Positions 1-64,000 of a stretch of DNA of 64,000 nucleotides are shown here, one piece after another. The position numbers and the translations under genes were made by a program. Each line of letters opens with the position of its first letter. Within the stretch, counting starts at the first letter, position 1. The notes beneath the pieces are model-generated. The model searched no databases and was not told the DNA's origin. It saw only the letters and a list, made by a program, of their open reading frames with translations. Source of the DNA: Bythopirellula sp. (lineage in GTDB: Bacteria; Planctomycetota; Planctomycetia; Pirellulales; Lacipirellulaceae); assembly GCA_028285205.1 (NCBI GenBank), contig JANQQA010000298.1, positions 1 through 64,000 of the forward strand. The letters run 5' to 3'.

Positions 1-305
1 CGAAGTTCGGTAATCTGGAACCAACCCTCGGCGTTGGTGTGTGTCCGCCAGGTCTGCCTTCCGTTGGACAATTCAACCCGGGCGTTTGCCACACCAGCAC
101 CCGAGTCGGAGACCACTTGCCCGACAAGGATCCCACCACGCCGCAACTCTACGTCAGCGGAAGACGTACGGAACTCGTTCACGACTGTCGAGTCGTGCGC
201 GCTGGTGTTCGGACTGGCAATTGCAAGCGAAGGCTGCAGCACGAGCGTGATTGCAGCAAGCCGAGAAAAACAAGATCCGAACTTCGACGAGTGAAATCTC
301 GACAT
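1..305 (-). CDS. Carboxypeptidase regulatory-like domain secreted protein, partial (runs off left edge)
   Basis: Not in ORF track (no stop in window). Reverse strand from CAT at 303-305 reads MSRFHSSKFGSCFSRLAAITLVLQPSLAIAS...GGILVGQVVSDSGAGVANARVELSNGRQTWRTHTNAEGWFQITEL; signal peptide plus the 'G.l.GqVvd..G..va...V.l..' pattern shared with the next two minus-strand CDS. Confidence 0.7.
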   Translation of the reverse strand, partial: MSRFHSSKFGSCFSRLAAITLVLQPSLAIASPNTSAHDSTVVNEFRTSSADVELRRGGILVGQVVSDSGAGVANARVELSNGRQTWRTHTNAEGWFQITEL

Positions 306-430
306 GCGTTCGCCCCCCCAGGCATCAAGTTTGTCGTATAGAAGAATCGAAAAGACAAAATCCGAAGGCCGAATCGTCGACCTCCGGATTTCGCTGTTAG
401 TCTATTCCTCGCATGCTCGTTTACCGTGGC

Positions 431-1015
431 TCACGAAGCAGGCGGATCGTCGTCGTCGTCGGAAACAGCGATTGGGATCGCAATCGCGGCAGCCACTGCA
501 CCGGCGGTGATAATCGGATGCTCAGCAACCCACTGACCTGCGGCGGAGAAAGGACCACCTGGTGCAGGACCATACTGACCACGAATCACGTCGGGTCGCG
601 ACACGATGCTCAGGCCCTTGGCGGCGGCTGGTGGTGCCGTGTTAGGAGCCCAAACTCGGTAGACACCTTGGTGACCGGTGGAGGCTACGTGATAGACACC
701 ACCTTTGAGGCCTTTGGCTTCGAAACGGCCCGACTCGTCGGAAACGACACGAGCGACTTCCTTGCCACCAGCCTGCAGCGAGACGGGCGTCTTCGCCACG
801 GCTTTACCTTGGGCGTCGACAACGCGACCAATCAGCGTCCCGCTACCTTGCAGCACAACGTCCTTAGGCGTTTGCAGCGTGCGTGTCGTCTGTTGAGGTT
901 GCACTGGTGTAACTTCACCTGCTCCAAGCAGTTGCGGCTGTAGGAGCATCGCAGCGGTGGTCACCCCTGCTGTCACTCCCCGCATAATCTTCTCTCGATA
1001 CAAAGACATTGCCAA
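431..1015 (-). CDS. Carboxypeptidase regulatory-like domain secreted/membrane protein
   Basis: GTLIGRVVDAQGKAVAKTPVSLQAGGKEVARVVSDESGRFEAKGLKGGVYHV; signal peptide; C-terminal hydrophobic HPIITAGAVAAAIAIPIAVSDDDDD; GAAGGAG ribosome-binding site upstream. Confidence 0.8.
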   Translation of the reverse strand: MAMSLYREKIMRGVTAGVTTAAMLLQPQLLGAGEVTPVQPQQTTRTLQTPKDVVLQGSGTLIGRVVDAQGKAVAKTPVSLQAGGKEVARVVSDESGRFEAKGLKGGVYHVASTGHQGVYRVWAPNTAPPAAAKGLSIVSRPDVIRGQYGPAPGGPFSAAGQWVAEHPIITAGAVAAAIAIPIAVSDDDDDPPAS

Positions 1016-1226
1016 AACTCCTTCATCCCCCAGCGTATAGAAACGAACGCAACGAACTTAACATTAAATCTATCTGCCGTACGCCTGAGCGAACGACACT
1101 TCTCGGCTCTCCAGTTCCCGGAGGGGCGGGGAGCATAGCGAAATCCCGCACCTACGCCAAGAGCATTTCACCTGGCGTGCGAGTTTCACCTACCTTCTGC
1201 TTGCTCTTGATTGTCCTTAAAACACA

Positions 1227-1886
1227 CTACGGTGTGGCCGGCGAATCGTCGTCCACCGCCAGCGGAACGGCAATCGCGGTTGCTATCGCACCTGTCGTGA
1301 TTATCGGGTGATCGGCCATCCAGCCAATGATGCCACCGCCGCACGCGCCGCGACCGTAGACACAGCCTCCACCGCAGCCACTCCCACACACGGGCGAGCC
1401 ACAAACGGGAGTACCGCATCCGACGGCTCCACATCCATATTGTCCTCGGACCACGTCGGTACCTGATACCAACAGCAGCCCCCGTTGAGCCGCCGGTGGA
1501 GCCGTATTCGGTGCCCACAACCGATAGGCACTAATACGTCCTGCCGCCACCACCTGATAGACACCGCCTGTCAGTCCGTCAACTCGAAACTGACCTTGCT
1601 TGTTTGTTCGTACGCGTGCGACTTCCTTGCCGGCCTTGCCGACTGCCACTTCCACCCCGGCAATAGCAACGCCTTGCGCGTCCAACAGCTGCCCTGCGAG
1701 CGTGCCCTCAGCATGCAGCGCGACATCCCGTATCTGCCTCGATTCGTTCGTGTTGGGACCAACCCCAGGCGCAGCAGTCGCCACGGACGGCTTCAACATC
1801 CCGAATGTCAGCAGCACGGCGACGACGAATGCGAATCGTTTGGCTACCATCGAATTGTTCCATTTCATGTTGAGAAGAGAACTCAC
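1227..1886 (-). CDS. Carboxypeptidase regulatory-like domain protein with Gly/Cys-rich insert
   Basis: Paralog of 431..1015 (YRLWAPNTAPPAA, RGQYG, HPIITTGAIATAIAVPLAVDDD) with added CGAVGCGTPVCGSPVCGSGCGGGC stretch. Confidence 0.8.
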   Translation of the reverse strand: MSSLLNMKWNNSMVAKRFAFVVAVLLTFGMLKPSVATAAPGVGPNTNESRQIRDVALHAEGTLAGQLLDAQGVAIAGVEVAVGKAGKEVARVRTNKQGQFRVDGLTGGVYQVVAAGRISAYRLWAPNTAPPAAQRGLLLVSGTDVVRGQYGCGAVGCGTPVCGSPVCGSGCGGGCVYGRGACGGGIIGWMADHPIITTGAIATAIAVPLAVDDDSPATP

Positions 1887-2211
1887 ATCACTCGGCGCGG
1901 GAAAGCAAACTTGCTCTCAACCAAAACGAGCATGCGAGCGATCGGTGGGAAGTCGCAGTGCTTCTCATCCGACAGATCCTATAACTGCCCTCACTAAATT
2001 AGCGTATCGGCCAGGCTCTGCGACGTCTCAAGAGCTATATCCGAGAAAACTCGAAATGCATGCATTACCAGCGGAACCAGCACCGGTAGCCCGGAAAAAG
2101 CAGTATCGCTCCCGCAGCTTCGCTAATCTGGAAAACGTGAGAGCTTTGCCCGGTCTGCGAGATTGCGCGCGAGACAGACGATACAGGCTGATGAAAATGT
2201 ACCGGCCGCAG

Positions 2212-3009
2212 TTACCGCCGCCACTTCTTGAAGTGGATCACCAGCTGGTGCTTGAGCCGCGGAGTCGTTTGATGCAAACGCGTGGACAACTTGCCAGGCG
2301 GATTCCCACGACGGATGTCAGCCAGGTAATGTACCAGCGCTCGGTGCACTGGTAGCGGGCCGTGGAGCATGAAGTGAACCCAGGCCCAGGAATAGCGGTA
2401 CTCCGCACCGCCCATATCTGACAAATCCTCGAGCGATTCAAGTGCTTCCAACTCCGGAATCAAGCCGAATCGCAGATTCAGTCGTAGTCGCTGCAGGTGC
2501 GGATGGTCGAAGGCGCGATCGGCGGCGGGCATTTCGAAGTACTCGGCCAGTCCCTCATCGAGCCAAAGCGGCACCACTGACAGATTCGTATGCAGCAAGG
2601 CGTGCGTGCATTCGTGTCGCAGGTCGACAGCTACTTCGCGATGCCGGTACGCGTACACGCTGCCGCGACCACCACGCTGCACGTACAACGCGCGGCGGTA
2701 GGGGACCTGCGGGAAGAGTTGACGAAGCAGTTCCTGATGCCGGCGCTTATCTTCCAGCAGAAAGACGTCGATCGTCTGAGCAGCCGGTGGCACGGCGAGC
2801 GTGCGTTGCAACTCTAGCTCCAGTGCCGACAACTCCTGGAACAGCGGTTCCAGATTGCCCAGCGGAAACGACGCGTGACATTGAAACGGTCCGTAGCTTT
2901 GGTGATCGATCCAAGGACTCGCCGCGTGACAACGCATCCCGCCCAGCGCGAACTGCGAAACCGCAGCGCCGCCAAGGGCCAAGAGTTGACGTCGGGAAAA
3001 GCGGTGCAT
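2212..3009 (-). CDS. Putative zinc metallopeptidase (gluzincin-like), Tat/Sec-exported
   Basis: Start MHRFSRRQLLALGGAAVSQFALGG (Tat-like signal); HECTHALLH...LWLDEGLAEYFE zinc-protease-like motifs; start overlaps the stop of 3009..3914 as ATGA. Confidence 0.65.
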   Translation of the reverse strand: MHRFSRRQLLALGGAAVSQFALGGMRCHAASPWIDHQSYGPFQCHASFPLGNLEPLFQELSALELELQRTLAVPPAAQTIDVFLLEDKRRHQELLRQLFPQVPYRRALYVQRGGRGSVYAYRHREVAVDLRHECTHALLHTNLSVVPLWLDEGLAEYFEMPAADRAFDHPHLQRLRLNLRFGLIPELEALESLEDLSDMGGAEYRYSWAWVHFMLHGPLPVHRALVHYLADIRRGNPPGKLSTRLHQTTPRLKHQLVIHFKKWRR

Positions 3010-3914
3010 CAACCAACTTTCCTCGCGGAAAAGAAGTTTCGCCAGCCGCCACGTCGGGCGACGGCGCGAGGGCCTGCTGGAACCTCCCGCCCAGCGGCCA
3101 CCAATGCCGGGTAGTTGCAGCACAGGTCCACGGCCGTCGGTTCGTCGGTGAGCTCGGCGACGCGCTGGAAAGCGCGCCCCATCAACGGCCGTCGCGATTT
3201 GATGCCATGTGCATCGGTCGCGATGAAGTGAACTAATCCTCTGGCTAGCATCCACTCACCCAGCTCTTGCGACCTCGGTCCGAACGTGCCCATCAAGCTG
3301 CCGGCCGTCACTTGCATCAGACAGCCTGCCTCTACCAAGCCGGGCAGCAAGGCCGGATCGCGGAGCAAGCCATGGTTGCGTTCCGGATGCGAGAGGATGC
3401 CGGTCATTCCCTGACGCGACAAAGACGACAACACGCCGTCCAACGGAAAGTACAACTCGTGCGGCAATTCGAGGAGGACATGCGTGCGGCGATCGCCCAA
3501 CGACATCACCTCGCCGATAGCTAAACCTTCGACCATGCCATCTTCGATGCGAACATCGCCGCCCGGCATTACTTGCAGTGGGATGCCATGTTGATTGAGC
3601 ACTTCTTGCAACTGTGTCGTTCGCGCGCGAATGTCGTCGCCCTTGTTGCGAGCGAAGTTACCCAACTGATGCGGTGTGACAATGATTGTTTGCGTGCCAT
3701 CGGCGACCGCCATTTGGGCCATGGCGAGTGTCGTTTCCCAGTCGGGAGAGCCATCGTCGATTGCCGGCAATAGATGACAGTGGATATCGACAAATCCTTG
3801 ATGCACCGCAGCTGCCCTCAAAGCGATTGGAACTCGGCCCCAAAAAAGCTGGCGGAGTATAGCGACCGGTGCAGCACGGTCAAGAGATCCGCCGAGTGAG
3901 AATCCGGCTCGCAA
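3009..3914 (-). CDS. CpsB/YwqE-type PHP-domain tyrosine-protein phosphatase
   Basis: VDIHCHLLPAIDDGSPDWETTLAMAQMAVADG...VTPHQ...LLELPHE...GILSHPERN...ATDAHG typical of CpsB/YwqE; true start may be GTG near 3806 (VHQGFVDIHCH). Confidence 0.8.
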   Translation of the reverse strand: MRAGFSLGGSLDRAAPVAILRQLFWGRVPIALRAAAVHQGFVDIHCHLLPAIDDGSPDWETTLAMAQMAVADGTQTIIVTPHQLGNFARNKGDDIRARTTQLQEVLNQHGIPLQVMPGGDVRIEDGMVEGLAIGEVMSLGDRRTHVLLELPHELYFPLDGVLSSLSRQGMTGILSHPERNHGLLRDPALLPGLVEAGCLMQVTAGSLMGTFGPRSQELGEWMLARGLVHFIATDAHGIKSRRPLMGRAFQRVAELTDEPTAVDLCCNYPALVAAGREVPAGPRAVARRGGWRNFFSARKVG

Positions 3915-4547
3915 CGATAGCAGTGCGACTTTTTCAGCTGTAATCCATTTGATGACGTCACATCGAGCCCCGTCGCCGCATGCTGAAGCATGACCCTAGC
4001 ACTTTCCGCTAGCTTAGTTCAAAAACGCTAGCTCCGAATGGACAGACATAGGATCTCGAGGAGCAACTGGCTGGCGGTCGGTCTTGCCCCTAAGAACGAC
4101 TTGCGTTGCGTTCCTGACCGCTGAAATCCGCGCGTTTAGGGCCGGCGTGGAGCTTCGATTCCGCATCCGACGTGCGTTGGCGCCCGTAATGTAGGTGCTT
4201 GCAGCAGATCGCTAGCAAATGCTGTCTTGCTGCAAGGGATCCGTCATCCCAACACATTTAGGTTTGGATAGACAATTCCGTCCAGTTGTTGGACGGGAAT
4301 CTCATTACGAGACCCGAATTGGATAGTCTGACCCGCTGATCAGGTTTGGCCGAATGCCTAGTCCTTTTTTTCATAAACCATTAATTGAAAACAACTTGCG
4401 TCGACATCGAAGGCCCAATTTCGTCACAAAATCGGCAATGGCACGCACCTTGCAAATCAGTGTTCACGTCGCAACACGCGATGGCAGTTCACCAACATCG
4501 GGCTGCCCCATCACACTTTTGATCGTTTCTATTGGAAGGAGTCACAC

Positions 4548-4850
4548 ATGTTAGTCCTGAGTCGCAAGGTTGGCGAACGTATTCATATCGGAAGCGACGT
4601 CTTCATCGAAGTGCGTCGCGTCGCCGGCAATCGGGTTACGTTAGCCATCAATGCTCCCAAGAACGTGCGGATCCTCCGCGGTGAACTAATGGAGGCCGCT
4701 CGTGCATTCGAGGTTCTCGACGATTCGCCCGCAGAAGCAACGTGCGAATCTGGTATCGACACGATTGTCATGAATCGGGAGGCGGCATTGCCCCCGAACT
4801 TGACCGACCACGTCAGCAGTAGCGATGCCCCTGTTACGGAGACCACTTGA
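4548..4850 (+). CDS. csrA: Carbon storage regulator CsrA
   Basis: MLVLSRKVGERIHIGSDVFIEVRRVAGNRVTLAINAPKNVRILRGEL; SD GGAAGGAG. Confidence 0.93.
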   Translation: MLVLSRKVGERIHIGSDVFIEVRRVAGNRVTLAINAPKNVRILRGELMEAARAFEVLDDSPAEATCESGIDTIVMNREAALPPNLTDHVSSSDAPVTETT

Positions 4851-4978
4851 GCACGCTAACTGAAAGTAGGTCGAAGTATGCCGAGCTTCGTTAATCGTTC
4901 ACTCGTGAGAAACATGACATAAGAGCCGCCCCACTGTCCTGGCCGACAATCACTACCCTACTCCAGCCAGTACAGTGC

Positions 4979-6079
4979 TCAGTGCGCTAGCGACCGGACT
5001 TCGTGGTCCAAGACCTGGCTGATCTGTTGGGCGGCTCTTTTATTTGCCAGCAGCACCGGATGGTGCAACAGCAGCGTTGATTGACTTAGTTTCTTGCTAC
5101 CTTCTATCGCACCCACCTGCTCACAACGGCGTTGGCTGCGCCGAGTGAAGCCTCGGAAACCAGCGTCGATTGGCACGCCCGCATCCTTCAGACGAGCAAT
5201 CAACTGCTCGCGAATACTCGGATCACTTTCCGCTGGTAGCAACGACCAGGCCAACTTGTAGTAAGCCGGCCAGCTATTCTCTCGACTCGCTACTGGTCGC
5301 AGCCACTGTTCGAGCCCTTGGCAGGCCTCCAGAATCGTGGCGACATTTTCCGCACGCACGGAGTTTCGATCCTCCAGCTTCGCCAATTGTGGGCGTAGCA
5401 CCGCTGCCTGCAATTCACTGAGCGGGAAAGCCCAATTGCCGCGTTCCGCATAGACCTTCATCCGCTGATGAAAGTGCCCATCGTGGCTCAACACAGCCCC
5501 ACCGCGTCCGGCTGTTAGCAATTTGCTGCCTCCGAAACTCAAGACGCCGACGTCGCCCCAACTGCCAACCGGCTTGTTTTCGATGGTCGCCCCAGGCTGC
5601 TGGCACGCATCTTCGACCACCAACCAACCGCGCTGGCGGGCAATGCTCATGATCGTCGGCATATCAGCCAAACCTCCATGCAAATGCGATACGATCACTG
5701 CTTTGACGCGATCGCGGCGCAATGCACTGAGGTCCTGCGAGCACAAACACCAGCGCTCGGGCTCCACATCGACCAGCACAGGGCGAGCGCCCACCGCCTC
5801 GATGGCGCGAAAATTTCCGGGGAAATCGTAGCCAGCCAGCACCACTTCGTCACCCGCTTCGACGCCACAGCCGCGCAACGCCAGCTCAACGCCAATCGTA
5901 CCCGAAGCGCACAGCAAGACATGCTCGCAAGCGAACTGCTTCTTGAGATCATCACAGAGCCCTTCGCCGTGAGGTCCGTGGTAGCGTCCCCAACTACCAT
6001 CGAGAAACGCAGCGTCCAGCGCCGCTCGCACCTCTTCGTCCGCCAACGGCCATTCAAACGGTCCCTCAGTCACACGCAT
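4979..6079 (-). CDS. DegT/DnrJ/EryC1/StrS-family PLP-dependent aminotransferase
   Basis: MRVTEGPFEWPLADEEVRAALDAAFLDGSWGRYHGP...EHVLLCASGTIGVELALRGCGVEAGDEVV...VEDACQQPGA...SFGGSKLLTAGRGGAV; ORF 5' extension to 6232 judged non-coding. Confidence 0.85.
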   Translation of the reverse strand: MRVTEGPFEWPLADEEVRAALDAAFLDGSWGRYHGPHGEGLCDDLKKQFACEHVLLCASGTIGVELALRGCGVEAGDEVVLAGYDFPGNFRAIEAVGARPVLVDVEPERWCLCSQDLSALRRDRVKAVIVSHLHGGLADMPTIMSIARQRGWLVVEDACQQPGATIENKPVGSWGDVGVLSFGGSKLLTAGRGGAVLSHDGHFHQRMKVYAERGNWAFPLSELQAAVLRPQLAKLEDRNSVRAENVATILEACQGLEQWLRPVASRENSWPAYYKLAWSLLPAESDPSIREQLIARLKDAGVPIDAGFRGFTRRSQRRCEQVGAIEGSKKLSQSTLLLHHPVLLANKRAAQQISQVLDHEVRSLAH

Positions 6080-6170
6080 CACGGCACCTCGTGATCTGAC
6101 CGGCCAGACGGTATAATCTTTGGAGCTTTCCTCATGTCCTTCCCTTATGTCTTCGCCCAGGATCTTCCCC

Positions 6171-7274
6171 ATGCCCAAGACGCGTTTTCTTATGATCGGC
6201 GGTTTCCTCGGAGCCGGCAAGACGACGGCCATCGCGCGGCTGGCACGCCACTATACCGATCAAGGACTACGCGTGGGTCTGGTCACCAACGATCAGGCGT
6301 ATGGCCTGGTCGATACCGAATCGTTGCGTGCCCAAGGCTTCGACGTTGGCGAAGTCCCTGGAGCTTGCTTCTGTTGCAAATTCAACGATCTGGTTGACAC
6401 CGCAGCCGCGCTCGGCGCTGACGGACAGCCTGACATCATCCTAACCGAGCCCGTGGGCAGTTGCACTGACCTCGTGGCGACCGTGCTGCGTCCGCTCAAT
6501 CACTTGTTTGACGATCGTTACGAACTTGGCCCCTTGGCCGTGCTGTGCAAACCTGAGCATGGCCGCAAAATCTTAGGCGGCGGAGCGGGCGGTTTTTCAC
6601 CTCAAGCAGCCTATATTTTCCTTAAGCAACTCGAAGAAGCGCAGCTCATCGTCCTCAACAAGGTAGACAAGCTGAGTGAGGAGCAGCAAACCGAGTTGTT
6701 GCAGCTAATCGGCGATCGCTTTCCCGACAAGACCGTCCTGGCGACCAGCAGCACCAGCGGTGAAGGGTTCGATGAGTTGATCCGCGTCCTCGACGCAAAT
6801 CACCCGTACACAGAGGCCGCCTTGGAAATCGACTACGATACCTATGCGGAAGGCGAAGCGGCGCTGGGCTGGCTCAACTGTGGTGTGCAGTTCTCCGCCG
6901 ACCAGCCGTGGTCGCTTGATGCACTGGTCCTACAGCTAGTAACGCAATTTAGCTCCCTCTTGCTCGAAGCGGGCATGGAGCCGGGGCACGTCAAAGTGCT
7001 GGCATCTGCGGATCAGGCAACGGCGGTCGCGAATTGGGTCGCCTCTGACGATCCCGCGGAGCTGAGCGTCGCGTCAAACGTGGAAGTCACAGCCGCCGAC
7101 GCGCTCGTCAATGTGCGTGTCCACGGCGATCCTGATGATGTCGCGGCTCTGGTCGAATCCGCCGTCGATACGGTCGCCACAGCAAACGATCTCAACGGCC
7201 AGCTCTCTGAGGTGCAGCACTTCCGACCCGGCCGGCCAGAACCGACGCATCGCTACGAGAGTTCGACGGGGTAA
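6171..7274 (+). CDS. CobW/G3E-family GTPase (metal chaperone-like)
   Basis: MPKTRFLMIGGFLGAGKTTAIARLARHY; VPGACFCCKFNDL (CxCC); NKVDKL; ORF-track start 6120 is upstream of the likely start. Confidence 0.85.
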   Translation: MPKTRFLMIGGFLGAGKTTAIARLARHYTDQGLRVGLVTNDQAYGLVDTESLRAQGFDVGEVPGACFCCKFNDLVDTAAALGADGQPDIILTEPVGSCTDLVATVLRPLNHLFDDRYELGPLAVLCKPEHGRKILGGGAGGFSPQAAYIFLKQLEEAQLIVLNKVDKLSEEQQTELLQLIGDRFPDKTVLATSSTSGEGFDELIRVLDANHPYTEAALEIDYDTYAEGEAALGWLNCGVQFSADQPWSLDALVLQLVTQFSSLLLEAGMEPGHVKVLASADQATAVANWVASDDPAELSVASNVEVTAADALVNVRVHGDPDDVAALVESAVDTVATANDLNGQLSEVQHFRPGRPEPTHRYESSTG

Positions 7275-7393
7275 GCCACTCGGTCGGAATTCAACTCCGC
7301 CGGCGCTAGCCCTGCTAGCGGCGGTCCCGTCTTGACGACACGCTGGCAGATCTCTTACTCTCCCCGCCCGGTTTTGTCGGCGTCGCGCTTTGC

Positions 7394-9472
7394 GTGATGC
7401 CCGATCATTCTCTCGATCTCCGAACCACGAGCATGGCTACCTCCACGCGCTTGAGCTTGGACTGCAGAGCGACTCGCCTTCACCTGCTGGCGATTGCGCT
7501 AATCGTAGCGAGTTTGCCCGCCGGCTGTGTCTCGTCGCGGAACAAGTGGGTCACACTACGAGCCACGCCCCGCAACCCATTGTCGGAAACGCTCGGGCTT
7601 GTCGCGCGGTCAGGTCCCAAACCGACCGAACGCACCATCCAACTGCTGCGGCGCTACAACCTCGAAGAGGATCTCACCGCCAATCGGTCGGAACTACTCG
7701 CGCGGCTTAACCAGATCGATCAACAAGAGCCGAGACGGGTCAACGCCTACGCCTTGGCTGAACTGGCGTATGTTGGAGCAAAGCGCGAGGAACAGTCCAA
7801 AAACATCGACGAAGCGCTGGAGCTTTACGGCTCTTCGGTCGTCCACTCGTACCGTTACCTGTTTGACGAAAGGTATGCGGATCCATCCAACAAGTACGAT
7901 CCAAAATTCCGCCGCGCCTGTGATCTGTACAACGCTGCGCTGGAGGGCGCGCTACGGATCGTACAGACGAAGGGCAACTTACGCCCAGGGACGACTCAGG
8001 TTATCAAGACAGCAAATCACAATTGCCAGCTGGATATCTTGCTGAAGAGCCAGGATTGGCATGAGGGCGATTTCGATCACTTCGAGTTCGTGAGCGACTA
8101 CGAGGTGCACGGCCTACGAAATCATTACCACAACTTCGGCTTGGGCGTGCCGCTGATTGCCGTGCACAAACGTCACGATGAAGAAGAGTCGCACGAAGAA
8201 TTCTACCCGGCGGACCTGTCTTTCCCAGTGACTGCGTTCATGCGGGTCAAGATCGACCCCAATACCAACGAAGCGACAGGGCATGCGGTACTTGAACTGT
8301 ATGACCCCTTGAATCAACCGAGGATTCAAGTTGCCGGCGCGCATGTACCACTGGAAACTGATCTCAGCACGCCGCTCGCGCACACGCTGGCGCAGCCCGC
8401 GCTGGATGACAATACACTGTCGACGATCGGGCTGCTCAATACGGAGAAAGCCAAGGAACTTCGCGGCCTGTACATGCTCGAACCGTATCGACCGGAGAAA
8501 ATCCCGGTCGTCATGGTTCATGGGCTATGGTCTAGTCCGGTGACTTGGATGGAAATGTTCAACGATCTGCGGAGCGATCCGCTCGTCCGTCAGAACTTCC
8601 AGTTTTGGTTCTACCTCTATCCAACCGGCCAGCCGTTTTGGATGAGCGCAGCTGAGATGCGTGAAGATTTAGGGCGCATGCGGCACGTCGTCGATCCACA
8701 GGGTAGGGCACCCGCGCTTGACCAAATGATTCTCGTCGGCCACAGCATGGGTGGACTCGTTTCAAAGTTGCAAACCGTCGACAGCGGCAACGATTTTTGG
8801 AATACGCTCAGCGAACGCCCCTTCACCGAAGTCGAAGCCGACGAGGTACTCCGCGCGGGACTGGAGCGCACCTTCTTCTTTGACCCCAACCCATCCATTC
8901 GACGTGTGATCACGCTGGGCACACCGCACCGCGGCAGCGATTTCGCCAACGATACGACACGTTGGCTGGGGCGAAAAATCATCAAGATTCCCAGTATGCT
9001 GATGCAAGGGCGTCACCAGCTCATCGCACGCAATCCAGATTTCTTCCGGCCCGATGCTCCGCTGAACATTACCACGAGCATCGATGCCCTCGTGCCCGAC
9101 TCACCACTGTTGCCGGTGCTGCTCACCGCCCAAACGGGCGACTGGGTGCGCTTTCACAATGTTGCGGGCGACGTACCCAAGCGTGGCATAAAAGAGTGGT
9201 TCTCCAGTGAACGTGGTGACGGTGTCGTTACCCTAGCCAGTGCCCAACTGGAAAATGCGACATCACAAATCGTCGTGGAGGCCGATCATAGCCAGGTACA
9301 CCGCCATCCCCAGAGCATTCTGGAAGTGCGTCGCATCCTGATGCAGCATCTGGCCGAGTTGAACACCTTCCCCTACAACGGAGGCGTGCAACATGCCTCG
9401 GTAACCGCGCCACCTGCTCAGCCCCCGGTCGCAACTGCGATGCAAGCGCCCGTCGCGACGAACACCCAGTGA
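7394..9472 (+). CDS. Alpha/beta hydrolase lipoprotein (esterase/lipase-like)
   Basis: Lipobox LPAGC near N-terminus; VVMVHGLWSSPVTW, ILVGHSMGGLVSK nucleophile elbow, VITLGTPHRGSDFA; start may be 7433. Confidence 0.8.
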   Translation: MMPDHSLDLRTTSMATSTRLSLDCRATRLHLLAIALIVASLPAGCVSSRNKWVTLRATPRNPLSETLGLVARSGPKPTERTIQLLRRYNLEEDLTANRSELLARLNQIDQQEPRRVNAYALAELAYVGAKREEQSKNIDEALELYGSSVVHSYRYLFDERYADPSNKYDPKFRRACDLYNAALEGALRIVQTKGNLRPGTTQVIKTANHNCQLDILLKSQDWHEGDFDHFEFVSDYEVHGLRNHYHNFGLGVPLIAVHKRHDEEESHEEFYPADLSFPVTAFMRVKIDPNTNEATGHAVLELYDPLNQPRIQVAGAHVPLETDLSTPLAHTLAQPALDDNTLSTIGLLNTEKAKELRGLYMLEPYRPEKIPVVMVHGLWSSPVTWMEMFNDLRSDPLVRQNFQFWFYLYPTGQPFWMSAAEMREDLGRMRHVVDPQGRAPALDQMILVGHSMGGLVSKLQTVDSGNDFWNTLSERPFTEVEADEVLRAGLERTFFFDPNPSIRRVITLGTPHRGSDFANDTTRWLGRKIIKIPSMLMQGRHQLIARNPDFFRPDAPLNITTSIDALVPDSPLLPVLLTAQTGDWVRFHNVAGDVPKRGIKEWFSSERGDGVVTLASAQLENATSQIVVEADHSQVHRHPQSILEVRRILMQHLAELNTFPYNGGVQHASVTAPPAQPPVATAMQAPVATNTQ

Positions 9473-9481
9473 CTTGCCACG

Positions 9482-9769
9482 TCAATCCATCACTCGGGTC
9501 AGTGAAGGTCGACACGAACGGGGAATACGGCCTTCGATGATCGTGTCGGAAGCCGCTTGGTCGGCGGTGACCGCTTCCTCCGGGTCGTCACAATGGATGT
9601 CGGCGCTGTCGTGGCCGCTATCGAAAGCCAGCTCACCACGCAAGACACTCACACTGCTGGGCGCTTCGATGCCCAGTCGTACCGACTTGCCTTTCATGCG
9701 AATGACGGTGATGGTGATGTTGTCGCCGATACGAATCTTTTCGCTTTGCTTCCGTGTTAATACCAACAT
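9482..9769 (-). CDS. csrA: CsrA-family regulator, second paralog
   Basis: MLVLTRKQSEKIRIGDNITITVIRMKGKSVRLGIEAPSSVSVLRGEL; SD GGGAG just upstream; ORF-track extension to 9892 is leader. Confidence 0.9.
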   Translation of the reverse strand: MLVLTRKQSEKIRIGDNITITVIRMKGKSVRLGIEAPSSVSVLRGELAFDSGHDSADIHCDDPEEAVTADQAASDTIIEGRIPRSCRPSLTRVMD

Positions 9770-10070
9770 GGCACACTCCCTTGGTTGGTGAGAGAAGGTT
9801 CTTTTCTGTTCCGACAAGAAAAGAGTTTTTGGAGGTCGATTAGGTTCGTCCTCACGTTGACACGCACAGACAGTACGCATAGCCCATGCCAAAGGTGCGA
9901 GCGAATCCGCGTGAGTCGCGCATTTATTGGCTGGCTAACGAGTTACGTTTAAACCAGCATTGCCAGCATGTACACCCAAGTGGTGAACATTTACCAAGGA
10001 CTTTGTAACTCTTCCGCAAAGAGATGGCGGTTAGGCAAGATAGAGGGTCTCTAAGCCCGGCGTGGACTCA

Positions 10071-10811
10071 CTACTTTCCGCCGTGATGATCAATCCGATC
10101 GCGAAGCTCTGCCGCGAGTTCGTATTGTTCTGCAGCGATCGCGTCGGCCAACTGCTCCGTGAGGGTCGGGCCCAGTTCGTAGTGTTCTTTGACCGACTCG
10201 CGCATTTCGCGCAGCTTGATCACGAAGGCGTCCTCCTCAAAGTGCTCGGCCGCATCATGCTTTTCGAACACTGCTTCCATGTCCTTGAGGCCCTGATCGA
10301 TCAGATTGATCGCCGCCTCGGGATCCGACTCCTCAAGCTGAATGAGTGCTAGCGCCTGTATTTTGTGGAACAGCACAAATGGTCGGTACTGCTCGTGCAA
10401 CAATGCCCATTCGTCGTCGGGCGCGTAGGCTGAGCTGAAGTCCATCAATGACAGCGTATGCTGCGCATCTTTGGCAGCCTCTTCATAGCGTTTGAGCGTC
10501 AGCCAGCAAATCCGCCGATGGTAGAACTGATAGAACTCGCGGTCAATTTCGATGCAGCGATCTTCATCGAGCTGAAACTTTTCGCCCTCCGCAAACGAGA
10601 GTGCCGCGAGATAATCGTAGTAGGTGGCTGAACCCTCGAAACTCGCGCCGTCAGGGCGTCCGCTGACTTCCATCTGAATGATGCCCATGTCGACCCGCAT
10701 CTGCAACAGTTCGCGTCCGTCTGATCCTTGGATTTGGCGCACAAGAATCTGACCTGTGGAAAAGGGCCAGTCATTGAGCAAATCGTCGATGTGCTGTGGT
10801 CGGTCGGACAT
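10071..10811 (-). CDS. UvrB/UvrC (UVR) motif-containing protein
   Basis: C-terminal LTEQLADAIAAEQYELAAELRDRI matches the UVR motif. Confidence 0.75.
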   Translation of the reverse strand: MSDRPQHIDDLLNDWPFSTGQILVRQIQGSDGRELLQMRVDMGIIQMEVSGRPDGASFEGSATYYDYLAALSFAEGEKFQLDEDRCIEIDREFYQFYHRRICWLTLKRYEEAAKDAQHTLSLMDFSSAYAPDDEWALLHEQYRPFVLFHKIQALALIQLEESDPEAAINLIDQGLKDMEAVFEKHDAAEHFEEDAFVIKLREMRESVKEHYELGPTLTEQLADAIAAEQYELAAELRDRIDHHGGK

Positions 10812-11046
10812 AGTGCGTCGAAAGCTTCAAGATCAAAGGCCTGCAGCGGGCTCTTCAATTATAACTCAAGCTTCGACGGGTGAAAAATAGCGCTCACCAC
10901 AACATCGTCCGATTATGCGCAGACTTGGCGAGGCTCATAGCACGATCAGACGGCCGGTCAACCCGTCCAAGCGACGGAGATCGCATTGACACCGAGATTT
11001 TTGGTTTGGACAGCGTACGCGGCCGTCCTCCCAAAGCCGAACCACT

Positions 11047-11511
11047 CTAGCCTTCGCCACCTTCATCAAACAGCAGCGATTCCTGCAGCAACTCCACCTC
11101 TTCGAGGTCGTGCCGATCGACGTGTTCTAGCAGCGCGGTGATATCTTCGCAGAGTTGCTTGAACAAATCTGGCTGGAATTCCGTGAGGACCTCCACTTGA
11201 GGAACCAGGTGATGAATCTCCAAACGAAACTGATCGTGCTCTCGGCGCAGATGCTCAACTCGTTCTGCCAATTGGGGTTTCGTATCAATAACGAAATCCA
11301 TGTATCCGTCTCGCTCTTCGATATCCATCAAACGTTCCAGATGCCGCTGAAACGATTTGAGCGTAAACTGCACACTCGACAGTTTTCGCGCCAGACCAAC
11401 GGTCGGAACTTGCCAGCCTAGCGTGACACGCAAAGCTGCTTTGACGTGGTCCAGAATCTGGTGTTCCATCCATGCGACATTCGCCGTGGATTGTGTATCA
11501 ATTCCTTGCAT
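11047..11511 (-). CDS. Hemerythrin-like / helical-bundle protein
   Basis: MQGIDTQSTANVAWMEHQILDHVKAALRVT...LKSFQRHLERLMDIEE...HLRREHDQF...LLEHVDRHDLEEVELLQES; regularly spaced His/Glu helices. Confidence 0.55.
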   Translation of the reverse strand: MQGIDTQSTANVAWMEHQILDHVKAALRVTLGWQVPTVGLARKLSSVQFTLKSFQRHLERLMDIEERDGYMDFVIDTKPQLAERVEHLRREHDQFRLEIHHLVPQVEVLTEFQPDLFKQLCEDITALLEHVDRHDLEEVELLQESLLFDEGGEG

Positions 11512-12005
11512 TGCATGCCCTCCTGAAAAGCTGGAGATAGGCACGTGAGTGCCAATCCTGTCATCGGTGCCACCGCCTGTCGGAGACACTCGCACTCATC
11601 CGAAGATTACGCGATGCCAACGCTACACCCCACCCCACCGTCGCGTCAGTCGCGCAGGCTTGTCGGCCCACTCGATCTTCGTGCCTCGACCACCTGCTCA
11701 CCCCGCACACGGTTGTGCTCGCCAGTGGGTCGTCCGCCGCGGCCTCTGAGCTTTCTTCCGTCTTGCTGACCGGCGAGCCAGCGCACGGGAAATCAGTGCC
11801 AAATTCCACGAAGCGGAGAAATGATGTGCATCAATGAAGCGGCCGCCGCGTTGGCACCAGATAAGTACCATAAGAGTACCTTCAGCTGCGGTCGCCTGTC
11901 TATCCTTCCCCTCACCAGAAGTAACCAACGTTCGTCGAGTCCCGGACGCAACTCCTTGGCATCGCTGGATTTGCGCGACGAACACTAATTCCTCGCCCCA
12001 CTGCG

Positions 12006-12440
12006 CTAATCATCCCTCCCGGGGCGGAATTGACGACGTTTCTTTCGCTCCGAAGACTGGCGTTTCGATTGGAGGCGACGCTCCACGGCCGCGCGCGACG
12101 GACGGGACTTTTTCCGTGGCCGCTGCACCACCATCGCGGCGAGGATCAGCTGTCTCAGTTTTTCGTAGCAGTCGTTGATATTGCGCAGCTGATTCCGTGT
12201 ACGATCGCTCGACAGGACGACTTCACCCACGTTGTTCAGTCGCTGGGCATGCGTTTGACGGAAGCGAGCTTTGACCTCGTCTGGCACGCTCAAGCTTTGG
12301 TCCAAATTCCAGCGCAGCACGGCTTTCGTGTTGACTTTGTTCACATTCTGGCCGCCCGGCCCTGTACTCCGCGCGAACGTGAGCGTGAATTCGTTGGCGG
12401 GTATCTGCAGTCGAGAGTCGACGACTAAGGCGCGGGCCAT
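12006..12440 (-). CDS. arfB: Alternative ribosome-rescue aminoacyl-tRNA hydrolase ArfB/YaeJ
   Basis: TFARSTGPGGQNVNKVNTKAVLRWNL (GGQ motif) and basic C-terminus KKSRPSRAAVERRLQSKRQSSERKKRR. Confidence 0.92.
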   Translation of the reverse strand: MARALVVDSRLQIPANEFTLTFARSTGPGGQNVNKVNTKAVLRWNLDQSLSVPDEVKARFRQTHAQRLNNVGEVVLSSDRTRNQLRNINDCYEKLRQLILAAMVVQRPRKKSRPSRAAVERRLQSKRQSSERKKRRQFRPGRDD

Positions 12441-12448
12441 GAAAACAC

Positions 12449-13273
12449 TTACTGCCTGCCAACCGGTGCAAGCAAATCGTTGAATGCCAGCCGCGAATTG
12501 GTCAGCAAGTTGTCGTAGTCAGCCAACTCAATGTCTTGTCCGATGAGTTCCACATCGAAATCACCCGCATAGCCGGCCTCCAGCAGACCGTTGATGATCT
12601 CCGACAGCGGTACGACTCCACAGCCGAGTTGGCAACGATCTTGATCGATGTTGTGAGCCGTTAATCGATCGCCTAGTTGCACTAACGCTGTGTGGGGCAC
12701 GATCTCGGCCAGGTTCTCTAAGATCGATCGATCATGCCCGAAGTGATAGACGTCGAACACCATCTTGAGGTGCTCGGAACGAAAGCTCTCAACGAGGTTG
12801 ATCGTAGAACGCAGATCGGTCAAGAAAGTCCATTCGTCGGCACATGCGGGATGCATGGGCTCAATCGCTAAAGTGACCTCAGCGTCTTCCGCCAGCACGA
12901 GCAGTTTCTCGATGGCCGCAAACAACAGCCTGCGGGCGTGACGAAAGGTATGATTGTTACGACCGCCTGTATAGACCACCAAGCAGTTCGCGTTCATCGC
13001 ACCAGCTAGGCGCACGGCGTGAGCTGCATCGTCGATTGCCTCCTCCAGGCTGCGACCGTCGCTCCCAGTAAAACCACCTGCCCACAATAGGTTGGTTACC
13101 TTCAAGCCGCTTTCGGCAAGCAAGTCGATGCCATCTTCTTCGCCGTAGTCGCTGAGCTTCTGTCGCCAAACGCCGATCGCTTCGTACCCGGCCTCGCAGT
13201 ATCTACTCACATCCTCGGCAAACGACCAACGATAGGTGGTCACTTCGCTCATCGAAAGTCGGGGCAATTGCAT
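12449..13273 (-). CDS. Sugar phosphate isomerase/epimerase (xylose-isomerase-like TIM barrel)
   Basis: VTLAIEPMHPACADEWTFL...VFDVYHFGHD...VQLGDRLTAHNIDQDRCQLGCGVVPLSEIINGLLEAGYAGDFDVELIG. Confidence 0.85.
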   Translation of the reverse strand: MQLPRLSMSEVTTYRWSFAEDVSRYCEAGYEAIGVWRQKLSDYGEEDGIDLLAESGLKVTNLLWAGGFTGSDGRSLEEAIDDAAHAVRLAGAMNANCLVVYTGGRNNHTFRHARRLLFAAIEKLLVLAEDAEVTLAIEPMHPACADEWTFLTDLRSTINLVESFRSEHLKMVFDVYHFGHDRSILENLAEIVPHTALVQLGDRLTAHNIDQDRCQLGCGVVPLSEIINGLLEAGYAGDFDVELIGQDIELADYDNLLTNSRLAFNDLLAPVGRQ

Positions 13274-13600
13274 TATTAGTGGCTTTCCCTGCTGTCAGCT
13301 TCGTGGCGACAATGGACTTGTCGTCACCCCACACGGACCTCGAACACGATCGGACTAATCTCCCTGCGACATACGAAGACTGCGATGCGCAAAGCGATTT
13401 TTTAGTCGAACGGATGAGTATGTGAAAATGCTCCGCGACTGTAAAGCTGGACTCGGCCGGAGACTGCTACTTCTATAATCTGCTAGCATTGCCGACGAAA
13501 ACGCGGCATTGGAGTGTTGCTGATTTGCGCATATGCATGAGTGAGCTTACGTTTTTCTTGCTCACCCCTCTTGCTCGGTAGTCAATTCGTGATAAGTTGT

Positions 13601-13842
13601 ATTGAGAAGGTGGGTTGCCGCATCAGCAGGTACGGTTGCCGTTGAGAAGGCCGTTGCTCGAGTTGAGCCAACCACTTTTGCTTGGCTATTCAACCAAGTG
13701 AATGGGCGACCAGGGTGCAATACCTGGGGGTTGTCATACCACCTTCTTGATGGGGATGGATCACCGCAGACTGGGATCAGGCTGTGGGCACTGGTGATTC
13801 AAGGCACAGATACACGGCGCCGCCACCAAGGCTGCTTTGCTT
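13601..13842 (+). ncRNA. Candidate structured RNA / 5' leader upstream of response regulator
   Basis: Long-range 13-bp helix ATTGAGAAGGTGG (13601-13613) with CCACCTTCTTGAT (13739-13751, includes G-U), plus internal and downstream hairpins; no convincing coding content. Confidence 0.35.
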
Positions 13843-13958
13843 GTGGTTGTTTCGCGAACGGAATATTACCCAAGCAAGCATCGCGACGCGAACGTATCTG
13901 TTGCAAGTCAGTCAGATCGTCCTTTTCGTGCCTCGAAAGTCGAGGCGGAGAACACCGC

Positions 13959-14591
13959 ATGTCTACTCGGCTGCTCATTGCCGACGATCACCCCGCTGTG
14001 CGGGCGGGATTGCGATCCATGGTTGCCGGTAGTGGAATCGAGATCGTGGCGGAAGCGGGCAACGGTAACGAAGCCCTCGAGGCAGCTGCCCGTTGTTCCC
14101 CAACGGTGATCATGCTGGACGTGCGTATGCCCGAAAGCGACGGAATTGCTTGCCTGGGGCGTTTACGCGCAGAAATGCCTGATATCCCCGTGCTGATGTT
14201 CAGCGCATTTGACAACCCGACCTATGTGGCGCGAGCGGTTGCCTTGGGTGCTGCTGGTTATCTGGTGAAAACTGCCGGCCGCGACGAACTATTGTCAGCC
14301 ATCCAGCGTGTCGCCGCCGGCGAGACAATCTGGACGCGCGAGGAGCTGCGGCGCGTGACAGGCGCCCTTTCCACACCGAGAATCTCGGTCGATCTGGAAG
14401 TACCGCTGACCAAGCGCGAAAGCGAAGTCCTCAAGCAACTCGCGCTGGGCCTGAGTAACAAGGAAATCGCGCTCGCCCTGTCGATCAGCTACGAAACGGT
14501 CAAGGAACACGTGCAGCACATCCTGCGCAAGGTCGGCGTCTCTGATCGTACGCAAGCCGCCGTGTGGGCGGTGCGCAAGGGTCTCGTGTAG
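13959..14591 (+). CDS. NarL/FixJ-family response regulator
   Basis: MSTRLLIADDHPAVRAGLRSMVAG...IMLDVRMPESDGI...LTKRESEVLKQLALGLSNKEIALALSISYETVKEHVQHILRKVGVSDRTQAAVWAVRKGLV. Confidence 0.92.
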   Translation: MSTRLLIADDHPAVRAGLRSMVAGSGIEIVAEAGNGNEALEAAARCSPTVIMLDVRMPESDGIACLGRLRAEMPDIPVLMFSAFDNPTYVARAVALGAAGYLVKTAGRDELLSAIQRVAAGETIWTREELRRVTGALSTPRISVDLEVPLTKRESEVLKQLALGLSNKEIALALSISYETVKEHVQHILRKVGVSDRTQAAVWAVRKGLV

Positions 14592-14647
14592 GCGGGCGCC
14601 CCTCGCACGGCTCCCGTTCGCTTGCTATTGTTGCTCAGAATTCGATA

Positions 14648-16438
14648 ATGAGCCGCATGGCTAAGTTCGAATTCCCCGATCTCCCATCTCACTTTCGGCA
14701 ACTCTTGGGTGATTGCCGCGACCTGTACGTATCCAGCGCGCAGCGGATCGTCAATGAACACCCCGACATGTTGCCGGAGACGCCCGATCACTTCATCAGA
14801 TTGATGGACGACTTGCATCGGGCGTTGGTCGTGAAGATCTTCATCACGATCTGCGAGGCCGATCGCCGCTGGAGCAAGAACGAGAAGTTCCTCGCCGAGG
14901 TGTTGGTGTTCCACCTCTGGAGCCAATGGCTCAACGACGAACCACTGAAGGCCGCCATCGCTCAGATGTCGGAGAAGGCAACCAAGCTGAAGTGGTATGC
15001 GCTGGTTCGCCCGTTCGACCAAATCGCCCCGCTCCGCGATCGCATCGGGGAGTTAGAGACCATCGTCACGCGTCTGGCCAACATCATCGCACGGGCCGAC
15101 GGACCAATCCGTGAGGGCGAGGCGGCCCACATCAAGATGATTCAAGAAGAGTTGTTCTTGCACCTCCGCCAGATTCCCATCGACGAGGTGGAGCAGCGAG
15201 AGAACGCTCACGAAGCCCGCATCGAAGCAATCAAGAAGATCCTCCATGACGCGAACAAGCTGCCCGACACTCACGCCAGCAATTCGGGCGCAACCTCCAC
15301 ACCCGCTCAGTCGACCGCCACCCAAACCGATCCGGCCAAAGTGAAGGTCGAAATCGAAACGGCCGAGCATAAAAAGGCCGCTGAACCAACCAAGCTGACC
15401 CTTGAAGAAGCACTCGCCGAACTCGACAAGCTGGTGGGGCTCAGCAACATTAAACACGAAGTTCGCACATTGGCGAACTTCCTCAAGGTTCAAAAGCAAC
15501 GCGAGTCGGCTGGACTGCCCAGCACGAAGCTCAGTCTGCACATGGTGTTCAATGGCAACCCCGGTACTGGCAAGACCACCGTCGCGCGCATTGTGGGCAA
15601 GGTGTTTGGCGCGATGGGAGTACTCACCAAAGGCCACCTCATCGAGACCGATCGCTCGGGGCTCGTGGCCGAGTACGCCGGTCAGACAGGCCCCAAGACC
15701 AACAAGAAAATCGACGAAGCCCTCGACGGCGTGCTGTTCATCGACGAGGCCTACACGCTCATCTCTGCCGAAGGTGAAGACCCCTTCGGTCACGAAGCAG
15801 TGCAGACTTTGCTCAAACGCATGGAAGACGATCGCAAGCGGCTCGTGGTGATTCTAGCCGGCTATCCTCGTGAAATGGAAGCCTTGCTGCGCTCCAACCC
15901 CGGACTCTCTTCGCGGTTCAGTCGGCACCTGGAGTTCGTCGATTACACTCCGTTGGAGCTGTCCCAGATCTTCGGCCTGATGTGCGATAAGAATCATTAC
16001 AAGCTCACACCTCTGGCACGCGCGAAAGTCATCGTCGGTCTCGATTATCTGTACCAGCGGCGTGGGCCACACTTTGGCAATGGACGCACCTCGCGTAACG
16101 TTTTCGAGCACGCGATCCGCCGCATGGCAAATCGCATCGCCGACATCACTGACCTCACCGTCGAGCAGCTCACAACTCTGGAAGCCGAGGACATCGAGTT
16201 CAAGAAGGTTCCCGACGATGTCTTCGAACGTTCGGCTGATGACGAGTCGCTCCGATTCCACATCGAGTGTCCCGAATGCGATTTCGACAAAGATGTTCCC
16301 CATACGTTCTTGGGACAGAGTGTCCGTTGTCCGAAGTGTGATCACGACTTCAATGCCGACTGGGGGTCGATTACGCACACGGAAGACGGTGCCGCCGACG
16401 AGCTTCCGGTACCGGCGGACGCGGACGATGAGCCGTAG
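14648..16438 (+). CDS. TerB-like domains + CbxX/SpoVK-type AAA+ ATPase + C-terminal zinc ribbon
   Basis: Tandem TerB-like helices (ITICEADRRWSKNEKFLAEVL; IARADGPIREGEAAHIKMIQEEL); Walker A NGNPGTGKTTVARIVG; FIDEAYTLI; C-terminal CPECDFDKDVPHTFLGQSVRCPKCDHDF. Confidence 0.88.
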   Translation: MSRMAKFEFPDLPSHFRQLLGDCRDLYVSSAQRIVNEHPDMLPETPDHFIRLMDDLHRALVVKIFITICEADRRWSKNEKFLAEVLVFHLWSQWLNDEPLKAAIAQMSEKATKLKWYALVRPFDQIAPLRDRIGELETIVTRLANIIARADGPIREGEAAHIKMIQEELFLHLRQIPIDEVEQRENAHEARIEAIKKILHDANKLPDTHASNSGATSTPAQSTATQTDPAKVKVEIETAEHKKAAEPTKLTLEEALAELDKLVGLSNIKHEVRTLANFLKVQKQRESAGLPSTKLSLHMVFNGNPGTGKTTVARIVGKVFGAMGVLTKGHLIETDRSGLVAEYAGQTGPKTNKKIDEALDGVLFIDEAYTLISAEGEDPFGHEAVQTLLKRMEDDRKRLVVILAGYPREMEALLRSNPGLSSRFSRHLEFVDYTPLELSQIFGLMCDKNHYKLTPLARAKVIVGLDYLYQRRGPHFGNGRTSRNVFEHAIRRMANRIADITDLTVEQLTTLEAEDIEFKKVPDDVFERSADDESLRFHIECPECDFDKDVPHTFLGQSVRCPKCDHDFNADWGSITHTEDGAADELPVPADADDEP

Positions 16439-16581
16439 CAGATGTGCGGAATATTGCGGTGGAATAGGCCTGCAATCCCGGCTTTCATAGCCTGGCGCAT
16501 CACATGTTCATGAACTTGAATTATCATGGACTTCGGCTTCGACGCCCCTTGTGTAGTGTTCTTTCCGGTTGACCAACTGTT

Positions 16582-17400
16582 TTGAATCTCCCTCCCAGAA
16601 TCAACGTCCTCGGCGTCGGTATCAGTACGCTCACGCTCGACTCGGCAGTGGAGGCGGTCGTCGAGGCGGTGCGAACCAATCAACAGGGCTACGTCACGGT
16701 GACCGGCGTGCACGGCGTCTCGGAATGTCAGTCCGACGACGAGTTGCGGCGGATCCACAACGAATCGCTCCTCTCCACGCCCGACGGCGTGCCGCTCACC
16801 TGGATGGGTCGCTTGCAAGGTGTCGGTGCCGAGCAGATGACCCGCGTCTACGGCCCCGACCTGATGCTGCGAGTGCTGGAGCGCGGCCAAACCGAGGGCT
16901 TGCGTCACTACTTCTTCGGTGGTCGTGAAGGAGTTGGTGAACTCCTGCGTGACAAACTCCTCGAGCGATTCCCCAACGCCGAGATCGTTGGCACCTACAC
17001 GCCGCCTTTTCGTCCGCTTGATGAGGACGAAGAGCAAGCGCTGCTCCGCGAACTTAACGAACTACAACCCAACTGTTTCTGGGTCGGCCTTAGCACACCC
17101 AAACAGGAACGCGTTATGGCCGACTTGCTCGCACGCTTCGGCGCTAACGCGACCGACGCCTCGGTGCGATTACCCTCACCGCTGATCATGTTTGGCGTCG
17201 GCGCCGCATTTGACTTTCACTCCGGACTGATCCCTCAAGCGCCGTCCTGGATGCAACGCTCCGGCCTAGAGTGGCTGTTTCGCATGATGAAAGAACCGCG
17301 GCGGCTTTGGAAACGCTACTGCAAAAACAATCCGCTCTTCATCATGCGCGCTGCCATGCAACTCACCGGTCTGCGCAAGTACAAGCTGCCCGAGCAATAG
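16582..17400 (+). CDS. WecG/TagA/CpsF-family glycosyltransferase
   Basis: INVLGVGISTLTLDSAVEAV...GYVTVTGVHGVSECQSD...TPDGVPLTWMGR...RVYGPDLM...YFFGGREGV...FWVGLSTPKQE...GVGAAFDFHSG; TTG start. Confidence 0.9.
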   Translation: MNLPPRINVLGVGISTLTLDSAVEAVVEAVRTNQQGYVTVTGVHGVSECQSDDELRRIHNESLLSTPDGVPLTWMGRLQGVGAEQMTRVYGPDLMLRVLERGQTEGLRHYFFGGREGVGELLRDKLLERFPNAEIVGTYTPPFRPLDEDEEQALLRELNELQPNCFWVGLSTPKQERVMADLLARFGANATDASVRLPSPLIMFGVGAAFDFHSGLIPQAPSWMQRSGLEWLFRMMKEPRRLWKRYCKNNPLFIMRAAMQLTGLRKYKLPEQ

Positions 17401-17423
17401 CCGGAGTCATACCCACCTCCGCG

Positions 17424-18716
17424 TCATTCCGCATGAATTGCTTCGGCGGCGGGTTCGCCTCCGGCTTCCTTCTGCCACTCCTTCTCAACGATTAAGCGTG
17501 CGCCTCGTCGAAAGGTCATATACGACCACGCCCACGACAGCACCACGAAGAAGCGATTCTTGAACCCCGTCAGATAAAAGATGTGCACTACCAGCCACGT
17601 CACCCACGCAAACCAACCGGCGAAGCGATACTTGCCGACCTCAACCACCGCGCGGCTGCGGCCGATCGTTGCCATTTGACCTTTGTCCACGAAGTGAAAC
17701 GTCTCGCGCGGCTTGCCGGCGATCTCGCCTAGGATCGTCTTGCCGATGAATCGCCCTTGCTGCATCGCCACGGGAGCCGTGCCCGGCAGCGGTTGCTCCG
17801 TCTGATGGAGGAAACTCGCCTGATCGCCGGCTGCGAACACGTTGCTCTGATTCGGCAAGCTAAGATCCGCCGCGACGACTAAGCGCCCGCGGTTGTCGGT
17901 CTCCACTGGTGAAGACCACTCCAGCCGCGCCGCTTCGTTGCCAGCCGCCCACAATACCGTGGCAGCTCGCACGTTTTCCTCACCCATCACCACGCCTTCG
18001 TCGTCGACGCGGGTGACCATCGTTGACGTCCAAATCTGTACGCCCAGGTTCTCTAGGTCGCGCATGGCGCGGCTAGCCGACTCCTCGCTGAACATCGGTA
18101 AGATCCTTGGACCGGCCTCGACCAGAATCACGCGCGTGAGCCGCGGGTTGATTCGCTTAAAGTCCTTGGCCAACGTAAACCGGCTCATCTCGCCGATCGC
18201 GCCGGCAAGCTCTACCCCGGTCGGACCGCCACCTACCACCACGAACGTCAACTGCCGCTTCTGCTCGTCGGGGTTGTCAGCGCGCTCGGCCGCTTCGTAC
18301 GCCGCGAGCACACGTCGGCGAATCTCCGTTGCCTGCGCGACGGTCTTCAGCCCTGGGGCGTGCTGCTCCCATTGATCGTTGCCGAAGTAACTGTGCGACG
18401 CCCCACAAGCAACGACGAGGTAGTCATATCCAAGCACGCCGAAGTCGAACTCCACCTGGCGCGCGTCGACGTCGATGCGCTGTGCCTCGCCTTGCAGCAC
18501 TCGAATGTTGTCGTAGCTCGACAACATGCTACGGATCGGCGCCGCGATGTCAGCCGGACTCAAACCGGCCATCGCGACCTGATACAGTAGCGGCTGAAAC
18601 AGGTGATAGTTCTGCCGATCAACAATCGTCACCTCCACGCCGGCCGCCTTGCCCAACGTCTTCGCCACGTTCAGCCCCGCGAAGCCGCCACCGATGATGA
18701 GCACTTGTTTGGTCAT
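17424..18716 (-). CDS. ndh: Type II NADH dehydrogenase / NAD(P)/FAD-dependent oxidoreductase
   Basis: MTKQVLIIGGGFAGLNVAKTLGKAAGVEVTIVDRQNYHLFQPLLYQVAMAGLSPADIA; FVVVGGGPTGVELAGAI; AAGDQASF. Confidence 0.9.
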   Translation of the reverse strand: MTKQVLIIGGGFAGLNVAKTLGKAAGVEVTIVDRQNYHLFQPLLYQVAMAGLSPADIAAPIRSMLSSYDNIRVLQGEAQRIDVDARQVEFDFGVLGYDYLVVACGASHSYFGNDQWEQHAPGLKTVAQATEIRRRVLAAYEAAERADNPDEQKRQLTFVVVGGGPTGVELAGAIGEMSRFTLAKDFKRINPRLTRVILVEAGPRILPMFSEESASRAMRDLENLGVQIWTSTMVTRVDDEGVVMGEENVRAATVLWAAGNEAARLEWSSPVETDNRGRLVVAADLSLPNQSNVFAAGDQASFLHQTEQPLPGTAPVAMQQGRFIGKTILGEIAGKPRETFHFVDKGQMATIGRSRAVVEVGKYRFAGWFAWVTWLVVHIFYLTGFKNRFFVVLSWAWSYMTFRRGARLIVEKEWQKEAGGEPAAEAIHAE

Positions 18717-18745
18717 GAGATTTGATCGATGCTTCGATGATAGTT

Positions 18746-18836
18746 CCCCTCCCTTGCAGGGAGGGGCTAGGGGAGGGTAGAGCGTGCACCAGGTTATTTC
18801 CCCCCTCCCCTAACCCCTCCCCTTCAGGGGAGGGGG
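18746..18836. repeat. Paired, inverted G/C-rich palindromes (REP-like)
   Basis: CCCCTCCCTTGCAGGGAGGGGCTAGGGGAGGG ... CCCCCTCCCCTAACCCCTCCCCTTCAGGGGAGGGGG; two units in inverted orientation. Confidence 0.75.
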
Positions 18837-19406
18837 ACTAGGTACTTTCCTGACCTTGTCGCCGATACGAATTGGCCCCGCTCCGACGATCTTTCCCAGC
18901 ACACCGCGCAAGTGATGCTTTTTACCCAATTCACTATTCACAAACTGTTGCGCCGCTTTGCCGTAGCGCTGGACGAACTTGCGACATCCCGTGTGCGGCT
19001 GCTGGCTGATCTCGATCACCACATCAGCGCCGATCTTCAGCAGGCTGCCGGCGGGCAGATTCTCTTCGCTCAAGTCGAAATCGACAATCAGGTTATCGCC
19101 CGCCAGGCCCATCGCCTCATGTGAGCCACCGGAGATCTGTTCCAGAATCCGCGCGTTCATCAGCGACACCTGCGTGTCGGGGTCGGAGCTGCCATCGGGC
19201 AGCCGCTGCCAATGATCGTCGACCCAGCGATCGCCGACAATGCCGGTCTCTTGTGACAGCTCCGCCTCGTCGAGCGACCGCCGCTCGTCCTCGCTAGGGC
19301 GGACAAAGATCGCCCGCAGCGTACCCTCGTCAGTCGGCGACGCGAGCACCTCGCTCATCGTCTGCTCCAGCTCCTCGGTACTCAAGTGAACAGGTGAGGC
19401 ATTCAT
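18810..19406 (-). CDS. MOSC-domain protein
   Basis: SQETGIVGDRWVDDHWQRL...QVSLMNARILEQISGG...GLAGDNLIVDFDLSEENLPAGSLLKIG...QPHTGCRKFVQRYG; C-terminal SPPPLKGRG is encoded by the palindromic repeat. Confidence 0.85.
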   Translation of the reverse strand: MNASPVHLSTEELEQTMSEVLASPTDEGTLRAIFVRPSEDERRSLDEAELSQETGIVGDRWVDDHWQRLPDGSSDPDTQVSLMNARILEQISGGSHEAMGLAGDNLIVDFDLSEENLPAGSLLKIGADVVIEISQQPHTGCRKFVQRYGKAAQQFVNSELGKKHHLRGVLGKIVGAGPIRIGDKVRKVPSPPPLKGRG

Positions 19407-19497
19407 CGTCAGTCCTTTCGAGTTCGGTTCGGCACAGGCAGCTACCCATCAGTGGGACACACTCCCGAACAAGGAGTTCACACCCTCGTCGGCCTAC

Positions 19498-19650
19498 GGA
19501 CTTTTGCCGCTTTTTGCGTTTTCGCACGGTTCCCGCAAACGCATTTTTTAACGCAAAAGTCCTCCGTTTTGCAGCCGCTCAAATTCGCAAGTGTCTTCCA
19601 AGTAGGGACTTCCCGAACCATTGCCTGGCAAAAACAAACCACTTTTGCCA
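19498..19650. repeat. Copy A of a structured non-coding repeat (GGACTTTTGC...GCAAAAGTCC + GGCAAAA-loop-TTTTGCC)
   Basis: 10-bp inverted repeat 19498-19507/19553-19562 and hairpin GGCAAAAACAAACCACTTTTGCC; matches the organisation of 47422-47573. Confidence 0.55.
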
Positions 19651-19788
19651 TTTGCGGTTTTTGGCAACGGCCAACGGGGCCACCTCTCCTGCGTGAGGGA
19701 GGGCAGGGGAGTGGTCGCTACCAATCTAATCGATCTGCGGCGTCGATTCAGCAACGATTTTTGGCCGCGCTGGTTGACACCTATATTG

Positions 19789-19819
19789 CACCACGGAGTC
19801 ACGGAGGGCACGGAGAAGT
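19789..19819. repeat. CACGGAG-type dispersed repeat
   Basis: CACCACGGAGTCACGGAGGGCACGGAGAAG; inverted counterpart CCTCCGTGTTCCCCGTGACTCCGTGGT at 20125-20151. Confidence 0.7.
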
Positions 19820-19937
19820 GGTTCTGTGAGTGAGGAACACTGATCCGTGCTGAATCGACGCGATGCTGCAAACACCGGGCTCCCTCTCCCCAGCAGCGCT
19901 GCCTACTGCCAACAGTAAGGTACTTTGCGCGGCGCGT

Positions 19938-20012
19938 TGTTTGGGGGGAGAGGGCGGGGTGAGGGGGAACGTTCTATTGTGGGCTTGCCCCTCACCCCAA
20001 CCCTCTCCCCAA
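19938..20012. repeat. Inverted pair of G/C-rich palindromic repeats
   Basis: TTGGGGGGAGAGGGCGGGGTGAGGGGGA ... CCCCTCACCCCAACCCTCTCCCCAA. Confidence 0.65.
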
Positions 20013-20124
20013 AGGCGTTCGTGCTTCAGAATTCACCAAGTAGCTATGCAAACACTTCCACTGGGGAGAGGGAGCCCGGCGTAACGCGCTCGATTAGCGA
20101 AGATTGGCGTTGCTCGCGTAACAT

Positions 20125-20151
20125 CCTCCGTGTTCCCCGTGACTCCGTGGT
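20125..20151. repeat. CACGGAG-type dispersed repeat, inverted orientation
   Basis: CCTCCGTGTTCCCCGTGACTCCGTGGT. Confidence 0.65.
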
Positions 20152-20157
20152 AATCCC

Positions 20158-22299
20158 CTACAAACCCCAGCCGAAGAGATCCTCAGCAAGTTCGGCGAAG
20201 AGCGCAAGCTGCGCGTCCGATGAGTCGATGGGACTCTCAGCGGATTCCACCTGAGCAGCTAAGATCGGCGAGAACGTGTCTCCGTGGTCCTCAGGCAGCA
20301 CCTCCACATACGCCTGATCTGCAACTACCACCACCTGTTCTTCATTCTCACTCCCCATCACACCTAACACCGCATCCACCAACGACGCCGCTATTGGATC
20401 ACTGGCCACTGCCCCCTGACCAATGGCCCCTAACGGCGGCGGCGGAGCCTCCGTCTGACCGTAGCTCACTCGCCAGGCGGCGAGGTCGCTGAGGTCGACA
20501 TCGCCGTCGCCGTCACTATCGCCATCGGCGCGGGTGGCATTCTCGGTGATACCGAAGCCAATTTGCCAGGCGAGAAAATCTTGCCCATTGACGTGATCGT
20601 CGTCGACGAAGTCGGCCGACGGTGGCGTCTGCGCTTCGTAAGCCCCGATGTCGATCCGCTGCTGCGGAATGCCCGAGAGCATGCCGGTCGCCACGCGATG
20701 AAAGGGAGCACCGCGTTGATCGAATTCGCCGGGGTCAAAAACAATCGAAGGGTCTCCTGCTTCCAGCGCAGGACTGCCGGGAAGCAACGCATGCGTTTGT
20801 GTTGGTCCGCCGTTGTCGGCGAGTGGACCGAGGAGTGGGTCGACGTTGAGGAGGTTGCCGACGCCGGTGGTGGCGTCGATACCAGAGCCTGCGGTGTTGC
20901 TAATGATGCTGTAACTAATAACCAAGGGTCCATCTGGATCAACCATTAGATTCGGCGCGATGCCACTGTCAGAGTTATTAGCGACTAACGAATCTACAAC
21001 CGTCAATGGCTGGTCGCCAAACAACGGAGGATTATCAATAAAGATCCCGCCTCCAGCGTCAACCGTTAAGTTATCAGTGACTGTGCTGCCAAACATTGAC
21101 AATTGGCCATTCCTCGTGTGAAACCCGCCTCCTCGTGTGAAACTACCTTCGGTACTGTTTCCACTAACAGTGCTGGACAACAGAGTAGCGGTACCTGAAG
21201 AGAGATAAATGCCTCCACCATCAGCAAAAGGTCCCATAGTCCTGTTTTTGCTAATTTCGCTGCCTTCGGCATACAAACTACCCTGTCCCACTGAGATCCC
21301 CGCGCCAGTTGCATCCTCACCGGCCGTCGTGTTACCGCTAACAGAGCTATTGGCCAAGTTCAAGCTACCGGCTCCAACACCAATACCTCCGCCTAGGGCA
21401 GCTATCCCTGCGGTGCGATTGCTACTTATGATGCTATCAGTAACGTGAAGAGCGCCCGAAAAAGTGTAAATTCCCGCGCCTCTACTGCGTTCACCCTCAG
21501 TGTAGTTGCCGCTTAGAGTGCTGCCCGTGACGGAGACTAGGCCACTCCCGTTGTAGATCGCTCCGCCATATGCAAAGTCGCCCAAAGTACCATTACCGGT
21601 AACCACACTGTCAACGAAACTGAGCGTTCCACCGACGGTAAAAATTGCGCCACCGAATGCGAATGGTCCAGAAGTCCTGTTCTCTGCAACAGTAGTATTT
21701 GACAGAGTAACAGAGCCAGCTCTTGCAAAAACGCCGCCGCCGGACGCATACTCTCCGTGCGTTTCGTTTCCCAGAAGTGTGCCATGTAATACGTTAAGCG
21801 CGCCCGCCGAATTAAATCGAATCCCACCACCGCTATACGTCGTCGCTGGAGGCGAGTTGTCACTAGCCGTTCTGCCATTCTGTAGTGTGATAGTAGAGAG
21901 ATTAAGGTCTCCGCTGACAGCGGAATAATTCAACACCCGGGACTGCCTCTGCGCATCAATCGCCAACAATTCCTGCCCCGGACCATCAATCGTTAGTGTC
22001 TCGCTAATCTCAAGTTCCCCGTCCTCAAGAAAAATCGTCCGAGGCTGATCGAAAAACGGCCGCGCAAACTCAATCGTGTCCTCGACATCGTTGCTCACAA
22101 ACCCGTCGATCACCGTGCCGGGGTTGTTGGCGATTTCGATCGCTTCGCGGAGGCTCAACTCGCCGTCGCCCGCCAGGTTGGCGATGGTGTCGTCCCGATC
22201 GTTTTGGACGGTGAGCACTGCCAGCAACCGGCGGTCTTCCAGGTGCTCGATGCGTAAACGGCGCTGATTTGCCGAGCGATCGCGAACTTGTTTGGGCAT
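20158..22299 (-). CDS. Planctomycete surface protein: CSLREAI-like / right-handed beta-helix / choice-of-anchor Q, with dockerin-like C-terminal region
   Basis: N-term RRLRIEHLEDRRLLAVLTV; GELSLREAIEIANNPG; many SxVSGN repeats; LLPGSPALEAGD; DGDSDGDGDVDLSDLAAWR dockerin-like. Confidence 0.85.
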   Translation of the reverse strand: MPKQVRDRSANQRRLRIEHLEDRRLLAVLTVQNDRDDTIANLAGDGELSLREAIEIANNPGTVIDGFVSNDVEDTIEFARPFFDQPRTIFLEDGELEISETLTIDGPGQELLAIDAQRQSRVLNYSAVSGDLNLSTITLQNGRTASDNSPPATTYSGGGIRFNSAGALNVLHGTLLGNETHGEYASGGGVFARAGSVTLSNTTVAENRTSGPFAFGGAIFTVGGTLSFVDSVVTGNGTLGDFAYGGAIYNGSGLVSVTGSTLSGNYTEGERSRGAGIYTFSGALHVTDSIISSNRTAGIAALGGGIGVGAGSLNLANSSVSGNTTAGEDATGAGISVGQGSLYAEGSEISKNRTMGPFADGGGIYLSSGTATLLSSTVSGNSTEGSFTRGGGFHTRNGQLSMFGSTVTDNLTVDAGGGIFIDNPPLFGDQPLTVVDSLVANNSDSGIAPNLMVDPDGPLVISYSIISNTAGSGIDATTGVGNLLNVDPLLGPLADNGGPTQTHALLPGSPALEAGDPSIVFDPGEFDQRGAPFHRVATGMLSGIPQQRIDIGAYEAQTPPSADFVDDDHVNGQDFLAWQIGFGITENATRADGDSDGDGDVDLSDLAAWRVSYGQTEAPPPPLGAIGQGAVASDPIAASLVDAVLGVMGSENEEQVVVVADQAYVEVLPEDHGDTFSPILAAQVESAESPIDSSDAQLALFAELAEDLFGWGL

Positions 22300-22500
22300 G
22301 ACGGATCTTGAAGGTAGGTCAACCGGCGGGCGTTGGCACCAGTTGGTCGGACAGAACGGACGCTCACGCGTAGTGGCTGGCGTTGCGGGACGCGATGATC
22401 AACCCATTATAAGCCGATCCCCGGCGTTTTACGATCAATCGCCGTACAGCGATCGGGCTGGATTTGCTAAATTGTCACTTGGACCTGACCAACGGATATT

Positions 22501-22576
22501 TCACCACGGACAGACAGAGGGCACGGAGAGGTTTCTCATCGACCTCTCCTCGGTGTTCTCCGTGTCTCCGTGGTTC
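22501..22576. repeat. CACGGAG-type dispersed repeats in inverted orientation forming a long hairpin
   Basis: TCACCACGGACAGACAGAGGGCACGGAGAGGTTTCTCATCGACCTCTCCTCGGTGTTCTCCGTGTCTCCGTGGTTCA. Confidence 0.75.
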
Positions 22577-22620
22577 AAAAATAGGCCGTCGCACCATGAG
22601 GACGGCAAGAGGGTGAATCC

Positions 22621-24333
22621 ATGAACCAAGCACCGACCAAAGACACTGACGATACGACCCCAGATGATGGGCGACCTTCGCGGAATTTCATTCAGCAAAT
22701 CATCGACACCGATCTGACCGCGGGCAAGAACGAGGGCCGCGTGCATACGCGGTTTCCGCCGGAGCCCAACGGCTATCTTCACATCGGGCACGCCAAGAGC
22801 ATCTGCCTTAACTCGGGCCTGGCGCGCGAGTATGACGGCAAGTTCAACCTGCGGTTCGACGACACCAACCCCGCCAAGGAAGAGCAGGAGTACGTCGATT
22901 CAATCATGGACGATGTGCGTTGGCTGGGCGGCGATTGGGAAGATCGGCTGTTTTTTGCGTCGGACTATTTTGATCAGCTCTACGAATGGGCGATTCAGCT
23001 CATCAGAGACGGCAAGGCATTTGTCTGCGATCTCGATGCGGAGCAGATGCGCGAGTATCGCGGCACGCTCACCGAGCCGGGTAAGGAATCGCCCTATCGT
23101 GACCGCAGTGTCGAACAGAATCTTGAGCTGCTGGAAAAGATGAAGGCGGGCGAGTTTCCCGATGGGTCGAAGACCTTACGCGCGAAGATCGATATGGCTT
23201 CGCCGAACATTAACTTGCGCGATCCGGTGATGTACCGCATCAAGCGAGCCCACCATCATCGCACGGGCGACAAGTGGTGCATCTATCCGTCGTACGACTA
23301 CACACACGGCCAGAGCGATTCGATCGAGGGGATTACTCATTCAATCTGCACACTGGAGTTCGAGAATCATCGACCGCTGTACGATTGGTTTTGCGAGAAC
23401 CTGGGTATTCACCATCCGCAGCAAATCGAGTTCGCACGCCTGAACATCACGTACACCGTGATGAGCAAACGCAAGCTGCTGCAGCTGGTCGACGAACAGC
23501 ACGTTGACGGTTGGGACGACCCGCGCATGCTCACGATCCGCGGCCTGCGCCGACGCGGGTACACGTCCGAGTCGATTCGCGCGTTTTGTGAACGCATCGG
23601 CGTGGCTAAGTTCAACAGCACCATCGACATGGCATGGCTGGAGGATGCGGTACGCGAACACCTCAACGAGCGCGCTCCGCGTGCGATGGGCGTGCTACGC
23701 CCGCTGAAGATCGTTCTCACCAACGTGGGCGAAGACGAAGAGATCGAGTGCGAAGCAGCCAACCATCCGCAGAATCCGGAGATGGGCACGCGGAAGATCA
23801 TGCTCACGCGCGAGATCTTCATTGAGCAGGACGACTTCATGGAGGACGGACCGAAGAAGTTCTTCCGGCTCAAGAAGGGCGGGGCAGTGCGGATTCGCTC
23901 GGCTGGCATTATTGAGTGTGGCGAGATCGTCAAGAACGAGGCGGGCGAAGTAACCGAAGTGCACTGCTCGTTCAACCCCGACACGACCGCCTTGTTCGAC
24001 GGCAAAAAGGTGAAGGGCACGATTCACTGGGTCAGTGCCAAGCACGCGATCGACGCGGAGGTGCGGCTGTACGATCACCTGTTCGCAAGCGAAACGCCCG
24101 ACAAGACCGAAGAGGGCGGCACGTTCCTCGACAACCTCAATCCCAACTCGTTGGAAGTGGTCACCACAGCGAAGCTGGAACCGTCACTCGTCGAGGCCAA
24201 AGCGGGCGATCGTTTCCAGTTCGAACGGACGGGATACTTTTATGTTGACCCCGTTGATGCAATCGACGGGAAGCCCGTGTTCAATCGTACGGCGACGCTG
24301 CGTGATACTTGGGCGAAGGTTAAAGGGAAGTAG
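22621..24333 (+). CDS. glnS: Glutaminyl-tRNA synthetase
   Basis: [21 protein letters not shown] (HIGH); FDDTNP; VMSKRKL (KMSKS-like); FVDP-type C-terminal anticodon-binding region. Confidence 0.96.
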
Positions 24334-24366
24334 TTCACCACGGAGTCGCTGAGAGCACGAAGGTGA
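24333..24366. repeat. CACGGAG-type dispersed repeat (degenerate)
   Basis: TTCACCACGGAGTCGCTGAGAGCACGAAGGTGAGG immediately after the glnS stop. Confidence 0.5.
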
Positions 24367-24536
24367 GGAATGACCAAGCCGCAATGACGACTGATTGTTG
24401 GCAAGCAGGTCATTTACCTCGTGGCGTAACGAGCTTTCTTTTCGGCGATTTCTAGGCAACTAATTGACGATCGCAGGTGCGCGCCGTAGGTTGATGGACG
24501 ACTTGTCCGCTTCCTACTTTGCATGGGGTCTTGCGC

Positions 24537-26207
24537 ATGTTTGCTTCTCGAAAATCGCTGTTCCGTTTTGTTTGCTATCTGATGGCGATCGTCACGCCGC
24601 TCGCCCCGTCGGCCACGCTCGTCGCCCAGACGCCAGCGGCTGCCGAGCAGACGCAATACATCCTACCGTATTCCGCAGCAATCGTGTCTGCGCGACCTCG
24701 TCAGTTGCTGACGAGCGAAACTGCCCAGGCCTTTCCAATTGAGGTCCTGCAGGCGGCAAGTTTGAAGGAATTGGGTTTCGATCCGCTGAAAGTTGAACGC
24801 ATCGTGTTCTCAATGATTCCGCCGCTTGCGGGTCCGCCCAGCTACGCGATCTTGGTGGAACTCACAGAACGCATCGACCTCAGCAAACTCTCTCCAAAAC
24901 TGACTCGGCACACCATTCCCGCTGAGCGCGACGGGGAGTCGTACTTGCAGAGCCAAAACCCACAGGAACCCAGTCTGATTTGGGTTGGGGAGAAGACACT
25001 GTTGCTTGCGCCGGAGCACAGTCTGAACCAGTTGCTCTCCAGCAGTTCCAGCAGACGTGACGCCTTCGCCAAGCAGCTGGCCGAGTGCGAGAACGACGAC
25101 CTGGCGCTGCTGGTCAACCTGACGGGGCTGCGTCCCCTGATCCAGATCGGCCTGGCCCAAGCGCGGCAGGAGATTCCGCCAGAGTATCACGAGTTCCTCG
25201 AGTTTCCCAATTTGCTCAAACAAGCGCGCTTTCGAGCGAGTCTCTCTGGCAGCGGTCCGATTGAGCTGTCGGTCGCCGCTGAAGACGAGGATTCGGCCGA
25301 GCGAGTCGAGGAACTGATTGAATTGCTACTGAACGTGTATCGCGACCAAGCCCGCACGCAGGCGGAACAGATGCTAGCCAGCGAAGACCCCGTCGATCAA
25401 GCGATGGGCCGCTACATCAATCGGATCACACCAACGTGGAGCGAGCAATTGGTCCCTGCGCGCGAAGGTGAGCGATTTACCATCTTCGAAATCTCGAGCG
25501 ACGGCAGCTCACAGTCGCAACTGACGATGGTGGCAATCTCGGGAGTTCTGGTCGCCTTGCTGTTGCCCGCGGTGCAAGCGGCACGCGAGGCGGCGCGGCG
25601 GACGACTTCGATGAACAACATGAAGCAGATTCTGCTGGCGATGCACAACTATCACGACAGCCACGGCGGGTTTCCGGCCGCTGCAAACGTCGATGAAAGC
25701 GGCAAACCACTGTTGAGTTGGCGTGTGCATATCTTGCCCTACGTCGAGCAGCAGGCGCTCTACAATCAGTTCCACCTCGACGAGCCTTGGGACAGCGAGC
25801 ACAACCGCCAACTGATTCCGCTGATGCCCGCGTTGTACGTCGATCCGAGTTCGCCCCAGTACGCGACCGAGGACGGTCACACGCATTATCTCGCCGTGAA
25901 GGGCGATGGCTTAGCATTCGATGGAAGTGCAAAGGGTCGTAGCTTCGCGAACTTCCGCGATGGTTTGTCCAACTCGATCCTGGTCGTACAATGCACCGAC
26001 ACCGCCGCCGTGCCGTGGACCAAGCCGCAAGATTTTGAACCCAAGAAGCAAACGCCGCTCACTGGCCTGGCCAATGGCTTCCACCCCGGCGGTTTCCTCG
26101 CCGGCTTCGCGGATGGCCACGTGCAATTCATAAGTAACGAAGTCGATCCGACCGTGTTCTGGCACATGCTCACCATTGCCGGCGGGGAAGTCGTACCGTT
26201 CGACTAA
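24537..26207 (+). CDS. DUF1559 domain-containing secreted protein
   Basis: LLPAVQAAREAARRTTSMNNMKQILLAMHNYHDSHGGFPAAANVDESGKPLLSWRVHILPYVEQQALYNQFHLDEPWDSEHN; C-terminal FADGHVQFISNEVD. Confidence 0.9.
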   Translation: MFASRKSLFRFVCYLMAIVTPLAPSATLVAQTPAAAEQTQYILPYSAAIVSARPRQLLTSETAQAFPIEVLQAASLKELGFDPLKVERIVFSMIPPLAGPPSYAILVELTERIDLSKLSPKLTRHTIPAERDGESYLQSQNPQEPSLIWVGEKTLLLAPEHSLNQLLSSSSSRRDAFAKQLAECENDDLALLVNLTGLRPLIQIGLAQARQEIPPEYHEFLEFPNLLKQARFRASLSGSGPIELSVAAEDEDSAERVEELIELLLNVYRDQARTQAEQMLASEDPVDQAMGRYINRITPTWSEQLVPAREGERFTIFEISSDGSSQSQLTMVAISGVLVALLLPAVQAAREAARRTTSMNNMKQILLAMHNYHDSHGGFPAAANVDESGKPLLSWRVHILPYVEQQALYNQFHLDEPWDSEHNRQLIPLMPALYVDPSSPQYATEDGHTHYLAVKGDGLAFDGSAKGRSFANFRDGLSNSILVVQCTDTAAVPWTKPQDFEPKKQTPLTGLANGFHPGGFLAGFADGHVQFISNEVDPTVFWHMLTIAGGEVVPFD

Positions 26208-26224
26208 ATCGCCCAGCCGCTCGG

Positions 26225-26248
26225 CGAGCCCCGCTTCAGCGGGCGGGT
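26225..26248. repeat. REP palindrome, left flank of RAYT
   Basis: CGAGCCCCGCTTCAGCGGGCGGGT. Confidence 0.75.
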
Positions 26249-26273
26249 AAGCAACCAAACCAACCGCGGTAAC

Positions 26274-26870
26274 TTGAAGAACATGCCGAAGCGAATCCAA
26301 AAAGTTTCGCGCAGTACAAACTCAGAATACCGTGGACGACACCGCTGCGAACATTGGTTGATCGATAATCAAGTCTATTTCATCACCGCTCGCTGCCGCG
26401 ATCGCCAACCACTGTTTGCGCAAGAAGAAGCCAAAGCAGTTTATTGGGAACGCTTCGACTACTACACGAGAGAGTACGGCTTCGTGCCGTGGGTCACTTC
26501 ACTTCTTGGCAACCATTACCATACGTTGGGCTACTTGCGGGTCGGAAAAAACCTCCCCATCCTCATGCAGCGTTTGCATGGATCGGTAGCAAAGCTGGTC
26601 AACGATCTGCAGCCAGAACGAGTGCCTAACTTCTGGCGCGACGCCAAGGGTAAGGAGTACTTTGACGGCTGCATTCGTGATGAGAAGCAGGCACGGCGAT
26701 CCTATCGATACACGCTCCTACAAGCCGTTCGGCATAGCTTGGTAACCGAGTGGCCCGAGTATCCGCACACAAGGGTCGATGTTGAATTGGAAGCGGCGAT
26801 CAAGCGATCGCATGAGCTGAATGCGTTTCTTGAGGGTGTGCCCTATAAGCGGTATCAGGGCCGCCGATAG
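26274..26870 (+). mobile_element. REP-associated tyrosine transposase (RAYT, Y1/IS200-like)
   Basis: HWLIDNQVYFITARCRDRQPLFAQEEA...LLGNHYHTLGYL (HUH-like HYH)...MQRLHGSVAKLVND...FWRDAKGKEYFDGCIRDEKQ; flanked by inverted REP palindromes. Confidence 0.85.
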
Positions 26871-26876
26871 CGCTGC

Positions 26877-26899
26877 ACCCGCCCGCTGAAGCGGGCTCG
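26877..26899. repeat. REP palindrome, right flank of RAYT (inverted relative to left copy)
   Basis: ACCCGCCCGCTGAAGCGGGCTCG is the reverse complement of the 26225-26248 element minus one C. Confidence 0.75.
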
Positions 26900-26989
26900 C
26901 CCGTGCCCGGGCCTTGTGTTCGCGGTGCTTGCGCGTGCATAATTCTTCGTTTGCTTGCCACTCGCTTTCCTCACTCCCGCTGGATCATT

Positions 26990-27892
26990 ATGCCTTTAGT
27001 TGTTGTCGGATCGGTTGCTATTGATAACGTTGAGACCCCCAAGGAGCGTCGGGACAATTTGCTCGGTGGGTCGGCGACGCATTTCTCCTATGCGGCGAGT
27101 TTTTTCACCAGCGTTCGCTTGATGGGCGTGGTCGGGGAAGACTGGCCAGAGGAACACACCAAATTCCTCGACGAGCGGGGCATCGACACCACCGGGCTGT
27201 CGGTGATTGACGGCGGTAAGACCTTTACTTGGACGGGTCGTTACGAGCCGAATATGAACGACCGCGAGACGCTTGAAGTAGAGCTGAACGTCTTCGGCGA
27301 GTTCGACCCAGTACTTCCCGAGCAATACACCAAGGCGAAGTACGTTTTCCTCGCCAATGGGGTGCCTGCCGTACAACAGAAGGTTCTCAATCAGGTCCCC
27401 GGTCGGCGGCTGGCCGTGGCCGACACGATGGATTTGTGGATTCAGACGCAGCGCGACGATCTGGAGGCGCTCCTCCAGCAGCTCGATGGACTGGTGCTCA
27501 ACGATAGCGAAGCCAAGCTGATGTGCGACACGGAAAACCTCGTCGAGGCGGGTCACCAGGTTCGCGCGATGGGGCCCAAGTTCGTCGTGATCAAGAAGGG
27601 CGAGCATGGGGCGATGTTCTTCAGCGAACACGAAACGTATGTGTTGCCCGCCTTTCCTACGCCCAACGTGATTGATCCGACCGGTGCCGGCGACAGCTTC
27701 GCAGGTGGGATGATGGGCTACCTGTCGGAGCAAGACAACTTCGACCCGACGACCCTCAAGACAGCACTTGCTTACGGCACGCTGACCGCGAGTTTCAACG
27801 TCGAAGGCTTTGGCCTGGAACGGATGCAAGAAATCACCCGCGACGATATCGAAAACCGCATGCGTGACTACCGTCAGATGCTGAGCTTCTAG
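26990..27892 (+). CDS. PfkB-family carbohydrate/nucleoside kinase
   Basis: MPLVVVGSVAIDNVETPKERRDNLLGGSATHFSYAASFF...DPTGAGDSFAGGMMGYL. Confidence 0.9.
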   Translation: MPLVVVGSVAIDNVETPKERRDNLLGGSATHFSYAASFFTSVRLMGVVGEDWPEEHTKFLDERGIDTTGLSVIDGGKTFTWTGRYEPNMNDRETLEVELNVFGEFDPVLPEQYTKAKYVFLANGVPAVQQKVLNQVPGRRLAVADTMDLWIQTQRDDLEALLQQLDGLVLNDSEAKLMCDTENLVEAGHQVRAMGPKFVVIKKGEHGAMFFSEHETYVLPAFPTPNVIDPTGAGDSFAGGMMGYLSEQDNFDPTTLKTALAYGTLTASFNVEGFGLERMQEITRDDIENRMRDYRQMLSF

Positions 27893-27911
27893 CGCAAAGC
27901 GGAGAAGGGAG

Positions 27912-27996
27912 AGCGGAAAGCCGATCCAGGGGCTAACGCCCCCTGGCTGTTTACGTTCGGCCCTGCATCGCCTCTTCCGCTTTCCGCTTTCTTTCT
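27912..27996. repeat. Intergenic palindromic element
   Basis: AGCGGAAAG ... CCAGGGGCTAACGCCCCCTGG ... CTTTCCGCT. Confidence 0.5.
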
Positions 27997-27997
27997 A

Positions 27998-28576
27998 ATG
28001 TCTACCACGCGTACATTCATTGCTATCCCCGCTAACGACGAACTCTACGCCCGCGCGCTCGCGACGATCGACGAGTTGCGGCCGCTGACGGACAACGTGC
28101 GTTGGGTGGCGCCAGACAACTTGCACTGGACGCTGCAGTTTCTGGGCGAGGTGGAGGACGTGACGCTGTATGAAATCTGTCGCGATGTGGCGCGGGTGTG
28201 CGATTCGACCGAGCCCTTCGAGCTTAGCGGTTTGGTGGTGAGCGCATTTCCCAATATCGAAAAACCTCGCACCATCTGGCTCGGCGCGGGAGAGGGCGGC
28301 GCGGAACTGCGCCAGTTGCAGGATGGCATCGAAGACCGCATGGCCAAACTCGGGTTCCGTCCGGAACGTCGGAAATACACTCCACATCTAACAATCGGCC
28401 GCGTGCACCAAGGGAGCCATGGGGGTGCGGCGCTGAGCGGGCGTTTGGCGGAGTTGACCGACTTCGATGGCGGCATGATGGAAGTCGACGAGGTGATCGT
28501 CTACGGCAGCGAGCTGAGTCGCGATGGTCCAACCTATCACGTCATCGGCCGGGCGCCCCTCGCTGGTGGTAGTTAA
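27998..28576 (+). CDS. thpR: RNA 2',3'-cyclic phosphodiesterase (ThpR/LigT family)
   Basis: RTFIAIPANDELYARAL; two HxT(L/I) motifs: LHWTLQFLGEV and PHLTIGRV. Confidence 0.92.
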   Translation: MSTTRTFIAIPANDELYARALATIDELRPLTDNVRWVAPDNLHWTLQFLGEVEDVTLYEICRDVARVCDSTEPFELSGLVVSAFPNIEKPRTIWLGAGEGGAELRQLQDGIEDRMAKLGFRPERRKYTPHLTIGRVHQGSHGGAALSGRLAELTDFDGGMMEVDEVIVYGSELSRDGPTYHVIGRAPLAGGS

Positions 28577-28814
28577 CCTCTGTGGGGTGGCAAAGTTTGG
28601 CGATCGTTCCGATTATTGGGGCGATGCCCACTCGGCACCACCGGAATAACCCGCACGACCGTGCGTGATAGCATCCACTTTTCAGTACAACCGTACCAAT
28701 CGGGTGGTTCCGATTGACCGGTCTCACCGATTCTAGCGTTGAACGTGGGAAAACCAGAACCGGCAAGGATGCTCGGTTCAGCTAGTCATCAACGGTTCCA
28801 GGGAGGGAGTCGCT

Positions 28815-30320
28815 GTGGGGGTCCATGCATACCGCTATTTGGCAGGTGTTCTCTGCGCGCTGGTCTGTTGCATCGTGCCAGCCGCGAATGCCCAAGAAGT
28901 CGATTTCTCGCTGTTCGACGAGTCACTTGAGCTGTGGTCGCCTTACGACGTGGCACTCTCTGCGACCCCCGAAGAACCAGGCTTCGCGCAGATCTTCGAG
29001 GATGAGGCGTTCGAGCCGGCGCAAATGCTGGCTCCTCAAGCACGCCAAACTCCGCGTATGGCACAACGACCCCGGCGGTCGGCTGTAACGCGGAGGAATC
29101 AGAGCCTGGCCAGCGTGCCATTCATGATCGGCGATACGGGTGCGGGCACCTGTTTGACGATCGGCGGCCCACAGACGTTTGCCATCGAGCATCCCACGCT
29201 GAGCTGCAGTCGTCTGAACGTGTCGGAAAACAACACGGCGTTGCCAACGGACCGAACTTTCGTCAGCTATCGTCATTTCAAGAACGTGACGGATGTGCGA
29301 TTACTCACCGTATTTGAACGCAACTACAACGTCGATCGCTACCTGCTTGGCACCGAACGCACTTTCTTCGACGGCATGATGTCACTGGAAATGCGGCTTC
29401 CGCTCGAGCGTCGACTCACTTCTAACTTCGGCAGCAATGTGTCCGTACAGAATCCGCCGTTCATCGTCGACCCGTTCATTGGCGGACGGCAGAACGAACT
29501 CGGAAACGTGTCGGCGATGCTCAAAGCATTGCTTGTGGAGCGACAGACCTGGGCGCTCTCTGCGGGACTCGGTGTAACCGTTCCGACGGCGCGCGATTTC
29601 ACTTACGGCTACCACCTGGACAACGTCGTCTCGCTGGAGGTCTTCCCCGGGGCTCCTAACCCCGACACGTTGCAATTCACAATCGAAGACTTCGGCGTCA
29701 CCGTCTCGAACGACACGGTGTTCTTGGCCCCGTTCCTAGCCTGGCAGTGGATTCCCAAGAAGAATGACCGCTTCTTTCATCAAGGTTTTTTCCAGATCGA
29801 AGTTGCGGCAAATCCGTCGCGAGCGCACGTACAAGGTGGCGGCGTGTCCACATTTGCCGACCTCGCGTCGGTGCCCATTCTTGACTTGTTCTTCGACCTT
29901 CCGCCCGAAGGTCGAGGCACGGACATCTTCGCCCAGTCTTTGATGCGATTGAATCTAGGCTGCGGCTACGTGCTGATGGAGAACCCACAAGCAAGCTGCA
30001 TCAAACGCCTGACCAGTTTGTTGGAACTTCACTATACGCAAACGATTCAAGACCCAAATCAAACGAGCGTGCCGTTGGACGTCTCAACCTTCCCGGTGGT
30101 TCCCATTCCGCCTGAGTTCACAGACTTCTTCGCGGAAGCATTTACGTTCGGGAACGAGCGCGCGAGCACAAGCATCGTTAACGTTGCCACAGGTCTGACT
30201 GCCAACATTGGCAGCGAGGGACGTACCATTGTCACCTCCGGCCTGATCCTGCCAGTCACGCAAGGTGGGCAGCGGGCCTTCGATTTGGAATACAACTTAC
30301 AGGTGCAGCGGCTGTACTAA
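28815..30320 (+). CDS. Putative outer-membrane beta-barrel protein, tandem paralog 1
   Basis: Signal peptide; PRRSAVTRRNQSLASVPFMIGDTGAG; long amphipathic beta pattern; C-terminus FDLEYNLQVQRLY; paralog of 30383..31906. Confidence 0.65.
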   Translation: MGVHAYRYLAGVLCALVCCIVPAANAQEVDFSLFDESLELWSPYDVALSATPEEPGFAQIFEDEAFEPAQMLAPQARQTPRMAQRPRRSAVTRRNQSLASVPFMIGDTGAGTCLTIGGPQTFAIEHPTLSCSRLNVSENNTALPTDRTFVSYRHFKNVTDVRLLTVFERNYNVDRYLLGTERTFFDGMMSLEMRLPLERRLTSNFGSNVSVQNPPFIVDPFIGGRQNELGNVSAMLKALLVERQTWALSAGLGVTVPTARDFTYGYHLDNVVSLEVFPGAPNPDTLQFTIEDFGVTVSNDTVFLAPFLAWQWIPKKNDRFFHQGFFQIEVAANPSRAHVQGGGVSTFADLASVPILDLFFDLPPEGRGTDIFAQSLMRLNLGCGYVLMENPQASCIKRLTSLLELHYTQTIQDPNQTSVPLDVSTFPVVPIPPEFTDFFAEAFTFGNERASTSIVNVATGLTANIGSEGRTIVTSGLILPVTQGGQRAFDLEYNLQVQRLY

Positions 30321-30382
30321 TTCGTAGTGTGTTAATTCGACGAGCAGAGTCAATTTGGAAGCGGTAGTAGGGAGGGGAAACG

Positions 30383-31906
30383 GTGTCGGTAAGAGGGAAT
30401 GACTTTTTCGTATACGGTCTGGCGGTGATGCTTAGTTGCATCGCTACCTTAGCGGCGGCAGAAGAACTCAACGATAATAGTGCGGAGGCAGCTTACACAC
30501 CGTGGGACACGTCTCTCTACGAGCTGACGCCCAAGCTCGACGAACAAACGATCGACGATGCCGTCGAGCCGGTGCAGTTGCTCGCGCCGCAAGCGCCGCG
30601 GGCAACCCAGATGGCACAGCGGCCTCGGCGCTCAGCCGTCGCGCGACGAAACCGAAATCTGGCCAGTGTGCCATTCATGATCGGCGACACGACCGCGGCA
30701 AATTGCGTCACCTACGGTGGCGTGTCGTTCGTCGCGCTCGGGCATCCTACGTTGGGTTGCAGTCGAGTGAATATCGCGGAGGCGAACTCTCCGCTGCCGA
30801 CAGATCGTATTTACGCCAGTTATCGCCACTTCCAGAATGCGACGCGCTCGCGCATCATCAGCACGCAGGAAGCTTTCGATCTGGATCGCTTCACTCTCGG
30901 CGGAGAACGCACGTACTTCGATGGCATGATGTCCACGGAAATCCGCATGCCCCTGGAGTTCCGACTGTCTTCGGATATCGGTACCTACGTGGTGGATTCC
31001 GTACCGCCGGCTAGCACTTTCCCACGCGGGTTCGACCCCATCACCAACGACCGTGAGATGGAACTGGCAAACATCTCGCTGATTTTCAAAGCACTACTCA
31101 CCGAGCGCGAGCACTTTGCACTAACCGCCGGACTGGGCGTCACCCTGCCAACGGCACAGGACGTCACGTATAACGCCACGGTGGACACCATTGTCGACGA
31201 CTTCGGCCTGAATGCTTTGAACGTAGCGCAGATCAGTAGTATCGCCGCGAATGAAACCATCTACCTCGCCCCGTTTCTGTCATGGATTTACAAACCGACC
31301 GAGCGGTTCTTCCATCAGGGCTTTCTCCAAGTGGAAGTCGCGGCGAACCCTTCGCAGGTACACACCAACGCTGCGGGTTTCTTTACGTTTGACACAAACG
31401 GTGACGACTTCTTTGATTTCACCGATCCAACAGACACGACCCTCGCTTACGCTACGCCGCCATTGCCGATTGTCGGCACAGGGTCGGGAACCGTCTCGCA
31501 AGATCTACATCCTCAGGTGTTGTTAAGGCTTAACCTGGGCTTTGGCTACACGCTTCACGAGAACGATCAGGCGGACTGGATTCAGAAACTGACCGGTATC
31601 TTCGAAGTCCACTATACCGGCACGATCAGTGAGGCGAATATCAGTCGCTCTCCGCTCAACGTAGCGATCAATGGCATTACAATCCCTCCGGGCAGTCCGA
31701 TCCTCATGGACCCGGCGTTTGCCGGCATCAACAATATCGGCGTCGGCAACTTCAGCGATCAGATCCACATCGTGAATCTCACCGCCGGCTTGTCAGCTAA
31801 TATGGGCAATCTTGTTGTTACCCACGGTGTGTCCGCTCCGGTGACCGATAGCGAGAACCGAGGGTTCGATTTCGAATACAACCTGCAAGTACAACGACCG
31901 TTTTAG
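30383..31906 (+). CDS. Putative outer-membrane beta-barrel protein, tandem paralog 2
   Basis: PRRSAVARRNRNLASVPFMIGDTTAANCVTYGG; RFFHQGFLQVEVAANPSQVHTN; C-terminus FDFEYNLQVQRPF with terminal Phe. Confidence 0.65.
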   Translation: MSVRGNDFFVYGLAVMLSCIATLAAAEELNDNSAEAAYTPWDTSLYELTPKLDEQTIDDAVEPVQLLAPQAPRATQMAQRPRRSAVARRNRNLASVPFMIGDTTAANCVTYGGVSFVALGHPTLGCSRVNIAEANSPLPTDRIYASYRHFQNATRSRIISTQEAFDLDRFTLGGERTYFDGMMSTEIRMPLEFRLSSDIGTYVVDSVPPASTFPRGFDPITNDREMELANISLIFKALLTEREHFALTAGLGVTLPTAQDVTYNATVDTIVDDFGLNALNVAQISSIAANETIYLAPFLSWIYKPTERFFHQGFLQVEVAANPSQVHTNAAGFFTFDTNGDDFFDFTDPTDTTLAYATPPLPIVGTGSGTVSQDLHPQVLLRLNLGFGYTLHENDQADWIQKLTGIFEVHYTGTISEANISRSPLNVAINGITIPPGSPILMDPAFAGINNIGVGNFSDQIHIVNLTAGLSANMGNLVVTHGVSAPVTDSENRGFDFEYNLQVQRPF

Positions 31907-31931
31907 CTTGCACCAACAGCCATCCCCCTCA

Positions 31932-31967
31932 AGCTCAGGGCATAGTCCAACTGCCCTGGGCTTTTTT
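31932..31967 (+). terminator. Rho-independent terminator downstream of the beta-barrel paralogs
   Basis: AGCTCAGGGCA-TAGTCCAAC-TGCCCTGGGCT-TTTTT: 11-bp stem followed by T tract. Confidence 0.8.
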
Positions 31968-32058
31968 CTCGCTGCTCCAGCCACTTTGCAGCGGGACGTC
32001 TGACGTCGTAAACTGGAGTTTTGCGCAGAAACCGTCATCGACTATATAGAATTCGCCC

Positions 32059-34824
32059 ATGCCTGCTGCCTCAGCCGATCGTAATTTGCTGTTTGGCGTG
32101 TTGGCCGTGCAACTGGATTTCGTGTCGCGCGACGATCTGATTGCCGCGACCAGCCGTTGGGTGCTCGACAAGAAGCAACCGCTCAGCAGCATTTTCGTCG
32201 CGCAGGGCATGCTCAGTGATGAAGAGTGTCAGCTGCTCGAAAACGTCGTCGAGAAGCACCTGAAACGCAACGACGGTGACCCAAGGCGGAGTCTGGAAGC
32301 GGTCGAAGCGTTCGACGAGATCCGCGCCTCGTTGGGCACGCTGGACGACGCCGATCTGCGCTCCACGGTCGAGTACGCGACCGTGCCGATGACGTCCGAC
32401 GATCCGTACTCGACGCAGTTGCCGGACCAGATCGACGCCGATCATTCCAGCCCCCGATTCAAAGTTTTGAGGCTACACCAAAAAGGTGGCCTTGGCCGCG
32501 TATCCATCGCGCTCGACGAGGAGCTCAATCGCGAGATCGCCCTGAAGGAAATCCTCACGGCGCACGCTGACAACATCGAAAACCGCACACGCTTCATCCG
32601 TGAGGCCGAGATAACGGGTGCGCTGGAGCATCCGGGCGTTGTACCGGTCTACAGCCTCGGGAAGTTTGCGGATGGCCGACCGTACTATGCGATGCGTTTC
32701 ATTCGCGGCGTGAACTTGCAGGTCGCCCTGGAAGACTATCACGAAAAGCAGGCCAGCGCTGAAGAAAAGCAACTTGAGTTCCGTCAGTTGCTCAGCCGTT
32801 TTATCGACGTCTGCTACGCAATCGAATACGCGCATAGCCGAGCCGTGATCCATCGCGACCTCAAGCCCAGCAACGTAATGCTCGGTGACTATGGCGAGAC
32901 GCTCGTGGTGGACTGGGGATTGGCCAAGTCGATGGGCGATGGCTTTGAGACCGAAGACAGCATGGAAGCGCCAGTCACGATCTCCGATAGCGCGTCAACG
33001 ACGAAGACCGTACTGGGTCGAGTCGTCGGCACACCCACGTTCATGAGCCCCGAGCAGGCTGCCGGCCGACTCGATGCGCTCGGGCCGTGCAGCGACATCT
33101 ATAGTCTGGGGGCCACCTTCTATCATTTGATCGCGGGCCAGGTACCGTTCAAGGGCACCGAAGAGGTCGTCCTCGCCAACGTGCAAACGGGCCGCTTCAA
33201 GCCACCGCGCGAAGTGAATGCAAATGTTCCAAAGCCGTTGGAAGCGATCTGCCTGAAGGCGATGTCACGCATGTCGACGGATCGCTATTTGACCAGCCGC
33301 GAGTTGGCCGAAGACATCGAGCGATATCTGGGCGGCGAGCGGGTGCTGGCCTACGACGAACCGCTAACCGATCGCGTGCTTCGCTGGATCCGCAATCACA
33401 AGCAGCTATTCTATAGTTCCGCCGCCGCGATCGCCGTCACGCTAACCGCCCTGTCGGTGAGTGTCGTGATGCTTAGCGCGGCGAACACACGCGTGCGTGC
33501 CTCGCGTGACGCGGCGACGGAGAGCTACGAGGAGGCCGATCGCCAGCGTCAGGAAGCGGAGCGCAACTTCCGCCTCGCGCGCGACGCGGTACGTGACTAT
33601 TACATTTCCGTCAGCGAAGAAACGCTCCTGAAGCAGCCAGGCATGCAGCCGCTACGCGAAACGCTGCTCCGCCAGGCCCTCGTCTACTACCAAGGCTTTC
33701 TCGACAAACGTCAGGACGATCCCGACCTGCGTCAAGAAGTCGCGCAGGCGAACTTCTTCACTGGCCAAATCACCCAGGCGATCGATTCGCCAGCCGATGC
33801 GGTTTCGCATTTCGAAAAAGCTGCCGAAACACAAAAACAGCTGCTGGCTGAGTCTCCCGAATCCAAGGAAGTTCAAGCCGCCTACGGCTCGACGCTCAAC
33901 GCGCTGGGTGGCGTGTCGCTGCGATTAGGCAAGATCGACGAGGCAGACCAGTACTTTCAACAGGCCATCGAGATCCGCGACCAGCAGGCCAAGGCCGATC
34001 CCACCGATATCGAAGCCGCGCGCACGCTTGCCAGCAGCATGATGAACCTAGGATTCACCCATTACTTGCGCAGCGATTTCGGTACCGCAATCAAGCAAAT
34101 GCAACAGGCGCAGACGCTCCGCCTCGCGCACGCAAGCGATCCTGAGAATGTCGGCAGCAAGTTGCAGCGAGATCTGGGCATGGGTTACTACAATCTGGCG
34201 CTCTCGTACAGCGAGGCTAATGACTTGGAGCAGGCAGAAAATAACTACCTGTCAGCGATCAAGGCGTTTGAGCGACTGCTGGAGCTTGACCCCGCCGACA
34301 TGAACAACCGACGCAAACTGGCCGTCTGCCATCGCATGGTCGGGCAGTTCCAAAGCGAGGTCGGAGACTCCGAAAAGGCCATTGAGTACCTCCAGCGCGC
34401 CAAGCAAACGCTCGTTGAGCTGCGATTCCAAAACCCAGACATCCTTGAATTCACCTCCGATCTGGCCGGCGTTTACCGACATCTGGGATTGGAGTTGGCC
34501 AATCAGCAGAACAGCGAAGCAGCAATTCTTTCGCTTGACCAGGCCATCGAGCTCATGCGTGAGCTTACCGATTTAGCGCCCTCCGTCACGAGCTTTCAGC
34601 TCGATCTGGGAGAAAGCCTACGCGAAGCCGGCAAGCTCTTAGCCGCCGCCGAGCAATTCGAGCAGGCAAAGGTGAGACTCGAACAATCGCAAGCTGTCTT
34701 CGCCGAACTCGTCAAAGCGGATCCCACAAACGAGGACTTTGGTACCGGCCTGCAGACTACGAACGACGAACTGGCACGTGTGTCCGTCCAGCTGCCAGCT
34801 GATGAGGACACCACGAACGAATAA
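32059..34824 (+). CDS. Serine/threonine protein kinase with TM helix and C-terminal TPR repeats
   Basis: HRDLKPSNVMLGDYGETLVVDWGLAKSM; GTPTFMSPEQAAG; TM LFYSSAAAIAVTLTALSVSVVML; repeated TPR units. Confidence 0.93.
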   Translation: MPAASADRNLLFGVLAVQLDFVSRDDLIAATSRWVLDKKQPLSSIFVAQGMLSDEECQLLENVVEKHLKRNDGDPRRSLEAVEAFDEIRASLGTLDDADLRSTVEYATVPMTSDDPYSTQLPDQIDADHSSPRFKVLRLHQKGGLGRVSIALDEELNREIALKEILTAHADNIENRTRFIREAEITGALEHPGVVPVYSLGKFADGRPYYAMRFIRGVNLQVALEDYHEKQASAEEKQLEFRQLLSRFIDVCYAIEYAHSRAVIHRDLKPSNVMLGDYGETLVVDWGLAKSMGDGFETEDSMEAPVTISDSASTTKTVLGRVVGTPTFMSPEQAAGRLDALGPCSDIYSLGATFYHLIAGQVPFKGTEEVVLANVQTGRFKPPREVNANVPKPLEAICLKAMSRMSTDRYLTSRELAEDIERYLGGERVLAYDEPLTDRVLRWIRNHKQLFYSSAAAIAVTLTALSVSVVMLSAANTRVRASRDAATESYEEADRQRQEAERNFRLARDAVRDYYISVSEETLLKQPGMQPLRETLLRQALVYYQGFLDKRQDDPDLRQEVAQANFFTGQITQAIDSPADAVSHFEKAAETQKQLLAESPESKEVQAAYGSTLNALGGVSLRLGKIDEADQYFQQAIEIRDQQAKADPTDIEAARTLASSMMNLGFTHYLRSDFGTAIKQMQQAQTLRLAHASDPENVGSKLQRDLGMGYYNLALSYSEANDLEQAENNYLSAIKAFERLLELDPADMNNRRKLAVCHRMVGQFQSEVGDSEKAIEYLQRAKQTLVELRFQNPDILEFTSDLAGVYRHLGLELANQQNSEAAILSLDQAIELMRELTDLAPSVTSFQLDLGESLREAGKLLAAAEQFEQAKVRLEQSQAVFAELVKADPTNEDFGTGLQTTNDELARVSVQLPADEDTTNE

Positions 34825-34866
34825 CATTCGCCATTCGCTTCTGAGCCGCAGCCCTCGCGTTCGCCG

Positions 34867-35277
34867 ATGATGTACTCGCACGACCAACTCGTTCAGTGCT
34901 GGATTAACACTAGCGACGTCTTGCCCAACATCTGCTGCGTCTGCGGAATGCACACCGATCAGCGCCGCAAACTGTCACAGTACGTGTTCGTGAACGAAGA
35001 ACGGCCCGCAGCCTCGATGGGATCTTGCCTGGTGTCTATATTCCTGATGATGTTGGGACCGCTTGGCTGGTTCGCCGCGCTGTTCCGACGCGCAGACCAA
35101 GGCGAGACGACGCAGATTGTTGTGAAAAAGAAGTTCCCGTATACTCTTTCATTGTGCCCCATCTGCGCTAGCGAGGAGCCGCCCAAGATTATCGATTTCT
35201 CAGCAGAATTCGATCGTTTCTCGATTCTCGCCCATCCAAAGTTTCAGAGCTACTTGGATGAGAGCCGCCAGGCGTAG
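34867..35277 (+). CDS. Hypothetical protein with two CxxC-type zinc-knuckle pairs
   Basis: NICCVCGMHTDQRR and SLCPICASEEPPK flanking a TM-like segment. Confidence 0.6.
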   Translation: MMYSHDQLVQCWINTSDVLPNICCVCGMHTDQRRKLSQYVFVNEERPAASMGSCLVSIFLMMLGPLGWFAALFRRADQGETTQIVVKKKFPYTLSLCPICASEEPPKIIDFSAEFDRFSILAHPKFQSYLDESRQA

Positions 35278-35317
35278 CGTTTCATAGCAATTTCTTCAGT
35301 GTTCGAGGTAACCAGAC

Positions 35318-36874
35318 TTGTCGGAGGAGGAACTATCGGCGGCGGAACTCGCTCGACTCGCGGAGCAACTGCAGCGTCTGGCCGCAGATCGTAGTCTGCT
35401 TGACGCGATGCCCGCCGAGGAGCGCAAACGCCTGCTGCAGGCGGTAAACCAACTTGCCAATCCCGATCGAACTACTCGTCGACTACTGCAACGCAAGCAA
35501 CGCCAATCGCGACAGGCAGAGCTGGAAGGCAAGCGACAAGCTGATCGACAGCGGCTCGCCCAGACAGGCATGCGCGCTCAGACGAGCATTCGACAACTCA
35601 AGAAGGCGGCGCCGCCGGAACCTTTCGAGCCCGAGCTGCCTCCTACGGCGGAGCATCCCGCCGAGCATTTCGGGCCCCAGTTGGAAGTGCCACGCACGTG
35701 TTACATCTGCAAACGCGAGTTCGATCGGATTCACTTTTTCTACGACTCGATGTGCCCTGATTGCGCGGAACTGAATTGGGCGAAGCGCAGTCAGACAGCC
35801 GACCTGACCGGGCGGTTCGCGATGGTCACCGGTGGACGGGTGAAGATTGGCTATCAAGCAGCGCTCAAGCTGCTTCGCGCGGGCGCCCACGTCGTCGTCA
35901 CGACACGCTTTCCGCGCGACGGTGCACGGCGATTTCTTGAGGAAGCGGACAGCCACGAGTGGCACCACCGACTGCAGATCCACGGACTCGACCTCCGTCA
36001 CACGCCGAGTGTCGAAGCGCTCGCAGATCAGCTTGTCGCGACGTTGCCACGGCTAGATTTTCTCCTGAACAACGCCTGTCAAACCGTGCGACGTCCGCCG
36101 GGCTTTTACGAGCACCTGATGGATGGGGAGCGACAGCTTCTCAATTCGTTGCCCGCGGAAGCACACCCACTGTTGGCCGCGCACGAAGCGTTACGAGAGC
36201 GCGAATCGCCGCAGCTTTCGCCCTCCGACGACTTTTCGCTGAGCCTGGCTCGCGAAAGCATCGCTGGCATCACCCAAGCCGCCGAGCTTTCGCAGCTGCA
36301 GCTCGCCCCCGAAGACCAGGACAACGGCGCTGCCCTCTTCCCCGTCGGGCAGTACGACAGCGACCAACAGCAGATCGACCTGCGCGACATCAACAGCTGG
36401 CGTCTGCGCCTGGCGGAAGTCTCAACCGTCGAGCTGTTGGAGGTGCAACTGGTCAACGCGATCGCGCCGTTCCTTCTCAACGCACGGCTAAAGCCACTTA
36501 TGTTCCGCGTACCCACGCCCGACAAGCACATCGTCAACGTGTCGGCGATGGAGGGCGTTTTCTACCGCGCCTACAAGACCGACAAGCATCCACACACCAA
36601 CATGGCCAAGGCTGCGCTGAACATGCTCACCCGCACGTCCGCCCAAGACTACGCCCGCGACGGCATCCACATGAACAGCGTCGACACCGGCTGGATCACC
36701 GACGAAGACCCGGCCCACATCACCGAGCGCAAACGCGAGGAACTCGACTTCCACCCGCCACTGGATCTCATCGACGCCGCCGCGCGTATCTGCGACCCCA
36801 TCTTCTCAGGAATCAACTCTGGCGAGCACGTCTGGGGGAAATTTTTGAAGGATTACCAAGTGGCGAATTGGTAG
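35318..36874 (+). CDS. SDR-fold protein with N-terminal coiled coil and zinc ribbon
   Basis: CYICKREFDRIHFFYDSMCPDCAEL; AMVTGGRVKIGYQAALKLLRAGAHVVVTTR; LLNNACQT; TNMAKAALNMLTRTSAQDYARDGIHMNSVDTGW. Confidence 0.82.
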   Translation: MSEEELSAAELARLAEQLQRLAADRSLLDAMPAEERKRLLQAVNQLANPDRTTRRLLQRKQRQSRQAELEGKRQADRQRLAQTGMRAQTSIRQLKKAAPPEPFEPELPPTAEHPAEHFGPQLEVPRTCYICKREFDRIHFFYDSMCPDCAELNWAKRSQTADLTGRFAMVTGGRVKIGYQAALKLLRAGAHVVVTTRFPRDGARRFLEEADSHEWHHRLQIHGLDLRHTPSVEALADQLVATLPRLDFLLNNACQTVRRPPGFYEHLMDGERQLLNSLPAEAHPLLAAHEALRERESPQLSPSDDFSLSLARESIAGITQAAELSQLQLAPEDQDNGAALFPVGQYDSDQQQIDLRDINSWRLRLAEVSTVELLEVQLVNAIAPFLLNARLKPLMFRVPTPDKHIVNVSAMEGVFYRAYKTDKHPHTNMAKAALNMLTRTSAQDYARDGIHMNSVDTGWITDEDPAHITERKREELDFHPPLDLIDAAARICDPIFSGINSGEHVWGKFLKDYQVANW

Positions 36875-37091
36875 GCGGAATCTCTCAGCGGTTAGCGGTC
36901 AGCTTTTTTCAACTCGTTCCAGGGATGGCCCCTCTCCCCCATACGCGGCCACGACTGGCGGAGAAGTAGGATTCCGCCGACGCGGAGTGTACCCCGGGGG
37001 AGATCGCAGTCAAATGTATCCGGCAATGTGCTATAACTGACTGCCTGTCGAAAGATACACGGGAGCCCGACTCAACGAGAAGGAAGCAGTC

Positions 37092-38102
37092 ATGGCAGAA
37101 GACGGACAACCTACCAAATCGGTGCGTGACTACCTACTCTACACCTTGAGCCTGCCTGAGCGTGCGATTCGCACGACCACCGGCGCGGCAAGTGGCGTCG
37201 TGCGTGAGTCGGCGGCATTGCTGGTCCCGCAGGCGTTTCAGAACAGCAAAACCTATGAGTCGTTGGTAGGGCAGACGCTCGACTTTCTATGCGAGAATGT
37301 CGGCGGCGTCGAGGCGGATGTCCGTGGGGTCGAAGGACCCGTGGTCGAGGACTTCGTCGCGCGAAAGACGGTCGGCAACTTCGTCGAGATGGCTGGCATG
37401 GCGACGCTCCATGTATCGCCGATGCTGCTGCTGGCGGTGGTGAGCGATGTGGCGTACGGCTCGCAGACTTATTTGCATGAGCTCGCCGACGAGTTGAAAC
37501 GCGACGGGGTGATCAGCGAGGACTCGACGATCGACCATGCGAGCGACTTGCTGTCCGCCGTCAGCAAGACCTCGAGCGTGGCGGCCAGCGCGTTCAACAC
37601 GCCACCGATTTCGTTGGATGGGCTCTATGAAACGATCAACGAAACGAAGTTGGCAGTCAGTCAAATCGATCCCGCCAAGGTCTTGCCGCAGGCCGAGATG
37701 GAACGCATGTGGAACGAGATGCATCAGATCGCCAGCGCAGAAAACGTGAGCATGTTCGAGGTGTCCAGCGCGATGGCGTTGCACTCGCTCGACCGTGTCG
37801 CGTCGGTCGGTAAGGGAGCGCTGTCCACCACGCGTGCTGCCGGACGGCTATTTGATCGGCACGTGATCGATCATTACCGTGCGGCGCTCAACGATCTGGA
37901 ATCGAAAGGCTACTACGCGACGTTGGCCGACACGAGCAAACCCTACGTTGATGCGGTCTGGAAGAATTTTTCCACAGATAGCATGACGTTGACCGAGGAT
38001 CTTCTCTCCGGGAGGTTGCTGGGCCAGGCCTCCAACGCAGTCGGGCGATGGCTGGGTGCGAAGGCAGAACCAGAAGTGAAGACAGAAGAGGCACAGGAAT
38101 AG
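37092..38102 (+). CDS. Hypothetical helical protein
   Basis: Complete 336-aa ORF with AAGGAAG upstream of its start and protein-like composition; no family recognised. Confidence 0.7.
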   Translation: MAEDGQPTKSVRDYLLYTLSLPERAIRTTTGAASGVVRESAALLVPQAFQNSKTYESLVGQTLDFLCENVGGVEADVRGVEGPVVEDFVARKTVGNFVEMAGMATLHVSPMLLLAVVSDVAYGSQTYLHELADELKRDGVISEDSTIDHASDLLSAVSKTSSVAASAFNTPPISLDGLYETINETKLAVSQIDPAKVLPQAEMERMWNEMHQIASAENVSMFEVSSAMALHSLDRVASVGKGALSTTRAAGRLFDRHVIDHYRAALNDLESKGYYATLADTSKPYVDAVWKNFSTDSMTLTEDLLSGRLLGQASNAVGRWLGAKAEPEVKTEEAQE

Positions 38103-38163
38103 GAAGCTGCGTGGGGGATGGAGCTAATGATCAATTATTGGTTCCAGATACCTATTTCGCGTG

Positions 38164-38265
38164 GCCCCCCTCTCCCTCAGGGAGAGGGTACGGGTGCGGG
38201 TGAAGCGGGAAGAGGGTGAAGCACGTGCCAGGTCTCCCCTAGCCCCTCCCTGTAAGGGAGGGGGA
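38164..38265. repeat. Paired G/C-rich palindromic repeats (REP-like)
   Basis: CCCCCCTCTCCCTCAGGGAGAGGGTA and TCTCCCCTAGCCCCTCCCTGTAAGGGAGGGGGA. Confidence 0.7.
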
Positions 38266-38273
38266 ATAAACCG

Positions 38274-39377
38274 CTACCCGCACATCTGGTTGAGGTCGCG
38301 GAGGTATTCGATCGCTTCGTCGACCTCTGGTGCTTCGACGCCGGGTTGCCGACCGGCGCGGTCGCATTCGCCGAGTAGCACCAGGTCGTCGTAGTGGTCC
38401 GACTCGCGCAAGCGGCGGTGGGCGCGTCGGCCTAACGATTGGTCGGCGATGCCGTGGGCGAGCATGTGATGTTCGATCAGCCAGGCGGTGCGCCCGGAGA
38501 TCGTATCCTCGAGTGCTTCCAGTCCCGCGGCAACATGATCGAGCGGATCGATCGCTTTGCCCACATCGTGCAGCAACGCTGCGAGGAGAAAATCTTCGTC
38601 GTACGGCTGTTCGTCGCGGGCGTGATCGAAGACTTGCAAACTGTGATACAGCGCATCACCTTCCGGGTGATACTTGAGGTTCTGCTGAACGTTCTCTAAC
38701 GGAAGGAGTAGTGATTCGTAGATTTGAAAACGATCGATCTTCTCGTCGATTTCGACCAGCGCTGTTTCGATGTCAAGGTCCGGATACTCATTGGCGAGGA
38801 ATTGCTCAAGTTGCGGAATACTCGTCCGCTCGATTGCCTTGCCGGTGATGGAACTCTTGAATACATAGTGAGCTTGATTGGCTGCATAGATTGTCAATTC
38901 AATCGGGAACTCACCTTGCACATGAACATGATTGAAAGTTTGCTGCTCGCCATTCTTGCGCACCTGCTTGCGTTCAACTTCGTACGGTGTGCCAAGCTGA
39001 TCGAGTTGGTGCGTCACTGCCTCGACCGTATCGGAGAATACGTGCAGGTCGATATCGCTCCCTTGGCGAATGTGTCCGGTGAGTACGCTGCCGATCAGCC
39101 GCGGTCGAAACGGAGCCAGCTGTTTCATCAGCGCCAGGGCGGTCAGTCGCATTTGCTGCAAGTTTTCGCTCCGCCGATCTCCTTCGTACGGCCGCGCCAG
39201 CATCTGAACCTGGTCGCGAATCTCAGTGTTACTTGGCAGATCGGCCGGCTTGGCCCAGCCTTGGCAAAGCTTGCGAGCCGCTTTCATTTTGGCTCTGTAG
39301 TACTCGGACTCTTGCCGCTCGTACATTAGCCGAGCCGCTTCCCAGGCGATTTGACGCCGCAGTTTGGAGTTTTGCAT
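38274..39377 (-). CDS. Nucleotidyltransferase-HD fusion protein
   Basis: LIGSVLTGHIRQGSDIDLHVFSD (GS...DxD NTase core); YHSLQVFDHARDEQ...LLAALLHDVGKAIDP...LIEHHMLAH (HD domain). Confidence 0.8.
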   Translation of the reverse strand: MQNSKLRRQIAWEAARLMYERQESEYYRAKMKAARKLCQGWAKPADLPSNTEIRDQVQMLARPYEGDRRSENLQQMRLTALALMKQLAPFRPRLIGSVLTGHIRQGSDIDLHVFSDTVEAVTHQLDQLGTPYEVERKQVRKNGEQQTFNHVHVQGEFPIELTIYAANQAHYVFKSSITGKAIERTSIPQLEQFLANEYPDLDIETALVEIDEKIDRFQIYESLLLPLENVQQNLKYHPEGDALYHSLQVFDHARDEQPYDEDFLLAALLHDVGKAIDPLDHVAAGLEALEDTISGRTAWLIEHHMLAHGIADQSLGRRAHRRLRESDHYDDLVLLGECDRAGRQPGVEAPEVDEAIEYLRDLNQMCG

Positions 39378-39634
39378 CGAGAGGCGCCGTTAGCCCAATC
39401 GACCGGCGCGGGGCATCTAAAACCGAAGCAGAGGCACGAGCAGCACGGCTCGCAATGCGTCTAGAATAGGCAGAGCTGTCGCACGTGTCGATGGCAAACC
39501 CACAAGATTCGCGGTTCGACAATTGGCAGCATCTTAGATAAGCTAGAAGTTTCCCAATCCTTCAGCGGGCCAGTCAGGTACAGCTTGCAATCAGTTTCCA
39601 TGGCGCCAGGCCCCGCAGCCCGAATCAAGTAACA

Positions 39635-40708
39635 ATGACCGAGTACCATCCGCTCCAGGATATCAATATCCTGGACACCACGTCGCTGACCGCTCCCACG
39701 GAATTGAAGACGGAATTCTGCCTCACTGACGAAGGCGGCGAGTCCGTTTATCAGGCGCGAGAAACCGTCAAAGCCATACTCCGCGGTGAGGATCGTCGGC
39801 TGATCGCAATCGTCGGGCCTTGTTCGATTCACGACCGTGATGCGGCCATCGAATACGCCGAGAAGCTCAAGCCCGTGGCCGACAAGGTCAACGACCGCAT
39901 CGTCGTGTTGATGCGCGTGTACTTCGAGAAACCACGCACCACCGTCGGTTGGAAGGGACTGATCAACGATCCGCATCTCAATGGCACATTTGAGATGGGC
40001 GAGGGACTTCGGCTGGCACGCGAGATTCTGCTCGACATTACCGAGGTCGGTCTGCCGGCAGCGACCGAGATGCTGGAACCGATCACGCCGCAATACATTG
40101 CTGACCTGGTGACGCTCGCGTCGATTGGCGCGCGAACGACCGAGTCGCCCACGCATCGTCAGATGGCAAGCGGGTTGTCGATGCCGGTCGGCTTCAAGAA
40201 CAGCACGGAAGGCAGTTTGGAAGTGGCGATGAACGCGATGCAAGCTGCACGTACGCCGCATACGTTTCTTGGGATCGATCACGCGGGCAAGACCTGCATG
40301 GTCCATACGCGCGGCAACGACATGGGACACCTCATTCTCCGTGGCGGACGGACCGGGCCCAACTACGATGCTGCGAGTCTGGCTGACGCAAGCGTGAAGC
40401 TGGCATCAGCCAAGTTGCCGCCGCGATTCGTGGTCGATTGCAGCCATGCGAACTCGAATAAGGACTACGCCAAGCAATCGATCGCATGGAACGACGTGGT
40501 CGCGCAACGTGCCGCTGGCAACGACGAGATCGTAGGGTTGATGCTTGAGAGCAATCTTAACGCCGGCAAACAGAGCCTAACTTTGGACCTTTCCGAACTG
40601 AAGTATGGCGTGTCGATCACTGACGGGTGCATCGCCTTCGACGAGACTGAAGAGTTGCTGTTGAGCGCCTATTCCACACTAGAAGCGACCACCGCCGCTG
40701 CTGGCTAG
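39635..40708 (+). CDS. aroG: 3-deoxy-7-phosphoheptulonate (DAHP) synthase, class I alpha
   Basis: IAIVGPCSIHDRDAAIEYAEKL; RVYFEKPRTTVGWKGLINDPHLNGTFEMGEGLRLAREIL; GFKNSTEGSLEVAMNAM; VDCSHANSNKDY. Confidence 0.94.
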   Translation: MTEYHPLQDINILDTTSLTAPTELKTEFCLTDEGGESVYQARETVKAILRGEDRRLIAIVGPCSIHDRDAAIEYAEKLKPVADKVNDRIVVLMRVYFEKPRTTVGWKGLINDPHLNGTFEMGEGLRLAREILLDITEVGLPAATEMLEPITPQYIADLVTLASIGARTTESPTHRQMASGLSMPVGFKNSTEGSLEVAMNAMQAARTPHTFLGIDHAGKTCMVHTRGNDMGHLILRGGRTGPNYDAASLADASVKLASAKLPPRFVVDCSHANSNKDYAKQSIAWNDVVAQRAAGNDEIVGLMLESNLNAGKQSLTLDLSELKYGVSITDGCIAFDETEELLLSAYSTLEATTAAAG

Positions 40709-40758
40709 CTGCTTGACGCTCAATACATTTTATCAAGGATCGCATCACACCAAGCTGC

Positions 40759-41688
40759 ATGAACGACGTCCCTCCGCTTCCTGAAAACATCCGCAGTGTT
40801 CAGCCTGGGGGCGGCCGGTGTTATGAGATCGAGCTCGCTTGGGGGCGTCTACGGCGATGGTACCTGAAGACGTTTCGAAGTGGCTACGTGGAGCGGATGG
40901 CGGCCTCGCGTCGTGGTGACACCGAGGGAGCGCCGCACGAGATTCTCGATCCGCGCGACCTAAAGTACTGCTGCAATCTATGCACGGCCCATTGGTCGCC
41001 CGAGGACGACCCGTTTCGTTGGCGCGAATCAATTCCGTTTGCCCGTTGGGGGCTCGCGGAGTTGCAACTCATGGGCTGGCCCCTGTTGTTTGTGACCGTG
41101 CTGTTATGGACGTTTTGTGGTCCGTGGCGGTGGCTGGCGATCGCTCCGGCAATTGCGCTGGGACTGGTGGTCTACTTCTTTCGTGATCCAACGCGAGTGA
41201 TTCCGTCAGATCCCAATGCGATCGTCTCACCGGCGGATGGAACGATTGCGGAGGTGACGGAGGTTGATCATTACGATTTCCTCGACGGTCCAGCCGTTAG
41301 GATCGGTATCTTCCTGTCGATCTTCAATGTCCACGTCAATCGAGCTCCACGCCGGGCATGTGTCGTCGACATGCATTACAAACCGGGTGAGTTCCTGAAT
41401 GCGATGAACCCGGAGAGCGCGCTGCGTAACGAGTTCCTGTGGATTGGACTAGCTGAAGTCGATGCGCCGCATCGCAAGCTGGCCGTACGAGCGATTTCGG
41501 GGCTGATTGCGCGCCGCATTGTCTGCGTATTGAAGCCTGGGCAAGAGGTCCGGCGCGGCGAGAAATTTGGTATGATCAAACTTGGCTCGCGAACGGAACT
41601 CATACTCCCGCGCGACAGCGTGCGGATAGACGTCGAAGTCGGCCAAAAAGTACAGGCTGGCAGTTCCGTGCTGGCTTGGTATGTTTGA
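40759..41688 (+). CDS. psd: Phosphatidylserine decarboxylase family protein with N-terminal extension
   Basis: FFRDPTRVIPSDPNAIVSPADGTIAEV; FLSIFNVHVNRAP; FGMIKLGSRTELILP. Confidence 0.88.
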   Translation: MNDVPPLPENIRSVQPGGGRCYEIELAWGRLRRWYLKTFRSGYVERMAASRRGDTEGAPHEILDPRDLKYCCNLCTAHWSPEDDPFRWRESIPFARWGLAELQLMGWPLLFVTVLLWTFCGPWRWLAIAPAIALGLVVYFFRDPTRVIPSDPNAIVSPADGTIAEVTEVDHYDFLDGPAVRIGIFLSIFNVHVNRAPRRACVVDMHYKPGEFLNAMNPESALRNEFLWIGLAEVDAPHRKLAVRAISGLIARRIVCVLKPGQEVRRGEKFGMIKLGSRTELILPRDSVRIDVEVGQKVQAGSSVLAWYV

Positions 41689-41735
41689 GCGTGTTGGTGA
41701 TCCGCCGGCTCGTGCTGTTTTTTCGGGAATTCTGA

Positions 41736-42599
41736 ATGCGTCCTGTCCGACCAATTGCAGTGCTGCCAACGCTGTTTACGCTGGGGAACCTCGTTTGTGG
41801 GTTCTTCGCAATCGTCGTGGCTTCACGCATTGCGAAGCCCGGGATGGTGGATGTTGTCCCAGCGCCGCGGCTGGAGACTGCCGGGCAGCTTTGGGGCAGT
41901 GTTGATCCGACGCATAATCTGCTGTTATGCGGTGCGCTGATCATCATGGCGATGCTGTTTGACATGTTCGACGGGCAGGTAGCCCGGCTGACGCGGACAG
42001 CCAGCGACTTTGGCGGCCAGTTGGACAGCTTGTGCGATGTCGTCTCGTTCGGGGTCGCACCGGCGTTTCTGTTGGTGAAGATGTGCCCACAGTTCACTGA
42101 GCTGCATCGCGAAGCAGTGTGGTCGATCGCGGCATTGTTCACGTGTTGCGCGGCATTGCGATTAGCTCGCTTCAACGTCGAAACGGATGAGCACGACGAC
42201 CACGGCTGGTTCGCGGGGCTGCCTTCGCCTGCTGCCGCTGCGGTGATTGCCAGTTTCGCGATTCTGTCGTACACAATTCGCAACGAGATTAACTTCGAGG
42301 TCTATCGCGATTTCGACTGGTGGATGCAACGGTTGCTGCCGATATTTTCGATCGGTGTCGCACTGTTGATGGTGTCCCGCGTGCCGTACCCGCACGTGGT
42401 GACCCAACTGTTGCGCGGCAGACGCAGTTTCGCACATGTCGTGATGATCGTCGTGGCAATGATTGGACTGTTCACAGTGCGGTGGTATGCCATTCCGATT
42501 CTGGGTTGCGGATACGTGGCGATTCCGGCGTTGAGGGCAATCTGGTTGGCAGTGGCCAAGCGGAAACAGGATATGGGACGTACCAGCGGGGCGGTTTAG
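41736..42599 (+). CDS. pssA: CDP-diacylglycerol-serine O-phosphatidyltransferase
   Basis: FDMFDGQVARLTRTASDFGGQLDSLCDVVSFGVAPA (CDP-alcohol phosphotransferase motif). Confidence 0.94.
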   Translation: MRPVRPIAVLPTLFTLGNLVCGFFAIVVASRIAKPGMVDVVPAPRLETAGQLWGSVDPTHNLLLCGALIIMAMLFDMFDGQVARLTRTASDFGGQLDSLCDVVSFGVAPAFLLVKMCPQFTELHREAVWSIAALFTCCAALRLARFNVETDEHDDHGWFAGLPSPAAAAVIASFAILSYTIRNEINFEVYRDFDWWMQRLLPIFSIGVALLMVSRVPYPHVVTQLLRGRRSFAHVVMIVVAMIGLFTVRWYAIPILGCGYVAIPALRAIWLAVAKRKQDMGRTSGAV

Positions 42600-42602
42600 C
42601 CG

Positions 42603-43196
42603 ATGTTCACAGGATTGGTTCAGAGTTTGGCCGAAGTGCGGAGCATTGTCTCCGATGGTCCTGGCGTGCGACTGACGATCGCGGAACCGGCGATCACACA
42701 GGAGGTGGCATTGGGGGACAGCATCGCGGTGAACGGCTGTTGCCTCACTGTTGTCGCCAAGGATGAGGTGTCGATGCAGTTTGACGCGGGTGCCGAAACC
42801 TTGCAGCGCACGACACTGGGGGAACTCGTGGAGAGCGACCGAGTCAACCTGGAGACCTCGCTGCGAATGGGCGATTCGTTGGGCGGACATCTGGTCAGCG
42901 GACACATTGATGGTGTAGGCAGCGTGGACCAGCGCGTGGACGACGCGGAGTGGTCGACGATCTGGTTTCGAGTGCCAGGAGAGCTGACGCGACAGATGGC
43001 GAGCAAAGGGTCGGTCGCGGTTGACGGGGTGAGCTTGACGTTGGTCGACGTCGAAGACGATCGATTCAGCGTAGCGCTGATCCCGCACACACTGGCAGTG
43101 ACGACGCTGGGGAAACGCAAGGTTGGCGATCGAGTGAATCTCGAAACTGACTTGCTGGCGAAGTACGTACAACGCCAATTGGAGTGGAAGGTTTAG
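42603..43196 (+). CDS. ribE: Riboflavin synthase, alpha subunit
   Basis: MFTGLVQSLAEVRSI; GDSIAVNGCCLTVVA; GGHLVSGHIDGVG; VAVDGVSLTLVDV. Confidence 0.95.
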   Translation: MFTGLVQSLAEVRSIVSDGPGVRLTIAEPAITQEVALGDSIAVNGCCLTVVAKDEVSMQFDAGAETLQRTTLGELVESDRVNLETSLRMGDSLGGHLVSGHIDGVGSVDQRVDDAEWSTIWFRVPGELTRQMASKGSVAVDGVSLTLVDVEDDRFSVALIPHTLAVTTLGKRKVGDRVNLETDLLAKYVQRQLEWKV

Positions 43197-43251
43197 GGCC
43201 ATTCGCCGCCAGCTTGATAAGTTGCGGCGAAGCGAGCAAACAAAGGCGTTT

Positions 43252-44160
43252 ATGTCGTCACGGCAAACAAAGACTTTCTTGATGGAGCGATTCCGCGAGG
43301 TCGGCATTCAACCGGCCACGCGGCACGGTCAGAATTTTCTGATTGACCTCAACCTGCAGCAGTTGATCGTCGATGCTGCGGACCTATCGTCCAGCGACGT
43401 CGTACTGGAGGTTGGCACAGGCACGGGCGCGCTGACGGCGCTGATGGCCAAACGCGCCGGTGCGGTGATTACCGTGGAGATTGACGGCCATCTGTTTGAG
43501 TTGGCGAGTGAGTTGTTGCTCGACTTCGAAAACGTCACGATGCTCAAGCACGATGCTTTGAAGAATAAGAATCAATTCGATTCGCGCGTGTTGGAGGCGA
43601 TCGGTAGAGAACTCGACAAAGACAACGAGCGACGACTCAAGCTGGTCGCCAATCTCCCCTACAACGTGGCCACGCCAGTACTATCGAATTTGCTGAGCAG
43701 TCCGTACGTGCCCCACTCGCTTGTGGCGACGATTCAAAAGGAACTGGGCGATCGGATCGTAGCCAAACCGGGGACGAAGGACTACGGCGCGCTGAGTGTG
43801 TGGATGCAGTGCCAGGCAGATACCGAGATCGTGCGGATCATGCCTCCGAGTGTGTTTTGGCCGCCACCAAAAGTGGAATCAGCCATCGTGCGAATCGTGG
43901 TGAACAAAGACCGACGCAGCCAGGTGCCAGACCTGCGCTACTTTCACCAATTCGTGAAAGCGATCTTCATTCACCGTCGGAAGTTCCTCAGAGCGAACGT
44001 CGTCGCGGCGATGAAGCAACACTTGACCAAAGAAGAGGTCGACGCGGTGCTGGCCGAGATGGAGTTTGCGCCCGACACGCGCACCGAGCAACTCGACGTC
44101 GACACGTTGTTGCGGCTCACGGAACTTGTGCGGGTGCGAGCCCCGGATTGGACACTTTAG
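43252..44160 (+). CDS. rsmA: 16S rRNA (adenine1518-N6/adenine1519-N6)-dimethyltransferase
   Basis: GQNFLIDLNLQQLIVDAA; VLEVGTGTGALTALMAK; VANLPYNVATPVL. Confidence 0.92.
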   Translation: MSSRQTKTFLMERFREVGIQPATRHGQNFLIDLNLQQLIVDAADLSSSDVVLEVGTGTGALTALMAKRAGAVITVEIDGHLFELASELLLDFENVTMLKHDALKNKNQFDSRVLEAIGRELDKDNERRLKLVANLPYNVATPVLSNLLSSPYVPHSLVATIQKELGDRIVAKPGTKDYGALSVWMQCQADTEIVRIMPPSVFWPPPKVESAIVRIVVNKDRRSQVPDLRYFHQFVKAIFIHRRKFLRANVVAAMKQHLTKEEVDAVLAEMEFAPDTRTEQLDVDTLLRLTELVRVRAPDWTL

Positions 44161-44378
44161 GCCGACCGAGGCTTGATGCGTTCGATTTGTTCAACCGCGG
44201 CGAGCGGCACGCGAATCTGCCCGTCAGCCTCAAAGAACGAGAGCTCGCCATCTAGAATCAACTGCCGAACCGCCTTGCGAGTGACGCCCCAACGATGTGC
44301 GAGGTGGGTGAGTGAGTAGCTGTCATCACGCCCGTCGTGTGGTTCGTGCTGACTAGGGACTTTCATCGGGGCCATCAC
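44157..44378 (-). CDS. Excisionase/MerR-like helix-turn-helix small DNA-binding protein
   Basis: YSLTHLAHRWGVTRKAVRQLILDGELSFFEADGQIRVPLAAVEQI; stop overlaps the rsmA stop on the opposite strand. Confidence 0.65.
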   Translation of the reverse strand: MMAPMKVPSQHEPHDGRDDSYSLTHLAHRWGVTRKAVRQLILDGELSFFEADGQIRVPLAAVEQIERIKPRSA

Positions 44379-44608
44379 GATCCTCCTACATGAAGTGCGA
44401 TCCGCAGATTGCTGTGGCAGCCGTACGTATGGATTATAGCAAACGAGCCGATTAGCTGGCTAGGAATCACACCACACCGGGGCCCGAGAGAGGTCGAACC
44501 GCTCGTCGGGTGAGCGTGTCCGTGGTAGAGTGGAGAACTCTGTTTGCCGAGCAATGCGACGATGCACTGCGCTGCAGCAATTATGGACCCGACTGGTATC
44601 GCACTTAT

Positions 44609-45202
44609 ATGCCGCGTACTGCCTCTATCGATCGAAAGACTGCCGAGACGCAGATTGCGCTGGAGCTGGATCTCGATGGCTCGGGTCAGGCGGACGTCGA
44701 GACCGGCGTTGGCTTCCTCGACCACATGCTTGAGCTGTTCACCAAGCACAGCGTGATTGATCTGAAGATTCGAGCCAAGGGCGATCTGCACGTCGATCAG
44801 CATCACACCGTCGAAGACACCGGCATCTGCCTCGGGCAAGCGATTCGTCAGGCATTGGGCGACAAAGCCGGCATCCGCCGCTATGGCCACTTTACGTTGC
44901 CGATGGAAGAGACCTTGGTCACGGTGGCAATCGATTTCAGTGGTCGCTACGCACTGGCCTACAACGCGCCAACGCCGGCGGCGAAGATCGGCGACTTCGA
45001 CAGCGAGCTGCTCGAAGACTTCTGGCAAGCAACAGCTGCCAACGCGTTGTGCAACCTGCACGTGCTTTTGCACTATGGGCGAAACAGTCACCACATCGCC
45101 GAAGCGGTATTCAAGGCATCGGCGCGGGCAATGCGAATGGCGATTGAAGACGATCCACGCATGACCGGTGTGCCGAGCACCAAAGGCACGCTGGACAGTT
45201 AG
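44609..45202 (+). CDS. hisB: Imidazoleglycerol-phosphate dehydratase
   Basis: [75 protein letters not shown]. Confidence 0.95.
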
Positions 45203-45205
45203 CAG

Positions 45206-45817
45206 CTACTCGCCAAATTCCTCCGAGTAATCGGCCAACGCCGCCTGGACGACTTGCTCTGCGTGCTCGCGGCCGTAGACCGAGTCGATTGCCACTTTCG
45301 GATCGCCCGGGGTCAGCATCTTGTACGTGCTGAAGTAGTGCCGCAACCGGTTGACCATCACTTCAGGAAGCTCCGACACGTCTTCGACCCGCTCCCACAT
45401 CGCGTCGCTCACCAGCACAGCGATGATCTTGTCGTCGGCCTCTTCGTTGTCGAGCATCGGCAACCCGCCGACAATGCGTGCCTTGAGGATCACTTCCGCG
45501 ACGTTAATTGGGCGTTCGCTGATCACACAGATATCAAGTGGGTCATGATCGCCTGTCTTTGCTCCTGGCATCAATGATCGCACACGACTACCGCAATACG
45601 TTTTCGGAATGAAGCCGTACAAAGTCGGGCAGAACGACGAGGTGCGGTTGGGTCGGTCAACCTGCAGGTAACCGGTCTTTTTATCCAACTCGTACTTCAC
45701 GCGATCAAACGGTGTCAGCTCGATATAGGCATTGACGACGCTAGGCGGATTAGGACCGACGTCCAATCCGTGCCACGGGTGCGGACGCCACTTGTAAAAC
45801 GGTGATGGGAAACCCAT
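45206..45817 (-). CDS. ppa: Inorganic pyrophosphatase
   Basis: [73 protein letters not shown]. Confidence 0.93.
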
Positions 45818-45863
45818 GACAGCCTTGTTGCTAAGCGTTGGGGAGGGAATTCAGAACGTCCGC

Positions 45864-47189
45864 CTAGCGGTGCTCGTCACCTTGATCTACATACGTTTCC
45901 AGGAATCGCGTCAGCCGTTGGAAGTCGCTTTCCGGCTCGATATAGCGCACGACCGTGACGAGTGTTTCGGGATCGACGAGCCGCTCGAACGGCACATATT
46001 CCAGTTGCAGTTGGCCCGATACCGAAACCATGACCCCGTTGAGCCCCTGCTCGACCAACGCGCGGTAGGCGCCAACGCCCAGTTGGCTGCCCAACATCAC
46101 GTCGAAGGCGTGAGGCTTCGCACAACGCGCCTCGTATCCAAGCTGCAAGGCATTAATCTTGCGTGAGCGTCCGGTCTGGCGGTTGTACTCTTTGGCGATC
46201 AAGTCCGCGAACACGTCGTGCAGATTGATCGCACTGATGTTGATGTGGCCGTGATCATCGCGATCGACGCCCTCGAGGTAGCTACTAGGCAGGAACTCTG
46301 CCAGGCCTTCCGCGATCACAATCACGCCGTACTGCTTGCCCTCGCGCTCACGTGTGGTAATCGTCGCGACGATGCGCGGGATGACTTCGTCCATATTCAT
46401 CACCGGTCGCGTCGTTTTCTCGCCCGTCTGCGGATCGACGACTTCCTCGATGTCGCGATACTTGCCGACGATGTCTTCCACACTGACGACCAAGCTCGCT
46501 TCGCCTGCGATCGCCACACCGTATGCCAGCCAGCCCGCGCTACGTCCCATCGACTCGGCTAGGAAGTATGTCTGATTGGCTTCCGCGTCTGCCAACAGAT
46601 TGCGAACTTCCCCAGCCAGAAAATCAACGGCCGTAAAGTAGCCGAAAGTAAAGTCGATCCCGCGATAGTCGTTGTCGATCGTTTTGGGCAGATGCACGAC
46701 CGGGATGCGATGCGCGTCCAGGGGCAGTCGTTCCTGAAACATCTTGAATTTGTTGGCGGTCTTCAGCGTGTCGTCGCCACCGATCGAGATCAGCAGATCA
46801 ACGCCGATGGAGCGTAGCGCTTCGTAGACGCGCTTCAGCGGGGCACTCTTCTCCTCGTCGTTGAGGTGCGAAGGATGCGAGACGTTCTTGCCCGGGTTGG
46901 CGCGGGCGGTGCCGATCATGATGCCCTGCGAGTTACGCGTGCGGCCGAGCATCTTGTGATCGACCAGCACGTAGTCGCGTCCCTCGACCAGCGGCTCTTT
47001 GCCGTCGAAATCGATCAGCTGCGAGTAACCATGCTTGATGCCCACCACCTCGATGTCGTTGCGGAGAAATGACGTCGCAGCCGCCGAGATGACGGCATTC
47101 GCGGCAGGCGCGGGGCCGCCGGCAAACAGGATCGCGGCGCGGCGGAAATTGTGTTGTTTTTTCTGAGGACTGGAAAGCGTTTCGGACAT
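45864..47189 (-). CDS. pfp: 6-phosphofructokinase, pyrophosphate-dependent type
   Basis: LFAGGPAPAANAVI; ISIGGDDTLKTANKF (GGDD); LPKTIDNDY (PKTIDND); ESMGRSAGW. Confidence 0.92.
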   Translation of the reverse strand: MSETLSSPQKKQHNFRRAAILFAGGPAPAANAVISAAATSFLRNDIEVVGIKHGYSQLIDFDGKEPLVEGRDYVLVDHKMLGRTRNSQGIMIGTARANPGKNVSHPSHLNDEEKSAPLKRVYEALRSIGVDLLISIGGDDTLKTANKFKMFQERLPLDAHRIPVVHLPKTIDNDYRGIDFTFGYFTAVDFLAGEVRNLLADAEANQTYFLAESMGRSAGWLAYGVAIAGEASLVVSVEDIVGKYRDIEEVVDPQTGEKTTRPVMNMDEVIPRIVATITTREREGKQYGVIVIAEGLAEFLPSSYLEGVDRDDHGHINISAINLHDVFADLIAKEYNRQTGRSRKINALQLGYEARCAKPHAFDVMLGSQLGVGAYRALVEQGLNGVMVSVSGQLQLEYVPFERLVDPETLVTVVRYIEPESDFQRLTRFLETYVDQGDEHR

Positions 47190-47421
47190 AGTGGTCGTTG
47201 ATCGGGGGGTGGGTAGGTGGGGGACTCGGTTTCAGGCTCCGCCCGGGAGGTCGTGACCAGGGCGAGCATTGCCGACTATTGTAAACTCCGCGGTATTCCA
47301 GGCAACTGGCTATAAACAGGCGGATTTGTCAGTGTTGACGGCGTATCCGAGCCAGTTTCGACGTCGCTGAAGCTGCAGAGCCTCCGCTCACTCCGTGTGT
47401 CGGGAATGGCCTGCCTCGTGC

Positions 47422-47573
47422 CGACTTTTGCTGAGTATTGCGGCCTGGGTTGTACTCTGAAAACACACTTTTAAACTCAAAAGTCGACCTTTTTTCGGCG
47501 TCAAGTTTTCGCAGGACCCCGCTACCAAGGCGTTTGCGAAATTCGGCTCGTGCAAAAACAACCGACTTTTGCA
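47422..47573. repeat. Copy B of a structured non-coding repeat (CGACTTTTG...CAAAAGTCG + TGCAAAA-loop-TTTTGCA)
   Basis: Inverted repeat 47422-47430/47478-47486 and hairpin TGCAAAAACAACCGACTTTTGCA; same organisation as 19498-19650. Confidence 0.55.
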
Positions 47574-48090
47574 TTTTCGACCCGCATCACTCCATTGAAG
47601 TTCGCCGTTAGCGTGCCGAGGGTTTTCGTCCTCGCTACACAGCGTTCGGTCTGCCAATCCAAGTGCGGCGCTGCTGTAGCGAACACCTATTCTACCAGAC
47701 CGAGTGGCCCAATTTCAGGAACAAAGTTTGGCGAGTCGCGACGGTGCAACTCGGCAAAGACTACGACGCGGATCGAAATTCGCAGCCAGCAGTTCTTGGT
47801 AGCGGAGTTCCAATACCTGCGGGTTCTGATTGAAACGGAACCTTGTAGCCCTCTATCCTTTGAATTGAAACTTAGGCGCCGTATCGGTTGTATTCGGTTT
47901 GACCATAAGGACACCACGGATTGGCACCTCGGTCAGATCACGCATATCCTAAGGCCGATTTTCGGTAGCTTCGATCGCAGTTCGAAGAAAAATATCCGAT
48001 AAATCTTCACCTTCCTGTCAAGATCTACGGCATTTCGGCGAAAGTCAGTCGACGCGACCCCGATCCAACCTGTGACAGAGGAACGTAACC

Positions 48091-50070
48091 GTGTTCGACC
48101 GTATCGTAAGTCTCGTTTTTCAGACTCTGATGTCGTTTGGATTCTTTGTTTTCTCGACGCCCATGTCGCAAGGGCACAATGGTGCTGTTGTGTGTGCTTA
48201 CCCCTTAGAAGGCATTACCATCGACGGGAGCCTCGATGATTGGCCGAAACATGCTGTTGCCGTTGCGGCGAACGGGGCTGTTCAGGGCGATAAGCCCACC
48301 AACCCTGATGACTTGAATTGCCGATTTAGGGTCGGCTACAGCCCGGCGAACAGTGCTTTATACATTGCGATCGAGGTAACTGACGATTCGTTAGTCGTCG
48401 ACCCCAGCATTGAAGGCGCCTGGGACGCTCAGGATGGTTGTTCCATCTATATCGATCGACGACCTCACAGAGATGCTAGCGCTGTCGAGCAATACTCTAG
48501 GTGCGGCGAATCGATTCGATTCCAGGGATTCAATACGCGAGCTAGCAACGTGGAAGTGAAGACTGCGCGTTCAGAAGATGGATGCGTCTATGAGTGGTGT
48601 ATTCATCTGCCGGGCGAAACATTGTCACCTGGCCGCCTACTCGGTTTCGACCTAGATGTCACCGACAAAGACGCTGACGGGTCCTCTACTTGGCTGGCCT
48701 GGGGAAACGGTACGCAGAAGGCCTATTTCCCCTGGCGGATTGGCGATCTCTTCCTGTTGTCGAACGGTGATGACCTGAAACTGGGGCGCGTGAGTGGGAA
48801 AATTATCCTGAACGATGACGAGTTTGACAGAAAAGACCAGTTTCCGCGAGTGCTTGTGCAGTCAACTACAGCAACACAGTTTTGGGCACATGTCGAGTGC
48901 AACCAGTCCGGTGAGTATTCGGCAAAGCTACCTGAAGGCAAATACAAAATTACTCCTGTCGATGCTCTCGACCTGCGAGTTGCGGAAACTGATTACGTTA
49001 CTTGCTTTGTGAGAGCCGGCGCCGTAGTAGACGCACCCAGTTTACAGGTATCAAAGCCATCAAAGCCGAATCTTGGTCGTGCAGAAGGAGCACTCCTGAG
49101 CGGTACGTTCGAGCCCCGAACCTTCGACAGTTTTCTGAAAGCTCACATGCAGTACTACAAGATTCCCGGCATGTCGATTGCAGTGGTGAAAGACGGACGC
49201 GTCATCTACCAAAATGCCCTCGGCTACAAGAACGCTTTCACGAAGGAACCCGTAACGACAGATACTCTCTTCGAAGCTGGTTCGATGACGAAAGTTGTCT
49301 TCGCATACGCGGTCAATCGACTCGTTGAAAGAGGTGTTCTTGATCTAGACGTACCGCTGTACAGATACTGGCCTGAGGTGCTTGATAAGTTTCCGGACGA
49401 CGAACGATACAAGCTGATTACTGCGAGGTATGTGCTTGCTCACAGGACGGGGCTCACAAACTGGGACGGCTACGAATTGCAGTTCACACCTGGCACGAAC
49501 TTCGGATACTCCGGCCAAGCCTTTGAGTGGTTAGCAATGGTTGTTTCACAGGTCACAAACAAGAGCATATCAGAGGTCGTTCATAATGAGGTATTCGTGC
49601 CTCTTGGCATTGAGAACGCCTATCTCACTTGGGAAGAGGACTCCGATTATGCCGCTCGCACGGCAAGCGGGCACAGGCACGGGAATACGCCGATATCGAA
49701 GACCATCGATGCTGAGCCGTTCATGGCTTACAGCCTGCACATTGACGCATCGAACTACGCCAAATTGCTGGTGGGGATTATGGAACGCGACGGCATGGAA
49801 GAGACCACGTTCAAGGAAATGTTGCGGCAACAATTCGAGATTGCGGACGCAGCAAATCCTGAGGAACTTCCGTACGGGCTTGGGATCGTTGTGGAAGAGA
49901 CCTCTCATGGGCTGAAACTGTCTCATGGCGGAACCAGGACGGGCTTCACAAGCAACATGGTGGTCTACGACGGGATAAAGGCCGGTTATGTATTCCTAAT
50001 CAATAATGATCAAGCCTACTATTTGGACAAAGATATCGATGCATACCTCACATCTGCAGACTCGAGATAG
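48091..50070 (+). CDS. Secreted serine hydrolase (class C beta-lactamase-like) with N-terminal CBM9-like domain
   Basis: N-term ITIDGSLDDWPKHAVAV...YIAIEVTDDSLVVD...WDAQDGCSIYID (CBM9-like); beta-lactamase TLFEAGSMTKVVFAYAVNRLVERG (SxxK), FGYSG. Confidence 0.88.
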   Translation: MFDRIVSLVFQTLMSFGFFVFSTPMSQGHNGAVVCAYPLEGITIDGSLDDWPKHAVAVAANGAVQGDKPTNPDDLNCRFRVGYSPANSALYIAIEVTDDSLVVDPSIEGAWDAQDGCSIYIDRRPHRDASAVEQYSRCGESIRFQGFNTRASNVEVKTARSEDGCVYEWCIHLPGETLSPGRLLGFDLDVTDKDADGSSTWLAWGNGTQKAYFPWRIGDLFLLSNGDDLKLGRVSGKIILNDDEFDRKDQFPRVLVQSTTATQFWAHVECNQSGEYSAKLPEGKYKITPVDALDLRVAETDYVTCFVRAGAVVDAPSLQVSKPSKPNLGRAEGALLSGTFEPRTFDSFLKAHMQYYKIPGMSIAVVKDGRVIYQNALGYKNAFTKEPVTTDTLFEAGSMTKVVFAYAVNRLVERGVLDLDVPLYRYWPEVLDKFPDDERYKLITARYVLAHRTGLTNWDGYELQFTPGTNFGYSGQAFEWLAMVVSQVTNKSISEVVHNEVFVPLGIENAYLTWEEDSDYAARTASGHRHGNTPISKTIDAEPFMAYSLHIDASNYAKLLVGIMERDGMEETTFKEMLRQQFEIADAANPEELPYGLGIVVEETSHGLKLSHGGTRTGFTSNMVVYDGIKAGYVFLINNDQAYYLDKDIDAYLTSADSR

Positions 50071-50232
50071 GGGAACGGAGCGACGCTAACTGCGAGAGTA
50101 GGGCAACGGCAAAGTCAACACGAAATAGCAGCGAGTAGCTCCGGCTCCACTGGAAGAACCCGATGAACTCGAACATACAGCGATGTGAGGCACAGCCTAG
50201 CCTACGATTCCTAGGCAATTGTGATCAGCGAC

Positions 50233-51783
50233 CTACGCAAGACGGAGAGTACTGCGGCGGATTTCCCGCCATCTCATTACTAGTGCGGCTAGTGCCAGTA
50301 GAACGGTTGACGGTTCGGGGATTGCCATTCCGTTGCTACTTGCGGGATCTTCAAGCACGTATTCCGATTGCCAGATCAGCAGATCTCGCCCATCGCTATC
50401 TTCATCGTCGTCGGCATCGGAGAAGCTGTTGATACCGTAGTCTCCCTGCCATTGAGCAAGGTCGAAGGCATCGACCGTCCCATCATTGTTGAAGTCCGCC
50501 CGAAACACTCCCAACTCAATAGCTCCGATGTCGAAGCCCTCTCCGACAGGTCGCGGTCTTCCTTCCAGGTCGTTGAGCGGGGCTACGTCCGCAGCTCCGG
50601 TGTCGACGGCCGAAGAGTTGGGCAGAATGTCGTAGTCGCCCGTGGTCCAGTCAACAAAAAGTGCTTCCGGGACGTCGACTTGTGAATTGGCGTCGCCGCC
50701 GGTAAGCGACTGCCACTCTGCCAAGTCCAAGACGGAATCGCCTCCGTTGGTCGTGAATCGTGAGATCACAACGTTATGATCGCTATCGAATCCGCCAAGG
50801 CTGTCGGTAGAAATATCGACAGCGCCTCGGAACGAGTGTTGGTTGAACAAGATGTTGTTGCGAACAACGTTGTTCGTACTTCCGTTTTGAATGTTCAGCG
50901 CCCAACGGCCGTCACTAGCGACATGAACCGTGTTATTGACGACGACGTTTCCCATCGATGGAGCGCCGCCGTCGATGCGATAGAGCGAGATCCCGCTGGC
51001 GTGGGCATCAAAAATCAGGTTATTCTCAATCCGTGAGCTTTGGACACCATCCATATTGATGCCGCTCCCGCCGCCCACGCCGTTGTCGTAGATCACATTC
51101 CTGGCGACCAGTGCATCGGAAATAATGCCATCGCCGCCCAAGCTTGCGTCGCCATTCATATGGATTCCGTTGGCGTTGTTGCCCCAGATCTCGTTCTCTC
51201 GAATCACAGGCCGGTCGCCGCTGTTGGACACATAGATACCGTGCTCGTCATCGGCACCAGACGTTTCGTTCCGCTCGATCAACAGGTCGTTAACGAAGCC
51301 AGTAAAGATTCCCCACTTGTAGTTGTCGCGCGCGATCACATTGCGTACCGTCACGAATTCAGCGAAGTCGCCCACAGATCCCACCGCGCGAACGCCCGCA
51401 CGCGGCATGTCGACCACGGTAAAGCCATCGACGACTACGTGCGATGCGCCCTCAAGATTAATGCCGTCGGGCGTCACAGGATTCTGTTGGTTGATCCACG
51501 CGCCAGGTTGAGCGAGGAATTCAATCGGGTCGTCCGGCGTGCCACTCGTCGTTAGATGGAAGCCGGCATAAAACCCGGGCAACACGTTGACGCGGTCGCC
51601 TGCGCCAACTTGATTGGCGGCATGCTGCAACGTTTGCCAGGGCGTTGCGGCGCTGCCGTCGGCAGCGTCGCTGCCAGAGGGATCCACGAAGAAGTCGACT
51701 GCTCGAGCCTTCGACACACAGAAAAATGAGCAAGCCGCTATCAGCCCGCCTGTCGCCACCACGCTACAAGTCATGCGATTCAT
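50233..51783 (-). CDS. Right-handed parallel beta-helix protein with dockerin-like region and PEP-CTERM anchor
   Basis: DFFVDPSGSDAADGSAATPWQTLQHAANQVGAGDRVNVLPGFY; repeated NNVVRNN/ENNLIFDA coils; C-term AIPEPSTVLLALAALVMRWREIRR. Confidence 0.88.
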   Translation of the reverse strand: MNRMTCSVVATGGLIAACSFFCVSKARAVDFFVDPSGSDAADGSAATPWQTLQHAANQVGAGDRVNVLPGFYAGFHLTTSGTPDDPIEFLAQPGAWINQQNPVTPDGINLEGASHVVVDGFTVVDMPRAGVRAVGSVGDFAEFVTVRNVIARDNYKWGIFTGFVNDLLIERNETSGADDEHGIYVSNSGDRPVIRENEIWGNNANGIHMNGDASLGGDGIISDALVARNVIYDNGVGGGSGINMDGVQSSRIENNLIFDAHASGISLYRIDGGAPSMGNVVVNNTVHVASDGRWALNIQNGSTNNVVRNNILFNQHSFRGAVDISTDSLGGFDSDHNVVISRFTTNGGDSVLDLAEWQSLTGGDANSQVDVPEALFVDWTTGDYDILPNSSAVDTGAADVAPLNDLEGRPRPVGEGFDIGAIELGVFRADFNNDGTVDAFDLAQWQGDYGINSFSDADDDEDSDGRDLLIWQSEYVLEDPASSNGMAIPEPSTVLLALAALVMRWREIRRSTLRLA

Positions 51784-52299
51784 CGAATCTGCTGCCGATA
51801 ATACAAGTTACCGAGACAATGCCACAGCTCTCCAGGAATCCCTGGCCCCTAACTGCCTCCCCTTCGGGAACAAAGACTATCCGAAATACTCTCCGTCGGC
51901 CACTAAATCTCTCCATCGCTATCAAACGAGTAGGTCAGGCTCGGCCTGAAGAACCAGATGCATTCCAACAGGCAACGACATTAGGAACAGCCTGACCACA
52001 ATTCCTGAACAGTTTGGATTCAGCGCCGAAGCTGATCGACGTCTGCAACGCGAACAGGTTCCAAGGTAGGAGGTTCACACCTCGCGTGGAATCTCGGAGT
52101 GGGAATTAGCTGAATTCATGCACAGTTTGAACCTTTCTGAGGTCCATCTATTACCTACCGCGGGCAGATTAACGCGGCACACATTGGCGAGTCCAGTATT
52201 CTGCGATTTGACGGGCGAATTCTATGTTAGCGAGTGTTCTCTTCTGATAGATTAAGGGAAGGGGATATGGGAATAGGCGATTGCCTTCACTGAGAAGGT

Positions 52300-53538
52300 T
52301 TGATGATGGAAGAGCACCCAGTCTCAAGCTCGACACTTCGTCACTATGTCGATTTTGGCCGTTCTCGCTTGGCCACTTCTTGCAGCTTCCTAGGACAAGT
52401 TCTGCTGGCTATAGGTGTCTTCGCAATTCTGGCAAACAGTCTAGCAGCACAGAGTGCAGAATTCATACCACTGGGCCATATCCCCGGAGGTTTCGCTTCG
52501 AGTTTTGCCACCGACGTTTCAGCCGATGGCAACGTCGTAGTTGGTCGCTCGCATAGTCCTAATGGTTCAGAAGCGTTTCGATGGACACTGGCAAGCGGAA
52601 TGTTAGGTCTTGGAGACCTTCCAGACGGGGACACATGGTCGAGTGCGGCAGCGGTATCTCGCGACGGGAGTATCATCATCGGACGTGGCACCGTCGGTGT
52701 AGCCGCTGGAGTGGATGCTTTCAGGTGGACGGAGGAAACTGGTCCAACTCCAATTGGCTACTTGCCACGTGAAGGACTGCCAATTAGCTATCCTGGAGCA
52801 ATCTCGGATAACGGGAAAGTAATCGGAGGTTCGTCAGCGAATCGTGCGTTCGTGTGGACAGAGGACGATGGTATTCAAGTACTGCCCGGAATATCTGATT
52901 CTGAAGGGTCTAGTGGGGTCGCCGGAATTTCCGCCGATGGTTCTGTCATTGCGGGTAGTCGCGAATTAGAAGGAGTGCGACAGCCGTACCTCTACACTAG
53001 TAATGCACCGATTCAAGACCTAGGGCTACTTGCTGGGCGACACATCGATACTTTCGTCAACGGTTTATCATCAAATGGCAAGGTAGTTATCGGAAACGCA
53101 AGCGGTCGAGGTTGGCGTTGGGATGCAGCTCGAGGGATGCATCCGATTCCCTTCCTTCAAGAAAACGATTTCGCGATTTATCCAATTGACCTGACTGCAG
53201 ATGGCTCAGTCATTGTCGGCACCACACACGCCAGCACGGACCCGACTGAACGCTTTCCTTCTTTCATTTGGACCCAAGAGCTAGGCACTCAGAACTTGGA
53301 AGCATTTCTGAGTGCGCAGTATGGACTAAGTCTTGACGGATGGAGCCTGTCCAGGGTTTCCGGAATTTCAGACGATGGCCATGTAATCGTTGGCGGTGGC
53401 GTAAACCCTCAGGGCCAGCTAGAAGCGTGGGCTGTCGTAATTCGCGTTCCCGAAACCTCTGCCTTGTGTATGTTGCTAATTGGTGTATTCAGCTCTTGTG
53501 CAGTCATACCGAGGATTGCACACCACTGTCGCCTCTGA
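52300..53538 (+). CDS. HAF-repeat extracellular protein with PEP-CTERM-like C-terminus
   Basis: FRWTLASGMLGLGDLPDGDTWSSAAAVSRDGSIIIGRG...FRWTEETGPTPIGYLP repeats; C-term VPETSALCMLLIGVFSSCAVIPRI. Confidence 0.82.
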   Translation: MMMEEHPVSSSTLRHYVDFGRSRLATSCSFLGQVLLAIGVFAILANSLAAQSAEFIPLGHIPGGFASSFATDVSADGNVVVGRSHSPNGSEAFRWTLASGMLGLGDLPDGDTWSSAAAVSRDGSIIIGRGTVGVAAGVDAFRWTEETGPTPIGYLPREGLPISYPGAISDNGKVIGGSSANRAFVWTEDDGIQVLPGISDSEGSSGVAGISADGSVIAGSRELEGVRQPYLYTSNAPIQDLGLLAGRHIDTFVNGLSSNGKVVIGNASGRGWRWDAARGMHPIPFLQENDFAIYPIDLTADGSVIVGTTHASTDPTERFPSFIWTQELGTQNLEAFLSAQYGLSLDGWSLSRVSGISDDGHVIVGGGVNPQGQLEAWAVVIRVPETSALCMLLIGVFSSCAVIPRIAHHCRL

Positions 53539-53836
53539 TTCATTTTACGAAGTCCGCTGAGCCCATGACTCTTTGACGCAAAGATGGATACTGTCTGCAC
53601 GAGGGTACGTGCCGTTCCACAGGGGTCAGCGTGAGCCACATCATGCACTATGAACTGAGCGGTAATACTGCCTTCTTCCTGGGCATGGGTTCGGACAGAT
53701 TCCACCAGAGTAGGGACTCGCCGAGTTCGGAATCTGCAAGCAGAGTCCGGCGGAGAATTATCTCTCGTCCGTTGTATGGGCATCATCGAGTTTCGGCTCG
53801 GGCGGCGGCACCAGCTCTGCTTTCTTGCGTCCGACA

Positions 53837-54391
53837 CTACTGGTCCAATATCGCGACGAATCCAAAAACTGTTGCCGACAGCGTGACCGCAATTAGCAAA
53901 GTGCGAATACTGAATTGCCATGGCCGCCTCAACATCAGCATACCGCTCAGCAAAGTAGCCGAGAGCACTAAGAACCAATATGGAAGAATGACTCCCGAGC
54001 CTCTGAGTGTTGCTGTCGCTGCGCCGAGCATCATTACGGTAGTACCATCGGGCCTCTGGTACGTGGGCCGCATGACATAGTAGATTGGATTGTTGATCGT
54101 ACTGAATCCGGCAATTGAGTCTCGTCGCCGTGGGTCACCACCGGGAAACGACAGTTCATCATCAACCGGATAACTACGTGTCTCCCACTTCCACCAATTG
54201 GCGTGGCCATGTGATTTGAAGTATAAAAAAACTACCCTGCCTTGCTTTGAGCCAAGAAGAAATGACTTGCGTCCGTAAATACATCCGTGTAAACGGTCTG
54301 CTGAAGTGTGGCTACGAATCCAGAGACCAATTAACAAACACGCGACGAGCAGTAGTCCAACACACGTTGCTAAACGGAAGTACCGAACCAT
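53837..54391 (-). CDS. Small planctomycete membrane protein
   Basis: N-terminal TM FRLATCVGLLLVACLLIGLWI and C-terminal RRPWQFSIRTLLIAVTLSATVFGFVAIL; possible 3' frameshift (see findings). Confidence 0.65.
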   Translation of the reverse strand: MVRYFRLATCVGLLLVACLLIGLWIRSHTSADRLHGCIYGRKSFLLGSKQGRVVFLYFKSHGHANWWKWETRSYPVDDELSFPGGDPRRRDSIAGFSTINNPIYYVMRPTYQRPDGTTVMMLGAATATLRGSGVILPYWFLVLSATLLSGMLMLRRPWQFSIRTLLIAVTLSATVFGFVAILDQ

Positions 54392-54514
54392 GAGCTACCC
54401 CGAACAGATGCACTATACTCAACATTCAGTTTATGAGTTTACAGTGATATTGCTGGAGGCAACATCATTCAGTGGTTCACTCAACGTGTGGAAAGCTCAC
54501 TTTTGAAACTGCTG

Positions 54515-54541
54515 AATCGATGTACACTCCCATCGATTTTT
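54515..54541 (+). terminator. Terminator-like hairpin in divergent intergenic region
   Basis: AATCGATG-TACACTCC-CATCGATT followed by TTT. Confidence 0.4.
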
Positions 54542-54668
54542 GAGTCCCGTTCTCATCCTGCACAGTACGATAGAAAGGCGGCTGTCTCGCGAGCTGTCGT
54601 CTTCGACTAGAATCCGGAATTCCGGCGTAGCCGTTGCTCTCACTCGAGCAAGAGTTAGGAGTGGTGTC

Positions 54669-55337
54669 ATGCGTCAGTTTGCAAGGTTTAGACTTCGAGA
54701 ACTGTTGCTACTTATCACTGTGATTGCACTAGCTGCTGGGTTGCTGATTGTCTCCCGACGAGCATTTCGGGCGGAGTTGGAGTTGAGCGTTATTCGCGAT
54801 GAAGCTGGTCATACTCTAGGCAAACTGCACATCGAAGACCAAACTCAAGTTCACATTCGAGCTATCCAGGAAGAGGAGCCTAACACTTGGCGATGGCGGG
54901 TCTTTATACCGAAAGGACACAAGTACGACTTCAATGCCGCCCATTCGAATATTCCTGGAGACGGACTTCCCGTGAGCGGTATGTCTGGTTATTCGAACGA
55001 GCCCTATTGGGAAAAATCAAATGAAGTACTGATTTCGGCATATCTAAGACCAGTTGGCAATGGAGATTGGCGACTATCAGTTGACTCGTTTATTGCCAAT
55101 TCTAGGAACCAGATGTCTGGAGTGACACTAACGATACCTGGCGACGCGATGAAATGGATGAGTGAGATACCATCCAAGAATGTCCGTCATCTTGGAAGCA
55201 AGGGGCAAGAATCTGTCGACCCGAAAGGACCAATAGTCCTTCTCCAGCAAAGAGCAAACAAGAAGTCACCAAACGGCACTTACGAGTCAACTCCAGAACC
55301 GAGTCCGGGGTTTATGATCTGGCTCAAGAAAATATAG
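54669..55337 (+). CDS. Hypothetical membrane-anchored protein (FRLRELLLLITVIALAAG-type N-terminus)
   Basis: MRQFARFRLRELLLLITVIALAAGLLIVSRRA planctomycete-type N-terminal TM; internal start consistent with signal anchor. Confidence 0.65.
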   Translation: MRQFARFRLRELLLLITVIALAAGLLIVSRRAFRAELELSVIRDEAGHTLGKLHIEDQTQVHIRAIQEEEPNTWRWRVFIPKGHKYDFNAAHSNIPGDGLPVSGMSGYSNEPYWEKSNEVLISAYLRPVGNGDWRLSVDSFIANSRNQMSGVTLTIPGDAMKWMSEIPSKNVRHLGSKGQESVDPKGPIVLLQQRANKKSPNGTYESTPEPSPGFMIWLKKI

Positions 55338-55572
55338 ACTTGTACGTCCAACACAATAGTTGCGTGCATCGGCTGGACTTTTCGATCGTCGAGTCGGCGT
55401 TTTACCGAGCTGCCTCAGCTTTACACTCTTGGCAGCTTGAATCCAGAGTTTACCTGCTCCACGTGTCCTGTACGGATTTGGATGACGGAGCAAAGCCACT
55501 TCAGTAAAATCCTATCTCGCCTTGTTCACCGTCCTTGTAGTGGTTTGCTAGCCCAGCCACGGAGAGCCTTCG

Positions 55573-56523
55573 ATGCATACGTTCAGAAACTACCGAATTC
55601 GATGGCAATTCGTAATCGCTTTCCTGCTGGTCCAATTCAACTTGATTCACCCTCTCGGGCACGGCCAAGGACTCGTTCCGAAAAAGGTGTCTATTGCCAA
55701 TGACGTGACACTCCACTGTGTCGAGCAAGGAGACGGCGAACCGATCGTTTTCGTACACGGTTTGCTAGACGAGTACTCTACTTGGCTGCAGCAGCTTCAG
55801 GGATTCGCCGGCGAGGGCTATCGAGCGATTGCTTACAGTCGACGACACAACTATCCCAACAAGAATCGAATTCGACCAAATCATTCTGCTTCGCTCGAAG
55901 CCGATGACCTTTCAGCGTTGGTTCATGAATTGGATTTGGAAAAAGTTCACGTCGTGGGACACTCTTACGGTGCGTACACGACGCTCTTTTTTGCTCTCAA
56001 GTACCCCGACCAGGCTCGAACTGTCACGCTGGCAGAGGCACCGATTGTCCCGTGGCTCATCGATCTACCTACCAACCAACAAGAGGCTGGCAAGGCACAG
56101 TTGGCAAAGCTCATGAACCAAGGTGTCAATTCGGCAAAGCTGGCGATTGAGTCCGGTGATGATCGTGCGGCCATCAAAGCGATGTTCGACGCTATTGGTG
56201 GCAACGGAAAGTTTGATGCACTCCCAGAATTTGTCAAAAAGAGATGCCAGCGAAACATCTTAGAGCTGAAGGCGTTTCTGCTTTCAGAGGATCGTTATCC
56301 GGATGTGGCTCGCCAGCAGGTGCGACGTCTAGCCGTGCCAACGCTCATTCTGTCTGGAAGCCAGAGCGTGGCCACTGCCAGGTTCACGGACCCAGAACTC
56401 GAACGCTTGATTCCGGTACCCTCGCGAAAACGTGTTGTGTTTCAAGGGGCCACTCACATCATGTGGATTGAGCAACCGGTGCGATTTCGCCAAACTGTAA
56501 TCGAATTCACACGCGGGAAGTAG
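55573..56523 (+). CDS. Secreted alpha/beta hydrolase
   Basis: EPIVFVHGLLDEYSTWLQQLQGFAGEGYRAIAYSRRH; VHVVGHSYGAYTTL nucleophile elbow; GATHIMWIEQP. Confidence 0.9.
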   Translation: MHTFRNYRIRWQFVIAFLLVQFNLIHPLGHGQGLVPKKVSIANDVTLHCVEQGDGEPIVFVHGLLDEYSTWLQQLQGFAGEGYRAIAYSRRHNYPNKNRIRPNHSASLEADDLSALVHELDLEKVHVVGHSYGAYTTLFFALKYPDQARTVTLAEAPIVPWLIDLPTNQQEAGKAQLAKLMNQGVNSAKLAIESGDDRAAIKAMFDAIGGNGKFDALPEFVKKRCQRNILELKAFLLSEDRYPDVARQQVRRLAVPTLILSGSQSVATARFTDPELERLIPVPSRKRVVFQGATHIMWIEQPVRFRQTVIEFTRGK

Positions 56524-56720
56524 TGGTAGCCCAGTGTCATCGCTGCGGCTCGCAACTCAGCCCAGCTGCATCGTCCTGTGCAGGTTACGGACGGGGCCCT
56601 CAAACCGCAAATGATTATCAAGGCGTGGGCCGTACTGGGTATGGCAGCACGGTGCGGAGCGAGCGATCGGCCCGGAAGCATTGCGACTAGGCGCTAGTGC
56701 AATTCCGGACGGCGATATCG

Positions 56721-58067
56721 TCAGTCTGCCGAGAAGACCCGCTCGACGAAGGTCGTGTCGATTTTTCCTTCGACGAACGCGGTGTGGCTGAGGATATCTT
56801 GATGGATCGGCTTGGTGGTGTGGATCCCATCGACTCGCAGTTCAGCCAGCGCGCGTTGCATGCAGGCGATCGCTTCGCGGCGCGTGGGCTGGTGGACGAG
56901 CAATTTGCCGATCATCGAATCGTAGTAGGGCGGAACCATGTAGCCACTGTGGGCGTGTGATTCCCAGCGCACGCCGTAGCCGCCGGGGACGAACAGACGA
57001 TCGATTCGTCCGGGCGAGGGCTGAAAATTCTTGGCTGGGTTTTCAGCGTTGATGCGACACTCGATCGATGCGCCGTTTTGCGTGATGTCTTCCTGCTTGA
57101 ACGGCAACGGCTCACCGCTAGCGACGAGAATCTGCTGCTTGATGAGATCGACGCCCGTGACCATCTCAGTGACGGGGTGCTCGACCTGGATGCGCGCGTT
57201 CACTTCGATAAAGTAGAAATTGCCTTCCTTGTCGACGATGAACTCGACCGTAGCCGCGTTGGTATAGTTTGCCTGCCTGATCATGCGACAAGCGGCCTCA
57301 CACATCGCGTTGCGAGTCTCTTGGTTGATGCAGGTACTGGGGCTTTCTTCGATCAGCTTTTGGTGACGACGTTGGACGCTGCAGTCGCGCTCCCACAGGT
57401 GGACGACGTTGCCGTGATGGTCGGCGATCACTTGGACTTCGACGTGGCGCGGCTGTTCGACATACTTTTCGAGGTAGACGGCCCCGTTGCCGAAGGCAGC
57501 CTCCGCTTCCGTCTGCGCCTGTTGCAGGGCTGATTTGAGCGCTAGGTCGTTTGCTGCGACACGCATGCCCTTGCCGCCCCCGCCCGCAACGGCCTTGATC
57601 AGCACGGGGAAACCAACTTCGTGGGCGAACGACAATGCTTCGTCCGCGGACTCGACGAGCCCTTCACTCCCCGGCACGACGGGCACGTTGGCGGCCCGGG
57701 CCATTTCACGCGCTTCGTTCTTGTCACCGAGTTTCGCCATCGCGTCGGGCTGTGGACCGATGAAATCGATTTTGCAGCTGCGGCAGACCTCGTTGAAGTG
57801 AGCGTTTTCAGCCAGGAATCCATAGCCGGGGTGAATCGCTTGCACGTTTCCGACTTCGGCGGCGCTGATTACGTTGGCGATTTTCAGGTAACTGTCGGCA
57901 GGGCGCGCGGGGCCGACGCAGAATGCTTCGTCGGCCAGTTGCAGATAGTGGGCATCCTTATCGGCTTCGCTGTAGATCGCCACCGTCTCTATGCCCAACT
58001 CGCGACAAGCGCGAATGATCCGTTGGGCGATTTCACCGCGGTTAGCAACGAGAATTCTTTGGTACAT
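56721..58067 (-). CDS. accC: Acetyl-CoA carboxylase, biotin carboxylase subunit
   Basis: [101 protein letters not shown]. Confidence 0.97.
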
Positions 58068-58162
58068 GGAGGGAAGGCTTTGCGCTATTGGCTGTGGGCT
58101 TTGAGCCGGGAATGTGGTAACCGAGAGGCAACCGCCTCGCCGGAACGCGAGCGTTCGCGAAG

Positions 58163-58681
58163 CTAGTTGGTCTTAACCTTGAACAACTTCTGTCCGAACT
58201 CGATCGCGTCGCCGTTCTCGACGAGTCGAGCCGCGATGGTTCCGGAGCACTCGGCGGGAATCTCGTTGAACACCTTCATGGCTTCCAAGATGCACACGGG
58301 CGTGTCGGCGCCGACTTGGTCGCCCACGCTGACAAATGGCGGCGCGTCAGGGCTCGCGGCCGTGTAGAACGTGCCCACCATCGGGCTGGTGATGTAGGTG
58401 ACGTTGGCTTCGTCGGCGGCATCATCGCCGGTGGCAGACGCGGGCGCGGCAGCTTGCGGAGGAGGACCGGCCGGTGGTGCAGCCGGTGCGGGAGCGGGTG
58501 CCGCGGGCGCTGCGGCGATGATCGCCTCGCCACCGCGCTTGAGGCGGATGCGGTGATCGGACTGCTGAAGGTCGACTTCGGAGAGTTCGTATTCCTTCAT
58601 CAACTCGACGAGCCGACGCACCTTGCGTACATCGAAAACGTCTCCACCGCCAGAACCACCACTAGCCATTGATTTCTCCAC
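58163..58681 (-). CDS. accB: Acetyl-CoA carboxylase, biotin carboxyl carrier protein
   Basis: [30 protein letters not shown]; Ala/Pro linker; [21 protein letters not shown] (EAMK biotinylation site). Confidence 0.96.
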
Positions 58682-58787
58682 CTGCTAACGACGAGAACTT
58701 ATCAGATGCCCGTCAGTTGGATTTCACATTTCCGAGGTGTACCTCAGTCGAGTTCGCCAACAGCGGCCGACCGGCGCGCGAACCGCG

Positions 58788-59879
58788 TCAGCCGACGACA
58801 CATTGATCCAAGTCTTTGGGGACTGAACTCAGCACCTCATGCCCATCGCGTGTGACCAACACGTCGTCTTCGATTCGTACGCCACCCCAACCTGGTAGAT
58901 AGATCCCGGGCTCGACGGTCACGATCATGCCCGGCTTCAGTACGAGGTCTCGTCCCGCGCCCAAGCGCGGGGCCTCGTGGATCTCCAGCCCAACTCCGTG
59001 TCCGAGACTGTGGCCAAATTGTTTTCCGTAACCAGCTTTGGCAATCACGCTGCGAGCCGCTTGATCGACCGCCTCGGCGGTGACGCCGGGTCGAATCGCC
59101 TTGATTCCTGCCAGCTGCGCTTTCAGCACAACTCCATACACTTTACGAAGTTTGGGCAAAATTTTACCGGTCACCAAAATTCTCGTCAAGTCGCTCATGT
59201 ACAGTGCTTCGTTGACTCCCCAGTCGATCAGAACGAAGTCATCAGCACCCAAACGCTGCGCAGTGGGGTTGGCATGAGGCAGCGCGGAGCGAGGCCCGAC
59301 CGCAACGATGGAAGGAAAGCTCATGCACTTGCCGCCAAACCGTCGCGCCTGGTATTCCAAGTCCGCCGCGACCTGAAGTTCGGTCATCTCGGGCGTCAAC
59401 GTGGCGCGCACAACCTCGAACGCACGTCGCGCGAGCTGGCACGCGCGGCGCGTGCGATCGATCTCGTCGCGGTCTTTGACCATGCGAAGTTGCTCGACCC
59501 AGCCTGTCGTCTCGACGAGTTCGCACTTCGCCAGCGCTGCTTTGAGCGCCGAGTGCAGCGCGACGGTCATCGAACTGGCCTCGAAGCCGACCGTCGTGAG
59601 CTTCAGCTTCTTGAGCACCGCAGCGATGCTGTCTAGCATCTTCTTGCCGGGTCCGCGAATCTCAACATCCAGGTCGGGACATTCCTCTTCGAGCTGTGTG
59701 GTGAATCGTTGATCGCTCAGCATCACACAGCGGTCCGCGCTGAGAATTAGGTAACTGTCGTCGCCGGTGAAGCCCGTCAGGTAGCCGACGTTGGTCGCGT
59801 TGGTGATCAGCAAGGATTCGAGTTTCGTTTTGCGGAGTTGGCTGCGCAGCTTATCCCGCCGTTTTGCAAAACGTGTCAT
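58788..59879 (-). CDS. M24-family Xaa-Pro aminopeptidase/dipeptidase
   Basis: [87 protein letters not shown]. Confidence 0.92.
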
Positions 59880-59964
59880 GGAAGTGTATCCGAGGGCGTT
59901 TGACGCCAAGTGGTATCCCGTAAGGTTGGCGAAATCAGCACGAGGTAAGTCACCCAGCATACGG

Positions 59965-59985
59965 TCAAGCGGGCACGCCCGCTAC
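59965..59985. repeat. Short REP-like palindrome
   Basis: CAAGCGGGCACGCCCGCTAC. Confidence 0.45.
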
Positions 59986-60058
59986 CTGAGTCTGCGAGTC
60001 ACGTGATTCTGCTCAGGCCTTCATTGCATCCAAGGCCCATTTTGATAGGCTGAATTAG

Positions 60059-60754
60059 ATGATTCAGTGTGCTTCCGGCAATGCGACAACAATTGGCCTC
60101 ATGCTCAGCGGCGGGCTCGATAGTGCGTTGCTGCTAATGAAATTGGTGCAAGACGGCTATCGCGTTCAGCCATTCTATGTCGCGGCGGGCTGCCAATGGG
60201 AGATCGAAGAACGGGCGGCAATCGATCGACTGCTGGCGGACCTGTCGAGCCTGGACGTAAGCCCCATCGTCGATTTCGCGATGCCGAGCGAAGACCTTTA
60301 TGGCTGCCACTGGAGTCTCACCGGTTTGGACGTGCCCGACGAAACCACCGCGGACGAAGCCGTATTCCTGCCGGGTCGCAATCCGCTGCTGCTACTGAAG
60401 CCCGCATTGTGGTGCGGCACGCATGGGATTGGCCAATTGGCTGTGGCGACTTTGGCGGATAATCCATTCCCAGACGCAACGTCTGAGTTCTGTCGGCACT
60501 TTCAGGCGGTCATCGAGATCGCCACTGGCAAGCCGCTTGAAATCGTGAGACCCTTCGCAGAGAAACGCAAAGCGGAGATTCTCTCACTTGAGTTTGGCTC
60601 CGCCCATCAGCTGACTTTCTCCTGCTTGGACCCCCAAAATGGTCTGCACTGCGGCGGTTGCAACAAGTGCGCGGAACGCAACCGCGCGTTGCAAACACTC
60701 CCTGGTGGTGATCCGACCCAGTACGCGAACGCAAGCCTAGTAAGTTTCGATTAG
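60059..60754 (+). CDS. queC: 7-cyano-7-deazaguanine synthase QueC
   Basis: IGLMLSGGLDSALLLMKLVQDGY (PP-loop SGGxDS); HCGGCNKCAERNRAL zinc site. Confidence 0.88.
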   Translation: MIQCASGNATTIGLMLSGGLDSALLLMKLVQDGYRVQPFYVAAGCQWEIEERAAIDRLLADLSSLDVSPIVDFAMPSEDLYGCHWSLTGLDVPDETTADEAVFLPGRNPLLLLKPALWCGTHGIGQLAVATLADNPFPDATSEFCRHFQAVIEIATGKPLEIVRPFAEKRKAEILSLEFGSAHQLTFSCLDPQNGLHCGGCNKCAERNRALQTLPGGDPTQYANASLVSFD

Positions 60755-60770
60755 AGAAAGCCGTATCCCA

Positions 60771-61175
60771 ATGTTTCGAGTCACACGCGAAATCGACTTT
60801 TGCTACGGGCACCGTCTGCTGAACTACGACGGCAAGTGTCGTCATCTGCATGGTCACAACGGAAGGGCGGTGATATCAATCGAAGGGCCGGAGCTTGATG
60901 ATCGCGGGATGGTGTTAGATTTTGCAGATATCAAAGGGGCGGTGAGCACCTGGATCGACGAGAACTTAGACCATCGCATGATTCTCAATCGAGCCGATCC
61001 GGTCGTGCCGATCCTGCAAGAGATGGGCGAGCCATTGTACTTGATCGATCAAAACCCAACGGCCGAAAACATCGCCAAGCTCATTTATGATGCGAATCAT
61101 TCGGCCGGTGTGCCCATCGTGGAAGTTCGTTTGTGGGAAACACCTCGCTGCTTCGCCACTTATTCACCCAGTTGA
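60771..61175 (+). CDS. queD: 6-carboxytetrahydropterin synthase QueD
   Basis: CYGHRLLNYDGKCRHLHGHNGRAVISIEG; MVLDFADIKGAVSTWIDENLDHRMIL; PTAENIAKLIY. Confidence 0.93.
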   Translation: MFRVTREIDFCYGHRLLNYDGKCRHLHGHNGRAVISIEGPELDDRGMVLDFADIKGAVSTWIDENLDHRMILNRADPVVPILQEMGEPLYLIDQNPTAENIAKLIYDANHSAGVPIVEVRLWETPRCFATYSPS

Positions 61176-61198
61176 GCGCGACACGGGGAGCGTAATCT

Positions 61199-61696
61199 AT
61201 GGCAGAGGTGGTAATTGTCGAGGCCGACCTCCACAACACGCGACATCAACACGCCATCATCCAGTTGTTGGATGAATACTCTCAGGAGCCCATCATCGGC
61301 GGCAAGCCGCTCGCTGCCAGTGTGCGGAACGAGTTGATCGCCGGGCTACAGCAGCATCCAACGACCGAGGTGTTGCTGGCATTTGTCGATGACCAGGCGG
61401 TCGGCATCGCGGTGTGCTTCTTAGGCTTCTCCACTTTCGCCGCCAAGCGATTGCTGAACCTTCACGACTTGGCCGTCGCCGCCAAATTTCGCGGCCAGGG
61501 GATCGGCCGGGCATTGCTTGAGGCAGTGGAGACCAAGGCGCAGGCACTGTCTTGCTGCAAAGTCACTCTCGAAGTGCTCGAGGACAATACCAGAGCACGA
61601 CGTGCTTACCAGGTGACCGGGTTCCTTCCACGCGCCGATGATAGCACGGAACGCCAAACGCTTTTCCTATCGAAGCCAATCGTTCAGGCTGATTGA
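61199..61696 (+). CDS. GNAT-family N-acetyltransferase
   Basis: LLNLHDLAVAAKFRGQGIGRALLEAVETKAQALSCCKVTLEVLEDNTRARRAYQVTGF. Confidence 0.92.
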   Translation: MAEVVIVEADLHNTRHQHAIIQLLDEYSQEPIIGGKPLAASVRNELIAGLQQHPTTEVLLAFVDDQAVGIAVCFLGFSTFAAKRLLNLHDLAVAAKFRGQGIGRALLEAVETKAQALSCCKVTLEVLEDNTRARRAYQVTGFLPRADDSTERQTLFLSKPIVQAD

Positions 61697-61732
61697 TCTC
61701 AGCTACGCTTCGACAGCTGGGGCTCGTCAGTC

Positions 61733-61773
61733 AAAAAAATGCAGCCCGAACGAAGCTTGTTCGCCCGGGCTGC
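61733..61773 (-). terminator. Rho-independent terminator for minus-strand transcript
   Basis: Minus strand: GCAGCCCGGGCGAACAAGCTTCGTTCGGGCTGC followed by ATTTTTTT. Confidence 0.6.
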
Positions 61774-62022
61774 TAGCCCCCCTGGGTGTATTGTGCCAGC
61801 AACCTCGAATTCGCGCGGCTGCTGTCTGCTCGCCAGTAGTAAGCGAGCACAACCTATATCGACCTTCACACGGTGCGGCTTCGGTAAAGTTTGCCAATTG
61901 CCCTGACTTTGCCGTCGCAACTGCGGTATTCGACACTTGAGATTCCTGCAGCCACCACAACTGCCTTTGATTCTGCTAGCAGTGAAGGGGTTTTTGGCAA
62001 TTCGTCTCATAAACTTTACCGC
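61733..62022 (-). ncRNA. Candidate terminator-tailed non-coding RNA
   Basis: No protein-like ORF on minus strand but a minus-oriented terminator at its 3' end; GGTAAAGTTT/AAACTTTACC (10 bp) and AATTGCC/GGCAATT long-range pairing inside. Confidence 0.35.
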
Positions 62023-62107
62023 CTGCGCCGATTGTAAGGATTGACGGTGTTGCGGACCCACTATGTACCGGGTTTGCGCCGTGCTCTTCAATTTGCGTTG
62101 TGAAAGG

Positions 62108-63733
62108 ATGCTTACCGTGTCTCGCGTCACTTCCTTTTCCGAGTGGTTGCTACGCCAAGCTTTCGTCTGGGGCGGCTTGGCTTGCTTGGCCTTTTATGCA
62201 TTAGTGGTTCGCAACGCAGGTGAAGCAACCTTTTGGGGACGCTATTTCACCGGGCATGAGGTCGCCTACTGCACGACCGCCTTGTTCTTCGTGGGCGTGG
62301 CGGCGCTAGCCATCAAGATGATGGGCGTGTTGATGCAATTCGCCACCATCGAACGAGTGAAGCTCTCGCCAGCTGGGGAAAGTGGTCAGACGACCGATGA
62401 TGCTCCCGCTCTACTGAGCGAGCTTGAACAGCAGTCACCCGCTGTGCAAGAAAGCTACATCGTGCGGCGGCTACGTAATGCGATTCAATATGTGCAGAGT
62501 AAAGGCACGGCCGACTCGCTCGAGCCACACTTGCGGCACTTGGAGGATGCCGACTACTCGCAGATGCATCAAGGCTATGCGATGACTCGGATTATCCTCT
62601 CGACGATTCCAATTTTGGGTTTCTTGGGTACGGTTATTGGCATTACGCTGGCGATCGCAAAACTCAATCTTTCCAGCGAAGCGTTGGATGAATCGCTGCC
62701 AGCGGTGGTCAATGGGCTGAGTGTCGCGTTTGACACGACGGCGCTCGCGCTGTCGCTGTCGACGATCTTGTTGTTCCTGAAGTACTGTGTCGAGCGAGTT
62801 GAGATTCGCTTGCTCACGGCGGTAAACGACAGCGCGTCGCGGATGCTGATTGGGCGTTTCCGTCAATATGGTGCGGATAACGATCCCCACCTGGCTTCGG
62901 TGCGCCGCATGTCAGAGGAACTGTTGACGACCGTGCAAAACGGCATGGTCGAGCAGGCCAGCCTGATGAAGCAGGCATTCGATCGATCGAGTAAGCAGTG
63001 GACTGAGATACTCGCTGACACCGCATCGACGTTGGATGAGGCATTTTCGGGAGCCGTGCTGGAAGGCATGACCCGCCATGCAAACGCACTGAACCAAGGT
63101 GTGCGGAAACAGGCGACGGATCTCGAACAGACGCTGATTCGTCACGCTGAGCTCTTGAACGAAGGCCTCGTGCATCACTCGAGCGCAATCGATGAAGGTC
63201 TGGAGCGGCATTCGACCGTAATCGACGAAGGGTTGCAGAGATACACCGATTCTCTCTCAGTAGGCTTGGAGGAACATCGGGTCGCGCTGACCGAGGCAGA
63301 ACAGCAGCTGGCGCAAGAAAATCGCCGTCACCTGGCCGATGTCGAAGCCGCCGTGGGTGAAGCGATGCTCGTGGCAACCAACCGACAGGAAAAACTGATT
63401 CGACAGAGTGAGACCTTGCTCAAAGAGATGCAGGTCGCGCTGCTCGAATCTGCAGGCTCAACCGTCGCGCAACAGGAGCAGCTCAACAAGCAAGGGGATA
63501 TTCTGCTTCAGGTCGTTGAAGCGACTGGCCAGGTGAAGCAGTTGGAGGAGGCGCTCAATAGCAACCTGAAATCACTGGCAGGCGCACACAATTTCCAACA
63601 GACAGCAGCTGGACTCTCAGCAGCGCTGCAGCTCATGAGCATTCACCTCGTGGGCAAGCCGCTGGAGACCGCCGAAGAAATCGAACTCGCCCACAAGCAA
63701 CAGTCCGTATCCACGCAAAGTAAGGCAGCATGA
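62108..63733 (+). CDS. MotA/TolQ/ExbB proton-channel family protein with long helical tail
   Basis: TM segments FVWGGLACLAFYALVV, EVAYCTTALFFVGVAALAIKM; TRIILSTIPILGFLGTVIGITLAIAKLNLS...AVVNGLSVAFDTTALALSLSTILLFLKYCVER; long coiled-coil C-terminus. Confidence 0.88.
   Translation: MLTVSRVTSFSEWLLRQAFVWGGLACLAFYALVVRNAGEATFWGRYFTGHEVAYCTTALFFVGVAALAIKMMGVLMQFATIERVKLSPAGESGQTTDDAPALLSELEQQSPAVQESYIVRRLRNAIQYVQSKGTADSLEPHLRHLEDADYSQMHQGYAMTRIILSTIPILGFLGTVIGITLAIAKLNLSSEALDESLPAVVNGLSVAFDTTALALSLSTILLFLKYCVERVEIRLLTAVNDSASRMLIGRFRQYGADNDPHLASVRRMSEELLTTVQNGMVEQASLMKQAFDRSSKQWTEILADTASTLDEAFSGAVLEGMTRHANALNQGVRKQATDLEQTLIRHAELLNEGLVHHSSAIDEGLERHSTVIDEGLQRYTDSLSVGLEEHRVALTEAEQQLAQENRRHLADVEAAVGEAMLVATNRQEKLIRQSETLLKEMQVALLESAGSTVAQQEQLNKQGDILLQVVEATGQVKQLEEALNSNLKSLAGAHNFQQTAAGLSAALQLMSIHLVGKPLETAEEIELAHKQQSVSTQSKAA
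63074..63304 (+). repeat. Seven tandem 11-residue (33-nt) repeats in the MotA/TolQ-like tail
   Basis: RHANALNQGVR|KQATDLEQTLI|RHAELLNEGLV|HHSSAIDEGLE|RHSTVIDEGLQ|RYTDSLSVGLE|EHRVALTEAEQ. Confidence 0.75.
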
Positions 63734-64000
63734 ACAACCGTGTGACCAGCGACAGCGGGAACACGGTCAGTCTATTTCCTTTTCTCGCGGTCCTACTCTG
63801 CACGATGGGGGCGTTGTTAGTCCTGCTTATCGTTCTCGGGCAGCGAGCCGCCGAACATGCGTTGGCGGAAGCCGAGCAAGAGACGGTAGCACCCCTTGGC
63901 ATCGAGCAGCCAGCCAGCGAAGACACCGAAGCGCTAGCGCAACTCGCTAAGCAGCTGGACGAGCTCCGCATCCGCTCCCAGCAGCTGGAACAGCTCCGCA
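63730..64000 (+). CDS. Single-TM partner protein of the MotA/TolQ-like gene, partial (runs off right edge)
   Basis: Not in plus-strand ORF track. MNNRVTSDSGNTVSLFPFLAVLLCTMGALLVLLIVLGQRAAEHALAEAEQE...EALAQLAKQLDELRIRSQQLEQLR; ATGA overlap with the upstream stop. Confidence 0.75.
   Translation, partial: MNNRVTSDSGNTVSLFPFLAVLLCTMGALLVLLIVLGQRAAEHALAEAEQETVAPLGIEQPASEDTEALAQLAKQLDELRIRSQQLEQLR

Follow-up and report, generated by a model that had tools for sequence, protein, structure and literature searches.

Probable REPIN-like satellites of terminase-small-subunit-like genes in a Bythopirellula genome

The window analysed here (64 kb of contig C102, from a 7.9-Mb draft genome in 373 contigs, G000) contains two sites, copies A and B, at which similar short words recur in the same order outside genes. 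What kind of element do these sites represent, and does it belong to a larger population? Copy A comprises GGACTTTTGC at 19498-19507, a 45-nt spacer, GCAAAAGTCC at 19553-19562 and, further right, GGCAAAA-ACAAACCAC-TTTTGCC at 19627-19649. Copy B comprises CGACTTTTG from 47422, CAAAAGTCG to 47486 and TGCAAAA-ACAACCGAC-TTTTGCA at 47551-47573. The sequence-only reading that first pointed to them gave these sequences and coordinates correctly to within one base.

Copies, words and promoter module of the array

That reading had described a non-coding element in two copies. The element is indeed non-coding and repeated, but it is not limited to A and B: about 25 intergenic copies of an approximately 165-bp array of short words, GACTTTTGC / GCAAAAGTC, exist in the source genome (family 1). 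The pattern GACTTTTGN{20,50}CAAAAGTC occurs at 7 places genome-wide and at none for the reversed control. R1, a sequence-only model of the word array built from these 7 copies (A and B included), retrieves 23 near-full-length copies from the same genome (E <= 1.1e-8), among which 16 had not been used for training, besides a few weaker ones. The search of relatives, which the sequence-only reading had proposed together with that of the genome itself, likewise yielded further copies, with 23-37 R1-related matches in each of the congeners G002, G008 and G012 and 17 in G033 of the same family. An origin by chance or artefact is ruled out by the reversed-pattern control and the matches outside the training set. 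Exact pattern scans of GTDB contigs and IMG/VR, sets in which the source genome is possibly not represented, gave matches scattered over unrelated taxa at a level near estimated chance, and Rfam 15 has 0 matches above gathering threshold in the window.

The array, about 160 bp long, has a fixed layout: S1 and S2 in tandem, S3 in reverse, S4, S5 in reverse, and S6. In plus-strand coordinates, copy A has S1 (GACTTTTGC) at 19499-19507, S2 (CTTTTTGC, tandem to S1) at 19510-19517, S3 (GCAAAAGTC) at 19553-19561, S4 (TTTTGC) at 19567-19572, S5 (GCAAAA) at 19628-19633 and S6 (the TTTTGC core of ACTTTTGC) at 19643-19648. The corresponding words of copy B, also on the plus strand, are S1 (GACTTTTGC) at 47423-47431, a degenerate S2 (TATTGC) at 47436-47441, S3 (CAAAAGTC) at 47478-47485, a degenerate S4 (TTTTTTC) at 47490-47496, S5 (GCAAAA) at 47552-47557 and S6 (the TTTTGC core of GACTTTTGC) at 47567-47572. 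An apparent spacer difference of 10 nt between copies arises because the better match of the tandem pair S1/S2 varies.

The word is the conserved feature of family 1 copies. Mean pairwise identity among 24 copies of the source genome is 85% in words, 42% in spacers and 26-27% in flanks, the expectation from composition being 25%. Words are also lineage-specific: GCAAAAGTC in the source genome, TCGCAAAA in G012, TTGGCAAAACC in G002, GGGACAAAA in G008 and ATGCAATAATCG in G033. GGA loops of the CsrA type, present in many copies of the source genome, were dismissed as a candidate feature, not being conserved in other genomes.

All copies in the source genome are intergenic, and each either has a contig to itself or is more than 10 kb from the next. 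The distance to the neighbouring gene is usually short on the left (often <150 nt) and longer on the right (mostly 200-500 nt or more), with flanking genes in every orientation and neither orientation nor distance consistent. Assignment of the elements to 5' or 3' UTRs is ruled out by these orientations. Since array length differs by 1-2 nt between copies, the array is not protein-coding in these loci either. Near-identical copies with unrelated flanks occur in G008 and indicate recent spread. The left end of many copies in G002, G008 and G012 is abutted by a CCCC-loop-GGGG hairpin followed by TTTTG, which could terminate transcription of the opposing gene.

A second block, GGTGGCCAAAAATCGTTGCTGAAATTGGCC...GTAAAATG, is conserved in the gap to the right of the array on the minus strand, is the same in G002 and G012, and looks like a promoter. 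In copy A this promoter-like module, CGGCCAAAAATCGTTGCTGAATC...GATTAGATTGG, spans 19715-19771 on the minus strand and matches R2, a model of the promoter block trained on a set that also includes A and B (E=9.9e-8); its consensus is also found in G002 and G012 copies. In copy B the module, CGCCAAACTTTGTTCCTGAAATTGGGCCAC...GGTAGAAT, spans 47682-47737 on the minus strand (R2 match, E=2.8e-5). The whole unit, from promoter module to last word and read right to left, extends over 19497-19771 in copy A (R1 match 19497-19657, E=4.9e-30) and 47420-47737 in copy B (R1 match 47420-47578, E=8.0e-30), both on the minus strand. It is about twice as long as the sequence-only reading had drawn it, and in minus-strand order it runs from the conserved, putative promoter module, sometimes through a boxA, to the word array. 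A boxA-like motif (GYTCTTTGA) lies within 70 nt past the -10 in 15 of 51 loci, where 0.26 would be expected, with 0-1 occurrences in later scanning windows; A and B have none.

Three observations on neighbouring DNA may be added. In several G002 copies (L303, L308, L310), promoter and array are separated by an inserted second repeat, whose ends resemble GTAACNGTTCACG / CGTGAACGGTTAC. At positions 19790-19820 of the window lies CACGGAGTCACGGAGGGCACGGAG, a repeated motif type also present in intergenic DNA of several relatives, e.g. G008 and G002. Genes of the window carry Planc_extracel, a planctomycete-specific signal domain.

TerS-like genes carrying the words

The promoter block is far from restricted to family 1: 105 places in the source genome match R2 at E < 1, many more than the R1 family has. 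We read 20 promoter sites, 19 of them lacking an R1 array and the remaining one on contig C35. Most lead into arrays of the same layout built from other words, and at least three word families besides family 1 were found at the sampled sites. The family 2 word, TTTTCGGACAC, has 35 exact matches in the source genome against 3 for the reversed control, the family 3 words, TTTTGAAAGGT/ACCTTTCAAAAC, 56 against 1, and the weak family 4 word, GAGTTTTGCTTGCGC, 16 against 4. In seven relatives, the family 2 word occurs 0-3 times and the family 3 word 0-1 times.

At three promoter sites, on contigs C35 (261 aa), C220 (231 aa) and C150 (249 aa), a gene follows. The 3' ends of these genes carry words of families 1, 2 and 3, respectively. 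A fourth homologue, on C269, is followed by the family-4 word, a weaker link than the other three. Judged by their sequences, these four word families each have one gene, less firmly so for the fourth.

The 3' end of the C35 gene is an R1 copy outside the training set (L018, E=1e-22). Its array overlaps the last ~95 bases of the gene and runs past the stop, S6-S4 lying in the coding end and S3-S1 after the stop codon. The closest homologue of the gene in G002 (59% identity) carries five occurrences of the G002 word TTGGCAAAAC about its stop codon, where R1 has an independent match; with respect to these words, the stop codon is placed as in C35. (The homologue in G012 is cut by a contig end.) A rough calculation puts at ~0.1% the probability of finding any of 25 R1 copies no farther than 300 bp from a particular gene in 7.9 Mb. 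Some similarity to the 31 C-terminal residues encoded by the C35 gene persists in one non-coding copy, on C64 (E=3e-4, small database). The C35 gene itself, with its imperfect words, gave a negative result in a test for repeated 8-mers. TerS-like genes of many relatives (G001, G005, G008 C70, G011) lack repeated 3' words, and for the G008 word no carrier gene was found; the rule of one gene per family is therefore not universal.

The partner proteins are terminase-small-subunit-like (TerS-like) helix-turn-helix (HTH) proteins of ~160-260 aa. The terminase small subunit profile phrog_4102 matches 9 of 9 aligned homologues (best 5.4e-20), and Pfam Sf6_terminase exceeds its cut-off in one of the scanned proteins (2e-6), along with several HTH families; no recognisable catalytic domain appeared in the Pfam scan. 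The word-bearing genes vary in the residues of the recognition helix (CSVDTIRRE, CSRSTVYKE, CSYVTVYRE and CSVWTVARE; CSHSTICRE in G002). That these differences fall where a change of word should show is suggestive only.

The sequence-only reading had connected A and B with no protein, yet they appear to be non-coding relatives of a protein gene. We consider it probable that both are non-coding, REPIN-like satellites of a single-gene TerS-like element, with the cognate protein as the probable binder of the words. Their family would have its full coding member in the C35 locus, with its promoter, its gene for the 261-aa HTH protein and its 3' word array. As the satellites share both ends of this gene and lack its middle, they are most simply regarded as internally shortened relatives, which would have lost the coding body and kept the promoter module and the 3' word array. 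The promoter module is common to the satellites of three genomes and to the TerS-like genes, and may well be active. As a relative of TerS, the protein may form oligomers and could bind several words of one array simultaneously. Its interaction with the words would keep them intact and drive spread, directly or with another enzyme. Spread itself would occur by copying at the DNA level, as REPINs are thought to do, with the protein presumably taking part and another enzyme performing strand transfer.

At the level of sequence, copy number, dispersion, the common promoter, word conservation as against spacer decay, and the link of gene and word, found also in G002, are established. No target-site duplication was seen by eye in copies with flanks, the right boundary is not sharp and no empty site was found. 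We know of no mobilising enzyme for these elements. With ~58% divergence, the spacers differ more than young mobile DNA would be expected to, which agrees with loci that have long been resident and are maintained.

Base pairing and the RNA alternative

Compensatory base-pair changes had been put forward by the sequence-only reading as a sign of selection for pairing. The larger set of copies speaks against this. Of 24 copies, 10 have a standard outer pair in stem 1 (shuffled mean 6.4, P 0.05) and 5 have one in stem 2 (shuffled mean 3.8, P 0.27), values near the shuffled ones. RNAalifold found 0 compensated pairs in 7 copies. In a set of 58 copies drawn from three genomes, local pairing gives 32 cells with changes on both sides, where shuffled data give 32.8. 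The local stems were rejected, their covariation not rising above shuffles. The idea of a hairpin survives in another form: when the same words are paired in a nested manner, S6 with S3 and S5 with S4 in one hairpin, the 58 copies give 78 cells against 41, and 0 of 500 shuffles score as high.

In the source genome alone, neither local nor nested pairing exceeds shuffles, so the evidence for selection is word conservation and not compensatory change. The nested covariation is thus one between genomes, each of which has its own word. It would be equally expected if a DNA-binding protein had changed its preferred word, and it is therefore not proof of RNA folding.

These data bear on the strongest alternative, namely that the loci are non-coding RNA genes maintained by the host. 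Each locus would then produce an RNA of ~300-450 nt from its own promoter, shielded by boxA antitermination and folded into the nested hairpin, acting in trans, possibly through binding to the TerS-like protein or to its mRNA, whose 3' end is the same sequence. The conserved promoter, the boxA-like motif in 15 of 51 loci, the nested covariation across three genomes and the retention of words next to decayed spacers all agree with such RNAs. On the other hand, A and B are devoid of boxA, the promoter is the gene's own and would be carried by satellites through descent, pairing within one genome is no better than shuffled, and ~100 loci for one RNA class would be extraordinary. We consider RNA genes possible, though unlikely.

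Other alternatives and related systems

Could the arrays be operators of a regulon, or chromosome-organising sites, with the HTH proteins serving as transcription factors or nucleoid proteins? The HTH proteins, the multi-word arrays and the intergenic location would suit such a role, but orientation and distance to genes are inconsistent. Moreover, a fixed array of ~160 bp with an attached promoter at more than 100 places implies copying of one ancestor, not convergent operators, which leaves this explanation very unlikely.

A slimmer prospect still is that the arrays are pac-like packaging-start sites, ~100 chromosomal positions to which TerS-like paralogues would direct a packaging motor, in the manner of a gene-transfer agent. 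The proteins are relatives of TerS, and arrays of words would suit a ring-forming DNA binder. Candidate motors exist as well: more distant TerS-like paralogues adjoin TerL (terminase large subunit), with pairs in G008, G009, G010 and G012, and in G006 (L470, G006:C1:6208000-6226000) a GNAT-like gene, a TerS-like gene, TerL and a lambda-type portal gene lie together with host genes on both sides. The TerL of this cluster matches phrog_38 (1.5e-75), related loci are L371, L357, L360, L372 and L379, and the cluster looks like a domesticated packaging module. Against packaging stand the lack of capsid genes in the stretch examined and the separation of word-bearing TerS-like genes from TerL, no TerL-like frame having been seen beside them. 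Sequence-specific sites would also be unexpected under generalised packaging.

A broader conjecture, which we hold to be quite unlikely, is that of an entire class of dispersed elements in bacteria. Orphan TerS-like proteins, several per genome and with diverged recognition helices, would each command dozens of private chromosomal word arrays that are also transcribed, possibly steering DNA packaging or transfer by the conserved TerL-portal cluster.

Ordinary REP/REPIN elements moved by the RAYT (Y1) transposase of the genome would follow the same overall logic of dispersed inverted words forming hairpins, and Y1 genes are present in 17 of 17 genomes tested, but this explanation is hardly credible, as none of 8 Y1 loci examined has words at its ends (the nearest words being at least 850 nt away) and Y1 genes are just as common in genomes with few or no detected elements. 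Y1/RAYT was accordingly rejected as the partner gene. In G008, two different Y1 genes (L475, L476) each precede an element of like orientation by ~850 nt, which is probably a coincidence.

The satellites of TerS-like genes nevertheless have their nearest counterpart in REPINs and RAYTs, the classic example of bacterial repeats that have a gene of their own. In that system, where REPIN spread has been proposed to depend on RAYTs (PMC3116915), as in ours, extragenic inverted words with predicted hairpins are dispersed over the genome, several families per genome each stand beside one dedicated gene, and the words co-vary with the gene lineage. The partner in our case is a TerS-like HTH protein, with TerS/HTH profile matches only, and not a Y1 HUH transposase. 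Our elements differ further by carrying a promoter, sometimes a boxA, and six or more words each, which lie partly inside the coding end of the gene. No tetranucleotide tag of the GTAG type beside the palindrome is conserved in the 24-copy consensus.

Other known systems resemble the elements in part. Like MITEs, they are short, non-coding and multi-copy and keep the ends of a coding element. Unlike MITEs, they have no terminal inverted repeats, one end being the promoter module and the other the word array, and the protein of the coding element with which both ends are shared is no recognised transposase. Of the suggestion that A and B belong to an undescribed structured repeat, MITE or RNA family, what stands is a multi-copy, apparently undescribed repeat with hairpin potential, MITE-like in being non-coding and dispersed; the ends are not those of a classical MITE, and Rfam offers no match. 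Integron attC sites share the imperfect palindrome, the one long nested hairpin and a sequence common within a genome and different between genomes. The elements, however, occur as single copies kilobases apart and not in cassette arrays, and have their own promoter; the attC core motif was not found consistently by eye. The gene family at their source resembles phage TerS (phrog_4102, Pfam Sf6_terminase), from which it departs in consisting of orphan genes without TerL, several per genome, whose C-terminal tails hold the words in their DNA.

In the open-licence literature searched, we found no paper on TerS and planctomycetes beyond one incidental mention, and none on planctomycete intergenic repeats with non-coding RNA. 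A logic of the REPIN/RAYT type combined with this partner, a promoter with boxA and a multi-word array is, as far as that literature goes, apparently undescribed. If our explanation is true, the elements would be a second, independently built case of a repeat population with its gene, formed around a protein of virus-packaging descent and with several gene-word pairs per genome. Four paralogues, four words and variable recognition-helix residues would offer a ready test of protein-DNA co-evolution. The elements would also account for a large share of the intergenic repeats of the lineage, and tie these to a conserved chromosomal terminase-portal cluster.

TerS-like orphan genes occur in other genera of the family too, with up to 10 per genome (G034, G064, G028, G016). 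In G016, G032, G066 and G018, some of these genes have repeated inverted words at their 3' end.
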